Assembly: GCA_015066975.1 (NCBI GenBank)
Contig: SVNI01000007.1
Coordinates: forward strand, 1 to 56,095
DNA length: 56,095 nt
Source: Ruminococcus sp.
GTDB lineage: Bacteria; Bacillota; Clostridia; Oscillospirales; Ruminococcaceae
Direction: 5' to 3'
Shown here: in pieces, positions 1-56,095 of the stretch
How the letters are laid out: each line of letters begins with the position of its first letter
Numbering within the stretch: the stretch's first letter is position 1
Translations under genes and position numbers: made by a program
Notes under the pieces: model-generated
What the model was told of the DNA's origin: nothing
What the model saw: the letters and a program-made list of their open reading frames with translations, nothing else
Databases searched by the model: none

Positions 1-218
1 CTGAATCCGAAACAGAAACAGAATCTGAACCGACAGAGTCTGAATCCGAAACAGAAACAGAATCTGAACCGACAGAATCTGAATCCGAAACAGAAACAGA
101 ATCTGAACCGACAGAGTCTGAATCCGAAACAGAAACAGAATCTGAACCGACAGAGTCTGAATCCGAAACAGAGACAGAATCTGAACCGACAGAGTCTGAA
201 TCCGAAACAGAGACAGAA
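1..218 (+). repeat. 39-bp tandem repeat array encoding a 13-residue acidic linker unit
   Basis: Five complete 39-bp units (1-39, 40-78, 79-117, 118-156, 157-195) and a partial sixth (from 196), differing by single bases. Each encodes ESETETESEPTES. The array is in frame and continues upstream of the window. It is a flexible, negatively charged linker, probably variable in copy number. Confidence 0.95.
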
Positions 219-1505
219 ACTGAATCTGAAACTCAGCCTGATAGCGGTGAAACTGAAACAGAAACCGAAATTGTAAAACCAATTGGTGAATACACTGCTA
301 CATGGGAAATCGGTAAGAGAAGTGCTTATGCTGGTGATACTGGTGTAAGAGTGCCTATTTCTGTAGAGGGTGATGCTCCGTCCTTGACTCTGAGCACATT
401 CAAATTTGATGTAGATATCCAGGATGGTCCTGCTTATACAGGCTATGAATGGGGCTCTGCATATGACCTGATGGGCAAGGAATTCAATCCTGCTGACTAT
501 ACCGGTGCTGGTTCTGCCGGCGAACTGGGTTCTGTACAGGCAGATAATGCTTCTAGTGTTATCTTCCTCACATTCGATATCCCTGCTGACCTTACACCTG
601 GCAGATATGCTATCACCTTCAACGGTGATGTACAGGCTGTCAGAATTGACAATGCAGAAGTAGATGTTACCGAAGTAAATGGTTATATCGATGTTTTGCC
701 GCCTGATGTAACAATTCAGACAATCGAGTACAGATACAATGTAGTTGGCAAGAGCAAGTTCTACTTCGCTCATGATACCAGAGCATTCGATATGAATGAC
801 CTGCTGTCTATGTCTACACTGAGAAGAAAAGAAGTTTATAGTGACGGTACTGAAAGCGACTGGACTATCGCCAATGAGTTTGATGGTGTTACCTTCGCAC
901 TCGAAGACGAATCCCTGACAAGCCCGAAGGCTGTTTACGACAGAGAAATTCTCAAAGTTGATGAAAATGGTATCGCAACAGTTGAATTCTCTGAAAGCGA
1001 CCACAACGCTTACTTCAAGCAAACTCTCAAGTTCAAGATTGTAGATACAAACGTAGGCGACGATGTCAAGATTATCTTTGTAGATGAAAATGACAACGAA
1101 ACAGACGCTGTAACAGGCAATGTTTATATCGGCGTTAAGGGTGATGCTTCTCTGAACGGCACTGTCAATGCAAATGATGCTGCAATCGTTCTGAAGTATG
1201 CTGCTGCCTTTGGTGCTGGCTTAGACCCTGTTCTCTTCTCTGAAGATGATGCAGAACTGGAAGCATTTGCTTACTTCCTTGCTGAAGTAACAGGTGAATC
1301 TGAAGACCATGGTGTTCATGATTCCAACGGCAATGTTCAGACAATTGCTGACCTGAATGCTGGTGACTCTGCATTCATTCTGAAGTATGCCGCACAGGCT
1401 GGTGCTGGTCTTGACCCCGACTGGTACGAAATCCTGCCCGAACCGCTGCCGAAGTACACCAAGGCAATTGGCCGTGCAAACGGTGGTGTCAACGACAAGA
1501 ACTAA
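3..1505 (+). CDS. Scaffoldin-like protein, C-terminal part (acidic linker, cohesin-like domain, X-like module, dockerin)
   Basis: The gene enters from upstream; the frame is open from base 3 to TAA at 1503. About 95 residues are a Glu/Ser/Thr-rich linker of 13-residue repeats. A cohesin-like domain follows (about nt 285-710, opening with TATWEIG and GDTGVRVPI). Next comes an uncharacterised, probably X-type module (about 715-1130). The end is a dockerin with Ca-binding loops GDASLNGTVNAND and IADLNAGDSAF, separated by an insert of about 45 residues, with helices ILKYAA/VLKYAA. Cohesins bind dockerins of enzymes. A protein with both is an adaptor scaffoldin or is anchored through its own dockerin. 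The long insert between loops differs from the compact enzyme dockerins in this window. The cohesin call rests on pattern and context. A rho-independent terminator follows. Confidence 0.75.
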   Translation, partial: ESETETESEPTESESETETESEPTESESETETESEPTESESETETESEPTESESETETESEPTESESETETETESETQPDSGETETETEIVKPIGEYTATWEIGKRSAYAGDTGVRVPISVEGDAPSLTLSTFKFDVDIQDGPAYTGYEWGSAYDLMGKEFNPADYTGAGSAGELGSVQADNASSVIFLTFDIPADLTPGRYAITFNGDVQAVRIDNAEVDVTEVNGYIDVLPPDVTIQTIEYRYNVVGKSKFYFAHDTRAFDMNDLLSMSTLRRKEVYSDGTESDWTIANEFDGVTFALEDESLTSPKAVYDREILKVDENGIATVEFSESDHNAYFKQTLKFKIVDTNVGDDVKIIFVDENDNETDAVTGNVYIGVKGDASLNGTVNANDAAIVLKYAAAFGAGLDPVLFSEDDAELEAFAYFLAEVTGESEDHGVHDSNGNVQTIADLNAGDSAFILKYAAQAGAGLDPDWYEILPEPLPKYTKAIGRANGGVNDKN

Positions 1506-1530
1506 TCTGTATTCTTTACAGATGCACACA

Positions 1531-1563
1531 AAGAACCTCTCTGAAAAGAGAGGTTCTTTTTTT
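1531..1563 (+). terminator. Rho-independent terminator of the scaffoldin-like gene
   Basis: 12-bp stem (AAGAACCTCTCT / AGAGAGGTTCTT) with a GAAA loop followed by a T run, 26 nt after the stop codon. Confidence 0.93.
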
Positions 1564-1594
1564 GATGTGATTTTGGATTTGCTATGGAAGCAAA

Positions 1595-1626
1595 ATAAAA
1601 AAACTCCGCAATTCGTTTTGCGGAGT
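1595..1626 (-). terminator. Terminator of the aro/DUF4364 operon
   Basis: On the minus strand an ACTCCGCA / TGCGGAGT stem is followed by a U tract (the A run at 1595-1602), just after the stop codon of the DUF4364 gene. Confidence 0.88.
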
Positions 1627-1631
1627 TGTGG

Positions 1632-2201
1632 TTATTGTTCCTGTTCGGGCATGACGGCGCGGAGAATTTCATGATAGACAACAGAAGGGTGTGTCAGAAT
1701 TTTATCTCCCAGCAGTCTGGCCTGATATTCGTCAGGCGTGAATAAGGTCAGTTCCAGAAGAATCAGTTCATGGTCAATGATTTTGACATGCAGGTGACAG
1801 CCTTGCGGAAGCGTTTCATAAGAGAGTTTGACCTGTTCTTCATTTTTGCGCCGTCTGACGGCAGTCTGTGCGATTTCTGTAATATGTTCGCGGTAGGATT
1901 TGCCAGCCAGATAATGCAGACGTTCAGCAGTATCAATGCCTTTTTCGGTCAGGAAGTAAAATTTCACGCCGTCTTTCTGCTGACAGGTGACAGCCCCGGT
2001 TTCTTCCATTGTCTGCAAAGCATCCTGAAATGCGAAATAATTGATAATGCCGCTTGTGACGGCGATATCATAAAGTAAATCAGCATCCAGCTCCTGAGCA
2101 GTTTTATGCATCATATAGCAAAGCAGAATATTAGCTGTTACGGGGTCAGTTACAGTGCGGTCAGCAAGTTCGGAAATCTTGTGTAAGTTTTCATCACGCA
2201 T
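1632..2201 (-). CDS. DUF4364 family winged-helix protein
   Basis: A 189-residue protein resembling DUF4364. The N-terminal ~85 residues look like a winged helix (LLCYMMHKTAQELDADLL, then FQDALQTMEETGAVT and FYFLTEKG). A basic segment (RRRKNEEQ) and a C-terminal beta-rich region follow. No catalytic motif is visible. It is the last gene of the aroB-aroA-aroC operon, 24 nt after aroC, with a GGAAAGGCAGG ribosome site. A transcriptional regulator role is inferred from the fold; its target is unknown. Confidence 0.8.
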   Translation of the reverse strand: MRDENLHKISELADRTVTDPVTANILLCYMMHKTAQELDADLLYDIAVTSGIINYFAFQDALQTMEETGAVTCQQKDGVKFYFLTEKGIDTAERLHYLAGKSYREHITEIAQTAVRRRKNEEQVKLSYETLPQGCHLHVKIIDHELILLELTLFTPDEYQARLLGDKILTHPSVVYHEILRAVMPEQEQ

Positions 2202-2225
2202 AAGAAACCTGCCTTTCCGGAAGTA

Positions 2226-3302
2226 TCAGCAGAAATGCGGATAATCCAGCATATGTGAGAGTAGTGCGATATTGACAGCCGCTTCTACACAGGGGACTAG
2301 TTTCGGAAGAATGCACGATTCCGGTGCAGAAGCTGGGGCGAGAGTTTCGGTTTCCATGCTGGAGAGATTGACAGTCTGCTGTGCCTTTCCGACGGCAGCA
2401 GGCGGACGGAAAGCGGCTTTCAGAACAATCGGCATTCCGGAGGAAATACCGCCTAAGATACCGCCGTGATTGTTGGAAGCTGTTCTGATATGGCCGTGCT
2501 TGTCGACATAATAGCTGTCATTGCACTGACTGCCTGTCATTTCGGTAACATCAAAGCCAGCACCGAATTCCAGTCCGCGGATATTAGGCAGGGCGAACAT
2601 CAACTGTGCAATCGTATTTTCCAGACCGTTGAAGACGGGCGAACCAATTCCGGCAGGAACATTTACAGCAACGCATTCGACAGCACCACCAAGCGTTTCA
2701 CCGCCTTCGGCCGCGGCATAGATATCATCAAGCATCTTGTCACCCTGTGCGTTCTGAATCACAGGGAATTTTTTATATCTGACAGCGAGAATATCTTCTT
2801 TTGTGACAGAAACATGATTGAAAGTTCTGTCATGAATGCCGTGAACTTCTTCGATATGCGCACCTGTATAAATACCGCGCCGTTCCAGAATCTGTCCGCA
2901 GACAGCACCTGCAAAGCATAGGGGTGCTGTCATGGAATCAGAAACATGTCCGCCGTCGCGGATGTCGTTGAAGCCTTTATAGCGAAGTGTGCCGGTATAA
3001 TCCGCATGTCCCGGACGAGGCAGGCGGTTGATTTGCGAGATATCCTGCGGCGGCACACTGGTATTCTGAATAAAGGCGCACAGGGGAGAACCAGTTGTCC
3101 GGTTGTTCAGTATGCCGGACATGACCTGATTCAGCACCGGACGGCCGTTTTCATCTGTGCTGTGACGCCCCATGAACTGCGAAATCTGATTTGTGTCGAT
3201 ATATTCACCAGGGGGTAAATTATCGATAGTAATGCCGATTGCAGGCCCTTGCGTTTCACCGAATACGGAAACAGAAATTCTGTTATTCCAGATAGATGCC
3301 AT
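2226..3302 (-). CDS. aroC: Chorismate synthase
   Basis: Converts 5-enolpyruvylshikimate-3-phosphate to chorismate with reduced FMN, the last step of the shikimate pathway, in the cytosol. The 358-residue length is normal. The signature region near the start (GETQGPAIGITIDNLPPG), RLPRPGHADYTG and the C-terminal segment SSGMPIVLKAAFRPP are visible. The ATG has an AGGAGG site 8 nt upstream. It overlaps the end of aroA by 20 bp, so the two are translationally linked. Identification is secure. Confidence 0.97.
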   Translation of the reverse strand: MASIWNNRISVSVFGETQGPAIGITIDNLPPGEYIDTNQISQFMGRHSTDENGRPVLNQVMSGILNNRTTGSPLCAFIQNTSVPPQDISQINRLPRPGHADYTGTLRYKGFNDIRDGGHVSDSMTAPLCFAGAVCGQILERRGIYTGAHIEEVHGIHDRTFNHVSVTKEDILAVRYKKFPVIQNAQGDKMLDDIYAAAEGGETLGGAVECVAVNVPAGIGSPVFNGLENTIAQLMFALPNIRGLEFGAGFDVTEMTGSQCNDSYYVDKHGHIRTASNNHGGILGGISSGMPIVLKAAFRPPAAVGKAQQTVNLSSMETETLAPASAPESCILPKLVPCVEAAVNIALLSHMLDYPHFC

Positions 3303-4518
3303 TGCATATTCCTCCTAGTTTCTGATAATCTTCAAAGAATGCCGGATAGGATTTCTCTACGCATTCTGCGCCCTGAATGATAACAGAGTCGGAAGCTCTG
3401 GAGGCAGCGACTGCGGCACACATAGCAATTCTGTGGTCGCCTGCGCTGTCTACTGTGCCCCCGTGCAGGGAAGCCGGATAAATTTCCAGCCCGTCAGGAA
3501 GAATTCTGACATTTCCACCGAGCGTGTTCAGCATATTGGCTGTTGTTTCCAGACGATTGCTCTCTTTGATGCAGAGTCTCTGTGCGTTGCAGATGATAGT
3601 CGGCTTACTGCTGAATGTTGCCAGAACTGCCAGAATGGGAACTAAGTCCGGAATATCTTTTGCATCAATCAGGAATTTTTCCTGATTTTCATTTTTTTGA
3701 TAACAGATTTTTTCAATCAGTTCGATAATTTTCCGGTCGCCCTGTACAGATTTTTCAGGAATGTTTTCCAAAGCAATCTGATTGCCGATAGCGTTGGCAA
3801 CATAAAAGAAAGCAGCCTGTGAAAAATCGCCTTCTACATGGTGATTTTTTGCATGATAATGCTGATTGCCGAAAATATGCCAGCCGTTGACAAGTTCTTT
3901 TGTGCAGATTCCAAACTTTTCCATACAGTCAACAGTCATTTCGGCATAGGGTCTGGATTCCAGAGAGGAAGTCAGAAAAATTTCGGAATCTTCCCGGAGA
4001 AGCGGAAGAGCTAACAGCAGTCCGGTGACAAACTGGGAGGAGATATCGCCTTCCAGCTCGAATTTACCGCTCCGGAGCTGTCCGCTGATGGTGAAAGGCA
4101 TGGTGTTCTGATAATTGTGAAAGTCAATGCCTTTTTTAGTGAGTTCCCGGAGATAGGGCGTAATCGGACGCTGAGGGAGTCTGCCTTGTCCTGTAAAGGT
4201 GGTTTCCACGCCCAGTGCTGCCGCTACCGGTATCAGAAAACGAAGCGTAGAACCGCTTTCACAACAGTCCGCCAGAGCCGTTTTCGGGCGCGTGGTAATG
4301 CCTGTCACCAGAACAGTATCATCATGGATTTCAAATCCTGCACCGAGTGCTTTCATGACGGAAATAGTTGCTTCAATATCTTTGGAAAAGCTGATGCCGG
4401 AAATTTCAGAAGTTCCCTTGCTCAGAGCCGCACAGATAAGCATTCTGTGCGCCATGCTCTTAGAAGACGGGATGCGGACTGTTCCCATTAATTTATGGGG
4501 CTGAATTTGTATATTCAT
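3283..4518 (-). CDS. aroA: 3-phosphoshikimate 1-carboxyvinyltransferase (EPSP synthase)
   Basis: Transfers enolpyruvyl from PEP to shikimate-3-phosphate. It is 411 residues with family motifs: SKSMAHRMLICAAL near the N-terminus (phosphate-binding K and S), the LRFLIPVAAALG segment after SGSTLR, GQGRLPQRPI, EGDISSQFVTGLL, KESNRL and GDHRIAMCAA. AAAGGA lies upstream of the ATG. It is the middle gene of aroB-aroA-aroC, 17 nt after aroB, and overlaps aroC. Confidence 0.97.
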   Translation of the reverse strand: MNIQIQPHKLMGTVRIPSSKSMAHRMLICAALSKGTSEISGISFSKDIEATISVMKALGAGFEIHDDTVLVTGITTRPKTALADCCESGSTLRFLIPVAAALGVETTFTGQGRLPQRPITPYLRELTKKGIDFHNYQNTMPFTISGQLRSGKFELEGDISSQFVTGLLLALPLLREDSEIFLTSSLESRPYAEMTVDCMEKFGICTKELVNGWHIFGNQHYHAKNHHVEGDFSQAAFFYVANAIGNQIALENIPEKSVQGDRKIIELIEKICYQKNENQEKFLIDAKDIPDLVPILAVLATFSSKPTIICNAQRLCIKESNRLETTANMLNTLGGNVRILPDGLEIYPASLHGGTVDSAGDHRIAMCAAVAASRASDSVIIQGAECVEKSYPAFFEDYQKLGGICNGIYLE

Positions 4519-4535
4519 GTAAGTATCCTTTCAGG

Positions 4536-5582
4536 TCAGGCAGAAATAAAATGATTCCGGAAATCTGGAAGGGAATCACAGCGGATGTTGGCAGTTCCGA
4601 CCGGGTCACATACGATATAACGGAGTTTCGCTCCTGCGCGTTTCTTATCGTTTCCGCAGAGAGGAAGCAGGTCTTCCAGCGGTGCGGGCACGTCAGAAGG
4701 GAGATGATATCGCTCTACGCAGGATTTGAGCGTTTCATAATCCTGTGCAGAATTGGAATATTTCGTCATCAGGCACATGCCAGCCGCTACCGCACAGCCG
4801 TGTGTATAAGTTTCATAATGATAATAGGCTTCAATGGCATGTCCCAGTGTATGGCCAAAATTCAGAATCATGCGGAGACCGGTATCAAGTTCATCTTCGG
4901 CAACGACATCACGCTTGATGCTGATGCAGACCGGAATGATTTCATCAAGATGTTCCTGAATATTGCTTAAGTCATAACTGCATAGTTTATGGAATAATTC
5001 TGCATTGGCAATCATGCCATATTTAATGACCTCGCCCATGCCGTCAATCAGGAAAGTTTCCGGCAGAGTGCTGAGAGTATTCGGGTCACAAAGGACGACA
5101 GAAGGCTGCTTGAATGCACCGACAAGATTTTTTCCTTCCGGCAGGTCAATTGCGGTTTTTCCTCCAACGGAAGAATCTACCTGCGCCAGCAGAGAAGTCG
5201 GTATCTGAACATAAGGAAGCCCCCGCAGAAATGTTGCCGCGGCAAAGCCTGTGATATCACCCACGACACCGCCACCGAGTGCAATCAGGCAGTCAGAACG
5301 GGTAATTTCATGCTGACACAAGAATGAATAAATATGCAGTAATGTTTCGGCATTTTTGGACATTTCGCCGTGCGGAAAGACAAACTTGGCTGTTCGGAAT
5401 CCGTTGGCTTTCAGGGAAGTTTCCACGGTATCTGCATAATATTTATCTACATTGTCATCAGTAATAATCACACAGGTTTCTGCGGAGACGGTTTGTTTGA
5501 TAATTTCCCCGCATTTCCGAAGAAGACCGCGTTCTACAAGAACATCATAAGCATCATTGACGGGTACATGAATTTTCTGCAT
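4536..5582 (-). CDS. aroB: 3-dehydroquinate synthase
   Basis: Converts DAHP to 3-dehydroquinate using NAD and a divalent metal. Motifs: ALGGGVVGDITGFAAATFLRG (NAD-binding glycine-rich region), PTSLLAQVDSSVGGKTAID, KNLVGAF, GMGEVIKYG, and metal-binding E/H residues in NFGHTLGHAIE and YTHGCAVAAGM. The frame is open further upstream to 5870. I place the start at 5582 because the consensus protein begins there, an AGGAGG site lies 4-11 nt before it, and the promoter at 5634-5662 lies inside the longer frame. That gives 348 residues, normal for AroB. First gene of the shikimate operon. Confidence 0.96.
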   Translation of the reverse strand: MQKIHVPVNDAYDVLVERGLLRKCGEIIKQTVSAETCVIITDDNVDKYYADTVETSLKANGFRTAKFVFPHGEMSKNAETLLHIYSFLCQHEITRSDCLIALGGGVVGDITGFAAATFLRGLPYVQIPTSLLAQVDSSVGGKTAIDLPEGKNLVGAFKQPSVVLCDPNTLSTLPETFLIDGMGEVIKYGMIANAELFHKLCSYDLSNIQEHLDEIIPVCISIKRDVVAEDELDTGLRMILNFGHTLGHAIEAYYHYETYTHGCAVAAGMCLMTKYSNSAQDYETLKSCVERYHLPSDVPAPLEDLLPLCGNDKKRAGAKLRYIVCDPVGTANIRCDSLPDFRNHFISA

Positions 5583-5633
5583 AAGAACCTCCTGTTTTTT
5601 GTAATTTCTGGAAATAAAAAACCTTACTATTAT

Positions 5634-5662
5634 ATTATACTGAATTTTTGGGTATTCGTCAA
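5634..5662 (-). promoter_or_regulatory. Sigma-A promoter of the aroB-aroA-aroC operon
   Basis: TTGACG, 17-nt spacer, TATAAT on the minus strand, about 45 nt upstream of the aroB start. Confidence 0.9.
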
Positions 5663-5723
5663 GTAAAATCCTGTTATTATTTTTCAGAATTATGAAAAAA
5701 TATGGAAAATTTCCGAATTTTGA

Positions 5724-5765
5724 TGAAAAAATAAGAAACAGAGCATTGCCGGAGCAATACTCTGT
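5724..5765 (-). terminator. Probable terminator of the SleB-like hydrolase gene
   Basis: Minus-strand stem ACAGAG-TATTGC / GCAATG-CTCTGT (one wobble), then an interrupted U-rich stretch, 25 nt after the stop codon at 5791. The U tract is imperfect. Confidence 0.6.
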
Positions 5766-5790
5766 AGGTTTATTTTTATAGTAACTGTTA

Positions 5791-7161
5791 TCAGGCAGTT
5801 CTGAAATGATTCTGAGAGCCGTCACCGTAGAAGTACAGGTAACCCTGATTGAATACAGAAGGGTCAGCAAAATATAAATCCACAGCCGCCTTGACGTTGT
5901 TTGTGACCTTGCTTGTATAAGAAGTCAGATTTGCATAGGAAGAAGAACCGCTAAACTGATACTTCTGTGTGATAACACCGTAAATGGTATCCGGGAAGCT
6001 GGAAGAAGCCACACGGTTCATGATAACTTCTACCACTTTAGCTTTATTCTCGATAGAGATGACATCAGAGCCGGCTTCATGTGCTACGCAGTTGCAGAGC
6101 AGAACATATTCTTCATCTGTGATGCCGGATACAGTGGCTTCTGTTGTGGTTTCAATAACAGTGGCTTCTGTTTCCGGAACAGTAGTTTCAATGACTTCCG
6201 GGACGGAATATTCATCCCCGAAAATATTATCCAGATAGAGTTCAGATACATCTATGATTTCATCCGGATTGACAATGACTGCTTCTGTAGTGGTTTCAGT
6301 TGTTGTAATGACAGGTTCTGTCGTAGTGGTAGTAGTTGTTGTTGTCGTGGTGGTAGTTGTTGTAGTAGTTGTGGTTGTCGTTGCGGAAGTAGTTGTTGTG
6401 GCTTTTGTAGTAGCCTTTGTGGTAGCTTTAGTAGTAGCTTTTGCAGTTGTTGTTGTTTCCGAAGTGGTTGTAGTTTCCGGAACGGTAGTTGTTTCTTCTT
6501 CTGTATCAGAAGTTTCCTCTACTATTTCAGGAACGGAAACAGCAGTAGTTTCTGCTGTGGTAGTCGTTTCAGCAGCAGTTGTTGTTCTGGGCTTTGCTGT
6601 TGTGATATCAGCTACTGTATAAACAGTTTCGGAAGTAGTTTCCTCTGCCTTTGCGGTTGTTTCAGCAATAGTTGTTTCTGATGTTGTCTGAACAGCCGTT
6701 TCCAGAACTTTTGCGGTAGTTTCCGGAGCAGTCTGACGAACTGCCTTTGTGCTGACAGCAGTAGATTTTACGAAAATTCTGGCTGTAGAAGCACTGGTTG
6801 TTGTCTCTGTAGATGCTTCTGTTTCTGCGGGAGCAGTTTCAGCCGGAACAGTTTCTTCTGTGGTGTAGGTTGCTGCCGGAGTTTCCGTCTTTTCAGGTAC
6901 AGCAGCAGTTTTAATGACGAGCTTCTTGTCAGTAGTCTTATCGCTGGCAGTTCTGTGATTTTCATCTGCCTGAACGGTCTTGTCAGAAGCTTCTGTAGCA
7001 GCTTGACGGGCTTTGCTTGCACTGATAGGCTGAGGATTTTCAGGTGTGCCTGCTGCGCTCTCATCCAGTGTAACGGTAGCGGCATCTGCGACTGCATAAC
7101 CGCCGAATAAGCAGGATGCTAACATACCCATTGTGATTGCTGCGACTTTTGCCTTTTTCAT
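5791..7161 (-). CDS. Secreted Thr-rich protein with C-terminal cell-wall hydrolase (SleB/Hydrolase_2) domain
   Basis: 456 residues. A signal peptide (KKAKVAAITMGMLASCLFGG, cleavage near the Ala-rich VADAATV) is followed by about 310 residues rich in Thr, Ala, Val and Glu. These include a run of consecutive Thr codons around nt 6318-6375. The last ~110 residues form a SleB-type domain: an N-terminal Glu in CVAHEAGSD, KVVEVIMNRVASSSFPDTIYG and KYQFSGSSSYANL. The family cleaves peptidoglycan in spore germination and cell-wall turnover. The linker suits a protein crossing the wall. It is transcribed alone from the promoter at 7229-7257. The substrate is inferred from family. Confidence 0.88.
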   Translation of the reverse strand: MKKAKVAAITMGMLASCLFGGYAVADAATVTLDESAAGTPENPQPISASKARQAATEASDKTVQADENHRTASDKTTDKKLVIKTAAVPEKTETPAATYTTEETVPAETAPAETEASTETTTSASTARIFVKSTAVSTKAVRQTAPETTAKVLETAVQTTSETTIAETTAKAEETTSETVYTVADITTAKPRTTTAAETTTTAETTAVSVPEIVEETSDTEEETTTVPETTTTSETTTTAKATTKATTKATTKATTTTSATTTTTTTTTTTTTTTTTTTTTEPVITTTETTTEAVIVNPDEIIDVSELYLDNIFGDEYSVPEVIETTVPETEATVIETTTEATVSGITDEEYVLLCNCVAHEAGSDVISIENKAKVVEVIMNRVASSSFPDTIYGVITQKYQFSGSSSYANLTSYTSKVTNNVKAAVDLYFADPSVFNQGYLYFYGDGSQNHFRTA

Positions 7162-7228
7162 CGACTCATTCCTTTCTGTTAATGGAAAATAGATTTCAAA
7201 TATTTGTCTCTTTCTTTGAACCTACCAT

Positions 7229-7257
7229 ATCATAGCATATTTTCTTGCAATTGGCAA
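7229..7257 (-). promoter_or_regulatory. Promoter of the SleB-like hydrolase gene
   Basis: TTGCCA, 17 nt, TATGAT (minus strand), 68 nt upstream of the start codon. Confidence 0.75.
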
Positions 7258-7611
7258 GCTTTTCAGAAGCGATTCTATAAAGTGGCCAAACTTTAAGCGG
7301 ACAATCCGGGCAGCTATTGGCATGTTGCACATAAATTTTGTAAATTTTATGTGAATGCGTACACAAAAAATTCATATTTTCAGTGAAGATAATTACATTT
7401 TGATTACATTCAGAACAAAATAGTAACTCAATATCGGCAATCTGTTATAATTTTGGCATCCGGAATTGTTAAAAATAAACAATCCCCTGTCGAAGCGTGT
7501 CGAATCGAAGTCTGTCAACTTTTGGTGATTCTGCACAAACGAAATCGTATAAGTAACAGAGCACAGGCATCCTGTCGATTTCCTGAAAACAGAAATTTTT
7601 TTCCGGGATGC
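7258..7611. other. Gene-free stretch between hydrolase and pnuC promoters
   Basis: I see no convincing gene here. It holds an A/T-rich inverted repeat (CACATAAA at 7328-7335 / TTTATGTG at 7346-7353) and an 11-bp-spaced direct repeat ATTACAT (7392-7398, 7403-7409), which reads TGTAAT-N5-TGTAAT on the minus strand. An isolated TATAAT lies at 7445-7450 without a good -35 box. Confidence 0.6.
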
Positions 7612-7640
7612 TTGACAGCTTTTCCGGATTATGGTATAAT
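7612..7640 (+). promoter_or_regulatory. Promoter of pnuC
   Basis: Perfect TTGACA, 17-nt spacer, perfect TATAAT. The start point is expected near 7643-7648, directly before the structured leader. Confidence 0.92.
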
Positions 7641-7642
7641 AA

Positions 7643-7747
7643 GGCAGTAAAACTGAATACTCTGCCACCGGGTGGAAATACGAATTGAAAACATTCGTCT
7701 GCATGTCGTTAGGTCTTTGAAGAAATGCAGAGGAATGTTTCTTTTTT
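7643..7747 (+). promoter_or_regulatory. Structured 5' leader with intrinsic terminator upstream of pnuC (candidate riboswitch/attenuator)
   Basis: The leader has GGCAG (7643-7647) able to pair with CTGCC (7662-7666), a CCAC/GTGG hairpin (7665-7674), and an ACGAAT/ATTCGT hairpin (about 7680-7697). Then comes a long imperfect stem ACATTCGTCTGCAT (7691-7704) / ATGCAGAGGAATGT (7725-7738) followed by C and six T (7742-7747), a terminator. The terminator's left arm contains the strand used by the preceding ACGAAT/ATTCGT hairpin, so the two are mutually exclusive. That is the logic of an attenuator. The leader is too short for a T-box and I could not match it to a known riboswitch. An NAD-related ligand would fit PnuC but is speculation. 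Confidence 0.7.
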
Positions 7748-7807
7748 GATATTTTTATATAGATGATATATAGAAATATACTATTATAATATAAAGGAGA
7801 AATCTGT

Positions 7808-8485
7808 ATGCATTATTTTACAAAATCTGAAATTTTTCTCTGGAGCGGTTCGGTTCTGCTGATTCTGACAGCATTTTTCATATTTGACGGAACGGACTGG
7901 ATGACACTGACAGCTTCCCTGATTGGCGCGACTTCTTTGATATTTGCCTCAAAAGGGAATCCTGTTGCCCAAATACTGATGATTGTTTTCAGTCTGTTAT
8001 ATGGGATAATTTCGCACAGTTTCGCGTATTACGGCGAGATGATAACTTATCTGGGCATGACCATGCCTATGGCCGTCATTACACTCATTTCATGGCTGAA
8101 ACATCCCTATGAAGGCAATCAGTCCGAAGTGAAAATTCATCATATCCGGAAATCAGAAATGTTTCTGATAATGATTCTGACAGTTATCATCACGATTGTG
8201 TTTTACTTTATTCTGAGATATTTTCATACCGCAAATCTGATGCCAAGTACAATTTCCGTCACAACGAGTTTTTTGGCGGTCTGCCTGACATTTTTCCGAA
8301 GTCCTTACTATGCTGTGGCATATGCCATGAACGATATCATTCTGATTATCTTATGGGCACTGGCTTCACTGGAAAATTCCAGCTATATATCAGTTCTGGT
8401 ATGTTTTGTCGTTTTTCTGGTGAATGATATCTACGGCTTCATCAACTGGAAGCACATGGAAAAACGGCAGAAACAGTCTGTATAA
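7808..8485 (+). CDS. pnuC: PnuC-type nicotinamide riboside (vitamin) transporter
   Basis: 225 residues with about seven hydrophobic segments. Family-like features are the early WxxxxxSLIGATSLIFASKGN region, QILMIVFSLLYGIISHSFAYYGEM and the C-terminal VFLVNDIYGFINW, the last close to the PnuC substrate-site motif. PnuC proteins facilitate uptake of nicotinamide riboside, trapped by phosphorylation; relatives carry thiamine or riboflavin. RBS AAAGGAG sits 8 nt before the ATG. The upstream leader has terminator/anti-terminator potential, so expression is probably controlled at elongation. Confidence 0.88.
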   Translation: MHYFTKSEIFLWSGSVLLILTAFFIFDGTDWMTLTASLIGATSLIFASKGNPVAQILMIVFSLLYGIISHSFAYYGEMITYLGMTMPMAVITLISWLKHPYEGNQSEVKIHHIRKSEMFLIMILTVIITIVFYFILRYFHTANLMPSTISVTTSFLAVCLTFFRSPYYAVAYAMNDIILIILWALASLENSSYISVLVCFVVFLVNDIYGFINWKHMEKRQKQSV

Positions 8486-8554
8486 AAATTTTAAAAAAAA
8501 ATCTGTAACGAATCCGCTTCGTCAAAGTCATATAAGCAGAAAGGAGGAAATACC

Positions 8555-9043
8555 GTGCACGATATTGAAACTCTGTATCAGGAATATTTCCATGATGTCT
8601 TTTTATATCTCTGCTCGCTCTCAAAAGATGCTTCTCTTGCGGAAGAACTGACACAAGAGACTTTTTTCAAAGCAATAAAAGCCGTGAAGCACTTCCGGAG
8701 TGACTGTGATGTCCGTGTCTGGCTCTGTCAGATTGCAAAGAATTTATTTTTGACACACTGCAAACGCTCCGGACGGTTTACCAGTGAGGAGATTCCCGAA
8801 TCTGTAGCGGATACAGGCATTTCTATTGAAGATACTCTGGAAGATTCCCAGCAGGCTATGCAGATACATAAAATTCTGCATCAGATGGAAAATCCATATA
8901 AAGAAGTATTTACGCTCCGGATATTCGGCGAACTGTCTTTCAGGCAAATCGGCGAAATATTCAGCAAAAGCGAAAGCTGGGCACGGGTGACCTTTCACCG
9001 TGCGAAACTCAGAATCATTGATGAACTGGAGGAATTATCATGA
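8555..9043 (+). CDS. ECF-type RNA polymerase sigma factor
   Basis: 162 residues starting at GTG with AAAGGAGG 7 nt upstream. Sigma-70 region 2 covers about residues 5-70 (LYQEYFHDVFLYLCSL, LAEELTQETFFKAIKAV, VRVWLCQIAKNLFL). Region 4 covers about 105-158 (MENPYKEVFTLRIFGELSFRQIGEIFSKSESWARVTFHRAKLRI). It directs core polymerase to a small regulon. The stop overlaps the start of the next gene (ATGA), a zinc-finger anti-sigma factor, which is the typical arrangement. The target promoters are not evident in this window. Confidence 0.93.
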   Translation: MHDIETLYQEYFHDVFLYLCSLSKDASLAEELTQETFFKAIKAVKHFRSDCDVRVWLCQIAKNLFLTHCKRSGRFTSEEIPESVADTGISIEDTLEDSQQAMQIHKILHQMENPYKEVFTLRIFGELSFRQIGEIFSKSESWARVTFHRAKLRIIDELEELS

Positions 9044-9684
9044 AAAACAAGAAAAACTGTGATTTAATCAGAGATTTACTGCCTCTGTATGCCGACGGCG
9101 TTTGCAGTGAAGAAAGCCGTCAGGCGGTTGCCGAACATATCGCCGGCTGTCAGAAATGCCGTAATATGCTTGATAAAATGGGTCAGCATATCAGTATTTC
9201 AGCTGACAAGGACGTTTCCGCCGTGAAAGCCATCCGGAAGAAAATTCGCACCAGACAGATAATTATCATCACCGTTTCGGCTTTGGTTATCCTGAATCTG
9301 ATTCCCTTGCTGATGCTGTTCCTGAATATGGACTGTACGATGAATTATGAAAAATACAATCTTGCCGAAAATATCCGGATTGAGGAAAATTCCGAGGGCT
9401 TATGGCTTGTCACAACAAACGAAGCGAATAATTATATCTTCTATCTCCCCACGCTCAGTGATGAAAACGGAAATCATTTCGGTTATGATGAAAGTTTTGA
9501 TGCTGATAAGAAAATAGGTTACGGCATCACGCTCAAACAGAAGCGAATCACAGAAATTTCGCCGTTTATTCTTTCTTATTCTCAGGAACAATGGACAAAG
9601 CTGGCAGATATGGAAAACATTTCAGAGATTTTCTATTATGATGACAAAACTAATACAGAATATCTTCTCTGGAAAACAGAGTAA
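9040..9684 (+). CDS. Zinc-finger membrane anti-sigma factor
   Basis: 214 residues. The N-terminal zf-HC2 domain has Cys-7 and the H-x3-C-x2-C motif (HIAGCQKC), a signature of ZAS anti-sigma factors that sequester ECF sigmas. One transmembrane helix lies at about 74-95 (IIIITVSALVILNLIPLLMLFL). The remaining ~120 residues are predicted extracytoplasmic and unrecognised. It overlaps the sigma gene by 4 bp, supporting co-translation and a partner relation. A sensory role for the outer domain is inferred. Confidence 0.88.
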   Translation: MKNKKNCDLIRDLLPLYADGVCSEESRQAVAEHIAGCQKCRNMLDKMGQHISISADKDVSAVKAIRKKIRTRQIIIITVSALVILNLIPLLMLFLNMDCTMNYEKYNLAENIRIEENSEGLWLVTTNEANNYIFYLPTLSDENGNHFGYDESFDADKKIGYGITLKQKRITEISPFILSYSQEQWTKLADMENISEIFYYDDKTNTEYLLWKTE

Positions 9685-9746
9685 TTCTGCCTAAAATCTG
9701 TACTCGAATTTTGTTTAAATTTAATATAGCACTGACAGTCAAAATA

Positions 9747-9755
9747 TGCTATAAT
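9747..9755 (+). promoter_or_regulatory. Extended -10 promoter of the GH26 gene
   Basis: TGC-TATAAT (extended -10) at 9747-9755 with no good -35 at 17 nt. It lies 46 nt upstream of the ATG; AAGGAGG is the ribosome site. Confidence 0.65.
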
Positions 9756-9801
9756 AAAACTGTATGTATTTTGACTTACATGTTATCATAAGGAGGATGT
9801 T

Positions 9802-11850
9802 ATGAACAAATCTATCAAGAAAGCTGTCAGTGCGCTGCTTGCGCTGACTATGTGCGCTGCCGGAACAGGAATTCTCCCTGTTATTGCAGAAGATACAGAT
9901 TCTAAAACTATCGAAGCACTGTCTCTTGGCACTTACGAAGTCGAAACTTTTGAAGGGGCAACTGTTTGGACTTCCATCTATGAAAACCAGCTCCCCGGCT
10001 ATTCCGGCGAAGGCTTTGCCTATCTGACAGCCAGCCCGATTTACTTCAATGTCGAAGTAGAAGAAGAAGGCATGTATGAAATCAAATTCCGTGCGGCACA
10101 GATTCTCGGTGCGGGTGAATCCAGAATGCAGACTATCTCCATCAATGGTATTGATTATTCCTACAATATGCCGTATCTGACCGAATGGACAGATGTCAGC
10201 TTTGGTGTGTTCCGTCTGAAAGCCGGGGTGAATGAACTCGCACTCAAGCCGATTTATGGTTATGCAGCTTATGATACTATCACAATTGAGAAAGCTGTTT
10301 TCCCCGAACTCAAAGGAACAGGCGAAACCAGTGACCCGAATGCTACCCCGGAGGCAAAATCTCTGCTCAAATATCTGAATTCTGTTTACGGAAAGAATAT
10401 TCTCTCCGGACAGCAGGAAATCTACGGCGGCGGTCATAATGTACAGACTTCCATCCGTTATGATGCGTCCACAGATACCTGTGTTGACGGCGACGGCAAG
10501 ACTTATCAGATTGTAGAAGGCGATTATGGTACAGATGACCAGGGTAACAAATTCCCCTGGCATTGTGTGGATGAAAATGGTTTTGACTATACTTACAATA
10601 CACAGAATCATAATTATGCATACAACGACTACGACCAGGAATGCCGTTATCTGTATGAACTGACAGGGCATTATCCGGCAATCAGAGGTTTCGACTTTAA
10701 CTGCCATAACCCCGGATTCGCATGGGAAGACGGCGTTACCGAACGCATGATTGACTGGACTAAGAATAAAAACGGTATCTGCACAGCAAGCTGGCATGTG
10801 ACTGTCCCGACTTCTATGGATGATTTTGAAGTTGATGAAGACGGCAATATCACAAAAATCTCCAACGACTGGCAGAAATTTACTTACGGTATTTCTACAG
10901 ATTTCGTGACGGCTAACTGCATGGTGGAAGGTACAAAAGAATATTACTTCTTCCGTGAAGCTATGAGACTGCTTGCAGAACAGCTTCAGATTTTACAGGA
11001 TGCCGGCGTTCCGGTGCTGTTCCGTCCGCTTCATGAAGCAGAAGGCAATCCCGGTCAGACAGCCGGCGACGGCAAGGGGGCATGGTTCTGGTGGTCAAAA
11101 GAAGGAACAGAAGTATATCATCAGCTCTGGAAACTCCTGTATACAACTCTGACTGAAGAATATGGTCTGCATAACATCATCTGGGAACAGAATCTTTATG
11201 CATGGTCAGAAGATTCAGCTCTCTGGTATACCGGTGATGAATGGGTAGATATTGTCGGCTTCGATAAATACAATACGCAGTACAACCGTCATGACGGCAA
11301 CACAACAGGCCCTAACGAAGACGCAGAAAGCAAAATTTTCTGGTCACAGGTGGGCTATGTGGATAATAAGAAAATGGTTTCCATGCCGGAAAATGACTCC
11401 ATTCCGAGCCTCGAAAATATGGAAATCGAAAACGCAAAATGGCTCTATTTCTGCACATGGTATGACGGCGAAGCAGGCGCACCGCAGTTTATTTCCGGCT
11501 CGGAATATCAGAATCCGGAAACACTCAAGACATTGTTCAACAGTGATTTCTGCATTACACTGGACGAGCTTCCGGCAGATTTATTCAGTGCTTCCGGAGA
11601 AGAACCCTCTACTGAAAAAACAACAGAAGCAGACGGCGATTTCAAATACGGCGACGTGGATGCAAGCGGAGAGGTTGACATTCTGGACGTTATCACGCTG
11701 AACAGAAACCTGCTCGGCAAGGAAGAAATTTCCGAAACCCAGCAGAAAGCAGCTGATGTCAATCTCAGCGGTATACCGGATGCTGCTGATGCTTTGATTA
11801 TTATGAAATATATCGTAGGTGTAGTAACAGAACTCCCTGTAAAACAATAA
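9802..11850 (+). CDS. Cellulosomal GH26 beta-mannanase with CBM35-like module and dockerin
   Basis: 682 residues. Signal peptide about 1-29. A CBM6/35-like beta-sandwich covers about 40-165 (YEVETFEGA, GYSGEGFAYL, VEEEGMYEIKFRAA). The GH26 catalytic domain covers about 180-590. The acid/base Glu412 sits in VLFRPLHEAEGNPG, followed by the conserved AWFWWSKEG, and the probable nucleophile is Glu530 (MVSMPENDS). A Thr/Glu linker precedes a compact C-terminal dockerin (about 617-680) with loops GDVDASGEVDILD and DVNLSGIPDAAD. GH26 enzymes cleave beta-1,4-mannan with retention. The dockerin should attach it to a scaffoldin. Mannan specificity is a family inference. Confidence 0.94.
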   Translation: MNKSIKKAVSALLALTMCAAGTGILPVIAEDTDSKTIEALSLGTYEVETFEGATVWTSIYENQLPGYSGEGFAYLTASPIYFNVEVEEEGMYEIKFRAAQILGAGESRMQTISINGIDYSYNMPYLTEWTDVSFGVFRLKAGVNELALKPIYGYAAYDTITIEKAVFPELKGTGETSDPNATPEAKSLLKYLNSVYGKNILSGQQEIYGGGHNVQTSIRYDASTDTCVDGDGKTYQIVEGDYGTDDQGNKFPWHCVDENGFDYTYNTQNHNYAYNDYDQECRYLYELTGHYPAIRGFDFNCHNPGFAWEDGVTERMIDWTKNKNGICTASWHVTVPTSMDDFEVDEDGNITKISNDWQKFTYGISTDFVTANCMVEGTKEYYFFREAMRLLAEQLQILQDAGVPVLFRPLHEAEGNPGQTAGDGKGAWFWWSKEGTEVYHQLWKLLYTTLTEEYGLHNIIWEQNLYAWSEDSALWYTGDEWVDIVGFDKYNTQYNRHDGNTTGPNEDAESKIFWSQVGYVDNKKMVSMPENDSIPSLENMEIENAKWLYFCTWYDGEAGAPQFISGSEYQNPETLKTLFNSDFCITLDELPADLFSASGEEPSTEKTTEADGDFKYGDVDASGEVDILDVITLNRNLLGKEEISETQQKAADVNLSGIPDAADALIIMKYIVGVVTELPVKQ

Positions 11851-11864
11851 TTTTCATCAAATGC

Positions 11865-11894
11865 AAAAGCCCTGCCATAAAAAGCAGGGCTTTT
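11865..11894 (+). terminator. Terminator of the GH26 gene
   Basis: 11-bp stem AAAAGCCCTGC / GCAGGGCTTTT with a short loop, 15 nt after the stop codon. Confidence 0.92.
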
Positions 11895-11915
11895 CCTGAT
11901 AAAAATCATTCGGAA

Positions 11916-11948
11916 ATAAAACAAACCGCCCGGAAATCCGGGCGGTTT
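11916..11948 (-). terminator. Terminator of the ribosomal/nusG operon
   Basis: AAACCGCCCGG / CCGGGCGGTTT stem with AAAT loop; on the minus strand it is followed by a T-rich tract, 22 nt after the rplA stop. It could act in both directions. Confidence 0.9.
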
Positions 11949-11969
11949 TAATTTTATGATATAAATCAA

Positions 11970-12665
11970 TTATACACCATACTTAGCAGTAGCAACCGGA
12001 ACACCAGGACCCATTGTGGAAGTCACTGTGCAGGACTTCAGATAAGTTCCCTTTGCAGCAGCCGGCTTTGCCTTAACAACTGCTTCCAGCAGAGTGGAAA
12101 GGTTTTCGTCAAGCTTTGCAGCACCGAAAGAAGCCTTGCCAATCGGGCAGTGAATGATGTTTGTCTTGTCCAGACGGTATTCAATCTTACCAGCCTTGGC
12201 ATCGGTAACAGCCTTAGCTACATCGGGAGTAACTGTACCAGCCTTGGGATTCGGCATCAAGCCTCTCGGACCGAGCACACGACCCAGACGGCCGACCAGA
12301 CCCATCATATCCGGAGATGCAACTACAACGTCAAATTCCATCCAGTTTTCTTTCTGAATCTTGTCTACTAAGTCCTGACCGCCAACATAGTCAGCACCGG
12401 CAGCCTTAGCAGCTTCATACTTGTCTTCTTTGCAGAATACACAAACTCTAACGTTTTTACCAGTACCGTTGGGCAGAACAACTGCACCACGAACCTGCTG
12501 GTCAGCATGACGGGAGTCAACACCTAAACGGATGTGTACTTCTACAGTTTCATCAAATTTTGCCTTGGCATTCTTGCAGACCAAATCCAGAGCTTCTGTG
12601 GACTCATAGAGCTTGTCAGCTTCAATTGCCTTACGGCTGTCAACATATTTCTTGCCGTGTTTCAT
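11970..12665 (-). CDS. rplA: 50S ribosomal protein L1
   Basis: 231 residues. Begins [20 protein letters not shown] with AGGAGGA 8 nt upstream; the frame is open 16 codons further but that extension has no ribosome site. Typical L1 segments are [35 protein letters not shown] and [23 protein letters not shown]1 forms the L1 stalk of the 50S subunit and can repress its own operon. It is the last gene, directly followed by a terminator. rplJ and rplL, which often follow, are absent. Confidence 0.97.
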
Positions 12666-12776
12666 AAATAAAATCCTCCTGATTAGTGGTGATACCGGAC
12701 TGCTGAACCGCAAATCCGGCTAGCGGAAAGATATCAAATTTTCCTCCCACTTGATGATATTAAAACTCTGTTGAAA

Positions 12777-13202
12777 TCAGTCTTTTACAACTACACCCAT
12801 GGAACGTGCAGTACCAGCAATCATGCTCATAGCGGCTTCGATAGAACCAGCATTGAGGTCTTTCATCTTGGTTTCTGCAATAGTCTTAATCTGTTCCTTG
12901 GTGATGGTAGCAACTTTTGTCTTGTTCGGAACACCAGAACCGCTTTCAATACCGCAAGCCTTCTTGATGAGAACAGCAGCGGGCGGAGTCTTGGTGATGA
13001 AAGAGAAAGAACGGTCTGCATAAACAGTGATAACAACCGGAATAATCATGCCGATGTCGTTCTTGGTTCTTTCGTTGAATTCCTTGGTGAATGCCATAAT
13101 ATTGACACCGTGCTGACCCAGTGCAGGACCAACCGGCGGAGCAGGTGTTGCTTTACCTGCGGCGATTTGCAGCTTGATATAGCCTGTTACTTTCTGTGCC
13201 AT
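12777..13202 (-). CDS. rplK: 50S ribosomal protein L11
   Basis: 141 residues starting [20 protein letters not shown], with GGAGG upstream; the frame extends upstream but without a start signal. Family segments [23 protein letters not shown] and the C-terminal rRNA-binding domain [10 protein letters not shown] are visible. L11 binds 23S rRNA at the GTPase centre. It lies between nusG (93 nt gap) and rplA (111 nt gap). Confidence 0.97.
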
Positions 13203-13295
13203 AATAAATTGAACCTCCAAATTTGTGGTAAAGGCGGGCTTGGAAAGCCCTCCCACTGTGAAAGCATTTTCCGCTTTCAGGATTTTCTTCTTGAA

Positions 13296-13823
13296 TTAAT
13301 CATCAAGCTTGACAGCCTGATGCAGTGCAATGGTGGTAGGCGTTTCGCGTCCGAACATGCTGACGAGCACTTCGACCAGTTCGTTTTCAAGGTCGATATT
13401 CTTTACAACGCCCGTGAAGCCATCCATATTTGTACCTGTTACACGGATAGTATCGCCGACTTTGTAGTTTACTTCAATAGTCGGTTTGGAATTGATGCCC
13501 ATAGCGGCGACTTCCTTGTCAGACAGGGGAGTCGGCTTTGAACCAGGGCCGACAAATCCGGTGACACCGCGCGTGTTGCGCACGACAGCCCAGGAATCGT
13601 CAGTGTAAATCATTTTCACGAGGACATAGCCCGGGAAAACTTTCCGTTCAAATTCCTTTTTCTTTCCGTCAACAATTTCGGTAACATGTTCTGTCGGGAC
13701 TTGAATTTCCTGAATCTGTTCATGCAGTTTGCGGTTTTCGACAACTTTTTCGATATTCTGGACAACTTTGTTTTCGTATCCGGAATAGGTATGGATAACA
13801 TACCATTTTGCAGTCTGAGACAT
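13296..13823 (-). CDS. nusG: Transcription termination/antitermination factor NusG
   Basis: 175 residues. The NGN domain covers residues 1-110 (AKWYVIHTYSGYENKVVQNIE, FPGYVLVKMIYTDDSWAVVRNTRGVTGFVG). The KOW domain is at about 120-165 (VGDTIRVTGTNMDGFTGVVKNID). NusG binds RNA polymerase and modulates pausing, termination and coupling to ribosomes. GGGAGG precedes the ATG. The secE-nusG-rplK-rplA order is the usual one. Confidence 0.97.
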   Translation of the reverse strand: MSQTAKWYVIHTYSGYENKVVQNIEKVVENRKLHEQIQEIQVPTEHVTEIVDGKKKEFERKVFPGYVLVKMIYTDDSWAVVRNTRGVTGFVGPGSKPTPLSDKEVAAMGINSKPTIEVNYKVGDTIRVTGTNMDGFTGVVKNIDLENELVEVLVSMFGRETPTTIALHQAVKLDD

Positions 13824-13849
13824 GACAAGACCTCCCTTTCAGACATGTT

Positions 13850-14164
13850 TTAGGAATTCTGACCCAGATTCAGCAGGAACTTCATCAGTTCGAGCAGACC
13901 TGTGTCGAGCAGTCCGACAAAAAGGCTGGAAATGACGATTGTACCGAGTACAATGCCGGAATTAATCATGACAGTATCTTTGGTAGGCCATGTAACCATT
14001 TTGAACTCACGTTTCAGGTCAGCAAACCATTTTCCGACACCGCCGGATTTCTTCTCATCTTTTTTGTCTTTTTTATCAGACTTATCTGCTTTGGCTTTTT
14101 TATCTTTTTTGGTTTCTTTTTCTTCAGAAACTTCGGTCAGAGCGTCTTTTTCTTTTTTCGCCAT
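13850..14164 (-). CDS. secE: Preprotein translocase subunit SecE
   Basis: 104 residues. An unusually charged N-terminus (about 45 residues, mostly Lys, Asp and Glu) precedes the conserved segment WFADLKREFKMVTWPTKDTV and one transmembrane helix (IVLGTIVISSLFVGLLDTGL). SecE stabilises SecY in the translocon. The charged extension is longer than in minimal Gram-positive SecE proteins. RBS GGAGGG; 15 nt after rpmG. Confidence 0.95.
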   Translation of the reverse strand: MAKKEKDALTEVSEEKETKKDKKAKADKSDKKDKKDEKKSGGVGKWFADLKREFKMVTWPTKDTVMINSGIVLGTIVISSLFVGLLDTGLLELMKFLLNLGQNS

Positions 14165-14179
14165 GCGCTGTACCCTCCG

Positions 14180-14329
14180 TTACTTCGTTTCTTTATGCAG
14201 TGTGTGCTTGCGGCAGAACTTGCAGTGTTTGTTCATTTCGAGACGGTCGGGGTCGTTCTTCTTGTTCTTCTTGGTCACATAGTTGCGACGCTTGCATTCA
14301 GTGCAAGCCAGTGTTACTTTCACTCTCAT
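14180..14329 (-). CDS. rpmG: 50S ribosomal protein L33
   Basis: A short gene of 49 residues, beginning [19 protein letters not shown]. It has the Cys-x2-Cys pairs (CTEC, CKFC) of a zinc-binding L33, followed by [15 protein letters not shown] is 9 nt upstream. First gene of rpmG-secE-nusG-rplK-rplA. Both Cys pairs mark it as the zinc-dependent form, which in many Firmicutes coexists with a Cys-free paralogue. Confidence 0.96.
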
Positions 14330-14427
14330 GTTTCGGCACCTCCTGATAGAATAGCTTTTATCCGACTTATCCGGACGAGTTTTAGCTTTTTGCCTCCCTC
14401 AATTGACAGAGATAAAAAAAGCACATA

Positions 14428-14455
14428 AAAAATACCCCTGCAAAGAGGTATTTTT
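14428..14455 (-). other. Hairpin at the extreme 5' end of the rpmG operon transcript
   Basis: Minus-strand AATACCTC / GGGGTATT stem (one G-U pair) with a TTTGCA loop and a following T run, beginning a few nt after the -10 box. The expected start point lies within its 5' arm. It may protect the mRNA 5' end or act as an early terminator. Confidence 0.6.
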
Positions 14456-14484
14456 ATTATAGCATATTGATTTTTATTTGTCAA
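14456..14484 (-). promoter_or_regulatory. Promoter of rpmG-secE-nusG-rplK-rplA
   Basis: Perfect TTGACA, 17 nt, perfect TATAAT on the minus strand, about 127 nt upstream of rpmG. Confidence 0.93.
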
Positions 14485-14526
14485 GTGGTTTTCGGGATTT
14501 TTTTGCACAAATTATGAAAATGCTTC

Positions 14527-15084
14527 TCATATTCCGCCGCCCTGTGCCAGACTGGAATAGTAATTGCTCAAAGACTGTGCCGATTTTGAGATAAGCTGAT
14601 TTGCCTGTGCAATTCTTGCTGTATTGGCATAGATGCCCTTGGAAGCCTCATCCGCGGCGAGCCGTGCAAGGTTTACTGCCTGCTGGAGCTGTTCGGTCTG
14701 ACCGGATTCCGAAAGCTGTTCTGCTGTCCGCAGATAGGCAATGCTCCGGATAGCGTGCAGTTCATCTGTGAAGATGCCCTCTGCCTGGATATTCTCGACA
14801 AGCTGGGAATATTTCTGGTCTGTGAGGAGTTTTTTGGCATTCCGCAGTGTCTGGAAATCCGGTACTTCGGAGCTTTCCTCCCATGAATCCGCAAGAAGCT
14901 TGTCCATTGGAATATCCAGCATCCCGGATAAATATTCCAGTGTTTTCATAGAAGGTGTAGCATTTCCGCTTTCAATCAGGCTGAGCATATTACGGGTGAT
15001 GAAATCTCCAGCGACTTCACTTTGTGTCATTTTTTTAGAAAGTCTGGCTGTTTTGAGTCTTTTACCTAATTCTGCATTGTCCAT
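14527..15084 (-). CDS. XRE-family transcriptional regulator with TPR-like C-terminus
   Basis: 185 residues. An N-terminal helix-turn-helix (about 6-62) shows LGKRLKTARLSKKMTQSEVAGDFITRNMLSLIESGNATPSMKTLEYLSGMLDIP, the Cro/CI fold. The C-terminal ~110 residues are helical and TPR-like (QTLRNAKKLLTDQKYSQLVE, YLRTAEQLSESGQ), a layout used for peptide or protein sensing. It is divergent from the flotillin/NfeD operon, and both 5' leaders carry the same 14-bp element. Control of itself and that operon is inferred. Confidence 0.9.
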   Translation of the reverse strand: MDNAELGKRLKTARLSKKMTQSEVAGDFITRNMLSLIESGNATPSMKTLEYLSGMLDIPMDKLLADSWEESSEVPDFQTLRNAKKLLTDQKYSQLVENIQAEGIFTDELHAIRSIAYLRTAEQLSESGQTEQLQQAVNLARLAADEASKGIYANTARIAQANQLISKSAQSLSNYYSSLAQGGGI

Positions 15085-15109
15085 GAAATCAGTCCTTTCA
15101 TGATAATTT

Positions 15110-15123
15110 CTCTTTCATGTAAA
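15110..15123 (-). promoter_or_regulatory. Operator-like element in the XRE gene leader
   Basis: TTTACATGAAAGAG read on the minus strand, 26 nt before the XRE start codon. It is identical to the element at 15254-15267 before the divergent operon. Confidence 0.6.
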
Positions 15124-15147
15124 TCATGTTTACGATTGTTTTTTTAT

Positions 15148-15176
15148 ATCATAACACAAATCCGGAAAAAATGCAA
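15148..15176 (-). promoter_or_regulatory. Promoter of the XRE regulator gene
   Basis: TTGCAT, 17 nt, TATGAT on the minus strand. Confidence 0.75.
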
Positions 15177-15207
15177 GAGTTTTTTGTAAATTTTTCAGAA
15201 AAAATAC

Positions 15208-15236
15208 TTGACAAAATGCAAAAACTGTGCTATGAT
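15208..15236 (+). promoter_or_regulatory. Promoter of the NfeD/flotillin operon
   Basis: TTGACA, 17 nt, TATGAT, 41 nt before the first start codon. Confidence 0.9.
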
Positions 15237-15253
15237 AAGTTCAGTAAATAAAA

Positions 15254-15267
15254 TTTACATGAAAGAG
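15254..15267 (+). promoter_or_regulatory. Operator-like element before the NfeD/flotillin operon
   Basis: TTTACATGAAAGAG, the same 14 bp found in the opposite orientation at 15110-15123. It overlaps the ribosome-binding region (GAAAGAGGGG), so a bound regulator could block the start of the transcript. Confidence 0.6.
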
Positions 15268-15277
15268 GGGAATTTCT

Positions 15278-15931
15278 ATGCAGGCATGGTGGGAAAGTTT
15301 AACCCAGATTCTAAGAATATTATATTGTATTGCGATACCGTCAACGTTGGTTCTGCTCTTGCAGATGCTTCTTGCCATGATGGGCGGTCATCATGATGCA
15401 GGGGTGGAATTTTCAGATACTTCCGGCATTGATGATTTGAATTTAGACCTTGATGGTGATGGTATTCCGGATATTGATGCACCAGATATTCATATTGGCT
15501 CGGACGGAAGCAATCCGGCAGATTTCGGAACGCTGAAATTATTGTCCTTGCAGACGATTGTCACATTTCTGGCAGTTTTCGGATGGGTATCTATTATCTG
15601 TATCAGTTCCGGAATGACAAATGCTGTCGGCATGGTGATTGGTGCAGTCTGCGGATTGGTTATGATGCTGGTTGTCGCCAAAATGGTGCAGGCAACAGCA
15701 AAGCTCGCTGAAAACGGAACACTCAATCTGAAAAATGCCATCGGAGAAAATGCGACTGTCTACATTCCGATTCCACCGAAAAATCAGGGTACAGGCAAAG
15801 TCACAATGCAGGTGCAGGGGAGATTCTGCGAACTGGATGCTGTTAATGCTGGTGATGAACCAATCCACACTGGCGCACAGGTGCTCGTTTCGGATGTCGT
15901 AGGAGACACGCTTGTCGTTGAGGAATGCTGA
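15278..15931 (+). CDS. NfeD-like membrane protein
   Basis: 217 residues. Hydrophobic segments lie at about 12-36 (ILRILYCIAIPSTLVLLLQMLLAMM) and as two helices at about 88-135 (LLSLQTIVTFLAVFGWVSIICI, GMVIGAVCGLVMMLVVAKM). Between them is an Asp-rich loop of the DGDGIPDID kind, possibly calcium binding. The C-terminal ~70 residues look like the OB-fold of NfeD proteins (GENATVYIPIPPKNQGTGKVTMQVQGRFCELDAVN). NfeD partners flotillin in membrane microdomains, and a flotillin gene closes this operon. Family assignment is by pattern and context. Confidence 0.8.
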   Translation: MQAWWESLTQILRILYCIAIPSTLVLLLQMLLAMMGGHHDAGVEFSDTSGIDDLNLDLDGDGIPDIDAPDIHIGSDGSNPADFGTLKLLSLQTIVTFLAVFGWVSIICISSGMTNAVGMVIGAVCGLVMMLVVAKMVQATAKLAENGTLNLKNAIGENATVYIPIPPKNQGTGKVTMQVQGRFCELDAVNAGDEPIHTGAQVLVSDVVGDTLVVEEC

Positions 15932-15960
15932 TATGATTTACAGGAATTGGTGAATGTATC

Positions 15961-16194
15961 ATGAAAGAGTATAAACTTGTTTTGGCATATTTGGGAATCG
16001 GAAACAAAGAAAAGGTGAATATTGGTTTTAGGGCAAAGCTGGGTATCGGTCATCAGCCCAACAGGCGGAACGTGGAAATGATGATGCAGGAAATGAATCA
16101 GAAAGGTTGGGAAGTGGTCAGTGTTGTGCCAACAGATATGTTTGCTACAAATGGCGAAGTACTTATCACATTTGAACGTAAGGTGAACGAATGA
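15961..16194 (+). CDS. Small DUF4177-like protein
   Basis: 77 residues. The pattern MKEYKLVLAYL...MMQEMNQKGWEVVSVVP...VLITFERK (N-terminal KEYK strand, middle LNxxGxEGWEVV-like helix-strand, C-terminal strand) resembles DUF4177. No signal or membrane segment. The 4-bp overlap with the next gene places it in the flotillin operon. Function unknown. Confidence 0.7.
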   Translation: MKEYKLVLAYLGIGNKEKVNIGFRAKLGIGHQPNRRNVEMMMQEMNQKGWEVVSVVPTDMFATNGEVLITFERKVNE

Positions 16195-16397
16195 AACTGT
16201 TTTCTGCAATTTTAAGGGGGTTAGGTTTTGTTCTGCTTAGTTTTTTAGCATTCTGGTATTGCTGGATGACAAGGCGAGAAATAAAACAGCCTGTTGCAAG
16301 AAACAGCCATTGGACAGGAATTCTGTTTGCAGGTATGGCATTATTTTTCGGGGGCATCTGGTATCTGGGCATGATATTGAAATCTCTGTTTCAGTGA
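16191..16397 (+). CDS. Small two-helix membrane protein
   Basis: 68 residues with two hydrophobic segments (SAILRGLGFVLLSFLAFWYC and TGILFAGMALFFGGIWYLGM) joined by a charged loop (TRREIKQPVARNSHW). Overlaps the previous gene (ATGA). No family recognised. Being real rests on operon position, overlap and length. Confidence 0.65.
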   Translation: MKLFSAILRGLGFVLLSFLAFWYCWMTRREIKQPVARNSHWTGILFAGMALFFGGIWYLGMILKSLFQ

Positions 16398-16408
16398 GGT
16401 GAACGGAC

Positions 16409-17434
16409 ATGAAAACACGCAGAAAAACCCATCCGGTTGTGAAAGTTTTATCGTTGCTGATACCCATCTTATTGATAGCTTTGTTTGTAGTATTAAGAGA
16501 TATTGCCGGATTCCGGGTCGGTTCAGATACGGATTTCGGCGCAGTCTACAAGATGAACTATCAGGGACAGACATGTTATCACTGGTATATTTTCAACGAA
16601 GACGGAACAGTCAGAGATGATGATTTTACCACTGCTGAACCATATATCTGGCAGGACGGAAACAGAGTTTCTCTCATCTTGCAGGAACATGAGGGGCTGG
16701 ACTATAAAACATTGTACTTTCAGAATGCAGAATTTCTGAATTATTATCTTGATAATGAAGAATTTGATACAGTTCCGCAGGAAGTACCGGAAATTTCCAG
16801 AAAACTGAAACTGAAATCTCAGAAAGTTGAAAAAATAACATCTGGTTCAGAGTATGTAAAGCTATACCGGCTGACTGTTCCGGAAGTACAGGAGGATTTG
16901 TATCTATGGGCAGTCAATGATGCATGGGACGAAGAAATATGGAGTGATATCAGCAAAACAAAGCCGGAAGTCATTTCGGAAAATGATGAAATCAGGCTGT
17001 TTTATACAGAACGGGACGAAAATCAGGAATCTTTGAGGATATTCAATCCGCAGGAAAGCTGGTGTTCTCATGATTATCATACAGAAGAAAACAGAACTGT
17101 TTTTATCGAACAGGCATTTGAAGATTTCAATTTCTATCAGATAAGTTATGAAAATCAGCTTGCACACACAGAACATTTTGTGAATCAGACTGCATGTGAA
17201 AAAATCTGCTCTATAGATGATGCTTATTTCCGGGCGAAGAATGAAGTCAAGATTCCTTATTCTGAAGCAACATTCCGTTCTGATTTTGTTATCGGCAGTG
17301 ACGAAGTAGTGTTCCGGTTTTGGGAAGTGACTTTCTCGCAGATGGATAATCCGGACGGCGAAATGCAGACAGTCTATCTCGATGGAGATGGAAAAACAGT
17401 TCTGATTCTGGACGGAAAGCCATATAAAGCATAA
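16409..17434 (+). CDS. Membrane-anchored protein of unknown function
   Basis: 341 residues. A basic N-terminus (KTRRKTHPVVK) and one transmembrane helix at about 12-32 suggest a signal-anchor with an outer domain of about 300 residues. That domain is rich in aromatic and acidic residues (for example CYHWYIFNEDGTVRDDDF and VYLDGDGKTVLILDGKPYK near the end). I do not recognise a domain. It lies within the flotillin operon, with GAGGTGA upstream, so a membrane-associated role is plausible. Confidence 0.7.
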   Translation: MKTRRKTHPVVKVLSLLIPILLIALFVVLRDIAGFRVGSDTDFGAVYKMNYQGQTCYHWYIFNEDGTVRDDDFTTAEPYIWQDGNRVSLILQEHEGLDYKTLYFQNAEFLNYYLDNEEFDTVPQEVPEISRKLKLKSQKVEKITSGSEYVKLYRLTVPEVQEDLYLWAVNDAWDEEIWSDISKTKPEVISENDEIRLFYTERDENQESLRIFNPQESWCSHDYHTEENRTVFIEQAFEDFNFYQISYENQLAHTEHFVNQTACEKICSIDDAYFRAKNEVKIPYSEATFRSDFVIGSDEVVFRFWEVTFSQMDNPDGEMQTVYLDGDGKTVLILDGKPYKA

Positions 17435-17448
17435 GGAGTGAAATTTTT

Positions 17449-17745
17449 ATGAGAAGTCATGATGAAAGAGATATGCTGGTGAGCAGAGGAAGGGGCGGCG
17501 GCATACCTTTTCCTGTACAGATTTTACAGATACTTGCATTCATTGTGATGATAACAGATGCTCGGATTCTGGGAGCAGTTATCTGCATTCCGACAGGAAT
17601 TCTGATGCTCAGTCAGTGCCATAAATCAAAAATAGAAAATCCTGAAGAAGGACAAACTGAACAATATGACCCGGTTGGTGTGGTCGGCGGTATCGGAATG
17701 CTGTTCTTTGGTATCTGCATCATACTGAATTATTTCTTCACATAA
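17449..17745 (+). CDS. Small membrane protein, related to the next gene product
   Basis: 98 residues with hydrophobic segments at about 23-55 and 80-97. A conserved-looking ending VGGIGMLFFGICIILNYFF resembles the end of the next protein (IGGIVSVLLGICNIINYIF), suggesting an old duplication. AAGGAG sits before the ATG. No known family recognised. Confidence 0.7.
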   Translation: MRSHDERDMLVSRGRGGGIPFPVQILQILAFIVMITDARILGAVICIPTGILMLSQCHKSKIENPEEGQTEQYDPVGVVGGIGMLFFGICIILNYFFT

Positions 17746-17755
17746 AGGGGCAGTT

Positions 17756-18130
17756 ATGGGAATTGTAAGTTTTCTGATTCCGATAGGGATGATTCTGTTC
17801 GGATTGGCAATGCTGTATGTTTCTTTCAGCTATCCGGGGCGTTTTGGCAGTCTTACTAATATGAATCACACGGGGCTGTTAGATACTGTGATTCTTGGGG
17901 GAGGATGCCTTCTGCTGGGGGCAGTGAATCTTCTGTATCATATTCCGAAACAGATTGTGATAGCAGGAACGCTGTTTCTGATTGGGGTTATGTTATTCAG
18001 GCACTGTTCTCTTGCAAAAGAACAGGAAAAAACAATTGATACTGCTAACATGAATTGGACACTTTCAATGATTGGCGGGATAGTTTCCGTTCTGTTAGGT
18101 ATCTGTAATATCATTAACTATATTTTTTAA
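17756..18130 (+). CDS. Small membrane protein, related to the previous gene product
   Basis: 124 residues with about four hydrophobic segments (FLIPIGMILFGLAMLYVSF, TVILGGGCLLLGAVNLLY, QIVIAGTLFLIGVMLF, SMIGGIVSVLLGICNIINYIF). AAAGGGGC precedes the start; 10 nt after the previous stop and 15 nt before the flotillin gene. Its C-terminal segment is paralogous to the preceding protein. Function unknown. Confidence 0.7.
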   Translation: MGIVSFLIPIGMILFGLAMLYVSFSYPGRFGSLTNMNHTGLLDTVILGGGCLLLGAVNLLYHIPKQIVIAGTLFLIGVMLFRHCSLAKEQEKTIDTANMNWTLSMIGGIVSVLLGICNIINYIF

Positions 18131-18145
18131 GTAAGGAGAATAATT

Positions 18146-19717
18146 ATGGAAAACTTTGGAGTATTGCTTGTGATTTGTGTTATCGTAGTGATTTTGTTCG
18201 CTACCTTGATTGCGATTCTGTCACGCTACAGAAAATGCCCGTCTGATAAGATTCTGGTTATCTACGGTAAAGTCGGTACAGATGAATTCGGTCAGCCAAG
18301 AAGTGCCAAGTGTATCCACGGCGGCGCGGCATTTATCGTTCCGGTGATTCAGTCTTATCAGTATCTGGATTTGACCCCGATTTCTATGAACGTTGATTTG
18401 AAAAATGCCCTCTCAAAACAGAACATCAGAATCAATGTTCCGTCCAGATTTACAGTTGGTATTTCTACCGAACCGGGAGTTATGCAGAATGCCGCAGAAC
18501 GTCTGCTCGGTCTGAAACTGATTGAAATTCAGGAACTCGCAAGAGATATTATTTTCGGCCAGTTAAGATTGATTATCGCGACTATGGATATTGAGGAAAT
18601 CAACGCCGACAGAGATAAGTTTCTGGTTGCCATTTCCAAGAACGTGGAAATCGAACTGAAAAAAATCGGTCTGAGATTAATCAACGTCAATGTAACAGAT
18701 ATTACAGATGAATCCGGTTACTTAGAGGCACTCGGTAAGGAAGCCGCTGCAAAGGCTGTCAATGATGCGAAAAAGAGCGTTGCTGAAAAGAACCGCGATG
18801 GTGAAATCGGTCAGGCAAACGCACAGCAGGAACAGCGTGTACAGGTATCCGCTGCAAATGCTGCCGCTATTGAAGGTGAAAACAGAGCAAAAGTTGCAGT
18901 GGCACAGTCCGAAGCTGTCCGCCGTGAACGTGAGGCAGAAGCCCTCCGTCAGGCAACTGCTGCCGAAGCAGTACAGTCCGCTAAAGCAAAACAGGAAGCT
19001 TATGCTGCTCAGCAGGAAGCTGAAATGACCCGTGCGGAACTCGAAAAGGCTACCCAGAAAGCAGACGTTATCGTCAAGGCTGAAATCGCTAAGGAACAGG
19101 CCGAAATCGCCGCCGAAGCTGAAGCCGAAGTCACCAGAAGAAAAGCTCGTGGTGAAGCAGATGCTATCTTTGCCAGAATGGAAGCCGAAGCAAAAGGTCA
19201 GCAGGAAATTCTGACCCGTCAGGCAGAAGGTATGAAGAAGATTGTCGAAGCTGCCGGCGGTGATGCCAATGCCGCAGTCAAACTCCTGATTGCTGAAAAG
19301 ATTGAAGATTTGGTATCTATTCAAGTCGAAGCTATCAAGAATATCAAAATTGATAAGATTACTGTCTGGGATTCCGGCAAGGGCGCAGACGGAAAGACTT
19401 CTACAGCAGATTTCATTTCCGGCATGATGCAGTCTGTACCGCCTCTGAATGAATTATTCAAACAGGCAGGTATGGAACTTCCTGACCTGTTAGGCAAAGA
19501 ACATCCGGAAGAAACGGCTGAAATTCCGACTGTTTCTGCCGAAGTTGTCGAAGAGGAAGAAGAAACTCCGGAAGAAGAAGTTTCCAAACAGGAAGAAAAC
19601 ATTCAGGAAGTATTCAGAAGCGTGAAGCAACAGCCGGAAGAAAAAAAGCCGGAATCCGGCATTGATTACAGTATTCTTCCGAAAGATGATGCTATTAATT
19701 TAGAGGATTTGACATAA
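18146..19717 (+). CDS. Flotillin-family (SPFH/band 7) protein
   Basis: 523 residues. An N-terminal membrane segment (about 4-26) is followed by RYRKCPSDKILVIYGKVG and the SPFH domain (about 30-200, with VIQSYQYLDLTPISMNVDL). A long Ala/Glu-rich coiled coil lies at about 205-375 (ANAQQEQRVQVSAANAAAIEGENRAKVAVAQSEA and related). The domain AGGDANAAVKLLIAEKIEDLVSIQVEAIKNIKIDKITVWDSG is typical of flotillins. The acidic C-terminus (about 450-523) is extra. Flotillins scaffold functional membrane microdomains. The NfeD-like gene at the start of this operon is the usual partner. Confidence 0.95.
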   Translation: MENFGVLLVICVIVVILFATLIAILSRYRKCPSDKILVIYGKVGTDEFGQPRSAKCIHGGAAFIVPVIQSYQYLDLTPISMNVDLKNALSKQNIRINVPSRFTVGISTEPGVMQNAAERLLGLKLIEIQELARDIIFGQLRLIIATMDIEEINADRDKFLVAISKNVEIELKKIGLRLINVNVTDITDESGYLEALGKEAAAKAVNDAKKSVAEKNRDGEIGQANAQQEQRVQVSAANAAAIEGENRAKVAVAQSEAVRREREAEALRQATAAEAVQSAKAKQEAYAAQQEAEMTRAELEKATQKADVIVKAEIAKEQAEIAAEAEAEVTRRKARGEADAIFARMEAEAKGQQEILTRQAEGMKKIVEAAGGDANAAVKLLIAEKIEDLVSIQVEAIKNIKIDKITVWDSGKGADGKTSTADFISGMMQSVPPLNELFKQAGMELPDLLGKEHPEETAEIPTVSAEVVEEEEETPEEEVSKQEENIQEVFRSVKQQPEEKKPESGIDYSILPKDDAINLEDLT

Positions 19718-19734
19718 CATAAGGATAATGCGTC

Positions 19735-19835
19735 ATGAAAAGCAAAAAAGATAAGGTGTTAAAGGCGGAACATTAAGCTTTATTGCCTTTATGATGCTGG
19801 GGATTATTTATTATCTCAGAGATAAGTATCAGTAA
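19735..19835 (+). pseudogene. Frameshifted small membrane peptide gene after flotillin
   Basis: AAGGATAATGCGTC before ATG is a plausible ribosome site. Frame 1 gives MKSKKDKVLKAEH and stops at 19776. In another frame from the AAAGG at about 19760 the text continues GGTLSFIAFMMLGIIYYLRDKYQ and stops at 19835. Joined, they make a typical ~33-residue one-helix membrane protein with charged ends. One missing A in the A run near 19761 would explain it. It may be a true frameshift, slippage or a sequence error. Confidence 0.5.
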
Positions 19836-19844
19836 GAAAATCAG

Positions 19845-19875
19845 AATGCCCGAATGTGTAAGTTCGGGCATTTTG
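19845..19875 (+). terminator. Terminator of the flotillin operon
   Basis: 10-bp stem AATGCCCGAA / TTCGGGCATT, 8-nt loop, T-rich tail. Confidence 0.9.
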
Positions 19876-19889
19876 TTTATCTGTTTGCA

Positions 19890-20105
19890 TTATTTGCTTC
19901 CGTATCCGAAAATTAGAAACAGCAGAATCCGGATGATGAACCATGCCACAGGTACATAAACCACCAGCCCGGCAATGCTCCAGAGTATCAGCAGAAACAA
20001 GTCTTTCCGGCTTTTCTGTTCACGCAGATGCACTGTCTGTTCTTTGATTCTGTACGGACAAAGAAATAATAATATCACATAGCCCAGAGCTAATATTTTT
20101 TCCAT
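19890..20105 (-). CDS. Small membrane protein of unknown function
   Basis: 71 residues with an N-terminal hydrophobic segment (ILALGYVILLFLCPY), a charged middle (RIKEQTVHLREQKSRKD) and a second strongly hydrophobic half (LFLLILWSIAGLVVYVPVAWFIIRILLFLIFGY). AAAGGAG lies 11 nt before the ATG, and a promoter fits at 20134-20162, supporting a real gene. No family recognised. Confidence 0.6.
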   Translation of the reverse strand: MEKILALGYVILLFLCPYRIKEQTVHLREQKSRKDLFLLILWSIAGLVVYVPVAWFIIRILLFLIFGYGSK

Positions 20106-20133
20106 GAAAACTTCACTCCTTTGTTTTTATTTT

Positions 20134-20162
20134 ATGATAGCACAAAGCAGGAAGATTGTCCA
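20134..20162 (-). promoter_or_regulatory. Promoter of the 71-residue membrane protein gene
   Basis: TGGACA, 17 nt, TATCAT on the minus strand. Confidence 0.6.
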
Positions 20163-20236
20163 GTTCTTTTTACAGAGCTCAAAGCATAAGATAAATAAAA
20201 TTCACCAAAATTTATGGAATTCAGGACTTCCTGCCC

Positions 20237-20265
20237 TTGACAAAATCTGAAAAATATGCTATGAT
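20237..20265 (+). promoter_or_regulatory. Promoter of the ddl-murI-argS operon
   Basis: TTGACA, 17 nt, TATGAT. The ~95-nt leader holds a GACTG / CAGTC hairpin (about 20278-20296) and a CATGGG / CCCATG hairpin (about 20300-20327), without a terminator. Confidence 0.88.
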
Positions 20266-20362
20266 AGTACAGACATTGACTGCGGAAAAAACAGTCATTC
20301 ATGGGATAAAATAATAAAATGCCCATGTGAGTTGCAATAATGCAAAAAGGAGTTGTATAGAT

Positions 20363-21433
20363 ATGGCAAAAATCAAAGTCGCTGTATTATTCGGCGGTGC
20401 ATCAAGCGAACATGATATTTCATTGAAATCCGCAACGCATATCATCAATAATATCCCCCGTGAGAAATATGATGTTGTATGCATCGGCATTACCAAAAAG
20501 GGAAGATGGCTTTATTATCCCGGCGATGTATCTGCAATTGCTTCCGGTGACTGGGAAAAAGACCCCGACTGTACATCAGCAGTATTATCTCCCGACACGA
20601 TTCACAAAGGCTTTCTCGTGAGTGACAACGGAAAAGTAACTGTCAAGAAAATTGATGTTGTCTTTCCGGTGCTCCATGGCAAAAACGGCGAAGACGGCAC
20701 AATTCAGGGACTCCTCGATTTAGCAAAGATTCCTTATGTCGGATGTGGCCTGCTGGCATCCGCTGCCTGCATGGATAAGGCAATGGCACATACTATTCTG
20801 GAATATCACGGTGTGCATATGGCAAAATGGGAACAGATTTTTCAGAGAGAAATGAAACATCTCGAAGAAAAATGCCGTGCCATTGCCGAAAAATTAGGCT
20901 ATCCGCTGTTTATTAAGCCTGCAAATGCCGGTTCTTCCATTGGCGTCAGCCGTGCCGGAAATGAAGCAGAACTTATCGAAGGTGTAAAAAATGCATTTAT
21001 TCATGATGATAAAGTCATTATCGAAGAATGTATTGTCGGCAGAGAACTGGAAACTGCCGTGTTCGGTTATGATGCACCGTTTGCCTCGACAGTAGGCGAA
21101 ATTGCCGCCTGCAATGAGTTCTATGATTTTGATGCAAAATATATCCTGAGTGATTCCAAGCTGACAATTCCCGCAAATCTGCCTGTTGAAAAAATCAGAG
21201 AAATTCAGGCAATTGCAGTCAAGGCCTATATGGCTATCGGATGCTGTGGTGTTTCCAGAGTCGATTTCTTCCTGAAAGAAGACGGCGAAGTTATCCTGAA
21301 CGAAATCAATACTATGCCCGGCTTCACATCTATCAGCATGTATCCAAAGCTGATGGAATACATGGGCATGAGCCCGTCTTATCTGGCTGATAAGATGATT
21401 GAACAGGCTATGACAACAGAAAGAACCTGCTGA
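20363..21433 (+). CDS. ddl: D-alanine--D-alanine ligase
   Basis: Joins two D-Ala with ATP for peptidoglycan precursors. 356 residues from the ATG preceded by AAAAAGGAG; a start 12 codons earlier has no ribosome site. ATP-grasp motifs: LFGGASSEHDIS at the N-terminus, VLHGKNGEDGTIQGLL, YVGCGLLASAACMDK, PLFIKPANAGSSIGVSRA, EECIVGRELETAV and the metal/ATP site VSRVDFFLKEDGEVILNEINTMPGFTSISMYP. Followed 20 nt later by murI, also a cell-wall gene. Confidence 0.97.
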   Translation: MAKIKVAVLFGGASSEHDISLKSATHIINNIPREKYDVVCIGITKKGRWLYYPGDVSAIASGDWEKDPDCTSAVLSPDTIHKGFLVSDNGKVTVKKIDVVFPVLHGKNGEDGTIQGLLDLAKIPYVGCGLLASAACMDKAMAHTILEYHGVHMAKWEQIFQREMKHLEEKCRAIAEKLGYPLFIKPANAGSSIGVSRAGNEAELIEGVKNAFIHDDKVIIEECIVGRELETAVFGYDAPFASTVGEIAACNEFYDFDAKYILSDSKLTIPANLPVEKIREIQAIAVKAYMAIGCCGVSRVDFFLKEDGEVILNEINTMPGFTSISMYPKLMEYMGMSPSYLADKMIEQAMTTERTC

Positions 21434-21453
21434 CATCAGAAAGGTGAAGAATT

Positions 21454-22257
21454 ATGAATCATGATGCAATTGGTGTATTTGATTCCGGTCTTGGCGGACT
21501 GACAGCAGTCAAGGCACTGAACGAGATACTTCCGAATGAAAATATTATCTTTTTCGGAGATACTGCAAGAGTCCCCTACGGAACACGAAGCCGTCAGACG
21601 ATTCTGCGCTATACAAAAGAAGATGTGGCATTTCTGCGCCGTCATCCGGTCAAGATGATTATTGCCGCCTGCGGAACGGTCAGTTCCATGCTGGGCGCAG
21701 ATTCTCCTGTAGAGGATATTCCTTTTACTGGTGTAGTATATCCGGCGGCGAAACGTGCAGCAGAAGTCACCAAAAACGGAAAAGTTGGTGTCATCGGTAC
21801 ACCAGCGACGATTCAGAGCAGCAGTTATGAAACAGCTCTGCATAACATCAACTCTGGAATCGACGTGACAGCAATGCCCTGTCCGCTTCTGGTGCATCTG
21901 GTAGAATACGGCTACACGGACAGAAACAATCAGATTACAAGGCTTGCCACGGAAGAATATCTGACTCCCATCCGGAACGCCGGAGTGGATACGCTGATTA
22001 TGGGCTGTACACATTATCCGATTATTAAAGATATTATTGCTGATATTATGGGAGAAGAAGTCACACTGCTTTCTGCCGGAGAAGAAGCCGCACGGTATGC
22101 GAAAATCTGCCTTGAAGAACAGGACTTGCTGACAGACAGTACCCAGCCGGGACATAATATTTATTATGTCAGTGACAGTGTTTCCAGTTTCCGTGAGAAT
22201 GCAAAGAATTTCCTTGCCGATGCCGCACACGGACAGGTTTTCAGCAGTCGGATTTGA
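21454..22257 (+). CDS. murI: Glutamate racemase
   Basis: Makes D-glutamate for peptidoglycan. 267 residues. Opening IGVFDSGLGGLTAVKAL, FFGDTARVPYGTRS, first catalytic Cys in IIAACGTVSS and second in MGCTHYPII. Most homologues have Cys-Asn-Thr at the first site (for example ACNTA); here it is Cys-Gly-Thr. The cysteine is kept, so activity is expected. AAAGGTG upstream; second gene of the ddl operon. Confidence 0.95.
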   Translation: MNHDAIGVFDSGLGGLTAVKALNEILPNENIIFFGDTARVPYGTRSRQTILRYTKEDVAFLRRHPVKMIIAACGTVSSMLGADSPVEDIPFTGVVYPAAKRAAEVTKNGKVGVIGTPATIQSSSYETALHNINSGIDVTAMPCPLLVHLVEYGYTDRNNQITRLATEEYLTPIRNAGVDTLIMGCTHYPIIKDIIADIMGEEVTLLSAGEEAARYAKICLEEQDLLTDSTQPGHNIYYVSDSVSSFRENAKNFLADAAHGQVFSSRI

Positions 22258-22275
22258 AAAAGAGGTGGCTGTTTG

Positions 22276-22719
22276 TTGAACGAAGAATTGAAAAATCAGT
22301 GGGCAATGACTCTGAAAAGCATTCAGTATGATGAGAATGAAAAAACAGAGACCACTTTAAATACAGAAATTTTATACTATATTGACAAGAACGGCGAACG
22401 CGTGATTTCTTATGAAGAATCAGAAACGACAGGCATGGAAGGTTCTGACATGCAGTTGAGAATTTCGCCGGATAATATGATTTCTATTATCAGAACGGGA
22501 ACGTATCAGACACATCTGGTCGTACAGCCCGGAAGAAAGCATTTCTGCCATTATGAGACCCCTTTTGGAGATTTTGCAGTAGGTATCTCTGCACGGTTCG
22601 TCAGAAACAAACTGACGGATGAAGGCGGTTCGCTCCGTCTGCGTTATACAGTAGATGCCAATTCGACATTGCTGTCTGATAATGAAATCTGGATTGATAT
22701 CAAGAAATACAGGAGTTGA
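22276..22719 (+). CDS. DUF1934 (YwiB-like) beta-barrel protein
   Basis: 147 residues from a TTG start. Two TTG codons are adjacent (22273 and 22276); the AGAGGTGG site at 22261-22268 is better spaced for 22276. DUF1934 proteins are calycin-like beta-barrels usually located next to argS, as here. Visible pattern: TETTLNTEILYYIDKNGERVISYEESETTGMEGSDMQLRIS, TGTYQTHLVVQPGRKHFCHYETPFG, LRLRYTVD. Its biochemical role is unknown. Confidence 0.82.
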   Translation: MNEELKNQWAMTLKSIQYDENEKTETTLNTEILYYIDKNGERVISYEESETTGMEGSDMQLRISPDNMISIIRTGTYQTHLVVQPGRKHFCHYETPFGDFAVGISARFVRNKLTDEGGSLRLRYTVDANSTLLSDNEIWIDIKKYRS

Positions 22720-22725
22720 CAAGTT

Positions 22726-24417
22726 ATGATAAATATGATGAAAGCAGCGCAGGAACAGCTTCGCGAAATGCTTATGCAGGCAATGGGTACACTTGTATCA
22801 GAAGGAAAAATTCCTGCTGAAGCACTGCCGGCATTTAGAATTGAAGTCCCGGCAGATAAGACACACGGTGATTTTTCATCTAATATTGCAATGGCATCTG
22901 CAAAAGCTCTGCATATGCCCCCTAGAAAAATTGCCGAACTGCTGATTGAAGCCTTTTATTTTCAGGGGTCTTATTTCGAGAGAGCCGAAACCGCAGGACC
23001 TGGCTTTCTGAATTTTTTCTTGCAGAAGAACTGGTTTTCCGATACCGTTCAGGCAATTTTGAACGAGAAAGAAGAATATGGCAAATCCGAAGACGGCAAG
23101 GGCAAAAAAGCACTTGTGGAATTCGTTTCTGCCAATCCGACAGGACCTATGCATGTCGGCAATGCAAGAGGTGCGGCACTTGGTGACGGTATCGCTTCTT
23201 TGCTGGAATGGACTGGCTGGCATACCGAACGGGAATTCTATATCAATGATGCCGGAAATCAAATTGAAAAATTTGCCACTTCTCTGGAAGTGCGCTATCT
23301 CCAGAAATGCGGAAAAGATATCGAAATGCCGGAAGATGCCTATCACGGTGCAGATATTACCGCTCATGCAGAAAATTTCTATGCCGAAAATGGTGACAAG
23401 TTCGCTGATACTGACAGCAAATCCCGCCGTGATGCGCTGGTTGCATTTGCACTTCCGCAGAATATCGCCGGTCTGGAACGTGATTTGAAAAGCTATCGCG
23501 TTGAATATGATAACTGGTTCAGTGAAAGCACACTGCATCAGAACGGCGCAGTGATGGATATTGTGAAAAAGCTGACCGATAAGGGCTACACTTACGAACA
23601 GGAAGGTGCAGTCTGGTTCAAAGCCGAACAGTTCGGCGCAGATAAGGACTTTGTACTTGTCAGAGCCAACGGCATTCCGACCTATATCGTTCCGGATATT
23701 GCCTATCACTGTGATAAGCTCGTCACCAGAAATTTTGACAAGGCTATCAACGTTCTGGGCGCAGACCATCACGGCTATGTCCCCAGACTGAAAGCTGCCC
23801 TGAAAGCACTGGATGTCGATACCGACAAACTGGATGTTGTTCTGATGCAGATGGTTATTCTGTTGAGAAACGGCGAAGTTGCAAAGCTTTCCAAAAGAAG
23901 CGGAAAGGCTATCGGACTGGTGACGCTTCTGGAAGATATTCCGCTGGATGCGGCAAGATTTTTCTTCAATATGCGCGAAGCCAATTCTCATTTTGAATTT
24001 GATTTGGATTTGGCTGTAGAAAAGACTTCGCAGAATCCTGTTTACTATGTTCAGTATGCTCATGCAAGAATTTGCAGCATCCTGAGAACATTGCAGGAAG
24101 AAGGGCTTTATCAGGAGGGCACATCCCTGAAAGACCTGCCTGCACCGGAAACACAGCAGGAAATCGAACTTATCCGTCATCTGGCAGCATTCCCGGCTGA
24201 AATTTCCGCAGCGGCAAAAATCTATGACCCGTCCAGAATTACAAAATATGCGCTGGAACTTGCAAATCTGTATCATAAATTTTATGATGCCTGCTCGGTT
24301 AAGAATGCTGAAACACCGGAACTGCGCGAATTCAGAACTGACCTTTGCCGTGCCGCCGGACAGGTATTAAGAAATGCTATGGCAATTCTGAAGATTGACT
24401 GCCCTGAAAAAATGTAA
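22726..24417 (+). CDS. argS: Arginine--tRNA ligase
   Basis: 563 residues, class I aminoacyl-tRNA synthetase. An N-terminal additional domain contains DFSSNIAM. The HIGH-like motif is ANPTGPMHVGNARGAALGD. The KMSK-like motif is KLSKRSGKAIGL, and a C-terminal DALR anticodon domain follows. The ATG at 22726 is 13 nt from AGGAG; ATG at 22735 or 22738 could also serve. Last gene of ddl-murI-DUF1934-argS. Confidence 0.97.
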   Translation: MINMMKAAQEQLREMLMQAMGTLVSEGKIPAEALPAFRIEVPADKTHGDFSSNIAMASAKALHMPPRKIAELLIEAFYFQGSYFERAETAGPGFLNFFLQKNWFSDTVQAILNEKEEYGKSEDGKGKKALVEFVSANPTGPMHVGNARGAALGDGIASLLEWTGWHTEREFYINDAGNQIEKFATSLEVRYLQKCGKDIEMPEDAYHGADITAHAENFYAENGDKFADTDSKSRRDALVAFALPQNIAGLERDLKSYRVEYDNWFSESTLHQNGAVMDIVKKLTDKGYTYEQEGAVWFKAEQFGADKDFVLVRANGIPTYIVPDIAYHCDKLVTRNFDKAINVLGADHHGYVPRLKAALKALDVDTDKLDVVLMQMVILLRNGEVAKLSKRSGKAIGLVTLLEDIPLDAARFFFNMREANSHFEFDLDLAVEKTSQNPVYYVQYAHARICSILRTLQEEGLYQEGTSLKDLPAPETQQEIELIRHLAAFPAEISAAAKIYDPSRITKYALELANLYHKFYDACSVKNAETPELREFRTDLCRAAGQVLRNAMAILKIDCPEKM

Positions 24418-24534
24418 ATTTCTCCCTGAAAAATGACAAAACGGTAACAGAAACAAATAAATTTTGTGACGAATATACAAACAAGTTGGAAAAAATTCGC
24501 CGTTTTCACGAAAATAAATAAAAAATTAACACTA

Positions 24535-24568
24535 TGTTCATACTATGTTCATAACTGTATGTTACAAT
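24535..24568 (+). promoter_or_regulatory. Direct-repeat regulated promoter of the cdaR-ftsE-ftsX operon
   Basis: An 11-bp tandem repeat ACTATGTTCAT (24531-24541, 24542-24552) contains two TGTTCAT heptamers at 24535 and 24546. The second ends exactly 10 nt before TACAAT (24563-24568). There is no good -35 hexamer, so the repeats take its place, as at activator-dependent promoters of PhoB/OmpR-class regulators. The same geometry occurs at 52951-53006 and 53203-53236. Confidence 0.6.
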
Positions 24569-24655
24569 TTGTAATATGTAAAGAACGCACTAAAAATATG
24601 CTGGTAACTACAGATAAAATTGGTAATTTTTTGAAAACAGAAAGGAAGTCAGCTT

Positions 24656-25741
24656 ATGTCAAACAGATTGTTTCAGGGACTCGTCCACCAGATGCGCGAT
24701 ACTATGGATGCTACTATCGGCGTAGTAGACGAAAATGCAACGATTATTGCTTGCAGTGATTTGGCTAAAGTCGGTACAACAAACGAATTCGTTTCTCTCG
24801 ATTTAAGCGATACCCATGATATTTTCATCCGCGACGGTTATACCTACAAGCCGTTCGGCACACGCTCCAAGCCGGATTATGCTGTATTTGTAGAGGGCAC
24901 AGATGATACTGCTGCAAAATATGCAAGCATCCTGTCAATTACTCTCTCTAATATCAAACAGTATTATGACGAAAAATATGACAGAAATAATTTTATCAAA
25001 AATGTTGTGCTGGATAACGTGCTTCCCGGCGATATCGTGATTAAGGCACGCGAACTGCATTTTAATGCCGAAATCAGCAGAGTCGTGCTGTTAATCCGGA
25101 TTGTTTCTTCTAATGATATTTCTGCTTATGATGTCATTCAGAATCTGTTTCCGGACAAGAACAAGGATTTCGTGTTCAATATTACAGAATCAGATATTGT
25201 GCTTGTCAAGGAAATTAAAAGCAGTGTCGATTCCAAAGACCTCGAAAAGCTGGCACGTTCCATTGCAGATACACTCAGCAGTGAGTTCTATACCAGAGTG
25301 AATGTCGGCATCGGTACGGCTGTCACTACGGTGAAAGACCTCGCCCGTTCTTTCAAGGAAGCACAGACAGCCCTCGAAGTCGGAAAGGTATTCGATACAG
25401 ATAAGATTATTGTCAGCTATGATAATCTGGGGATTGCCCGTCTGATTTATCATCTGCCGACAACCCTCTGTGAAACGTTCCTGCATGAAGTATTCAAGCG
25501 CGGAAGTATTGAATCTCTTGACCATGAAACCCTGTTTACAATCCAGAGATTTTTTGAAAATAATCTCAACGTTTCAGAAACTTCCCGAAAATTATTTGTT
25601 CACAGAAATACTCTCGTATACAGACTGGAAAAAATCAAGAAGCTGACAGGCCTCGACCTGAGAGAATTTGACCATGCAATCATTTTCAAGATTGCACTGA
25701 TGGTTAAGAAGTATCTTCAGGCAAATCCGACAAAATTCTGA
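24656..25741 (+). CDS. CdaR/PucR-type transcriptional regulator
   Basis: 361 residues. The N-terminal ~115 residues look like a sensor domain (TMDATIGVVDENATIIACSDLAKVG). A GGDEF-like regulatory domain of the CdaR group lies in the middle (about 130-255). A C-terminal PucR-type helix-turn-helix is at about 295-352 (LFTIQRFFENNLNVSETSRKLFVHRNTLVYRLEKIKKLTGLDLREFDHAIIFKIAL). The family's best-known members sense sugar diacids. Its place 116 nt before ftsE suggests a role in cell-wall or division control here. GAAAGGAAG precedes the ATG. Confidence 0.9.
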   Translation: MSNRLFQGLVHQMRDTMDATIGVVDENATIIACSDLAKVGTTNEFVSLDLSDTHDIFIRDGYTYKPFGTRSKPDYAVFVEGTDDTAAKYASILSITLSNIKQYYDEKYDRNNFIKNVVLDNVLPGDIVIKARELHFNAEISRVVLLIRIVSSNDISAYDVIQNLFPDKNKDFVFNITESDIVLVKEIKSSVDSKDLEKLARSIADTLSSEFYTRVNVGIGTAVTTVKDLARSFKEAQTALEVGKVFDTDKIIVSYDNLGIARLIYHLPTTLCETFLHEVFKRGSIESLDHETLFTIQRFFENNLNVSETSRKLFVHRNTLVYRLEKIKKLTGLDLREFDHAIIFKIALMVKKYLQANPTKF

Positions 25742-25857
25742 TTTTTCCCCGAAAATGCGTTTCTTTGCCTGATATCTGCGGCTTTGAAAAGCGGCGGCTG
25801 TCAGGCATGAATTTTGCCCTGAAATGCATCACAAGAAAGGGTGTTATTAGAGGATTT

Positions 25858-26544
25858 ATGGTAGAATTAAACGACGTTTCCGTGACCTACTCCAGCGGTG
25901 TGGATGCTCTGGAACATGTCAGCCTGAAAATCAATGACGGGGATTTTGCCTTTGTGGTCGGGGCATCCGGTGCAGGCAAAAGTACTCTGATTAAGCTTCT
26001 GCTGAAAGAAATTGATGCTACCAGCGGAACAGTCACTGTCAACGGCTATCAGCTCAATAGGCTGAAAAAAAAGAAAATACCGGAACTGCGCCGGACTATC
26101 GGCATTGTCTTTCAGGATTTCCGGCTGATTTCTTCTATGACGGTCTATGAGAATATCGCTTTTGTACTGAGAGTTATCGATTCACCGAAAAAGCTTATCA
26201 GAAAACGCGTTCCGTATGTGATGGGGCTGGTTGGCTTGCAGGATAAGGCGAATGCTTACCCCAATGAACTTTCCGGCGGTGAAATGCAGAGAGTCGCAAT
26301 TGCAAGGGCACTGGTGAATGACCCGGGGCTGATTATTGCAGATGAGCCTACCGGAAACATTGACCCGGAACTTTCCTATGAAATTGTAGATTTGCTGAAA
26401 ACTATCAACATGCAGGGAACAACGGTTCTGATGGTTACGCACGAACATGAGCTTGTCAGAAGGTTCGGAGGCAGAATCATCAATATCTCAGCCGGACAGG
26501 TTGTCTTTGATGAAATTGTGGAGGGAACTGACTATGAAGCCTAG
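25858..26544 (+). CDS. ftsE: Cell division ATP-binding protein FtsE
   Basis: 228 residues starting MVELNDVSVTYSSGVDALEH. The frame extends 31 codons upstream without conserved sequence. ABC ATPase motifs: Walker A VGASGAGKST, Q-loop VFQDFRL, signature LSGGEMQRVAIARAL, Walker B LIIADEPTGNID, H-loop MVTHEHELV. FtsE drives FtsX to activate peptidoglycan hydrolases at the septum. AGAGGA is close to the start. It overlaps ftsX by 11 bp. Confidence 0.96.
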   Translation: MVELNDVSVTYSSGVDALEHVSLKINDGDFAFVVGASGAGKSTLIKLLLKEIDATSGTVTVNGYQLNRLKKKKIPELRRTIGIVFQDFRLISSMTVYENIAFVLRVIDSPKKLIRKRVPYVMGLVGLQDKANAYPNELSGGEMQRVAIARALVNDPGLIIADEPTGNIDPELSYEIVDLLKTINMQGTTVLMVTHEHELVRRFGGRIINISAGQVVFDEIVEGTDYEA

Positions 26545-27439
26545 CAGTGTGCACTATCTGATAGAACAGGGGATTGAAAATCTCTGGAAAAACCGCATGA
26601 TGTCTTTTGCTTCGTTCTGCGTGCTGCTGGTATCTCTGCTTCTGGTGGGGAGTTCTGTGCTGGCATATCAGAATATCAGTTCCATGGTCGGCGGTGTGGA
26701 GTCGCAGAATGAAATTATTGTCTATATGAATGACGGCACAGATGCCGAATTTTTAAACGAAATCGGCAATCAGATACTAAATCTGCCGAATATTGCAGAT
26801 GTGCAGTTTTATTCCAAAGAGGAAGAATATCTTGCTCTGAAAGAACGCATGGCGGAATATGATGTATTATTTGATGCACTCGGTGATGATAATCCTTTAG
26901 TGGATTCTTTCCGGGTGAAAGTGCAGGATATTTCCCAGATGAGCAGGACAATTTCGCAGATTCAGCAGTTGGATAATATTTTAAAAATCAATGCGCCTTA
27001 TGAATTTGTCAGTTTTCTGACACAGCTCAGAAGTATTCTGACATGGGTGATGTGTGCGCTGATTGGCGCAATGGTGATAGTTTCCATGGTGATTATCTCC
27101 AACACAACCCGCACAAGCGTCTATTCCCGGCGCGAGGAAATCCACATCATGAAATATGTCGGCGCAACAGACGCCTTTATCCGGTTTCCGTTTTTTATCG
27201 AAGGCATGATTACCGGCTTCTTAGCCGGATGCGGTGCGCTGGTGATTACTTGGTTCGCTTATGATGCGCTTGTCAGAGTCGTAGAAAATCAGGTAACTCT
27301 GCTGAATATTATCGGCATTGGCAGTATCATTCATTTTGATGCCGTTTATTTGTATGCAGCAGCGGCCTATCTGCTGGGCGGTGCGCTTATCGGTGCGCTT
27401 GGCAGTGCGTTCAGTGTCAGAAGATATATCAACGTCTGA
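26534..27439 (+). CDS. ftsX: Cell division membrane protein FtsX
   Basis: 301 residues beginning MKPSSVHYLIEQGIENLWKNRMMSFASF. First transmembrane helix about 20-45. An extracellular loop (about 50-175, with NEIIVYMNDGTDAEF) follows. Three C-terminal helices form the FtsX permease domain (TWVMCALIGAMVIVSMVIISNTTRTSVYSRREEIHIMKYVGATDAFIRFPFFIEG). It pairs with FtsE; the outer loop normally contacts a hydrolase such as PcsB, and the next gene encodes such a protein. Confidence 0.96.
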   Translation: MKPSSVHYLIEQGIENLWKNRMMSFASFCVLLVSLLLVGSSVLAYQNISSMVGGVESQNEIIVYMNDGTDAEFLNEIGNQILNLPNIADVQFYSKEEEYLALKERMAEYDVLFDALGDDNPLVDSFRVKVQDISQMSRTISQIQQLDNILKINAPYEFVSFLTQLRSILTWVMCALIGAMVIVSMVIISNTTRTSVYSRREEIHIMKYVGATDAFIRFPFFIEGMITGFLAGCGALVITWFAYDALVRVVENQVTLLNIIGIGSIIHFDAVYLYAAAAYLLGGALIGALGSAFSVRRYINV

Positions 27440-27500
27440 CTGGATAATTCTAAATTCACAAAGGAGTGTGACGGTTCTGCATTTGCAGAATCCTTGATTT

Positions 27501-29045
27501 ATGAATATGTTGACATGGAAAAAAGTTTCTGCTGTTCTGATGGCAGTCATTACATGCGGTACATTTCTGCTGACTCAGCCTGTCGGCTGGAATCAACCCG
27601 AAACCGAAGTACAGGCTGCTGTTACTATCGCAGAGCTGGAAGCCAAAAAACAGGAAAATAACAAGAAAATTCAGGAATATGAAAATAAACTGGCACAGTT
27701 TTCAGAAAACCAAAAACAGGCTGAAGCTTATCAGTCTGCCTTGCAGGAGAAAATCAACGCTCTCCAGAGCAATATGCAGATTCTGGATACAGAACTTGAA
27801 AATATCAAGAAAAATATTTATTATCTGGATGCGGATATTGCTTCTCTGGAAAAGGAAATTTCTGAACAGGAAATCCGGATTGAAAAAGGGCTGGAAGAAT
27901 TCAAGCTCCGTATCCGTGCAATGTATATCAACGGCAATGACAGTTTGATTTCTGCGCTTGCCGGTGCTACGGATTTTTATGATTTGCTTTCCAAATACGA
28001 GCTGATTTCCTGTGTGGCAAAGCATGATGATGCACTTGTTACCAATCTGAAAGCCGAACTGGAAGCTTACAATCAAAATAAAGAAACGCTGGAAGCACAG
28101 AAAGCAGAACTCGAAAAAGCGCAGACGGACAAGCAGTCCATGCAGAAAGAAATGCAGAATTCCATGAGCGAACTGCGTTTTTCCTATGCGGACTCTCAGG
28201 CCGAACAGGAACGTCTGGCCTTGGAAAAAGCATCTGCAAACAAGACTATCGAACAGCTTGAAGCAGATAATAAAACTGTTGATTCTGCCGAAGCCGAAAT
28301 CCAGGAACAAATTCGCCGTGCCGAAGAAGAAGCGAAAAGAAAAGCAACTGAAACCACAACCGCAGTGACAACGAAAAAGGCAGTTTCTACAACCACAACA
28401 ACGACAGTTCAGCCGAAAGAGACAACAGCCGTTCAGAAAGAAGAAATCGGCACAGCACCGGAAACTGCTCCGGTGATTCTGACTGCACCTGTTTCGACAA
28501 CGACAACAACAGCCAAGCCTGTCACAACGACAACGAAAACTACAACTACCACAGTTCCGGAAACAATTCCGCCTACAGAAGCCCCTGAACCCGTTAACGA
28601 ACCGGAAACTGTTCCGGATTATGATGACACCGCATTCGGCTGGCCGTGCCCCGGATATTATTATATTTCCAGCGGATTCGGAACGAGATGGGGCACAACC
28701 CATAAAGGCATTGATATCGCCCAGAATGCAGGAGCAGATGCAGTGGCTTCCCGTCCGGGTAAGGTTATCAAAATCAATACAAGCTGTACGCATAACTACG
28801 GAAAAAGCAGTAACTGCTGTGGCAACGGCTACGGTAATTATGTGTTAATCGACCATGAAGACGGCACATATTCAACCATGTATGCGCATTTGCAGTCGGT
28901 AATTGTCTCCGTCGGCGATTATGTCGAGAAAGGACAGACTGTCGGCTATGTCGGTACGACAGGCTGGTCTACAGGCTACCATCTGCATTTTGAAATCCGC
29001 AAAGACGGTGTCGCTGTCAATCCCAGCGATTACCTGAATTATTAA
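27501..29045 (+). CDS. Secreted coiled-coil M23 peptidase (probable FtsEX-activated hydrolase)
   Basis: 514 residues. Signal peptide (about 1-40, ending VQAAVT). A long coiled coil at about 42-275 (KQENNKKIQEYENKLAQF, many Glu/Lys/Gln heptads) resembles EnvC/PcsB-type regulators. A Thr-rich linker (about 278-370) precedes a LytM/M23 domain (about 385-514). Zn ligands: HKGIDIA and GYHLHFE. It lies 61 nt after ftsX. Septal peptidoglycan cleavage controlled by FtsEX is a strong inference. The start is unusual: AAAGGAG is about 33 nt upstream with a small hairpin (27477-27492) between. Confidence 0.93.
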   Translation: MNMLTWKKVSAVLMAVITCGTFLLTQPVGWNQPETEVQAAVTIAELEAKKQENNKKIQEYENKLAQFSENQKQAEAYQSALQEKINALQSNMQILDTELENIKKNIYYLDADIASLEKEISEQEIRIEKGLEEFKLRIRAMYINGNDSLISALAGATDFYDLLSKYELISCVAKHDDALVTNLKAELEAYNQNKETLEAQKAELEKAQTDKQSMQKEMQNSMSELRFSYADSQAEQERLALEKASANKTIEQLEADNKTVDSAEAEIQEQIRRAEEEAKRKATETTTAVTTKKAVSTTTTTTVQPKETTAVQKEEIGTAPETAPVILTAPVSTTTTTAKPVTTTTKTTTTTVPETIPPTEAPEPVNEPETVPDYDDTAFGWPCPGYYYISSGFGTRWGTTHKGIDIAQNAGADAVASRPGKVIKINTSCTHNYGKSSNCCGNGYGNYVLIDHEDGTYSTMYAHLQSVIVSVGDYVEKGQTVGYVGTTGWSTGYHLHFEIRKDGVAVNPSDYLNY

Positions 29046-29055
29046 TAATTTGCTT

Positions 29056-30189
29056 ATGAAACAGATTCGTTTGCTTACTTCTGTCGGTGCGACAGTCCTG
29101 CTCTGTGCGCTGACATTTACCGGAACAGTCCTTTTTATGCAGCACCGTTATCGGAAAACAGAAGAAAAATTTCAGCGTCTTGCTGAATTAGACCAGTATA
29201 TCCAGCAGAATTTCTATACTGATTATGATAATGATTCTCTTATGGACAGTATGCTGAAAGGCTATGTTTCCGGGCTGGGAGACAGATATTCTGTCTATAT
29301 GACTCCCGAAGAATATGATTCTCTCATGACAAAAGAAGCCGGAAAAACTATCGGAATCGGCGTGACAGTGATTCAGAATCAAGAAGGTTATCCGGAAATT
29401 ATCGAAGTGCAGGAGAATTCCCCTGCCGAAAAGGCCGGACTGCATCCGGAAGATGTGATTCTTGCAGTCGGGGGAGAAGATGTTCTGAATATCGGCTATA
29501 CGGAAGCCATTTCCAGAGTGCGCGGGGAAGAAGGCACTGCCGTGAATTTGAAAGTTCGTCAGAATGGCACAGAACAGGAATTTTCAATTGTCCGGGAAAC
29601 GTTTGATGTGACAACTGTTGCCGGAAAACTGCTTGACGGACATATTGGCTATATTCAGATAGTCAGCTTCCGTGAGAATACGGCTGACCAGTTCCAGAAA
29701 GCACTGGATGAACTGCTTGCACAGGGCGCAGATGCCTTGATTTTTGATGTTCGTGACAACGGGGGCGGTCTGCTCAGTGCGCTGGAGAAGATGCTTGACC
29801 CGCTTCTTCCGGCAGGAGATATTGCAACAGCAACATATCAAGGCAATAATACAGAAGTTGTTCTGAAATCAGATGCCAAAGAACTCAATCTTCCAATGGC
29901 GGTGCTGGTCAACGGCAATTCAGCTAGCGCAGCCGAATTATTTTCGGCTTCGCTGAGGGATTTCAAGCAAGCACAGCTTGTCGGAACACAGACATTCGGG
30001 AAAGGTATCATGCAGGTGACGACCCGTATGCCCGACGGAGGCGGTCTGACACTCACAGTGGCAACTTATCAAACGACAAAATCAGAATGCTATCACGGAG
30101 TAGGACTGACACCAGATATTATTATAGAGCCGGATGAGAACTCTGAAACAGATGTTCAGCTTGCATCAGCCAAAAAATTATTTGAATAA
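29056..30189 (+). CDS. S41-family C-terminal processing protease (CtpA-like)
   Basis: 377 residues from ATG (a TTG two codons earlier is possible; neither has a strong ribosome site). N-terminal membrane anchor about 9-28. PDZ domain about 95-175 (IGIGVTVIQNQEGYPEIIEVQENSPAEKAGLHPEDVILAVGG). S41 core about 190-350 with DVRDNGGGLLSALEKM, catalytic Ser in NGNSASAAELF and Lys in FGKGIMQ. Cleaves periplasmic or cell-surface proteins near the C-terminus. Ten nt after the M23 gene, so probably part of the same envelope operon. Confidence 0.95.
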   Translation: MKQIRLLTSVGATVLLCALTFTGTVLFMQHRYRKTEEKFQRLAELDQYIQQNFYTDYDNDSLMDSMLKGYVSGLGDRYSVYMTPEEYDSLMTKEAGKTIGIGVTVIQNQEGYPEIIEVQENSPAEKAGLHPEDVILAVGGEDVLNIGYTEAISRVRGEEGTAVNLKVRQNGTEQEFSIVRETFDVTTVAGKLLDGHIGYIQIVSFRENTADQFQKALDELLAQGADALIFDVRDNGGGLLSALEKMLDPLLPAGDIATATYQGNNTEVVLKSDAKELNLPMAVLVNGNSASAAELFSASLRDFKQAQLVGTQTFGKGIMQVTTRMPDGGGLTLTVATYQTTKSECYHGVGLTPDIIIEPDENSETDVQLASAKKLFE

Positions 30190-30204
30190 AAGCAGGTGAA
30201 TGCT

Positions 30205-30594
30205 TTGTTATTTACGATAACAGAAATCAGAAATGAAAATAATATCATTTTGGTTTCCGGTGAAACGCTGACTGGCAGGATAAAAGGCATCTGGAAAGCA
30301 GATGCACTTTCTCCGGCTGTCGGGGAATCGTATCAGATTGAGCTTGATTTCGGAATCACAGACAGAAATATGATAAATATCAATCCGTCTGCGAAAGACA
30401 CAAGTACAGAAATCCTCAATGACAGGGTAAGTTTCACAGCTTTATGCGAAAGCATTAATGAGATTTATTTTCTGAGATTTTCCTTTGACGGGCTGGAAAT
30501 GCTCGAAATTGAACATGATGATTTCACTATCAAAGAGGGCGATTTTCTTACTTTTGAAAAGCCCTTTGCAGAAATCGCCATCTATCCGTATTAA
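30205..30594 (+). CDS. Protein of unknown function at the end of the ftsEX operon
   Basis: 129 residues from a TTG start, chosen because AGCAGGTG lies 8 nt before it; a GTG at 30196 is an alternative without a ribosome site. Soluble and beta-rich in appearance (FTITEIRNENNIILVSGETLTGRIKGIW, DFTIKEGDFLTFEKPFAEIAIYPY). No motif recognised. It lies 15 nt after the protease gene and directly before a terminator. Confidence 0.65.
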   Translation: MLFTITEIRNENNIILVSGETLTGRIKGIWKADALSPAVGESYQIELDFGITDRNMININPSAKDTSTEILNDRVSFTALCESINEIYFLRFSFDGLEMLEIEHDDFTIKEGDFLTFEKPFAEIAIYPY

Positions 30595-30635
30595 AAAAGC
30601 TCTGCAAACAGTGTTCAGGCTGTTTGCAGAGTTTT
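30593..30635. terminator. Bidirectional terminator between the ftsEX and SGNH operons
   Basis: 12-bp stem CTCTGCAAACAG / CTGTTTGCAGAG (30600-30631). TTTT follows on the plus strand, and the A run at 30593-30598 gives a U tract on the minus strand. Confidence 0.9.
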
Positions 30636-30644
30636 CTGATTTTT

Positions 30645-31940
30645 TCAGGAAAGCAGAAGCTTTTTCAAAGCGATGAAATCATAGATATTAATCAGATTAT
30701 CGCCTGTCAGGTCAGCGGATTTCCAGTCGGTGAGCTTATCTCTGCCGAGCAGATATTTCTGCAACTTAATGACATCTGCAACCGTGCACTGACCATCCTG
30801 ATTCACATCGCCCTTGACAGATGTGCTTTCAGAATCAGCAGTATAAACATTCTGATACATGGTTTCCGCCCAGATACGGCGCATTTCTTCATAGCCTTCG
30901 CTGTTCGGATGAACGCCGTCAGAGCTGAGATATTCCGGATGTTCTCTCATGATGGCATCAAAATCAGGGCCTTTCACGACTTCCGGGAATTCTTCATAGA
31001 TTTTATCAATCATAGCGTTGTAATCATCCAGATAATCAGCAACGCCGGATTCTTCTGCGTGAGGAATTTTCGGCAGAACTGGAATTTTTCCGGCATCGAG
31101 TACTTTCTGAATCATGGCGACAGTATTTTCATAATATTTCTGTGCGCCTGTCTGATTGCCCCATGCATCATTTGTGCCGTAAGCAATGCTGACATATTTC
31201 CCCGGAAAAACAGAAAGCCATCTGTCGATATTATTTAAGCCGTCCGTGCTGGTAATTCCGCCGATACCGCCGTTTTCCTGAATCGGAAAATATCTCGAAT
31301 CTAGTCTGTTGATATAAGTTGCAAAACCTGTTCCGTAGCAGTTGTTCATACCGCCTGCGGTAATGGAATCGCCATAGAAAATCCAGCTGTCAGTAACGCC
31401 ATCCGAAACATCATGAATATCGAAATTGACCATGCAGTTACCCTCTGTTTTCTCGTCGACTCCGGTGATATGCAGACGAATCCAGTTATAGCCCTCGAAA
31501 TTAACAATATGCTGACGGGAACTGAGCGTATTTCCGGTAACAGTTTCGACAATTTCCCAGCCGTTTTCGGGATAATCACCGCCGGGCGCGGAATTGATTT
31601 CGATAGTATAATCAGAAGGTTCTTGATTCCGGTTGATATACAGGCCGATAACATCATAAGCACTGGTATTATACCAGACAGCATCTATGATTTTGCGGTT
31701 TTCTTCCGGAATGCCGGACAGGTCATAGGCAAGATAATCATCAGGAGCGACACCCTGCCAGAATGAATAATAATAATCATCATTTCCGGCGGTTGCGGTT
31801 GCCGGATTCGTTCCGGAATATGCCGGACAGTTCCGGCTGATAACCGGATTGGCGGTAACTCCTGCCGAAACAGGCAGATTCATCGGCAGAACGGCAAGCA
31901 TCAAACTGCTTGTCATAACGGCTAACATTTTCTTTTTCAT
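30645..31940 (-). CDS. Cellulosomal SGNH/GDSL esterase with dockerin
   Basis: 431 residues. Signal peptide about 1-26. A beta-rich N-terminal domain at about 30-180 resembles the jelly-roll part of CE2-like esterases. SGNH blocks: WIFYGDSITAGG (Ser), ENGGIGG (Gly), AYGTNDAWG (Asn), and SSDGVHPNSEGY (Asp/His). The C-terminal dockerin has loops GDVNQDGQCTVAD and DLTGDNLINIYD and ends FIALKKLLLS. Likely removes acetyl groups from plant polysaccharides. It follows a GH-A hydrolase gene and a 70-residue gene in the same direction, so a shared operon is likely. Substrate is inferred. Confidence 0.92.
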   Translation of the reverse strand: MKKKMLAVMTSSLMLAVLPMNLPVSAGVTANPVISRNCPAYSGTNPATATAGNDDYYYSFWQGVAPDDYLAYDLSGIPEENRKIIDAVWYNTSAYDVIGLYINRNQEPSDYTIEINSAPGGDYPENGWEIVETVTGNTLSSRQHIVNFEGYNWIRLHITGVDEKTEGNCMVNFDIHDVSDGVTDSWIFYGDSITAGGMNNCYGTGFATYINRLDSRYFPIQENGGIGGITSTDGLNNIDRWLSVFPGKYVSIAYGTNDAWGNQTGAQKYYENTVAMIQKVLDAGKIPVLPKIPHAEESGVADYLDDYNAMIDKIYEEFPEVVKGPDFDAIMREHPEYLSSDGVHPNSEGYEEMRRIWAETMYQNVYTADSESTSVKGDVNQDGQCTVADVIKLQKYLLGRDKLTDWKSADLTGDNLINIYDFIALKKLLLS

Positions 31941-32006
31941 AACACAATTTCCCCTTATGATAAATTTATTTTAAATTCTGAAACGAAGCAGAATTTATAT
32001 GATATT

Positions 32007-32219
32007 TTAATAATTTTTTCTTACTGCGTCCCGGCTTGCTTTCAGAATATCGGAATAGTTTTCCATCATTGGCTCAGTGAGCAGTTTATCTAGTTGTGCT
32101 TCAATTTTCCACAGAACATACTGTTCAGAAATATCTTCATAATACTGATTTTTCTCACTGATTCTATACAGCAGTTCAGAAAGAACGACAGCTTCTTCTC
32201 TGGTTATTTCAATATGCAT
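32007..32219 (-). CDS. Small protein of unknown function between two dockerin genes
   Basis: 70 residues, charged and helical in appearance (MHIEITREEAVVLSELLYRISEKNQYYEDISEQ). No signal peptide, so cytosolic. CAGGAGAC lies about 10 nt before the ATG. It starts 24 nt after the upstream glycoside hydrolase and ends 66 nt before the esterase. A cytosolic product between two secreted enzymes is unexpected. No family recognised. Confidence 0.6.
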   Translation of the reverse strand: MHIEITREEAVVLSELLYRISEKNQYYEDISEQYVLWKIEAQLDKLLTEPMMENYSDILKASRDAVRKNY

Positions 32220-32243
32220 TTCAAAAGTCTCCTGAAATCTGAT

Positions 32244-34853
32244 TTATTTTTTCAGCAGAGCCTTTTTCATGAGAATCCAGTCATAGATATTGACGATATT
32301 ATCATGATTCACATCTGAAACGGACGGATTCGCCACGGATTTTCCGGAGAGAAGCCATTTTTGGAGGGCGACAACATCAAGCAGATTAAAGTTTCCGTCA
32401 TTGGTGACATCCATTTCAACTGTAGATGTTTCCGGTGCAGGATAGCCGTAGAATGCTAATTCATTGAAATCCCCTCCGCCCTTGACGATTCTGAGCGTAT
32501 CGACCGGAATGCTGTCAGTAGTAAGTTCGATATTTCTGGACATGTAAGAGCCTAAATCATTCGACCAGAGGAGGGTATTAGTAGCATCATCATAGATTTC
32601 AATACTGCCCGTTCCGTAAGTATCGAAGATGCCGAATCCGGTCAGGATATATTTTTTATCAAGCTTGACGATTCCGGTAATATTCGAGGCATTGACATTG
32701 GTTTCGGGAGTTTTAAGCGCGCCTGTATCGCTGTAGATGAATTCCGGCATAGAATCGGGTTCATCGAACATTCTCTCGAACTGATTCGGCTTGTTGGTTT
32801 CGGTAACTTCGAGGGAAGCAGGAGCGATATATTTCCCTTTTCCGTTGATGACAGTCTGTTCCGAACCGGAGAATTTTACAAATACAGGAGTTTCGGAAAC
32901 ATCTATAGAAACAGCATTTTCTTCTGTTCCGTCCGTACGGAGAACACCATCATTGAAATACAATCTGGAAGTGACACCCTCTGCATAAGTACCGGGTTCT
33001 GTGAGATAGGCATAATCAAAATTTCCGGCGGAAAGCACATAATTTTGAATTACCTTATCTTCTGAGGTAGGTGACCAGAGACAGTGAATTTCATCACCTG
33101 TGATTCTGTCCTTAAAGATATAATCCTTGACTTCATCGGTAGAATTATCGCTGATGAAATCGGCATTTTTGAGCATATTCGTCATGCAGGCGGTATAATA
33201 CCAAGCAAGTTTCTTGCTCCATTCGCCCTTTCCGGTTGTCAGTCCGGAATTGTAATAGACACCTTCGCCCTCGTCGCGAAGCTGAAATTTTGTCATTCTG
33301 TCGACACCTGCGCCGATACTCATCAGATATGTTCTTGCTACTCTCTGCGCATATCTTAACTGATACAAGTTATTATCGTGATTATCGATACCATCTGTTT
33401 CGCAGTCAGCCATAGGGACTTCAAATTCAGAAATCCATAATTCTGTGCCGGGAGCATTGTTATCAATCCAGTTCTGAATCTGCTTGACTCTTTCCGTAAA
33501 GGTGGAATCTTCGGGATTATAAGTATCTGCGCCCATGTGGATATTGATAATATCGACAGCAAATTTTTTATCCGTCCGGTGATAGCTGAACCAGAGTTTC
33601 ATCTGGTCGAGATATTCAATAAAAGAGGCCGTATTAAGCATACCGCCCATAGCAAGCTTGAAATTCGGGTCAGCGGTTTTGACACCGGCATTCGGGATAG
33701 TACCTTCATGACCGTCGTAGTCAGCCGAGCACATGCAAGCTTGTTCATACGGAGAGAAGAAATTTGCTTTTCCGCTCCAAGTTTTATTGGGTTCGTTAGA
33801 ATTTTCGAGAGCGTTTAATAAATTCAGTCCGGTCTTGATTTCGGAATTATCCGAAACATTCAAAGTAGAAATATCAATATTCTGATTGCTTCCGTAACGT
33901 GCCGCCACCTGATAGAATGCCTGTGCATGAAGGGTATAACTTGCTGGGTCGAGGGTATCTGCACCGGACGGAACGGGAATTTCCGGCGGTTTTTCTCCGG
34001 AGATGTAAGTACTTCCGGCCTGAAAACAGGGAATGACACTGATATTCCGTGCTTTCAGAGCAGAATAATAACTGTCCATATCGCCCCATGTGCCCTGTGT
34101 GAATTTGATTTTTCCGTTATCATCATAGAGCCAGTTGAAATTATGATATTCTCGGATGTTTCCGCCTGCCATCATAGCGGACATAGGGTCATCAATAAAG
34201 GCGTTGAAGCCGATTCTCTGCCCGGCGGAGAGATTTGTTTTCGGGAGGGAAGCAGGCGAGGGGGCATCATAAGCTTTCTGGCTGTTGGATAACTCAGAAA
34301 CTTGATAACCATAGATGGCAAGTTCACTGACACCGCTGTCTCCGGCAGGAGCAGAGAATCTTAAATATCTGGTTTCGCGTGGATTCTCGAACGTGATTCC
34401 GCGCCATGCCTGATACCAGTCTGTCTCGAATGTGGCGATTTCATTCCAGCTGAACGGTTCGCCGTCCTGAACTGTCCATGTTTGAACGCCGTTGGTATCC
34501 AAGAAACAGAGACCAGTGATAACATAATTTGCGCCGAGGTCGATAAAAAAAGTATCGTCGCCAAATTCGGCCTGATAATTTGGTTTCCAGTTCTGATTCT
34601 TGATTGTCTGTTCCCAGATTTCCGCAGAAACGCTGGTATTTTCAGGAGATTCTGGCGCGTAGTCCTGCTGATTAAAAAGCACATCGGCAGAATTGAGATA
34701 ATCCGCACCGAGATAGACAAGATTTTCATCATGAATTTTGAACTGGGAAGCATCCAGTTTTGAAGAAGTTTCCGCCTTAGCCGGAATTGATATCGGGACA
34801 GCTCCGGCAAAGAGCAGTAATGCGGTCAGAAATGCAGTTGTTTTTTTGTACAT
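32244..34853 (-). CDS. Cellulosomal clan GH-A-like glycoside hydrolase with dockerin
   Basis: 869 residues from the ATG preceded by GGAGG. Signal peptide about 1-28. An F5/8-type C-like module lies at about 40-183 (FFIDLGANYVITGLCFLD, RYLRFSAPAG). The catalytic region is about 205-600 with acid/base Glu354 (ENSNEP) and probable nucleophile Glu476 (ELWISEFEVP), the paired glutamates of retaining clan GH-A enzymes. A second F5/8C-like module follows (about 655-800). The dockerin has DVTNDGNFNLLD and DVNHDNIVNIYD. I cannot name the GH family; GH39- or GH30-like is possible. First gene of a three-gene operon with the SGNH esterase. Confidence 0.82.
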   Translation of the reverse strand: MYKKTTAFLTALLLFAGAVPISIPAKAETSSKLDASQFKIHDENLVYLGADYLNSADVLFNQQDYAPESPENTSVSAEIWEQTIKNQNWKPNYQAEFGDDTFFIDLGANYVITGLCFLDTNGVQTWTVQDGEPFSWNEIATFETDWYQAWRGITFENPRETRYLRFSAPAGDSGVSELAIYGYQVSELSNSQKAYDAPSPASLPKTNLSAGQRIGFNAFIDDPMSAMMAGGNIREYHNFNWLYDDNGKIKFTQGTWGDMDSYYSALKARNISVIPCFQAGSTYISGEKPPEIPVPSGADTLDPASYTLHAQAFYQVAARYGSNQNIDISTLNVSDNSEIKTGLNLLNALENSNEPNKTWSGKANFFSPYEQACMCSADYDGHEGTIPNAGVKTADPNFKLAMGGMLNTASFIEYLDQMKLWFSYHRTDKKFAVDIINIHMGADTYNPEDSTFTERVKQIQNWIDNNAPGTELWISEFEVPMADCETDGIDNHDNNLYQLRYAQRVARTYLMSIGAGVDRMTKFQLRDEGEGVYYNSGLTTGKGEWSKKLAWYYTACMTNMLKNADFISDNSTDEVKDYIFKDRITGDEIHCLWSPTSEDKVIQNYVLSAGNFDYAYLTEPGTYAEGVTSRLYFNDGVLRTDGTEENAVSIDVSETPVFVKFSGSEQTVINGKGKYIAPASLEVTETNKPNQFERMFDEPDSMPEFIYSDTGALKTPETNVNASNITGIVKLDKKYILTGFGIFDTYGTGSIEIYDDATNTLLWSNDLGSYMSRNIELTTDSIPVDTLRIVKGGGDFNELAFYGYPAPETSTVEMDVTNDGNFNLLDVVALQKWLLSGKSVANPSVSDVNHDNIVNIYDWILMKKALLKK

Positions 34854-34889
34854 AGAAGAAATACCTCCGTTCTGTTTGATATTACTTTT

Positions 34890-34918
34890 ATTATACAACT
34901 TTCCGGAAGAATCTGCAA
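34890..34918 (-). promoter_or_regulatory. Promoter of the GH-A/SGNH dockerin operon
   Basis: TTGCAG, 17 nt, TATAAT on the minus strand, 36 nt before the start codon. Confidence 0.82.
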
Positions 34919-34951
34919 TAAAATTTCTGTAAAAATTATTTTTATAAAAAG

Positions 34952-34989
34952 AAAAATTCAGAAACGGTTTTGAATACCGTTTCTGAATT
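34952..34989 (-). terminator. Terminator of the tRNA-Ala gene
   Basis: Minus-strand stem TCAGAAACGG / CCGTTTCTGA followed by a T-rich tract, about 10 nt after the tRNA 3' end. Confidence 0.9.
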
Positions 34990-34999
34990 AGAATTTAAG

Positions 35000-35072
35000 T
35001 GGAGCATACGGGGGTCGAACCCGTGACCTCTACACTGCCAGTGTAACGCGCTACCAACTGCGCTAATGCCCC
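35000..35072 (-). tRNA. tRNA-Ala (anticodon GGC)
   Basis: 73 nt with 7-bp acceptor stem GGGGCAT / ATGCTCC, including the G3-U70 pair that marks alanine tRNAs. D stem GCGC/GCGC, anticodon loop CTGGCAG (GGC), T loop TTCGACC, discriminator A. The 3' CCA is not encoded (CTT follows). Confidence 0.97.
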
Positions 35073-35087
35073 GTCTAGTATAATATT

Positions 35088-35116
35088 ATTATACTATAAA
35101 AAATCGGGTTTGTCAA
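35088..35116 (-). promoter_or_regulatory. Promoter of tRNA-Ala
   Basis: Perfect TTGACA, 17 nt, TATAAT on the minus strand, 16 nt upstream of the tRNA. Confidence 0.94.
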
Positions 35117-35146
35117 GAGAAAAATCAGAAAAAATTCAGAAAACTA

Positions 35147-35175
35147 TTGACATTTGATAAGAAATCAGCTAAAAT
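35147..35175 (+). promoter_or_regulatory. Promoter of the LRAT-like gene
   Basis: TTGACA, 17 nt, TAAAAT, 25 nt before the start codon. Confidence 0.8.
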
Positions 35176-35200
35176 AATATCAGAAAAGGAGATGAGAAGA

Positions 35201-35995
35201 ATGCAGTATTTATATTCCGGAGAAGAATCCCTTCTCGAACTGCTCGCAGAACGTCTGAACGCTGATGATTTAGGCGATATGCCCAATATCGAGACGAAAA
35301 CCCTCGGCGGTGAGGTCTGGTGGGATACCCTGATGAATGTCAACGGCTGGAAGTTACAGGTTCATAAAATCGGCGGAAATGCCCGCATTCTCGACCCGAA
35401 CAATGTCCGCAAGGCATGGGGTTCGCGTTCAGCTATGGAAGAAAAGCTCAAGAGAATGACTTCGGAAGCCTTTTTACAGCCCGGTGATGTGATTGGTGTC
35501 AAGAGGGGCATCTATGAGCATTATGCAATCTATATCGGTGATGATAAAGTCATTCACTACGCTGCGGAAAACGGCGACTTTGAAGGCAGTGCCGTGACGG
35601 TACATGAAGCCCCGATGAGCGAATTTCTCAGAGGAAATTCTTCTTTCTTTTTTATTAATTTTCCGGATAAGAACGGGAGATTTGAAAAAATTTACACTAA
35701 CAGCGGAGATGCTGTTTTTTCCAGAGTCGGCGATTCTGGCGAATTACAGCAGATTCTGACAGGCTGTCCGGATTATCATCTGTATACACCAGAAGAAACT
35801 GTTGAACGTGCGAAAAGCCGTCTGGGCGAAAGCAAATATGATTTAGCGGTCAATAACTGTGAGCATTTTGCATTCTGGTGCAAGACAGGATTATCGGATT
35901 CACATCAGGTGAATAACATTATCAATGGAATTGCGAATGCAAGAACGGCACTTTCGGTGCTTTCTGATATTCTGAATATCGTTCCGAATGCATAA
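35201..35995 (+). CDS. LRAT/NlpC-P60-like domain protein
   Basis: 264 residues from the ATG preceded by AAAAGGAG. The N-terminal ~85 residues are unrecognised. The LRAT-like core has GDVIGVKRGIYEHYAIYIGDDKVIHYAAENGD (catalytic His of the HYAIYIG strand) and VNNCEHFAFWCKTG (catalytic Cys in NCEHFA). Such proteins are acyl- or peptide-transferases/hydrolases of the NlpC/P60 superfamily. No signal peptide, so it probably acts in the cytosol on lipid or another substrate. Transcribed alone with its own promoter and terminator. Confidence 0.87.
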   Translation: MQYLYSGEESLLELLAERLNADDLGDMPNIETKTLGGEVWWDTLMNVNGWKLQVHKIGGNARILDPNNVRKAWGSRSAMEEKLKRMTSEAFLQPGDVIGVKRGIYEHYAIYIGDDKVIHYAAENGDFEGSAVTVHEAPMSEFLRGNSSFFFINFPDKNGRFEKIYTNSGDAVFSRVGDSGELQQILTGCPDYHLYTPEETVERAKSRLGESKYDLAVNNCEHFAFWCKTGLSDSHQVNNIINGIANARTALSVLSDILNIVPNA

Positions 35996-36004
35996 AAAAG
36001 AAAC

Positions 36005-36040
36005 TCCTGCAAGTGGGAAAGCTTGCAGGAAATTTTTTAT
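36005..36040 (+). terminator. Terminator of the LRAT-like gene
   Basis: TCCTGCAAG / CTTGCAGGA stem with an 8-nt loop, then AA and a T run. Confidence 0.92.
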
Positions 36041-36068
36041 TGAGATAAATCAGAATTGATTTTAAAAA

Positions 36069-36521
36069 TTATATAGAGCATTCCAAAGAATCAATCACCC
36101 AATCAAGTATATCTCTGAAATCAAGGTTTCTGCATTCCTCACCGTGGTCGGTATACATTATCTCGCCGGTTTCGGGATAAAAGCAAATGCTCACACCCTA
36201 ACCGCCCAGCTCACCGATAACAATACATGCATCAGGCACATCAAAAGATTTTTCATTATCAGCGATGATAAAATTATCAGGGGCATAAAAAACAGCCATA
36301 GATGCAATATCTGAACGTTTGGAGAAATAAAGCCAGTCTTTGTAAGAATCGGGTATCCTGATATTGTGTTCAGTTTCCCATAATATTATTTCTTCGTTTG
36401 ATATGGGCTTTTCAAATTGAAATGCGCTTTCCCCGAACGTTTCAGCAAGTTTGTTACTCAGTTCAATAATAGTTCTGATACGTTCTGTAAGGCTGTTATC
36501 AGGTATTTCCGGAAAATACAT
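36069..36521 (-). pseudogene. SUKH (SMI1/KNR4) family protein interrupted by an in-frame TAG
   Basis: Reading from ATG 36521 gives 107 residues ending IGELGG before TAG at 36198-36200. The same frame then continues 42 codons (GVSICFYPETGEIMY ... LDWVIDSLECSI) to TAA at 36069. That tail looks like the normal SMI1/KNR4 C-terminus. The N-terminal pattern KPISNEEIILWETEHNIRIPDSYKDWLYFSKRSD is typical. A single substitution (for example from TAT, CAG or TGG) explains it; TAG readthrough is possible. SUKH proteins are often immunity proteins or cytosolic regulators. Related to the next gene. Confidence 0.8.
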
Positions 36522-36563
36522 ATACTGCTCCTTTATGATTATGATAAATCAGAATCAAATAAA

Positions 36564-36986
36564 TTAACTTGTAAGAATATCGGCAAGATATTCTAAAACC
36601 TCATCAAAATCCTCAAAAGAGATGCATTCTTCCTCGATTTCTTCTAAATTCTGATATTCGTAGAAAAGAAAAATATTTTTTTCGGGATAATAGCAAATAT
36701 GTTCAGAATCTTTATAACCGATTATGATTAGCTCTTTCGGCACTGAATGTTCAGAAAAATCATAGCCGATTTGAAATCCGGATGAACCGACACCATATAA
36801 TTTAATACTTCCTGCGGATAAAGAAGTCCCGTTTGAAAGAGATAAAAACTTTTTATAGGATTCAGGAATTTTGATGCCTTTAGTTTTTTCAAATCGGAGG
36901 ATATCTTCTTTCTGAGCAGGCGGATAAAATTCTGACCTGTTAAAATCTTCATCTATCTGTTTAAGAATATTAATATATTTTTGCAT
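36564..36986 (-). CDS. SUKH (SMI1/KNR4) family protein
   Basis: 140 residues; start 36986 chosen because AGGGAG lies 8 nt before it, while ATG at 36992 is only 2 nt away. Pattern: PPAQKEDILRFEKTKGIKIPESYKKFLSLSNGTSLSAGSIKLYGVG, then YCYYPEKNIFLFYEYQN-like strands and SFEDFDEVLEYLADIL. It is paralogous to the interrupted gene downstream. Both lie directly after the dockerin lysozyme gene (33 nt), so they may share its transcript. Function inferred only at family level. Confidence 0.85.
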   Translation of the reverse strand: MQKYINILKQIDEDFNRSEFYPPAQKEDILRFEKTKGIKIPESYKKFLSLSNGTSLSAGSIKLYGVGSSGFQIGYDFSEHSVPKELIIIGYKDSEHICYYPEKNIFLFYEYQNLEEIEEECISFEDFDEVLEYLADILTS

Positions 36987-37019
36987 GAGCATTACTCCCT
37001 AAATAACAAATTCTGATTA

Positions 37020-38357
37020 TTAGTTTTCAGAAGATAACAATTTCTGTTTCAGGGCGATAAAGTCATAGATATTACAGATACCGTCCTGATTCATATCAGC
37101 GAACTGGGATTGTGTCTTAGTGAGAGAGCCTTTTTGCTGGAGATAGTTCTGCATCAGAAGCAGGTCATCGGTATTGATGAGCATATCAGAATTAATATCA
37201 CCGAGTACGTCAGAATCCCGGATTTCGAGTATCAGTTTCTGACTGTCTACAGAATAGCCGTTTGCATAGGCGGAAGCATAGACAATATACGTTCCGGCGG
37301 TATTGAATGCCGTCTGATAAGGATAAGCATCGTCTTTTCTGGTGACAGGTGCGCTCCCGATGATAGCATTTTCTCTCATGACACGGAACACGAAAAATTC
37401 GGCATTATCGGAAGTCAGGTCAAAAGAAACAGGTTCGTCTGCTTTAAAGAGGGTTCTGCCGTTCTGGGCGGAAATTTCGCACCAGTGAGGGATTTCATCC
37501 GGAAAAGTAATATCAAATTCAACTTGTGCACTGTCAACCGTGCCGTAAGTATTATAGGCAGTGACATAGACACTGTAATGTCCGGGCTGGTCGAACATCT
37601 GCGTATAAGTATTGCCGTCTTCGATTTTAGGAGTGGAAATGCGTGTGCCGTTGCAGTCAATGCCCAGATAATAACAATCCGCATAATCGGCACTGAAACT
37701 GAATGTGATATTTTCCGTAATGTCAAAAACTTTTCTGGGACTTTCGATAGAAATACTTGCTGTAGATGGTTTCTGAATATATTCTTCTGTAAAGAATAAA
37801 TTTGCTTCTTTGACACGTCTGTTATACAGACCTTTGTTATAAGTACCGCCTGCATAGACGATATAACTGCTGTACTGTGTACGGGCAGTAGAAGCAGTCA
37901 GTTCACCACGGAGATATTTTGTCAGAGGACAGTTATAGATTCTGTTGAGGCCTCCACCGCAGTTATAAGCAAGACTGGTAAGAGCATCGAACTGATTCTG
38001 ATTCATTTCCAGACCTTTTGTCTGATTCTTGACTTTCAGGGCATAATTGGTATTGATGCCGGACTGCATGGCAGTTTGCGCCTGCGCTTTAGTAGTGGTA
38101 TGCAGTCCGGATTTGTGAGGCTGTACGGAAGAATAGGGGCATTTTGTGCCGTATCCGATGGAAGACTGTGAATAATCCCAGTAACAAGTAGAACTGTATC
38201 CTTCCAGAGAGCAGATAAAATCCAGGCCGTTCTGGCTGATGTTCAAATCTGCGGAAGTTGTGGCTTTTACGGGGAGGGGATTCTGTTCTGTCATAAATCC
38301 TGCTGAAAAAATTGCAAATGCGGTAAAAATGCCTGTAAATAAAGGTTTGTATCTCAT
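37020..38357 (-). CDS. Secreted GH24 (T4-type) lysozyme with PKD-like repeats and dockerin
   Basis: 445 residues. Signal peptide about 1-32. The GH24 domain at about 36-192 has catalytic Glu52 (CSLEGYSS), Asp61 (YWDYSQSSIGYGT) and later NQFDALTSLAYNCGGG. Two Ig/PKD-like modules lie at about 198-280 and 287-370, each with Y-x-V-Y-x-x-A-Y endings. The dockerin at about 378-440 has GDINSDMLINTDD and DMNQDGICNIYD, ending FIALKQKLLSSE. GH24 enzymes cleave peptidoglycan between MurNAc and GlcNAc. A lysozyme carried by a cellulosome would target other bacteria or the cell's own wall. It is not flanked by phage genes. Confidence 0.92.
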   Translation of the reverse strand: MRYKPLFTGIFTAFAIFSAGFMTEQNPLPVKATTSADLNISQNGLDFICSLEGYSSTCYWDYSQSSIGYGTKCPYSSVQPHKSGLHTTTKAQAQTAMQSGINTNYALKVKNQTKGLEMNQNQFDALTSLAYNCGGGLNRIYNCPLTKYLRGELTASTARTQYSSYIVYAGGTYNKGLYNRRVKEANLFFTEEYIQKPSTASISIESPRKVFDITENITFSFSADYADCYYLGIDCNGTRISTPKIEDGNTYTQMFDQPGHYSVYVTAYNTYGTVDSAQVEFDITFPDEIPHWCEISAQNGRTLFKADEPVSFDLTSDNAEFFVFRVMRENAIIGSAPVTRKDDAYPYQTAFNTAGTYIVYASAYANGYSVDSQKLILEIRDSDVLGDINSDMLINTDDLLLMQNYLQQKGSLTKTQSQFADMNQDGICNIYDFIALKQKLLSSEN

Positions 38358-38394
38358 GAATTAAAAAACTCCTTCTTTGTATTTTATCTTATTT

Positions 38395-38423
38395 ATTATA
38401 CAATAAGGGTCGGAATCCGTCAA
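38395..38423 (-). promoter_or_regulatory. Promoter of the dockerin lysozyme gene
   Basis: TTGACG, 17 nt, TATAAT on the minus strand. Confidence 0.85.
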
Positions 38424-38470
38424 GGCATTTCCTGAAAAAGTTAAAAAAAGTTTACAGAATCAGGAAATTC

Positions 38471-38499
38471 TTGTATTTGTGAAAGGGATATGCTATAAT
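38471..38499 (+). promoter_or_regulatory. Promoter of the lipoprotein gene
   Basis: TTGTAT, 17 nt, TATAAT preceded by TGC (extended -10). Confidence 0.82.
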
Positions 38500-38533
38500 G
38501 AGTTTAATCAAAAATCACAAAAGGGGAATTATC

Positions 38534-39157
38534 ATGATAAAAAAACTGAGGCGAATCATACTGCTGTCGGGGATGAGTATTTGTTATCTGACGGGATGCG
38601 CACAGCAGACGGCGGAACAGAAGACTGTTTTAGAAACTGCTGTAGCTGAAACGCAGGAACAGAGCCAAACAGAAGAAGTTACTGAAACTGTAGCACTTGC
38701 CAGTGAAGTATATTTCAATTCTGTAGATGATTTTGCCATGTATCAAGACTATGATTCTTTTGCAGAAGCATTTCAGAAACAATATCCGGATGCCTATCTG
38801 TATCAGATTCCGGAAGAATGCGGATATAAAGTGCTTGATATTACAGCATATAATACCAATTACAGAATAGGCTTTGAAGACACAGACGGCAGTTTGTTTT
38901 TCCTGGAAATTGATTTTCCGCAGACATATCCGTCAATTGAAGCATTCTATGATGAGTTCAATCGTGCTGTTATTGTAGAGGATAATCACTTTAATATTGA
39001 AACAGAACGTTATTTGTTTGAAGATTATGCCAGCGGTGAAGTCGCTATGTACGGCATCACTGGAGAAGAAAACATTGCCTTTGCACTCGGCGGAGGTAAA
39101 ATCCGCGAAGATGCTCACGAAATCCTGAAAGAACGCTATGAAAATCTGAAACTGTAA
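38534..39157 (+). CDS. Lipoprotein of unknown function
   Basis: 207 residues from the ATG with AAAAGGGG upstream; an ATG at 38498 sits inside the -10 box and is rejected. Lipoprotein signal: KKLRRIILLSGMSICYLTGCAQQ with lipobox LTGC. The ~50-residue Gln/Glu/Thr-rich spacer is followed by a small domain (YFNSVDDFAMYQDYDSFAEAFQKQYPDAYLYQIPEECGYKV). I do not recognise the domain. Exported and anchored by lipid modification. Confidence 0.78.
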   Translation: MIKKLRRIILLSGMSICYLTGCAQQTAEQKTVLETAVAETQEQSQTEEVTETVALASEVYFNSVDDFAMYQDYDSFAEAFQKQYPDAYLYQIPEECGYKVLDITAYNTNYRIGFEDTDGSLFFLEIDFPQTYPSIEAFYDEFNRAVIVEDNHFNIETERYLFEDYASGEVAMYGITGEENIAFALGGGKIREDAHEILKERYENLKL

Positions 39158-39158
39158 C

Positions 39159-39204
39159 CAAAAAGAACAACCCCCCGGACTGCAATCATTCCGGGGGCTG
39201 TTCT
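39159..39204 (-). terminator. Terminator of the aldolase-like gene
   Basis: Stem AGAACAACCCCCCGGA / TTCCGGGGGCTGTTCT (one mismatch). On the minus strand a TTTTT tract follows. Confidence 0.88.
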
Positions 39205-39231
39205 GTAAAGATGGAAGATTCAAAAAATCTG

Positions 39232-40212
39232 TTAAGGTTCTAAGTCAAATAACTGATGATAGAAATCAGCATAGTCTGTTCTGTCTTCTTTGGTGAAAGC
39301 AATTGCAGAAGATGGATGCAGATTCATCTTGCCGGTCAGCAGGTACTGAATATCATAGCCCCATTTCAGACCTTCTTCTGTCTTGAGTTTCAGCGTATAA
39401 TCCTGATAGAATTTCAGAATCGGAGTGAGGTTATATTTCGGATTCTTGAGGAAACCAAGCAGGAGTTCCATTGCGCAGTTGCCTGCACCGCGTCCCATAC
39501 TGCCGACTGTGGCATCAAGGAAGCTTGCACCCATGGAACAGCTTTCTACAGTATTGGCAAAAGCCATCTGCTGATTGTTGTGTGCATGAATGCCCACTTG
39601 TTTTCCAACGGGTTCCATGAAGCTCAGATATGTCTTAGTCAGTTCCTGAATCTGTTCCGGGAACAGAGAACCGTAACTGTCTACGATATAAACAGCCTTG
39701 ATGGGGGAGTCTGCCAGAAGTTTGAGAGCTTCTTCAATATCTTCTGTTTTAGCTTTGGAAATTGCCATGATGTTGCAGGTGGTTTCGTAGCCGAGACTGT
39801 CAGCATATTCAATCATCTCGATAGCGGCGGGCATAGTATTGATATAAGTAGCTACACGAACCATATCAAGAACGCTTTCGCTCTTGGGGAGCAGGTCTCT
39901 CTGGAGATTGGTTCTGCCGACATCAGCCATGACGGAAAGTTTCAGGTCAGTGTCATTATTGCCGACGATACGGCGGAGATTTTCTTCCCTACAGAATTTC
40001 CAGTCGCCGAAATCCTGTAATTTGAAAACATCGGTATCAGCGAGATAACCCATTTCCATATAATCCACACCGGCACGGAGATTGGCCAGATAAAGAGCTT
40101 TTACAAATTCGTCACTAAAGAAGAAGTTATTTACAAGACCGCCGTCGCGGATAGTGGCATCAAAAACCTTGATGTCAGGTCTGTAAGTCATTAAATTACC
40201 TTTGCGTTCCAT
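39232..40212 (-). CDS. HMGL-like aldolase-domain enzyme
   Basis: 326 residues, DRE-TIM type (beta/alpha)8 barrel. FDATIRDGGLVNNFFF carries the metal/substrate-binding Asp-x-Thr-x-Arg-Asp. GIHAHNNQQMAFANTVE carries the His-x-His metal ligands, and TVGSMGRGAGNCAMELLLG is typical of the isopropylmalate synthase / 4-hydroxy-2-oxovalerate aldolase family. Exact substrate unknown. GGAGGA precedes the ATG. Monocistronic, with a promoter and a palindrome just downstream of the -10 box. Confidence 0.88.
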   Translation of the reverse strand: MERKGNLMTYRPDIKVFDATIRDGGLVNNFFFSDEFVKALYLANLRAGVDYMEMGYLADTDVFKLQDFGDWKFCREENLRRIVGNNDTDLKLSVMADVGRTNLQRDLLPKSESVLDMVRVATYINTMPAAIEMIEYADSLGYETTCNIMAISKAKTEDIEEALKLLADSPIKAVYIVDSYGSLFPEQIQELTKTYLSFMEPVGKQVGIHAHNNQQMAFANTVESCSMGASFLDATVGSMGRGAGNCAMELLLGFLKNPKYNLTPILKFYQDYTLKLKTEEGLKWGYDIQYLLTGKMNLHPSSAIAFTKEDRTDYADFYHQLFDLEP

Positions 40213-40249
40213 TGTTGATTCCTCCGGATTTTATATTTCAATTTAGCTG

Positions 40250-40271
40250 TTTAAAGCGTTTAAGCTTTAAA
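40250..40271 (-). promoter_or_regulatory. Operator-like palindrome before the aldolase-like gene
   Basis: Perfect inverted repeat TTTAAAGC / GCTTTAAA with a 6-nt spacer, just downstream of the predicted transcription start (near 40277). This is the position of a repressor site. Confidence 0.6.
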
Positions 40272-40283
40272 TCACTATAGTAA

Positions 40284-40312
40284 ATGATAGCACTTTTTGA
40301 GATAAAAATCAA
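40284..40312 (-). promoter_or_regulatory. Promoter of the aldolase-like gene
   Basis: TTGATT, 17 nt, TATCAT on the minus strand. Confidence 0.7.
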
Positions 40313-40349
40313 GTGTTTTTGAAAATTTTTTTATTTTTGTGAAAATCAA

Positions 40350-40378
40350 ACAAAAACAGTCCGTATTTCAGGACTGCT
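40350..40378 (-). terminator. Terminator of the zinc-ribbon membrane protein operon
   Basis: Minus-strand stem CAGTCC / GGACTG with an 8-nt loop, followed by TTTTTG. Confidence 0.8.
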
Positions 40379-40387
40379 TTTGTTCTG

Positions 40388-40882
40388 TTATGCAATGCCG
40401 AATGCTACGGCAATGATAATCGAAATCACAAACGAGATGATGATATTTCCGGCAAATTGCAGATAATACTTGAAAATATTCCAGCCTTTGCGGTTTCTGG
40501 AAGCATCGGGTTCATCCGGCTTTGTACCGCCGAGTACGACAGGCGCAACCATGAATAGGAAAAGAATGCCTGTGAAAGGAATCAATGCCGGGTCAGAATG
40601 CGAGTCTGCTTCTATCATCAGGATAAAAATAATTATCAGGACAGATAAAATTACATGACAGGTATGATATTTCTTTTTCCATTTCCGGAAAGCAGTTTCA
40701 TCAAAGGGAATTCCAGGCGGAAAGTTTTTCATCTGCTGAAGCGGAATATTCCGTTCCGGAATCTGATTCTGTTCTATGATAATATCAGAGTCACAGAAAT
40801 CGCAGTGAACGACTTTAGTACTTGCTGTAAAATTCAGAACTGCACCGCAGTGCGGGCAGACAGAATCCTGTAAAGTTGTCAT
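40388..40882 (-). CDS. Zinc-ribbon membrane protein
   Basis: 164 residues. The N-terminus has CPHCG and CDFCDSD, a four-Cys zinc ribbon. Two hydrophobic stretches lie at about 75-118 and one at 143-163. Topology probably places the ribbon in the cytosol. GGGGGA ribosome site; 15 nt after the previous gene, so co-transcribed with it. Function unknown. Confidence 0.8.
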   Translation of the reverse strand: MTTLQDSVCPHCGAVLNFTASTKVVHCDFCDSDIIIEQNQIPERNIPLQQMKNFPPGIPFDETAFRKWKKKYHTCHVILSVLIIIFILMIEADSHSDPALIPFTGILFLFMVAPVVLGGTKPDEPDASRNRKGWNIFKYYLQFAGNIIISFVISIIIAVAFGIA

Positions 40883-40897
40883 AATTATCGTCCCCCG

Positions 40898-42037
40898 TTA
40901 CCAAACGTGATAATTCTTGCTTACGAAATAAACAAGCTGTGACAGGCGCAAATCTTCAATTTTGATATTCTCATCACGCAGGGCACGGGACATGGTTTCA
41001 AATTTACCGCTGATACGGAGCAGATTTTCTACTTCTTCCCGGCTGGGCTGATGTTTCCGGAGATATTGTTCTACTGCATCAGCCATATAGCCGTAGCTTC
41101 TGACCTGCGATTTTTTTAGCTCATATTCCGGCTTGCCGTAATCGAATACCGGAATCAGAGCATCACTGTCACGGTAATTCACAACGGACTGCGAAACAAT
41201 TTCCGGCAGAAATGCAATTAATTCAATAGCTATCGAATAATCCGGACAGAATTTTGCAATTTCCCGGAATATCTTGTCTTTGGAAGCATCGTCTGTAATA
41301 TCAGACATCTTATCCAGTGCAAGAAAAGCTAAATCACCGACATTCTGCTTTGTGAACGGGCACGGTTCATAAGTTTCGGTATCCTGAATCAGGACGATAA
41401 ATAATTTATTAATGCTGACTTGTCTGTCCGTTCTGGAAAGAAGTTCCTGATATAACAAATCCGTCAAATCCGGATAGACAATGCCGTTGATTCTGGCTTC
41501 ACAGAACTGTTTGTCTCCCATATCGGCAGAAAAAAGTTTAATCCAGTAAACACGTTTTGTTCCGAGATATTCCGGAATTTTATCTTTCACAGCTTCCCAT
41601 GGGTCGATATTTTTGCCTTTGCCTTTATGCAGGACAAGATGCTGTTCCGGTACATGGAACTTGTATTTTTTTTCAATAATTTCAGAAGTTATCGTTTCTG
41701 AACCGGGATTGTCCAGCGAATACAGAACGGATTTCAGTACGCTTTCACTGAATTCGGCACTACAGGCTTTCATGGCATCTTCGAGGGAATCGCCTAAGCT
41801 GGCACAGGATTCGACAAGTTCTTCGTCGAACCAGTCATGTCGGAGGATAAAAATCAGTTGTGCGCTGAAGCGGTTTTCCCGGCTGTGAACCTGACCGAAC
41901 TCCAGAGCGACATGCAGAGCCTGGCCGGTATAATGCAGAGTATCGCCCTCTATGACTGCGCCGGGGCAGTGTTCCATGATAAGAGCAAGCAGGATTTTTC
42001 TCTGTTCTTCTGGTGATAATGTATCAAAATCGGGCAT
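40898..42037 (-). CDS. Cytosolic protein of unknown function
   Basis: 379 residues from the ATG at 42037, 10 nt after AAGGAG; the GTG at 42046 is too close to it. No signal or membrane helix. N-terminal pattern LSPEEQRKILLALIMEHCPGAVIEGDTLHYTGQALHVALEFGQV with further alpha/beta segments (KRVYWIKLFSADMGDKQFCEARINGIVYPDLTDLLYQEL). No family recognised. It heads an operon with the zinc-ribbon membrane protein. Confidence 0.78.
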   Translation of the reverse strand: MPDFDTLSPEEQRKILLALIMEHCPGAVIEGDTLHYTGQALHVALEFGQVHSRENRFSAQLIFILRHDWFDEELVESCASLGDSLEDAMKACSAEFSESVLKSVLYSLDNPGSETITSEIIEKKYKFHVPEQHLVLHKGKGKNIDPWEAVKDKIPEYLGTKRVYWIKLFSADMGDKQFCEARINGIVYPDLTDLLYQELLSRTDRQVSINKLFIVLIQDTETYEPCPFTKQNVGDLAFLALDKMSDITDDASKDKIFREIAKFCPDYSIAIELIAFLPEIVSQSVVNYRDSDALIPVFDYGKPEYELKKSQVRSYGYMADAVEQYLRKHQPSREEVENLLRISGKFETMSRALRDENIKIEDLRLSQLVYFVSKNYHVW

Positions 42038-42074
42038 GATTTGCACTCCTTTTTGCTGAAAATATTACTATTTC

Positions 42075-42103
42075 AGTATAACACAAATTCTTGGCTGTGT
42101 CAA
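42075..42103 (-). promoter_or_regulatory. Promoter of the unknown/zinc-ribbon operon
   Basis: TTGACA, 17 nt, TATACT on the minus strand. Confidence 0.85.
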
Positions 42104-42105
42104 TA

Positions 42106-42135
42106 GAAAAATCCCCTGTTTTCGAGGCAGGGGAT
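42106..42135 (-). terminator. Terminator of the LRR-dockerin gene
   Basis: AATCCCCTG / CAGGGGATT stem with a T-rich tail on the minus strand. Closely similar to the terminator at 43097. Confidence 0.9.
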
Positions 42136-42142
42136 TGAAAAA

Positions 42143-42943
42143 TTATTCTGTAAAGCTTGTGATTAAGCCAACAATATATCTCATAATCGTAAGCGTTTCA
42201 TCAGCATCCGGTTTTCCGTTGCCGTTGAAGTCAACGGCCTGTACCTGCGTTTCTGTAAGAAATTCTTTTCCAAGAAGTGCTCTGTTTACAGTGATAACAT
42301 CAAGAATGTCAATTGTACCGTTTCCGTCAACATCTCCGGGCATACTTTCTTCGAGTGCTTCAAACTGATATCCATATTTTTCAGCATAAGCCTGTGCGGT
42401 AGAGTTGACATAGCCATGAATCACAGTATTTTCAGCACTGCCGAGCGTGTATCCAGTATCACCGTCGATAATTTCACAGTCAGGGCTTTTGATGATGATA
42501 ACAGTCAGGCCAGTTCCGGCAAATGCATCTGAACCGATTGTTTTTACCCCTGCGGGAATCAGAACCCTTTTCAGATTATTGCAGGAAGCAAATGTAGCTG
42601 TGCCAAGAACTTCTAAGCTTTCCGGCAGTTGCACAGATGAAAGCGCAGAGCAGGACATAAAGGAAAAGGCGGTTTCTGTCAGGCCTTCTTCAATGATGAG
42701 GTTTTTCACATCCATTCCAGACCAGATGGTATTGAAACCTTGCTCGACAAATGTACCTGTTCCGGAAATTTTCAAAGTGCCGTGAATGTCCAGTATCCAT
42801 GTCAGATTATCTCCGCATGTGCCGGAAGAAGCTTCTGCATTTGCGGAGATGACAGCCGTTTTCTGAACCTGTTCCGGCAGGAACGGCACAGCACACAGCA
42901 TACACAGCGCAGAAACCACAGCGGTTATTTTTTTGAATTTCAT
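42143..42943 (-). CDS. Dockerin protein with a short BspA-type leucine-rich repeat domain
   Basis: 266 residues. Signal peptide about 1-36. LRR_5/BspA-type repeats at about 45-195 (CGDNLTWILDIHGTLKISGTGTF, VKNLIIEEGLTE, LSSVQLPESLEVLGTATFASCNNLKRVLIPAGVKTIGSDAFAGTGL, then the cap HGYVNSTAQAYAEKYGYQF). The C-terminal dockerin (about 203-266) has GDVDGNGTIDILD and DFNGNGKPDADE, ending YIVGLITSFTE. BspA-type repeats mediate protein or surface binding, so this may be a non-catalytic cellulosome part. AAGGAGA ribosome site. Confidence 0.9.
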   Translation of the reverse strand: MKFKKITAVVSALCMLCAVPFLPEQVQKTAVISANAEASSGTCGDNLTWILDIHGTLKISGTGTFVEQGFNTIWSGMDVKNLIIEEGLTETAFSFMSCSALSSVQLPESLEVLGTATFASCNNLKRVLIPAGVKTIGSDAFAGTGLTVIIIKSPDCEIIDGDTGYTLGSAENTVIHGYVNSTAQAYAEKYGYQFEALEESMPGDVDGNGTIDILDVITVNRALLGKEFLTETQVQAVDFNGNGKPDADETLTIMRYIVGLITSFTE

Positions 42944-43096
42944 AGAATCACGTCTCCTTATTATTTTATACTCATTTGATAAATCGTCTATAATAAATTA
43001 TACCTGAAATTTAAAAAAATACAATGGATTTCACGGAATATTTACAAAATTTAGATTTTTTCTCCAATCCGCACAAGGGATTTTTGGAGAATATGA

Positions 43097-43128
43097 CGAA
43101 AACTCCCCTGTTTTCGGGGCAGGGGAGT
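43097..43128 (-). terminator. Terminator of the repeat-module dockerin gene
   Basis: CTCCCCTG / CAGGGGAG stem followed by a T run on the minus strand. Confidence 0.9.
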
Positions 43129-43134
43129 GAAAAC

Positions 43135-43947
43135 TTATTCTGTAAAGCTTGTGATTAAGCCGACAATGTATTTCATGAGTTTGAGAGATTCTTCGGAATC
43201 GGGCTTGCCGTTGCCGTTGAAGTCGATAGCTTTTAGCTGGTTTTCGGAGAGGGTTTCCTTGCCGAGAATGGCTTTATTGAGCGTGACAACGTCCAGAATG
43301 TCAATTTGACCGTTTCCATCGGCATCACCTTCCAGCAAGGTTTCAATTGGTGTTTCCGGTTCTTCTCCTGATTCTAGAGCACAGAACATAAGCAAGCTGG
43401 TATCAATTCCGTTTTCTTCGCAGATTTTGCGGACTCTGTCACAGGCTTCAGTATCATAATAAAAATAATAATATATGATACACTTCATTTCCAGACACTC
43501 ATCTAATGGTGCAAGCGTTCTCCAACCGATACCGTCTGGATAGAGAAGGGCATCTAATTTATTATAAGCTTCGGTCAAAGTAAGTTCATCAGCAAGGGTT
43601 TCAATTGGTGTTTCCTGCTCTTCTGCTGATTCTAAAACAAAAAATTCAAGCAAATTAGTATCAATTCCGTTTTCCTCACAAAGTTTGAGGACGGTGTCAC
43701 ATGCCTGAGCCTGATAATAAGGATAATAATATATGATATGCTCTATTTCCAGACACTCGTCTAATGGCGCAAGATATTCCCTCCAGCCGATACCATATGA
43801 ATAGAGAAGGGCATCTAATTTATTATAAGCTTCGGTCAAGGTAAGTTCATCAGTATAAGAGGTAATGCTGTCATCTGCATATACAGGCAGATTCATGCAG
43901 GAAGAAAGCATTAGCAAAGAAGCTAAGAATGCAAAAGTTTTTTTCAT
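43135..43947 (-). CDS. Dockerin protein with two copies of an unrecognised ~86-residue module
   Basis: 270 residues. Signal peptide about 1-24. Two tandem modules at 32-118 and 119-204, each beginning DELTLTEAYNKLDALLY, with GIGWR, LAPLDECLE, IIYYY, CEENGID and a PIETL end. The dockerin (about 206-270) has GDADGNGQIDILD and DFNGNGKPDSEE, ending YIVGLITSFTE. Cysteines in the modules are conserved between copies. I do not recognise the module; no catalytic motif is evident. The dockerin and terminator closely resemble those of the next gene downstream (42143). Confidence 0.85.
   Translation of the reverse strand: MKKTFAFLASLLMLSSCMNLPVYADDSITSYTDELTLTEAYNKLDALLYSYGIGWREYLAPLDECLEIEHIIYYYPYYQAQACDTVLKLCEENGIDTNLLEFFVLESAEEQETPIETLADELTLTEAYNKLDALLYPDGIGWRTLAPLDECLEMKCIIYYYFYYDTEACDRVRKICEENGIDTSLLMFCALESGEEPETPIETLLEGDADGNGQIDILDVVTLNKAILGKETLSENQLKAIDFNGNGKPDSEESLKLMKYIVGLITSFTE
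43336..43854 (-). repeat. Two-copy ~260-bp tandem repeat within the dockerin gene
   Basis: Copies at about 43594-43854 and 43336-43593. Long nearly identical stretches remain at DNA level, for example around 43545-43590 and 43800-43850, so the duplication is recent. Confidence 0.85.
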
Positions 43948-44014
43948 AAAAATTCCTCCTTTATATCAATAGATAATAAAATGTTATCGTTCTATTCCCC
44001 CCCATTATATATTT

Positions 44015-44043
44015 ATTATATCACATCGGATTGTGAAATGCAA
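44015..44043 (-). promoter_or_regulatory. Promoter of the repeat-module dockerin gene
   Basis: TTGCAT, 17 nt, TATAAT on the minus strand. Confidence 0.8.
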
Positions 44044-44080
44044 TTGACAGAATATACAAAATTTAACAGCTATATTTGAC

Positions 44081-44114
44081 AAATAAAACAGACCTCTCAT
44101 TTTCGAGAGGTCTG
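44081..44114 (-). terminator. Terminator of the thrS operon
   Basis: CAGACCTCTC / GAGAGGTCTG stem with a T-rich tract on the minus strand, just after the thrS stop. Confidence 0.92.
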
Positions 44115-44128
44115 AAGAATTTTTTAAA

Positions 44129-46084
44129 TCAGCAGGATTCTTTTGCTTTTGTGGAAATTTCGAGCATCAGCTTTGCGAGCAGTTCATCAAGAGTCATATT
44201 GCCCAGATTATCGCCCTTTCTGGTGCGGACAGAAACGGTTTTTGCTTCTACTTCATTATCGCCGATTGTCAGCATATACGGGATTTTATCGAGTGTTGCT
44301 TCACGGATTTTCTTGCCCATTTTTTCGGCTCTGTCATCAATTGCGCATCTGATTCCGGCATTGGTGAGAGCTTCTTTGACTTCATTGGAAAAATCAAGAT
44401 GACGGTCAGCAATCGGAATGATTTTTACCTGTTCCGGCGCAATCCATAACGGCATAGCCCCTGCGAAATGCTCAATCATGTAAGCAAGCGTTCTCTCAAA
44501 GCATCCCAGAGATGTTCTGTGAATGATATACGGTGTTTTCTTTGTGCCGTCCTTGTCGATATATTCCATGCCGAATCTCTTGGCCAGAAGCATATCAATC
44601 TGGATTGTTACAAGCGTATCTTCCTTGCCGTATACGTTCTTATACTGAATATCCAGCTTCGGGCCGTAGAAAGCGGCTTCATCAATGCCGACAGTGTATT
44701 CCAGACCGAGTTTATCAAGAATTTCCCCCATGACTCTCTGCGCTTCGTCCCACTGTTCCTTTGTGCCTTCATATTTATTATTCGGATTGGCAGGGTCCCA
44801 CTGAGAGAATCTGTAAGTACAGTCCCCAAGCAGGCCGACTGTATCAAGGAAATATTTTACAAATTCCAGACAGCCCTTGAATTCTTCTTCGAGCTGGTCA
44901 GGACGGAGAATATAATGTCCTTCAGAAATCGTAAACTGACGAACACGGATTAAACCATGCATTTCGCCGGAATCTTCGTTTCTGAACAATGTGGATGTTT
45001 CTGTTAATCTCATCGGCAAATCACGGTAAGAACGCTGTTTGTTCAGATATACCTGATACTGGAACGGACATGTCATCGGACGCAGTGCAAAACATTCTTT
45101 GGATTCATCATCGGGGTCACCCACAATGAACATACCGTCACGATAATGGTCCCAGTGACCGGAAATTTTATAGAATTCACGTTTTGCGAACAACGGTGTT
45201 TTTGTCAGCAGACAGCCGTGAGCCTGTTCATAGTCTTCTACCCATCTCTGAAGGAGCTGAACTACTCTTGCACCCTTCGGCAGAAGCACCGGCAGACCCT
45301 GACCGATAGCATCCACAGTCGTAAAATATTCAAGTTCACGGCCAAGCTTGTTATGGTCACGGAGTTTTGCTTCTTCACGGCGTTTGAGTTCTTCTTCAAG
45401 CTGAGAAGCCTTCGGGAAAGATGTACCATAAATTCTGGATAAGGACTTATTCTTTTCAGAGCCTCTCCAGTATGCGCCTGTACATGACAGAAGCTTGAAT
45501 GCCTTAACGGGTTCAGTGGTCATGAGGTGAGGGCCTGCACAGAGGTCAGTAAATTCGCCCTGCTTGTAGAAAGAAATCGGTTCGCCCTTTTCGGCATGTT
45601 CCTGACAGAGTTCGACTTTATAGGGTTCGTCCATGTCCTTGAGTTTCTGAAGTGCTTCTTCCGGAGAGAGCTGGAAGGCTTCAAGCGGAAGTTTTTCCTT
45701 AACGATTTTTTTCATTTCGGCTTCGATTTTTTCGAGTTCTTCGGGTTTGAACGGATGTTCGGCATCGAAATCGTAATAGAAACCGCCGTCAATGGCAGGG
45801 CCGATTGCAAGTTTTGTTTCGGGATACAGTCTCTTGACTGCCTGCGCCAGAATATGGGATGTCGTATGCCAGAAAGCTTTTTTGCCTTCGGGGTCATCGA
45901 ATGTCAGAACCTCGAATGCACAGTCTTTTGTGAGGACTGTACGCATGTCACGGACTTCGCCGTCAATCTTGACAACACATGCAGCCTTATACAGACCCAT
46001 GCCGATGCCTTTGATAACTTCGGCGGCTGTCAGATTTTCTTCCACTTCACGAATCGAACCGTCTTTGAGTGTTAATTTCAGCAT
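44129..46084 (-). CDS. thrS: Threonine--tRNA ligase
   Basis: 651 residues. TGS domain at the N-terminus (LTLKDGSIREVEENLTAAEVIKGIG). Editing domain with HTTSHILAQAVKRLYP and later CAGPHL. Class II core with PMTCPFQYQVY, FRNEDSGEMHGLIRVRQFTISEGHYI and YGPKLDIQYKN. C-terminal anticodon domain PLWIAPEQVKIIPIADRHLDF. AAGGAG precedes the ATG. It is the second gene behind a threonine-type T-box; the first is a small membrane protein. Confidence 0.97.
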   Translation of the reverse strand: MLKLTLKDGSIREVEENLTAAEVIKGIGMGLYKAACVVKIDGEVRDMRTVLTKDCAFEVLTFDDPEGKKAFWHTTSHILAQAVKRLYPETKLAIGPAIDGGFYYDFDAEHPFKPEELEKIEAEMKKIVKEKLPLEAFQLSPEEALQKLKDMDEPYKVELCQEHAEKGEPISFYKQGEFTDLCAGPHLMTTEPVKAFKLLSCTGAYWRGSEKNKSLSRIYGTSFPKASQLEEELKRREEAKLRDHNKLGRELEYFTTVDAIGQGLPVLLPKGARVVQLLQRWVEDYEQAHGCLLTKTPLFAKREFYKISGHWDHYRDGMFIVGDPDDESKECFALRPMTCPFQYQVYLNKQRSYRDLPMRLTETSTLFRNEDSGEMHGLIRVRQFTISEGHYILRPDQLEEEFKGCLEFVKYFLDTVGLLGDCTYRFSQWDPANPNNKYEGTKEQWDEAQRVMGEILDKLGLEYTVGIDEAAFYGPKLDIQYKNVYGKEDTLVTIQIDMLLAKRFGMEYIDKDGTKKTPYIIHRTSLGCFERTLAYMIEHFAGAMPLWIAPEQVKIIPIADRHLDFSNEVKEALTNAGIRCAIDDRAEKMGKKIREATLDKIPYMLTIGDNEVEAKTVSVRTRKGDNLGNMTLDELLAKLMLEISTKAKESC

Positions 46085-46128
46085 AATAAATCAATCTCCT
46101 TTTTTAATTATTATATCTTATCAGCATG

Positions 46129-46620
46129 TTAATGCTGGTTTGATTTTGTTTCGTGTACGGCAGAAACATCGAAAATCGTTTCTAACAGATGTACTGCCCT
46201 GTATGCATCTACAGAAAATATTCCTATAGGGGCGAAAATGCCAATCAACAGCATCGGGATTCCTAAAAATAAAAATTCAGATACGGTTTTGTGAAATATC
46301 AGCAGGAAAAGCGAAAACAGCCAGCCTATCAGTACAAACACAAGCCATAAAATCATGAATCTAAAGATGATTTCATGTATATGAATATCCCCCAGAATCC
46401 GGCATTCCGTCTGACTGACGGGAAGAATCCGCAAATCCATTACAGGTTTGAAGCTGTTCCGATAAAATGCGCCGGAATCATATTCCAGACGGATATAGAA
46501 TAATTCCGGACTGCCTTTCAGTTCCGGATTCTGTTTGACAGCTTCCTGCAATCGGAACAGAGTATCTTCGGCAGAGGCATGTATCTTCATACTGAATTTA
46601 TCGCGAAATTTCAGATACAT
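46129..46620 (-). CDS. Small membrane protein upstream of thrS
   Basis: 163 residues from ATG 46620, 9 nt after AGGAG; the ATG at 46629 touches that site and is rejected. The N-terminal ~85 residues are soluble (FRLQEAVKQNPELKGSPELFYIRLEYDSGAF). Two hydrophobic helices follow at about 86-140, then a short tail. No family recognised. It lies directly behind the T-box terminator and 44 nt before thrS, so threonyl-tRNA levels should control it too. Confidence 0.72.
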   Translation of the reverse strand: MYLKFRDKFSMKIHASAEDTLFRLQEAVKQNPELKGSPELFYIRLEYDSGAFYRNSFKPVMDLRILPVSQTECRILGDIHIHEIIFRFMILWLVFVLIGWLFSLFLLIFHKTVSEFLFLGIPMLLIGIFAPIGIFSVDAYRAVHLLETIFDVSAVHETKSNQH

Positions 46621-46639
46621 CTTTCTCATCTCCTGAAAA

Positions 46640-46890
46640 CAAAAACACCCTGAAACTATAGATTTCCTATAGTTTCAGGGCGATAGTTACCGCTGTTCCA
46701 CCTGAATTTCATGCATAGATATGCATCTCATTGACCGGATAACGGGGGTAAACCGCTGTGTATTAAACAGGCTCAGGAGTGGTATTCATCATCATCATTG
46801 TGAAATGCATTCCGTTTCAGCCCCGTTGCGGAATACTCTCTGTAATTTCATGGCTCTGCGCCGATGATAATGACTTCTCCGTCATCGTTT
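46640..46890 (-). ncRNA. T-box leader, threonine specificity, controlling the thrS operon
   Basis: On the minus strand: a long Stem I with CAGAGAG and the GGGGCTGAAA distal region, then GAA-T-ACC-A at 46780-46787. The specifier ACC (46781-46783) reads threonine and is followed by A, as is usual. The T-box sequence AGGTGGAAC has the TGGA bulge at 46697-46700. A 14-bp terminator stem (CCCTGAAACTATAG, 46648-46680) with a U tract ends it. Uncharged tRNA-Thr should stabilise the antiterminator and allow read-through. Confidence 0.92.
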
Positions 46891-46896
46891 GAATCT

Positions 46897-46925
46897 ATCA
46901 TAGCACAAAAAATCGGATTTGTCAA
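46897..46925 (-). promoter_or_regulatory. Promoter of the T-box/thrS operon
   Basis: TTGACA, 17 nt, TATGAT on the minus strand. The -35 hexamer contains the TGA stop codon of the upstream gene (46922-46924). Confidence 0.9.
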
Positions 46926-47824
46926 GAGGAAATTTCAGCTTTTTCAAAATAAAATGATAAAATATCCCATTCGTTTTCTATCAGTTCGTATCTGTTTTCC
47001 GGAGAATAGCTTTCTGAATTATGGTCAAGAATCGTGAAAACCGGAGGCATGATGCCTTTCAGATTGGATTCCAAATCGGAAATATTTTCAAACCGGATTT
47101 TTAAATCATCGTTATCATAATAAGTATTGTCGTTTGTGAGAGTCAGAATCAGATTTTGTTTATAGACTTCTTCGGTAAAATCATAAGTAAATTCATGTTC
47201 AATCTTCTTGATGTATTTTTTCGAGTGGAGAGCGTTCAGGATTTCCAGCATATCGGGAGTATCAGCGACATTCGGATACATGACAGAAGTATCTGTTTCA
47301 GGGATACTTTTCTTTTGCGGTTCTGCCGGATGCAGTTTCGACTTGATGAAATTCCCGATTTCAGTGAGTTCTGCTTCGGTAACTTCTTTCGGGAGTCCCT
47401 GCGGATAGTCCAGAAAACTATAATCTGCGGAAACATGCTGACGGATTGTATGTTCATTTTTATCCTTATCTATGATATGCAGATGAATTTTATATCCGAC
47501 AACGCCACCGAAACGGTTGTGTTCCGGATAATTCAGCAGTTCGCATTTTTTAATTTCGTCATAGCGGAAATGCAGTTTTCTTTTTTTGAGCTGAAATTCA
47601 CATTCTGTATCATCTGCCTGAAAGGTCGCTTTCATATACTGGCATAAATAGTAAAGTACGAGACCAATTAACCATAGCAGAAATATGCCGCCTCCGATAA
47701 CTGCATATTTTCCGTCATCAATGAAAATATATGCAAAACCTATCAGGGCAACGGGCAGAAGTATCAGCATAAGAATAAAAAACAGATAACTCATATCGCT
47801 GATATATTGAAATTCTTTTTTCAT
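46922..47824 (-). CDS. Membrane protein of unknown function (paralogue of the preceding gene product)
   Basis: 300 residues. Two transmembrane helices at about 13-65. A domain then resembles bacterial PH-like/YcxB-type proteins (FQADDTECEFQLKKRKLHFRYDEIKKCELLNYPEH). A further ~120-residue C-terminal part is absent from its paralogue upstream (47829). AAGGAG precedes the ATG; 4 nt after the previous stop. No function known. Confidence 0.75.
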   Translation of the reverse strand: MKKEFQYISDMSYLFFILMLILLPVALIGFAYIFIDDGKYAVIGGGIFLLWLIGLVLYYLCQYMKATFQADDTECEFQLKKRKLHFRYDEIKKCELLNYPEHNRFGGVVGYKIHLHIIDKDKNEHTIRQHVSADYSFLDYPQGLPKEVTEAELTEIGNFIKSKLHPAEPQKKSIPETDTSVMYPNVADTPDMLEILNALHSKKYIKKIEHEFTYDFTEEVYKQNLILTLTNDNTYYDNDDLKIRFENISDLESNLKGIMPPVFTILDHNSESYSPENRYELIENEWDILSFYFEKAEISS

Positions 47825-47828
47825 GTCC

Positions 47829-48338
47829 TCATCTCCTTAGAAAAGTCCGGTTTAATCTGGATTTCAGAAAATTTTTGATTTGATTCAGTTCTGCCTGTTT
47901 TACATGATAGGAAATATGTTCGGGATATTTCTGAAGTACATAGTCAATATCCACTTTCTGCCGGATGTAATATTTCTGATGATTTTTGTCAGTAATGCTT
48001 AACTTCAATTCATAATAACTTAATTTATCGTCTTTGTCCCAATAGGGAGAAACAGAAGTTTCTACTCCGGCTATTTCCTCATACCGGAAGTGCAGAGTCT
48101 TTCCGGAAAGCGTAAAGGTGCATTCTTCGTCATTGGCTTCAAACGAGCCTTGCAGATAGTAAAGATGTGAATTCATTAGGCGTATTGGTATTCCAACGAT
48201 AAGTGCAAGCGGAAACATCCATAAATCTAAACGATGAAAAACAACGCAGAGAACCGGCACAATACCAAAAGCCGAAATCAAAAACCATGCCGTACTAATC
48301 CAGCTTCTTTCACTGATATAGCGGAATTCTATTTCCAT
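47829..48338 (-). CDS. Membrane protein of unknown function, PH-like pattern
   Basis: 169 residues. Two hydrophobic segments at about 14-58. Then the pattern FEANDEECTFTLSGKTLHFRYEEIAGVETS, which mirrors FQADDTECEFQLKKRKLHFRYDEIKKCE in the next gene, so the two are paralogues. Starts 4 nt after the glycosyltransferase gene, with AAAAGG inside that gene's end. Function unknown. Confidence 0.75.
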   Translation of the reverse strand: MEIEFRYISERSWISTAWFLISAFGIVPVLCVVFHRLDLWMFPLALIVGIPIRLMNSHLYYLQGSFEANDEECTFTLSGKTLHFRYEEIAGVETSVSPYWDKDDKLSYYELKLSITDKNHQKYYIRQKVDIDYVLQKYPEHISYHVKQAELNQIKNFLKSRLNRTFLRR

Positions 48339-48342
48339 AAAA

Positions 48343-50136
48343 TTAGCCTTTTGTATAGCAGAGCATCAGATAGATAACGCTTGTGCAGACCGCAAACAGC
48401 AGAGAAGCTCCGCCGGAAATTTTAATCGCAAGTTCGCCTTTCTGAGCATCTTTTTCATGAACTTGTTTCAAAATCAGCCCCATACCGAGCGCACCGAGAA
48501 TCACGGTCGGCATGATGTATCTGAAATTCATCGTGCAGGTGAATTTGTAATCGGCGGACATCTTGTAGATGCTCACCATCATGACGGCATAGAAACTGAA
48601 CAGAAATGCTTTCTCAATAGGCTTCATCAGATGATTTTTCCGGAAGCATACCAGAATCAGGCAAATCAGGGCACAGAGAGCAATCAGAACATTCAGCCAG
48701 AACAGAATGAAAGAAATTTTGTTGACAAAGGGAAAATCTTTGAATGTCGTTTCGTTGATATATTCACCAAACAGAGCATTTTTCATCAAGGCGATTATCG
48801 GGTTATGCTCGTTATAGCTTCCGGGCTTGTCGGCAGAATACCACTGTTCATAAACAGAATTGAATTGATAGCCGGAAAAATCAGTGATTCTGTCGATAAA
48901 TTTTTCATTGCCCAGATACTGTGCAAGACTGGTGCTCATTTCCTGAACGTAATTGAACGGTACTTTCCATTTCAGATAGCTCCGTACCTGATACCATAAG
49001 CCCAGCGGTGCACAGAGACAGCCAAACAGCACAAACTGTTTGAATAACTCTTTTCCTTTGGTTTTGAAATTCCGAATCAGAACAATCAGAAATACCAATG
49101 CTACCGGCGGTGCAATCAGCGCGGAAGAAAGCTTTGTCATCATGCCAAATCCGATACAGAGCGCGATATTCAGGATGTTTTTCAGATTAGGGGTATCAAT
49201 CCATTTCAGCGTGCAGAGCACTGCTCCCATAATAAACACCACGGAAAGAATATCATTGTTGATGCATCCCCCGAATAAGATAAATGTCGGATGAAAGCTA
49301 ATCAGAAGCAAAGGGATATATAAAGCTTTTCCGTCAAGCTTGAAATGACGCAGAATTTTATATCCTGTAATCATGATACACATGGAATAAAACAGCGTCA
49401 GTGTCTGAATGCTTTCACGGGCAGGGTTTCTGCCTGTATTCAGGAATGTTTCATTGATATAGACCCATAATGCGCTCAAAGCGTGGTGCAGGGGAGGATG
49501 ATAGAACTGTCTCCGTTCCCGGACGTCAAAATCTGCAAGATGATGATTCACAGCAAGATATTCAATATAGGCAGCGTGACCAGATTCGCCCTCAAATTTG
49601 CCCATATCGTGCTGACGGGTATAAACTGAAGTCCCCAGAATATAATATAATTTCAAAAAAAATCCAATGCCAAGAATCAACAGAGAATTAATTTGTCTCC
49701 GGAAGTTCTGCTTGTCAGCTATGCGGTAAAATCCACAGAGCAGAGCGCATCCACCGGCAAAATGCCAGATTCCCGGATTGTTCGATTTTGAATACAGTAT
49801 CAGCAGAATGAAATCTGCAATCACGGCCAGAACCCCGTAAGTACAGGCTTTTTTCTTATCGAGCTTTCCGGAATGACAAAAATAGACTCCGGAAGCACAT
49901 GTTCCCCATTCAGATACTTTTTTCTTATCGAGCTTTCCGGAATGATAAAAATGCAAAATGACACAGGCGATTCCGCCAAGTACCAGAAATTCTGCCAGCC
50001 ACAGCATATTATTCGGAATGTTTTCGATTGCGCCCATAAAAAACAGATTCTGCAACAGGCACAGGAAAAGCATCCATAAATAAGGATGCGCCCCCAATGA
50101 TTTGACTATCTTATCAGTCATAGTTTGAAAATTCAC
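48343..50136 (-). CDS. GT39/PMT-like membrane glycosyltransferase
   Basis: 597 residues with about a dozen hydrophobic segments. The first outer loop has the family-like acidic and His-rich stretch DMGKFEGESGHAAYIEYLAVNHHLADFDVRERRQFYHPPLHHAL. PMT/ArnT-type enzymes transfer sugars from polyprenyl-phosphate to proteins or cell-surface polymers. The GTG start at 50136 is preceded by AAAGG; ATG at 50121 is an alternative. Near the N-terminus a 23-residue direct duplication (HSGKLDKKK twice) lies between helices. First gene of an operon with the two paralogous membrane proteins. Confidence 0.82.
   Translation of the reverse strand: MNFQTMTDKIVKSLGAHPYLWMLFLCLLQNLFFMGAIENIPNNMLWLAEFLVLGGIACVILHFYHSGKLDKKKVSEWGTCASGVYFCHSGKLDKKKACTYGVLAVIADFILLILYSKSNNPGIWHFAGGCALLCGFYRIADKQNFRRQINSLLILGIGFFLKLYYILGTSVYTRQHDMGKFEGESGHAAYIEYLAVNHHLADFDVRERRQFYHPPLHHALSALWVYINETFLNTGRNPARESIQTLTLFYSMCIMITGYKILRHFKLDGKALYIPLLLISFHPTFILFGGCINNDILSVVFIMGAVLCTLKWIDTPNLKNILNIALCIGFGMMTKLSSALIAPPVALVFLIVLIRNFKTKGKELFKQFVLFGCLCAPLGLWYQVRSYLKWKVPFNYVQEMSTSLAQYLGNEKFIDRITDFSGYQFNSVYEQWYSADKPGSYNEHNPIIALMKNALFGEYINETTFKDFPFVNKISFILFWLNVLIALCALICLILVCFRKNHLMKPIEKAFLFSFYAVMMVSIYKMSADYKFTCTMNFRYIMPTVILGALGMGLILKQVHEKDAQKGELAIKISGGASLLFAVCTSVIYLMLCYTKG
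49848..49954 (-). repeat. 69-bp-offset direct repeat inside the glycosyltransferase gene
   Basis: About 38 bp are nearly identical at 49848-49885 and 49917-49954, offset by 69 bp (23 codons, in frame). Each encodes HSGKLDKKK. Confidence 0.9.
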
Positions 50137-50176
50137 AAGTATCAGCCTTTCTTTATTTTATTATAATAGTGCTTTT

Positions 50177-50205
50177 ATTATATAACATGAGAATTGCTTT
50201 GTCAA
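50177..50205 (-). promoter_or_regulatory. Promoter of the glycosyltransferase operon
   Basis: Perfect TTGACA, 17 nt, TATAAT on the minus strand. Confidence 0.9.
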
Positions 50206-50254
50206 GAAAAAATGCCAGATTCCGGAAAATGGGAATTATTTTTCCGGAATCTGG
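50206..50254 (-). terminator. Terminator overlapping the 3' end of the 121-residue gene
   Basis: GCCAGATTCCGG / CCGGAATCTGGC stem with a U tract on the minus strand. The 5' arm encodes the last codons of the gene at 50236. Confidence 0.88.
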
Positions 50255-50601
50255 CGGAATTCTGTAGAAAGCATTCCCATTGCCGCAAAAGTGGCAACTT
50301 CATCATCGGAAATATCTTTTCCGTGCTTTTCAATAGAAAGTTTCTTTCCGACAATTACATGACATTCGATATTGTCAAGACCGCTTTCCATACGGATGAA
50401 AACTGTTTCACCGCTTGGAAGAGAACCTTCCATGCTGGCATGGAGACGGAGCAGGCCTTCATTGACTTTTTCTCCGTTGATGTATAATGTCATTTTAGAA
50501 GCTTTTGCACTGGAGCGTTTCAGCGTAATCATGATTTCATTGGATTGATAATTATATTTCCAGATTTCGTTTTTCTTCTGGAACGGATTGGAAAAATTCA
50601 T
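50236..50601 (-). CDS. Protein of unknown function
   Basis: 121 residues starting MNFSNPFQKKNEIW, with GGGAGGA upstream; seven further upstream codons are rejected for lack of a ribosome site. Predicted soluble and beta-rich (YNYQSNEIMITLKRSSAKASKMTLYINGEKVNEGLLRLHASMEGSLPSGETVFIRMESG). No family recognised. Monocistronic, with its own promoter and terminator. Confidence 0.72.
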   Translation of the reverse strand: MNFSNPFQKKNEIWKYNYQSNEIMITLKRSSAKASKMTLYINGEKVNEGLLRLHASMEGSLPSGETVFIRMESGLDNIECHVIVGKKLSIEKHGKDISDDEVATFAAMGMLSTEFRQIPEK

Positions 50602-50640
50602 AAAAATATTCCTCCCTGACATTTTTTTGAAATTATCTCT

Positions 50641-50669
50641 ATTATAGCATAGTTCCGGAAGCTTGTCAA
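50641..50669 (-). promoter_or_regulatory. Promoter of the 121-residue protein gene
   Basis: Perfect TTGACA, 17 nt, TATAAT on the minus strand. Confidence 0.9.
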
Positions 50670-50690
50670 ATTATAATGCTGATTTTTAAT

Positions 50691-50726
50691 CAAGTCTTAA
50701 AAATATTTTCTCGCAAAAAAGACTTG
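50691..50726 (+). promoter_or_regulatory. Inverted repeat upstream of the response regulator gene
   Basis: CAAGTCTT (50691-50698) / AAGACTTG (50719-50726), 8-bp perfect arms. The right arm overlaps the -35 box, so it may be an operator. Confidence 0.5.
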
Positions 50727-50752
50727 CCTGTTTTCTGAAAATGTGCTATAAT
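50724..50752 (+). promoter_or_regulatory. Promoter of the two-component operon
   Basis: TTGCCT, 17 nt, TATAAT, 41 nt before the start codon. Confidence 0.85.
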
Positions 50753-50792
50753 AAATTAAAATATAAAAACACATGAAAGGGGCTGTTCAGAA

Positions 50793-51494
50793 ATGAGCAA
50801 ATTATTAATTGTAGATGATGAGGTCAATATCAGGGCTGTCGTCAGAGAATATGCAGAGTTTGAAGAATATCAGGTGGATGAGGCAGAAAACGGCATGGAG
50901 GCTGTCGAGAAATGTAAGCAGAATGATTATGATTTGATTATCATGGATGTCATGATGCCGAAATTAGACGGTTATTCTGCAAGCAAGGAAATCAAGAAAC
51001 ATAAAAATATCCCGATTATTATGCTTTCTGCAAGGGGAGAAGAATATGATAAATTATTCGGCTTTGAAATCGGTGTGGATGATTATGTTGTAAAACCTTT
51101 TTCTCCCAAAGAACTGATGGCACGTGTCAAGGCGGTTCTCATGAGAAGCCGGGCATCTGCTTCCGTTCCGGCCGAACCGCAGGAAGAAAAACGCGAAACA
51201 CTCATCTTTGAAGGACTAGAAATCGACATGGCCGGCCGTGAAGTCTATGTGGACGGCAAAAAAGCTTCCATGACTCCGAAAGAATATGATTTGTTATTCT
51301 ATCTCGTCCGGAATAAGGGATTAGCCCTCACCCGTGACAAGCTTCTGGAATCCGTCTGGGGATATGATTTCTTCGGCGACGACAGAACAGTTGATACACA
51401 TATCAAAATGCTGAGAAACAGTCTCGGGGAGTATAGAAAATTTATCGTTACGCTCCGCGGTATGGGGTATAAATTTGATGCCAATGCAGAATAA
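50793..51494 (+). CDS. OmpR/PhoB-family response regulator
   Basis: 233 residues. Receiver domain about 1-118: Asp8/Asp9 in IVDDEVN, phospho-acceptor Asp52 in IIMDVMMPKLDG, Ser in IIMLSARGEEYD, Lys in VVKPFSPKEL. Winged-helix DNA-binding domain about 135-230 (MTPKEYDLLFYLVRNKGLALTRDKLLESVWGYDFFGDDRTVDTHIKMLRNSLGEYRKFIVTLRGMGYKF). Phosphorylated members bind direct repeats about 11 bp apart. Such repeats lie right after the cognate kinase gene (52951-52990, 53160-53220). It overlaps the kinase gene. Confidence 0.96.
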   Translation: MSKLLIVDDEVNIRAVVREYAEFEEYQVDEAENGMEAVEKCKQNDYDLIIMDVMMPKLDGYSASKEIKKHKNIPIIMLSARGEEYDKLFGFEIGVDDYVVKPFSPKELMARVKAVLMRSRASASVPAEPQEEKRETLIFEGLEIDMAGREVYVDGKKASMTPKEYDLLFYLVRNKGLALTRDKLLESVWGYDFFGDDRTVDTHIKMLRNSLGEYRKFIVTLRGMGYKFDANAE

Positions 51495-52950
51495 AAATCA
51501 AGTGGAACTGACGGCAGAACAGATGGAAACATCTGCTCATAAACAGAAGCCTAAAAAAGAGAAAAGCCGTCTTTCTCTGCATACCCTTCTGGCAATGGCT
51601 TTTATTATCTTTATCGTAATTACTTCCGGACTGTTACTGCTCGAAGTTGTCTTTCTGGAAAAGTTCTATTATTATTTCAAGATTCAGGAAACACAAAGCC
51701 TTGCCACCCAACTGCTGAACGCTTACGGTTCTGAAAGCTTTGAAGAAACTATGCGTTCGGTATCGTTCCGGAATCAGATATGCATTTCCGTCATTGACAG
51801 CCGGAATTATGTGCTGTATCAGAGTGATGTCATGGGAAACAGATGTCTTCTGCACGGCTGGCATAATTATTTGTTCGATATTCGGCAGGAAATCAAGGAA
51901 AGCGAAAACGGTATGATTTGCGTGGATGTCTTTGATGAGCAAATTAACATGAAAACGCTTGTGCTCGGCAGTGTTATCGGGGATGTCAGCAATCCCGACG
52001 GCTATATGATGTTCAATACAGCTCTTGAACCTGTCGGCACAACCGTGCATCTGTTAAAGCGTCTGCTCCTGATGATTGCATTATTATTATTCTGTGTCGG
52101 CTTTATTATCGCACTGATTGTCTCGAAGCGTCTTTCTGTTCCGATTGTGCAGATTACCGAATCTGCCAAACGCATGGCGCACGGCCATTATGATACGGAA
52201 TTCAAGGGCGGAGGCTATAAAGAAGTTGACGAACTAGCCCAGACACTCACCTATGCAGAACACGAAATCTCAAAAGTCGATACCATGCAGAGAGACTTAA
52301 TCGCGAACGTTTCGCATGACTTGAGAACTCCGCTCACTATGCTGAAAGCTTATGCCGAAATGATTCGCGACCTGTCCGGTGATAATCCTGTCAAGAGAAA
52401 TGCACATCTGCAAGTTATTATAGAAGAAACGGACAGGCTTACCATGCTTGTCAATGATATTCTCGATTTGTCAAAGCTCGAAAACGGCAGTCAGAAGCTC
52501 GAACCCTCTGCTTTTGATGTTACCGCATGGATGACGGAAATCTGTTCGCGTTATAAAGGCGTATCGGAACAGATGGGCTATCATCTGTCATTCACACCGG
52601 ATGAGCCCAGAGAAGTCACCTGTGATGCCGGAAAAATGGAACGCGTTGTCTGCAATCTCATCAACAATGCGATTAACTATACCGGGGATGACAAGCAGGT
52701 TTTCGTCCGGCAGGTCAACACGCCGACGGGTGTCAGAATTGAAGTCCGGGATACTGGCGCAGGTATCGAAGAAGATAAAATCAAGAAAATTTTTGACAAG
52801 TATTACCGAAGTGAAAATCATAAGCGCGAAGTTGTCGGGACAGGTCTGGGATTATCCATTGTCAAGGCCATTCTAAAACTGCATAATTTCGGCTTTGGTG
52901 TCCGTTCCAAACTGGGAGAGGGTTCTGTTTTCTGGTTTGAAATCAAGTAA
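51478..52950 (+). CDS. Sensor histidine kinase
   Basis: About 490 residues. The start is ATG at 51478 (or 51484), overlapping the regulator gene by 11-17 bp, so translation is coupled. Transmembrane helices at about 38-60 and 196-216 flank an extracellular domain of about 130 residues without a recognised fold. HAMP domain about 217-268. HisKA with phospho-His near 280 (LIANVSHDLRTPLTMLKAYAEM). HATPase_c with NLINNAINYT, IEVRDTGAGI and GTGLGLSIVKAI. No PAS domain, so it is not a typical WalK. The signal is unknown. The taa stop is directly followed by the first direct-repeat box. Confidence 0.95.
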   Translation: MPMQNKNQVELTAEQMETSAHKQKPKKEKSRLSLHTLLAMAFIIFIVITSGLLLLEVVFLEKFYYYFKIQETQSLATQLLNAYGSESFEETMRSVSFRNQICISVIDSRNYVLYQSDVMGNRCLLHGWHNYLFDIRQEIKESENGMICVDVFDEQINMKTLVLGSVIGDVSNPDGYMMFNTALEPVGTTVHLLKRLLLMIALLLFCVGFIIALIVSKRLSVPIVQITESAKRMAHGHYDTEFKGGGYKEVDELAQTLTYAEHEISKVDTMQRDLIANVSHDLRTPLTMLKAYAEMIRDLSGDNPVKRNAHLQVIIEETDRLTMLVNDILDLSKLENGSQKLEPSAFDVTAWMTEICSRYKGVSEQMGYHLSFTPDEPREVTCDAGKMERVVCNLINNAINYTGDDKQVFVRQVNTPTGVRIEVRDTGAGIEEDKIKKIFDKYYRSENHKREVVGTGLGLSIVKAILKLHNFGFGVRSKLGEGSVFWFEIK

Positions 52951-53006
52951 TTATCACACGGCTTTCACGAAACTATCATGTATTTTTCATGATAATGCTA
53001 TATAAT
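52951..53006 (+). promoter_or_regulatory. Four 11-bp-spaced direct repeats and -10 box of small RNA unit A
   Basis: Heptamers TTATCAC (52951), CTTTCAC (52962), CTATCAT (52973) and TTTTCAT (52984) at exact 11-bp steps. Ten nt after the last comes TATAAT (53001-53006). There is no separate -35 box. This matches the geometry of PhoB-type boxes (7-bp repeat plus 4 bp, ending 10 nt before the -10). Confidence 0.7.
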
Positions 53007-53012
53007 AAACTA

Positions 53013-53135
53013 TGGTCAGTAAAAGCTGACTGTACTTACTATTGATAATAGCGTTTTACCCCAACGTTATTATAAATCCCCAATAATCCCTATATCATGC
53101 ACAAGAGTCCTCTTTGGAGGATTTTTGTGTTTTTT
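53013..53135 (+). ncRNA. Candidate small RNA, unit A
   Basis: No plausible ORF. In order: hairpin GTCAG / CTGAC (53015-53030); an 11-bp hairpin (53045-53073) with a 7-nt loop TTACCCC; an unpaired stretch with AATCCC twice, then TATATCATG (about 53075-53099); terminator AGTCCTC / GAGGATT with TTTG loop and T-rich tail (53106-53135). About 120 nt. The order and the unpaired stretch are shared with unit B. Confidence 0.7.
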
Positions 53136-53159
53136 CATGCTCAAAAATAATATACAGAA

Positions 53160-53236
53160 CTTTCATATTGTTTTCATGTAATTATCACAAAAGGCCGGCA
53201 TCATAACATGAAATTATCACAAAAGGCTGTTATAAT
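53160..53236 (+). promoter_or_regulatory. Direct repeats and -10 box of small RNA unit B
   Basis: Distal heptamers CTTTCAT (53160), TTTTCAT (53171), TTATCAC (53182) at 11-bp steps. Proximal ATAACAT (53203) and TTATCAC (53214), again 11 bp apart. Then exactly 10 nt and TATAAT (53231-53236). About 20 bp around the two TTATCAC boxes (AATTATCACAAAAGGC) are identical, 32 bp apart. Confidence 0.7.
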
Positions 53237-53240
53237 ACAA

Positions 53241-53375
53241 TTGTTCCCGAAAGAGAACAATATTCTCCCCCTTTTAGAGTAATTAACGTCACTCCAGCGT
53301 TAATTATAAAAATCCCTATAATCCCTATATCATGGCAAAGCTCCCTCTGTTTCGGCAGAGGGAGTTTTGTTTTTT
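53241..53375 (+). ncRNA. Candidate small RNA, unit B
   Basis: No plausible ORF. Hairpin TTGTTC / GAACAA (53241-53260); a CCCCC tract (53267-53271); a hairpin TAATTAACG / CGTTAATTA (53280-53306) with a C-rich loop whose last pair would leave CACTCCA; an unpaired stretch with AATCCC twice, then TATATCATG (about 53309-53333), almost identical to unit A; a strong terminator CTCCCTCTG / CAGAGGGAG (53341-53364) plus T tail. About 130 nt. Confidence 0.72.
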
Positions 53376-53382
53376 CGGGTAT

Positions 53383-53416
53383 TAAAAGAACTGACCGCCG
53401 GAAAGCGGTCAGTTCT
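53383..53416 (-). terminator. Terminator of the aminotransferase gene
   Basis: 12-bp stem AGAACTGACCGC / GCGGTCAGTTCT followed by TTTTAAT on the minus strand. Confidence 0.9.
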
Positions 53417-53423
53417 GGAAAGA

Positions 53424-54698
53424 TTATGCATTCAGCAGTTTTTCGGCAGCAGCCATCTTGACACACAGCACGAACAAATCCATTGCTTTCTGGAGTTCTT
53501 CTGCTTCTGGATAAGAAGGTGCAATTCTGATGTTCTTGTCTTCCGGGTCTTTGCCGTAGGGGAACGCTGCACCTGCACCCGTCAGGACAACGCCGGCTTC
53601 CTTGCAAAGCTGAACAATCCGCTTTGCACAGCCTTCCGGTGCGTTGAAAGATACAAAATAGCCGCCCTTCGGTTCTGTCCATTCACCAATGCCAAGAGGC
53701 TTGATTTCTGCATTGAGCGTATCCAGAACAATTCTGAATTTCGGTTCGAGCAGAGCACGCTGTTTTTCCATGTGTGCCAGAATATTTTCATATTTGCCGT
53801 CAAAGAATTTCACATGGCGCATCTGATTGATTTTATCAAAGCTGATAGTGAACGCACCGAGAGCCTTTGTCAGGTCTTTCAGATTTTCTTTGGAAGCAGC
53901 CAGCAGGGAAACACCTGCACCGGCATGAGTGATTTTTGCAGTGGATGCGAAAATATAAACAATATTTTCATTGCCGTTCTTTCGGGCTTCTTCCAGAATC
54001 GGCAGAATCACTTTAGGATTGTCACACAGATGATGAATACAATAGGCATTATCCCAGAAAATACGGAAATCCTTTGCAGCAGGTTTCAGAGCAGCAAATC
54101 TCTTGACAGTTTCATCACTGTAAACTACACCAGACGGATTGGAATACTGCGGCACACACCAGATGCCCTTGATGCTGTCATCTTCTGCGACAAGCTTTTC
54201 AATCATGTCCATATCAGGGCCGTTTTCACTAGTCGGGATGTTAATCATTTCGATACCGAAAAATTCAGTAATTCTGAAATGTCTGTCATAACCCGGCACA
54301 GGACACAGGAATTTTACAGTGTCGAGCTTTCTCCACGGGGTGTTGCCCAGCAGGCCGTGCGTATAAGCATAGCTGATAGTCATGTACATTGCCTGAAGAC
54401 TGGCATTGCCGAACATGAACATTTCATCCGGCTGAACACCTACCATAGGGGCAAATAGTCTCTTGGCTTCCGGGATGCCGTCCAGAAGACCATAGTTTCT
54501 GTAATCTCCTGCTTCTCCGTTCAGGTCATCATTTGTCAGGCAGGTGAGCAGACCGGCACTCAGGTCAAGCTGTTTCGGGGAGGGCTTGCCTCTGGACATA
54601 TCCAGTTTTAAATTCTGGGACTGGTAGTCCGCGTAAGTTTTTTTGCATTCTTCATAAAATGCAGAAAGTTCTGCTGTCTGGTAATCTCTCAGGTTCAT
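53424..54698 (-). CDS. PLP-dependent aminotransferase (MocR-like aspartate/alanine type)
   Basis: 424 residues, fold type I. Features: LKLDMSRGKPSPKQLDLS near the start, MFGNASLQAMYMTISYA, PVPGYDRHF, the GIWCVPQYSNPSGVVYSDE segment, DNAYCIHHL, and PLP-lysine in IFASTAKITHAGAGVSLL. The last part has APSYPEAEELQKAM. The pattern fits the clostridial aspartate/alanine aminotransferase group (Aminotran_MocR). Exact substrate unproven. GAAAGGAAAG lies before the ATG. Monocistronic. Confidence 0.92.
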   Translation of the reverse strand: MNLRDYQTAELSAFYEECKKTYADYQSQNLKLDMSRGKPSPKQLDLSAGLLTCLTNDDLNGEAGDYRNYGLLDGIPEAKRLFAPMVGVQPDEMFMFGNASLQAMYMTISYAYTHGLLGNTPWRKLDTVKFLCPVPGYDRHFRITEFFGIEMINIPTSENGPDMDMIEKLVAEDDSIKGIWCVPQYSNPSGVVYSDETVKRFAALKPAAKDFRIFWDNAYCIHHLCDNPKVILPILEEARKNGNENIVYIFASTAKITHAGAGVSLLAASKENLKDLTKALGAFTISFDKINQMRHVKFFDGKYENILAHMEKQRALLEPKFRIVLDTLNAEIKPLGIGEWTEPKGGYFVSFNAPEGCAKRIVQLCKEAGVVLTGAGAAFPYGKDPEDKNIRIAPSYPEAEELQKAMDLFVLCVKMAAAEKLLNA

Positions 54699-54738
54699 GA
54701 AAGTATCTTTCCTTTCTGGTAATTAAAATTTCTAGTTT

Positions 54739-54767
54739 ATTATACAGCAGAATTGTCAGTTTTGCAA
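54739..54767 (-). promoter_or_regulatory. Promoter of the aminotransferase gene
   Basis: TTGCAA, 17 nt, TATAAT on the minus strand. Confidence 0.82.
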
Positions 54768-54854
54768 GTAATCCGGAGCATTTTATCTGAAAATTTGTAG
54801 CTTTATACGAAAAACAAAACAAATACGGACATTTCCCTGTGAATTTTGTACGCA

Positions 54855-54878
54855 TGACAAATCCATTTGTATTTGTCA
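54855..54878. promoter_or_regulatory. Upstream operator-like inverted repeat of rny
   Basis: TGACAAAT / ATTTGTCA with an 8-nt spacer. Its arms recur in the palindrome at 54933-54948. Confidence 0.55.
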
Positions 54879-54932
54879 GACAAACAAATCCTGTCCGGAA
54901 ATATTCTTTCAGAAAAAATTTTTTCTAGCCCC

Positions 54933-54961
54933 TTGACAAATTTGTCAAAAAAGTTTACAAT
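54933..54961 (+). promoter_or_regulatory. Promoter of rny with overlapping palindrome
   Basis: TTGACA, 17 nt, TACAAT. The -35 hexamer is the left end of a perfect 16-bp palindrome TTGACAAATTTGTCAA (54933-54948), a likely operator. Confidence 0.75.
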
Positions 54962-55164
54962 AATAATATTGTGAATGATATGGATACGCTGTCCACAGCA
55001 GCAATTTATATCTGTAAGCTTGCGCAGGCGTATTTGCGGCTTTATATATTATTATTAATTTTTTTTTGAAAATTGAACAAATACAGGAAGCGGCATTTAC
55101 CGCCTGAGTGGAGTTTTTGCAATTAAATCATGAAAACTTTACAAATTTAAGGGAGGTAATGCAG
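54962..55164 (+). other. Long 5' leader of rny
   Basis: About 200 nt without an ORF that I would support. It contains AAGCGGCATTTACCGCCT (55087-55104), a short GCGG/CCGC hairpin, and an A/T-rich middle. No terminator is visible. Confidence 0.5.
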
Positions 55165-56095
55165 ATGATAGGTCTTTTGATTGGAGTAATTGTCGTACTG
55201 ATTGCGGCTGTTGTCTTTGTCTGGAAATTCTATTCCGGAAAAGTACAGTCCGCTGAAAAAGAAGGCTTTGAAAAAGGTGTGGAACACCGCCGGAAAGAAG
55301 ACGAAGCGGCACTCAGTTCCGCCCGGAAAGCTGCCGAGGCTGAAATGCAGACTGCCAGAGAAAAAATCGCTGAAGCAGAACGCTTGATACAACAGGCACA
55401 GCACCAGTTTGAAGAAGCTGACAAAGAAGCCGAAAACCGGAAAAAAGAAATTCTGGTCGAAGCCAAAGACGAAATTTATAAACTCCGTCAGGAAGCAGAA
55501 AAAGAAATCCGCGACAGAAGAAACGAAATCTCTAAACAGGAACGCCGGATTCATCAGAAAGAAGAAACACTCGATAAGAAAATCGACACAATCGAACAAA
55601 AAGAAGAGGCTGTTCAGGAAAAAATCAAGGCTGTTGAAACATTAAAGGAAGAAACCGAAACCATCCGCCAGGCACAGTTGAGCACACTCGAACGCATCTC
55701 GGAATTCACCCGCGAACAGGCAAAAGAATATATGCTCAAAACGCTCGAAGAAGATTTGGTTCACGAAAAGGCTGTGAAAATTTCTTCTTATGAACAGCAG
55801 CTCAAAGAAGAATGCGAAGAAAAAGCAAGAAGCTATATTTCTCTTGCTATTGCAAAATGTGCTTCTGACCAGGTTTCTGAAGCGGCAGTTTCCGTTGTGG
55901 CTCTGCCAAATGACGAAATGAAGGGCAGAATTATCGGCCGTGAAGGCCGTAATATCCGGACACTCGAAACACTCACCGGTGTGGATTTGATTATTGATGA
56001 TACACCGGAAGCTATCACACTCTCATGCTTTGACCAGGTGCGCCGTGAAATTGCCAGAATTGCTCTCGAAAGGCTCATTGCTGACGGCCGTATTC
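55165..56095 (+). CDS. rny: Ribonuclease Y, N-terminal part (cut by window end)
   Basis: 310 codons in view, open at the right edge. One transmembrane helix at about 3-22 ([20 protein letters not shown]), a long charged coiled coil at about 28-200 and then the KH domain with [34 protein letters not shown]. The HD hydrolase domain should follow outside the window. RNase Y is the membrane-bound endonuclease that initiates mRNA decay in Firmicutes. ATG 55165 is 8 nt after GGGAGG; the ATG at 55159 is too close. Confidence 0.97.

Follow-up and report, generated by a model that had tools for sequence, protein, structure and literature searches.

Two short non-coding units of similar build follow the sensor kinase gene of a two-component system in a Ruminococcus genome, and they raise the question of whether they are RNA genes and, if so, what kind of system the neighboring regulator and kinase control. 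We consider this for the window, by which we mean the whole 56,095-nucleotide stretch of DNA that was analyzed. Our preferred answer, to which we assign a probability of roughly 60%, is that the units, A and B, belong to a conserved family and represent predicted small-RNA genes, that the regulator of the locus likely activates htrA and both RNAs under envelope or secretion stress, and that the RNAs mask ribosome sites. The first-pass annotation had described two non-coding units behind the kinase gene, and both are found there, strongly folding and terminator-ended, among the following features.

50793..51494, + strand: response regulator of the OmpR/PhoB class (receiver plus winged helix; Pfam Response_reg and Trans_reg_C over cut-off)
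51475..52950, + strand: membrane sensor histidine kinase (HisKA and HATPase_c over cut-off, HAMP just below)
52952..52991, + strand: four direct repeats at 11 bp before unit A, a predicted regulator box (from the sequence, with the 11-bp spacing specific over 63 units)
53001..53006, + strand: TATAAT, predicted -10 of unit A (from the sequence)
53012..53135, + strand: unit A, predicted small RNA (fold z -6.6; covariance model match at 53033-53134; family alignment)
53161..53221, + strand: direct repeats before unit B (from the sequence and the box count over units)
53231..53236, + strand: TATAAT, predicted -10 of unit B (from the sequence and a promoter scan)
53242..53375, + strand: unit B, predicted small RNA (fold z -6.4; covariance model match at 53268-53376)
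53424..54698, - strand: aspartate aminotransferase type Ic (NCBIfam NF053594 over cut-off), also adjoining in many relatives

The kinase is listed with a TTG start at 51475, and searches were run with 51481-52950. The regulator matches the NCBIfam PhoB-type models below their own cut-offs, and the solved regulators nearest to it in sequence are PhoP and RegX3, which confirms its class and nothing finer. The aminotransferase is a convergent neighbor of unit B and stands outside the system; an RNase Y gene (55108-56094, cut by the end of the window) is a kept neighbor of the aminotransferase where the latter lies beside a unit B or C. One genome, G035, has two full loci of regulator, kinase, A, and B (L067 on contig C39 and L068 on C84), which reflect either duplication or a mixed assembly, with contamination given as 4%.

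Both units contain TAATCCCTATATCATG and share one order of parts: 11-bp direct repeats and TATAAT come first, then a 5' hairpin and a second hairpin whose loop is C-rich (the C-loop hairpin), then an unpaired C-rich stretch with AATCCCTATATCATG at its end, and last a terminator. In unit A, TWTCAY words start at 52952, 52963, 52974, and 52985, exactly 11 bp apart, and are followed by hairpins at 53012-53033 and 53045-53073 (the latter with the loop TTACCCC), the unpaired stretch AAATCCCCAATAATCCCTATATCAT at 53074-53098 with the core at 53085-53099, and a terminator with its stem at 53099-53130 and a T-run up to 53135. The unit B repeats start at 53161, 53172, and 53183, and then again at 53204 and 53215; its 5' hairpin spans 53242-53259, the C-loop hairpin 53279-53307, the unpaired stretch 53308-53333 with the core at 53320-53334, and the terminator stem 53334-53371 with a T-run up to 53375. 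For neither unit did any of 200 dinucleotide shuffles fold as well. A doubled AATCCC had been described for both units, which is correct for B; in A the doubling takes the form AATCCCC plus AATCCC, and the B-like units of loci L065 and L098 have a single AATCCC. The proximal repeat block of unit B is itself doubled in the window (53183-53221, with TATCACA at 53183 and 53215, 32 bp apart), unlike the B promoters of most relatives, which have one block. A start codon within the core (at CATG, before the terminator) is ruled out by CATA in the A units of L096 and L097 and in L109. The sharing of the core by A and B is not due to chance, since its own genome holds exactly two exact copies of the 15-mer AATCCCTATATCATG and the pair recurs across the genus.

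The 15-mer is present with at most one mismatch in 45 of the 120 genomes searched (own genome included), and 31 of the 38 genus genomes have the exact core, most of them in two copies. A covariance search among relatives, proposed in the first-pass annotation, finds the family conserved well beyond its own genome, with matches in 67 of 396 family genomes at E ≤ 0.01 over 27 of 126 genera, a count that takes in many weak matches, two of the weakest of which (L169 and L170) proved unlike members when fetched. Thirteen loci with a one-mismatch 15-mer (L106-L108 and L110-L119), coding or unstructured DNA in appearance, were left out before counting, as was L120, a second copy of a stretch in L088. 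The 64 units sorted comprise 33 of type A, 15 of type B, 14 of type C, and two B-like units with a single AATCCC; A and B (or B-like) stand in tandem at 17 loci, the window included, and type C copies are found elsewhere in other genomes, some beside the same aminotransferase gene. Type C units have no 5' hairpin, so that the core RNA consists of the C-loop hairpin, the unpaired stretch, and the terminator. Raw 15-mer matches were also obtained for 27 stretches in a viral collection, and named records with the core, among the matches listed and judged by title, include Ruminococcus flavefaciens ND2009 and YL228 and many Ruminococcus MAGs (at least 119 stretches).

The C-loop hairpin is well supported by the alignment of 63 distinct rows: all seven pairs are changed on both sides in some rows, 94.6% of its cells pair (72.4 in shuffles), and its covariation is 0.594, compared with 0.199 for shuffles and no more than 0.178 for slid controls. 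Terminator stems vary in sequence between members, yet they form in the single folds read; these pairs were misaligned and are therefore missing from the covariance model R1. Selection accounts for part of the invariance of the core over the 63 rows, since they were found with the core at no more than one mismatch, and it is the kinase-anchored count given below that is free of this bias. In g3, g127, and g129, where the unit stands apart from the kinase, more distant members have sequences such as AACCCCCCAATAATCCTATATCATAATCTT, with ACCCC in the terminator loop of several; they change the rest of the core and keep the C-runs, which are thus the lasting feature. Several of the loci concerned (L155-L168), none of them beside the kinase, carry at least one additional hairpin with a TTTACCCC loop, as if C-loops had multiplied.

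Searched against Rfam 15 at gathering thresholds, the whole window yields one tRNA elsewhere and nothing at the units, and the region 52951-53420 at E ≤ 10 gives 16 sub-threshold matches, none to LhrC, csRNA, or RsaE; the best is a weak match to Hrs13 (E 0.018, 53384-53420, minus strand). At curated thresholds, the units match no known RNA family. Among the titles inspected from the open-access literature on Ruminococcus small RNAs, none names anything of this kind, and a survey of structured RNAs from the human microbiome (PMC8040213) could include it. By sequence comparison, the units are members of a conserved family of predicted small RNAs that is absent from Rfam and has a firm genetic context. 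The initial view of them as a regulatory-RNA family is borne out in its RNA-like units, its conserved C-rich unpaired core, and its tie to a two-component locus and to repeats.

The genetic context is established most directly from the kinase, an orthologue of which is present in 30 of 38 genus genomes. Of 31 kinase loci looked at, two (L450 and L469) were dropped because they have no DNA downstream, and in a search anchored on the kinase the core lies 88-389 nt downstream in 28 of the remaining 29 (at L448 and L449 the exact core counted is that of unit B, unit A having one mismatch). The 29th locus, L451 (G015), has a shorter, diverged unit with repeats, C-runs, and a terminator but without the exact core. 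In six other genera, a unit lies 110-905 nt behind the kinase in 18 genomes, and 20 further kinase loci walked by eye add diverged units in two more genera (L322 in G191 and L336 in G258) that keep repeats, C-runs, and terminator and have lost the exact core; the remaining 18 showed none, and in some of them the unit lies in another part of the genome. The kinase is more widespread than the RNA and is found in 178 of 396 family genomes at E ≤ 1e-90.

The repeats before the units form a box with a strict spacing. TWTCAY-N5-TWTCACA at 11 bp is matched exactly by 42, within one mismatch by 54, and within two by all of the 63 units (of 64) with enough upstream DNA, although these counts come from related genomes and are not independent events; each of the spacings 8-10 and 12-15 yields at most one exact match. 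Distances between T[AT]TCA[CT] words likewise pile up at 11, 22, and 33 bp (72, 35, and 17). Among 771 sampled gene upstream stretches taken as background there are no exact and 10 one-mismatch boxes at 11 bp, and 0-1 exact and 1-3 one-mismatch boxes at spacings of 9, 10, 12, and 13. Distant units, scored with a slightly looser pattern, match exactly at 11 bp in 26 of 39 cases and within one mismatch in 36, and never exactly at spacings of 8-10 or 12-14 (39 of 41 units were used, the weak covariance matches L169 and L170 being left out). The regulator's own promoter has a box within one mismatch at one of 27 loci and none at the others, so the connection between box and regulator rests on linkage.

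Genome-wide, the box at one mismatch occurs at 115 places, compared with 18 for the reversed pattern, but most of the 30 that were read have no -10, and we do not take these places as a list of regulon members. In an 834-kb sample, about a third of one genome, the one-mismatch box joined to a -10 is not specific (two places at 11 bp and 0-3 at other spacings), and htrA is the one place that combines an exact box with a -10 at 7-11 nt; neither unit A nor unit B fits this strict form. Elsewhere in the genome, a repeated element at L171, L172, and L173 (contigs C89 and C117) has TTTCAC-N5-TTTCACA flanked by AATTTGTCAATA and no -10 after it. A lipoprotein gene with a Cthe_2159 carbohydrate-binding domain (L371:13002-14375, contig C19) has a one-mismatch box with TATAAT downstream and is a possible further member of the regulon.

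The gene marked by the exact box codes for a 475-amino-acid membrane-anchored protease with Trypsin_2 and PDZ domains over cut-off, for which the best NCBIfam models are DegP/HtrA, below their curated cut-offs; its promoter reads TGTCAT-N5-TATCACA-N8-TATAAT. An htrA gene is present in 34 of 38 genus genomes, and of the 30 loci fetched, all 27 with enough upstream DNA have the box before htrA, 12 exactly and 27 within one mismatch. At up to two mismatches, the box precedes neither of two comparison genes (ftsE, 0 of 30 loci; uvrA, 0 of 28). Outside the genus, the best HtrA match has the box exactly in 24 of 30 genomes and within one mismatch in 26, in a set spanning 12 genera of which 25 genomes were chosen for having the RNA, and with the first half of the box loosened to TNTCAY. 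Two of these 24 (L500 and L501), from genomes with no detected RNA, have no -10 after the box; G200, G275, and G240, also with no detected RNA, have both box and -10 at htrA. On contig C12 of G240 (79944-82713), htrA adjoins the kinase orthologue in convergent orientation. We infer that htrA was the older target and the RNAs a later addition. The box shared with htrA is the main new information here and indicates what kind of system the locus encodes.

An OmpR-class regulator acting over htrA and C-rich sibling RNAs has been described for CiaRH and the csRNAs of Streptococcus (PMC3091779, PMC8186281) and, as a second case, for LisRK and LhrC of Listeria monocytogenes (PMC4132741, PMC11236296, PMC5880928). 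In the latter, htrA and lhrC1-5 are both listed under LisK (PMC11236296), the multicopy LhrC1-5 block ribosome sites through three mutually redundant CU-rich motifs, located in a loop, in a single strand, and in the loop of the terminator (PMC4132741), and the targets given as known are surface-exposed proteins (PMC5880928). Two features of such systems are present here, namely more than one copy with C-runs in loop and single strand, in a layout much like that of LhrC as described, and one box on the predicted RNAs and htrA. In contrast to LhrC, the region 52951-53420 has no Rfam LhrC match at E ≤ 10, the core is AATCCCTATATCATG rather than CUCCC...UUUU, and one copy sits in the regulator locus. 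CiaRH, described as confined to streptococci (PMC8186281), uses the repeat TTTAAG-N5-TTTAAG, whereas TWTCAY-N5-TWTCACA is found here in 63 of 63 units within two mismatches, and the CiaR recognition helix VVEVYVSKVRKKL (PMC3091779) is unlike the matching stretch RTVDTHIKMLRNSL when compared by eye. A C-rich unpaired motif is also shared with RsaE/RoxS (UCCC is given for RsaE, RNAIII, SprD, and FsrA in PMC4132741). The units differ from RsaE/RoxS in having no Rfam match. We know of no HtrA-type box context for RsaE.

With a sequence unlike both, and a repeat and (by eye) a recognition helix unlike those of CiaRH, the resemblance is best taken as likeness and not as membership. The best reading is thus an HtrA-type envelope-stress system with a predicted C-rich RNA arm, akin to but not a member of CiaRH/csRNA or LisRK/LhrC. 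Whether it is a third, independently evolved HtrA-controlling stress system, with its own C-rich translation-blocking RNAs, spread through a fiber-degrading gut family, usually encoded in the regulator locus, and braking protein synthesis while HtrA clears damage, is in our estimation an even bet.

The 11-bp repeats before A, B, and htrA suggest that the locus regulator likely switches on all three together. The kinase would sense trouble outside the membrane, and the phosphorylated regulator would bind the TWTCAY-N5-TWTCACA repeats, which closely precede the -10. HtrA would then degrade or refold damaged exported proteins, and the RNAs, once transcribed, may cover the ribosome-binding sites of selected mRNAs with the C-run in the hairpin loop and one or two in the unpaired stretch. 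This would lower translation of those mRNAs, perhaps with Hfq, for which 21 of 21 genus genomes have a match over cut-off.

Target prediction with the conserved seed, as the first-pass annotation had advised, did not single out mRNAs for such masking. Among 780 simple ORF calls in the 834-kb sample, 38 start regions pair with the core of A at -14 kcal/mol or better (mean of 48.3 for shuffled cores) and 26 with that of B (mean of 37.6); 44 and 47 of 60 shuffles, respectively, gave at least as many strong pairings as the real cores, and exported proteins are not preferred among the predicted targets. The start regions of ftsE and uvrA are among the best in their own genome (-22.8 and -19.0), together with those of C88:93017, C47:27007, and uvrB, but ftsE and uvrA fail as conserved targets, since among the loci of relatives no more than 8 of 30 and 7 of 28, respectively, reach -12. 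We also reject autoregulation through the ribosome site of the regulator, as GGGG is found there in a minority of genomes only. Given simple ORF calling and coverage of a third of one genome, a few specific targets may still exist.

These negative predictions would fit RNAs that are real and box-controlled but use the conserved AUCCCUAUAUCAUG and the C-runs mainly to bind or titrate a protein. Near letter-for-letter conservation of the core in the genus and beyond, more than pairing with changing targets needs, points the same way, but distant members keep the C-runs while changing the rest, and C-runs in loops and single strands are also the arrangement of LhrC, whose CU-rich motifs are described as binding ribosome sites (PMC4132741); we regard titration as unlikely. 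The two units could also act only in cis, with A serving mainly to end and terminate the regulator-kinase mRNA at its 3' side and B a duplicate of it. From the kinase stop (52950) up to unit A no terminator is seen, so that a read-through RNA would contain A. However, repeats and a -10 stand between the kinase and A, copies of types B and C at a distance from the kinase are preceded by repeats of their own, and conservation extends to the unpaired core, which a terminator would not require. An origin as mere mRNA ends is decidedly improbable.

The identity of the controlling regulator is a separate matter. If a different response regulator bound the repeats, the linkage of unit A to the kinase would be historical, as the lack of a clear box at the locus regulator's own promoter and the distance of the unit from the kinase in some genomes might indicate; we find this quite unlikely, with linkage in 28 of 29 genus loci (29 with the diverged one) and in 18 genomes of six other genera, and with htrA beside the kinase in G240. 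The repeats had been called PhoB-box-like, and the likeness is fair as to form: the regulator is of the PhoB class, and 11-bp TNTCAY repeats resemble the Pho box as it is generally known. An actual PhoB/PhoR phosphate system, with the RNAs as part of the phosphate response, is nonetheless scarcely credible, as the PstS model has no match in the genome of the window, any match in 7 of 21 genus genomes, and one over cut-off in 1 of 21 (with 13 of 14 control genomes positive), the PhoB models score below cut-off, and the shared box stands at htrA.

Under the reading that we prefer, in which a C-rich RNA arm belongs to an HtrA-type envelope-stress system, the Ruminococcus of rumen and gut gain a candidate envelope-stress regulon of htrA and two RNAs, defined by a box that can be searched for, and the joining of an HtrA system to C-rich RNAs suggests more than one origin for this arrangement. 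Rumen and gut Ruminococcus are thought to secrete heavy loads of enzymes, and a brake on translation under envelope stress would therefore bear on fiber digestion.
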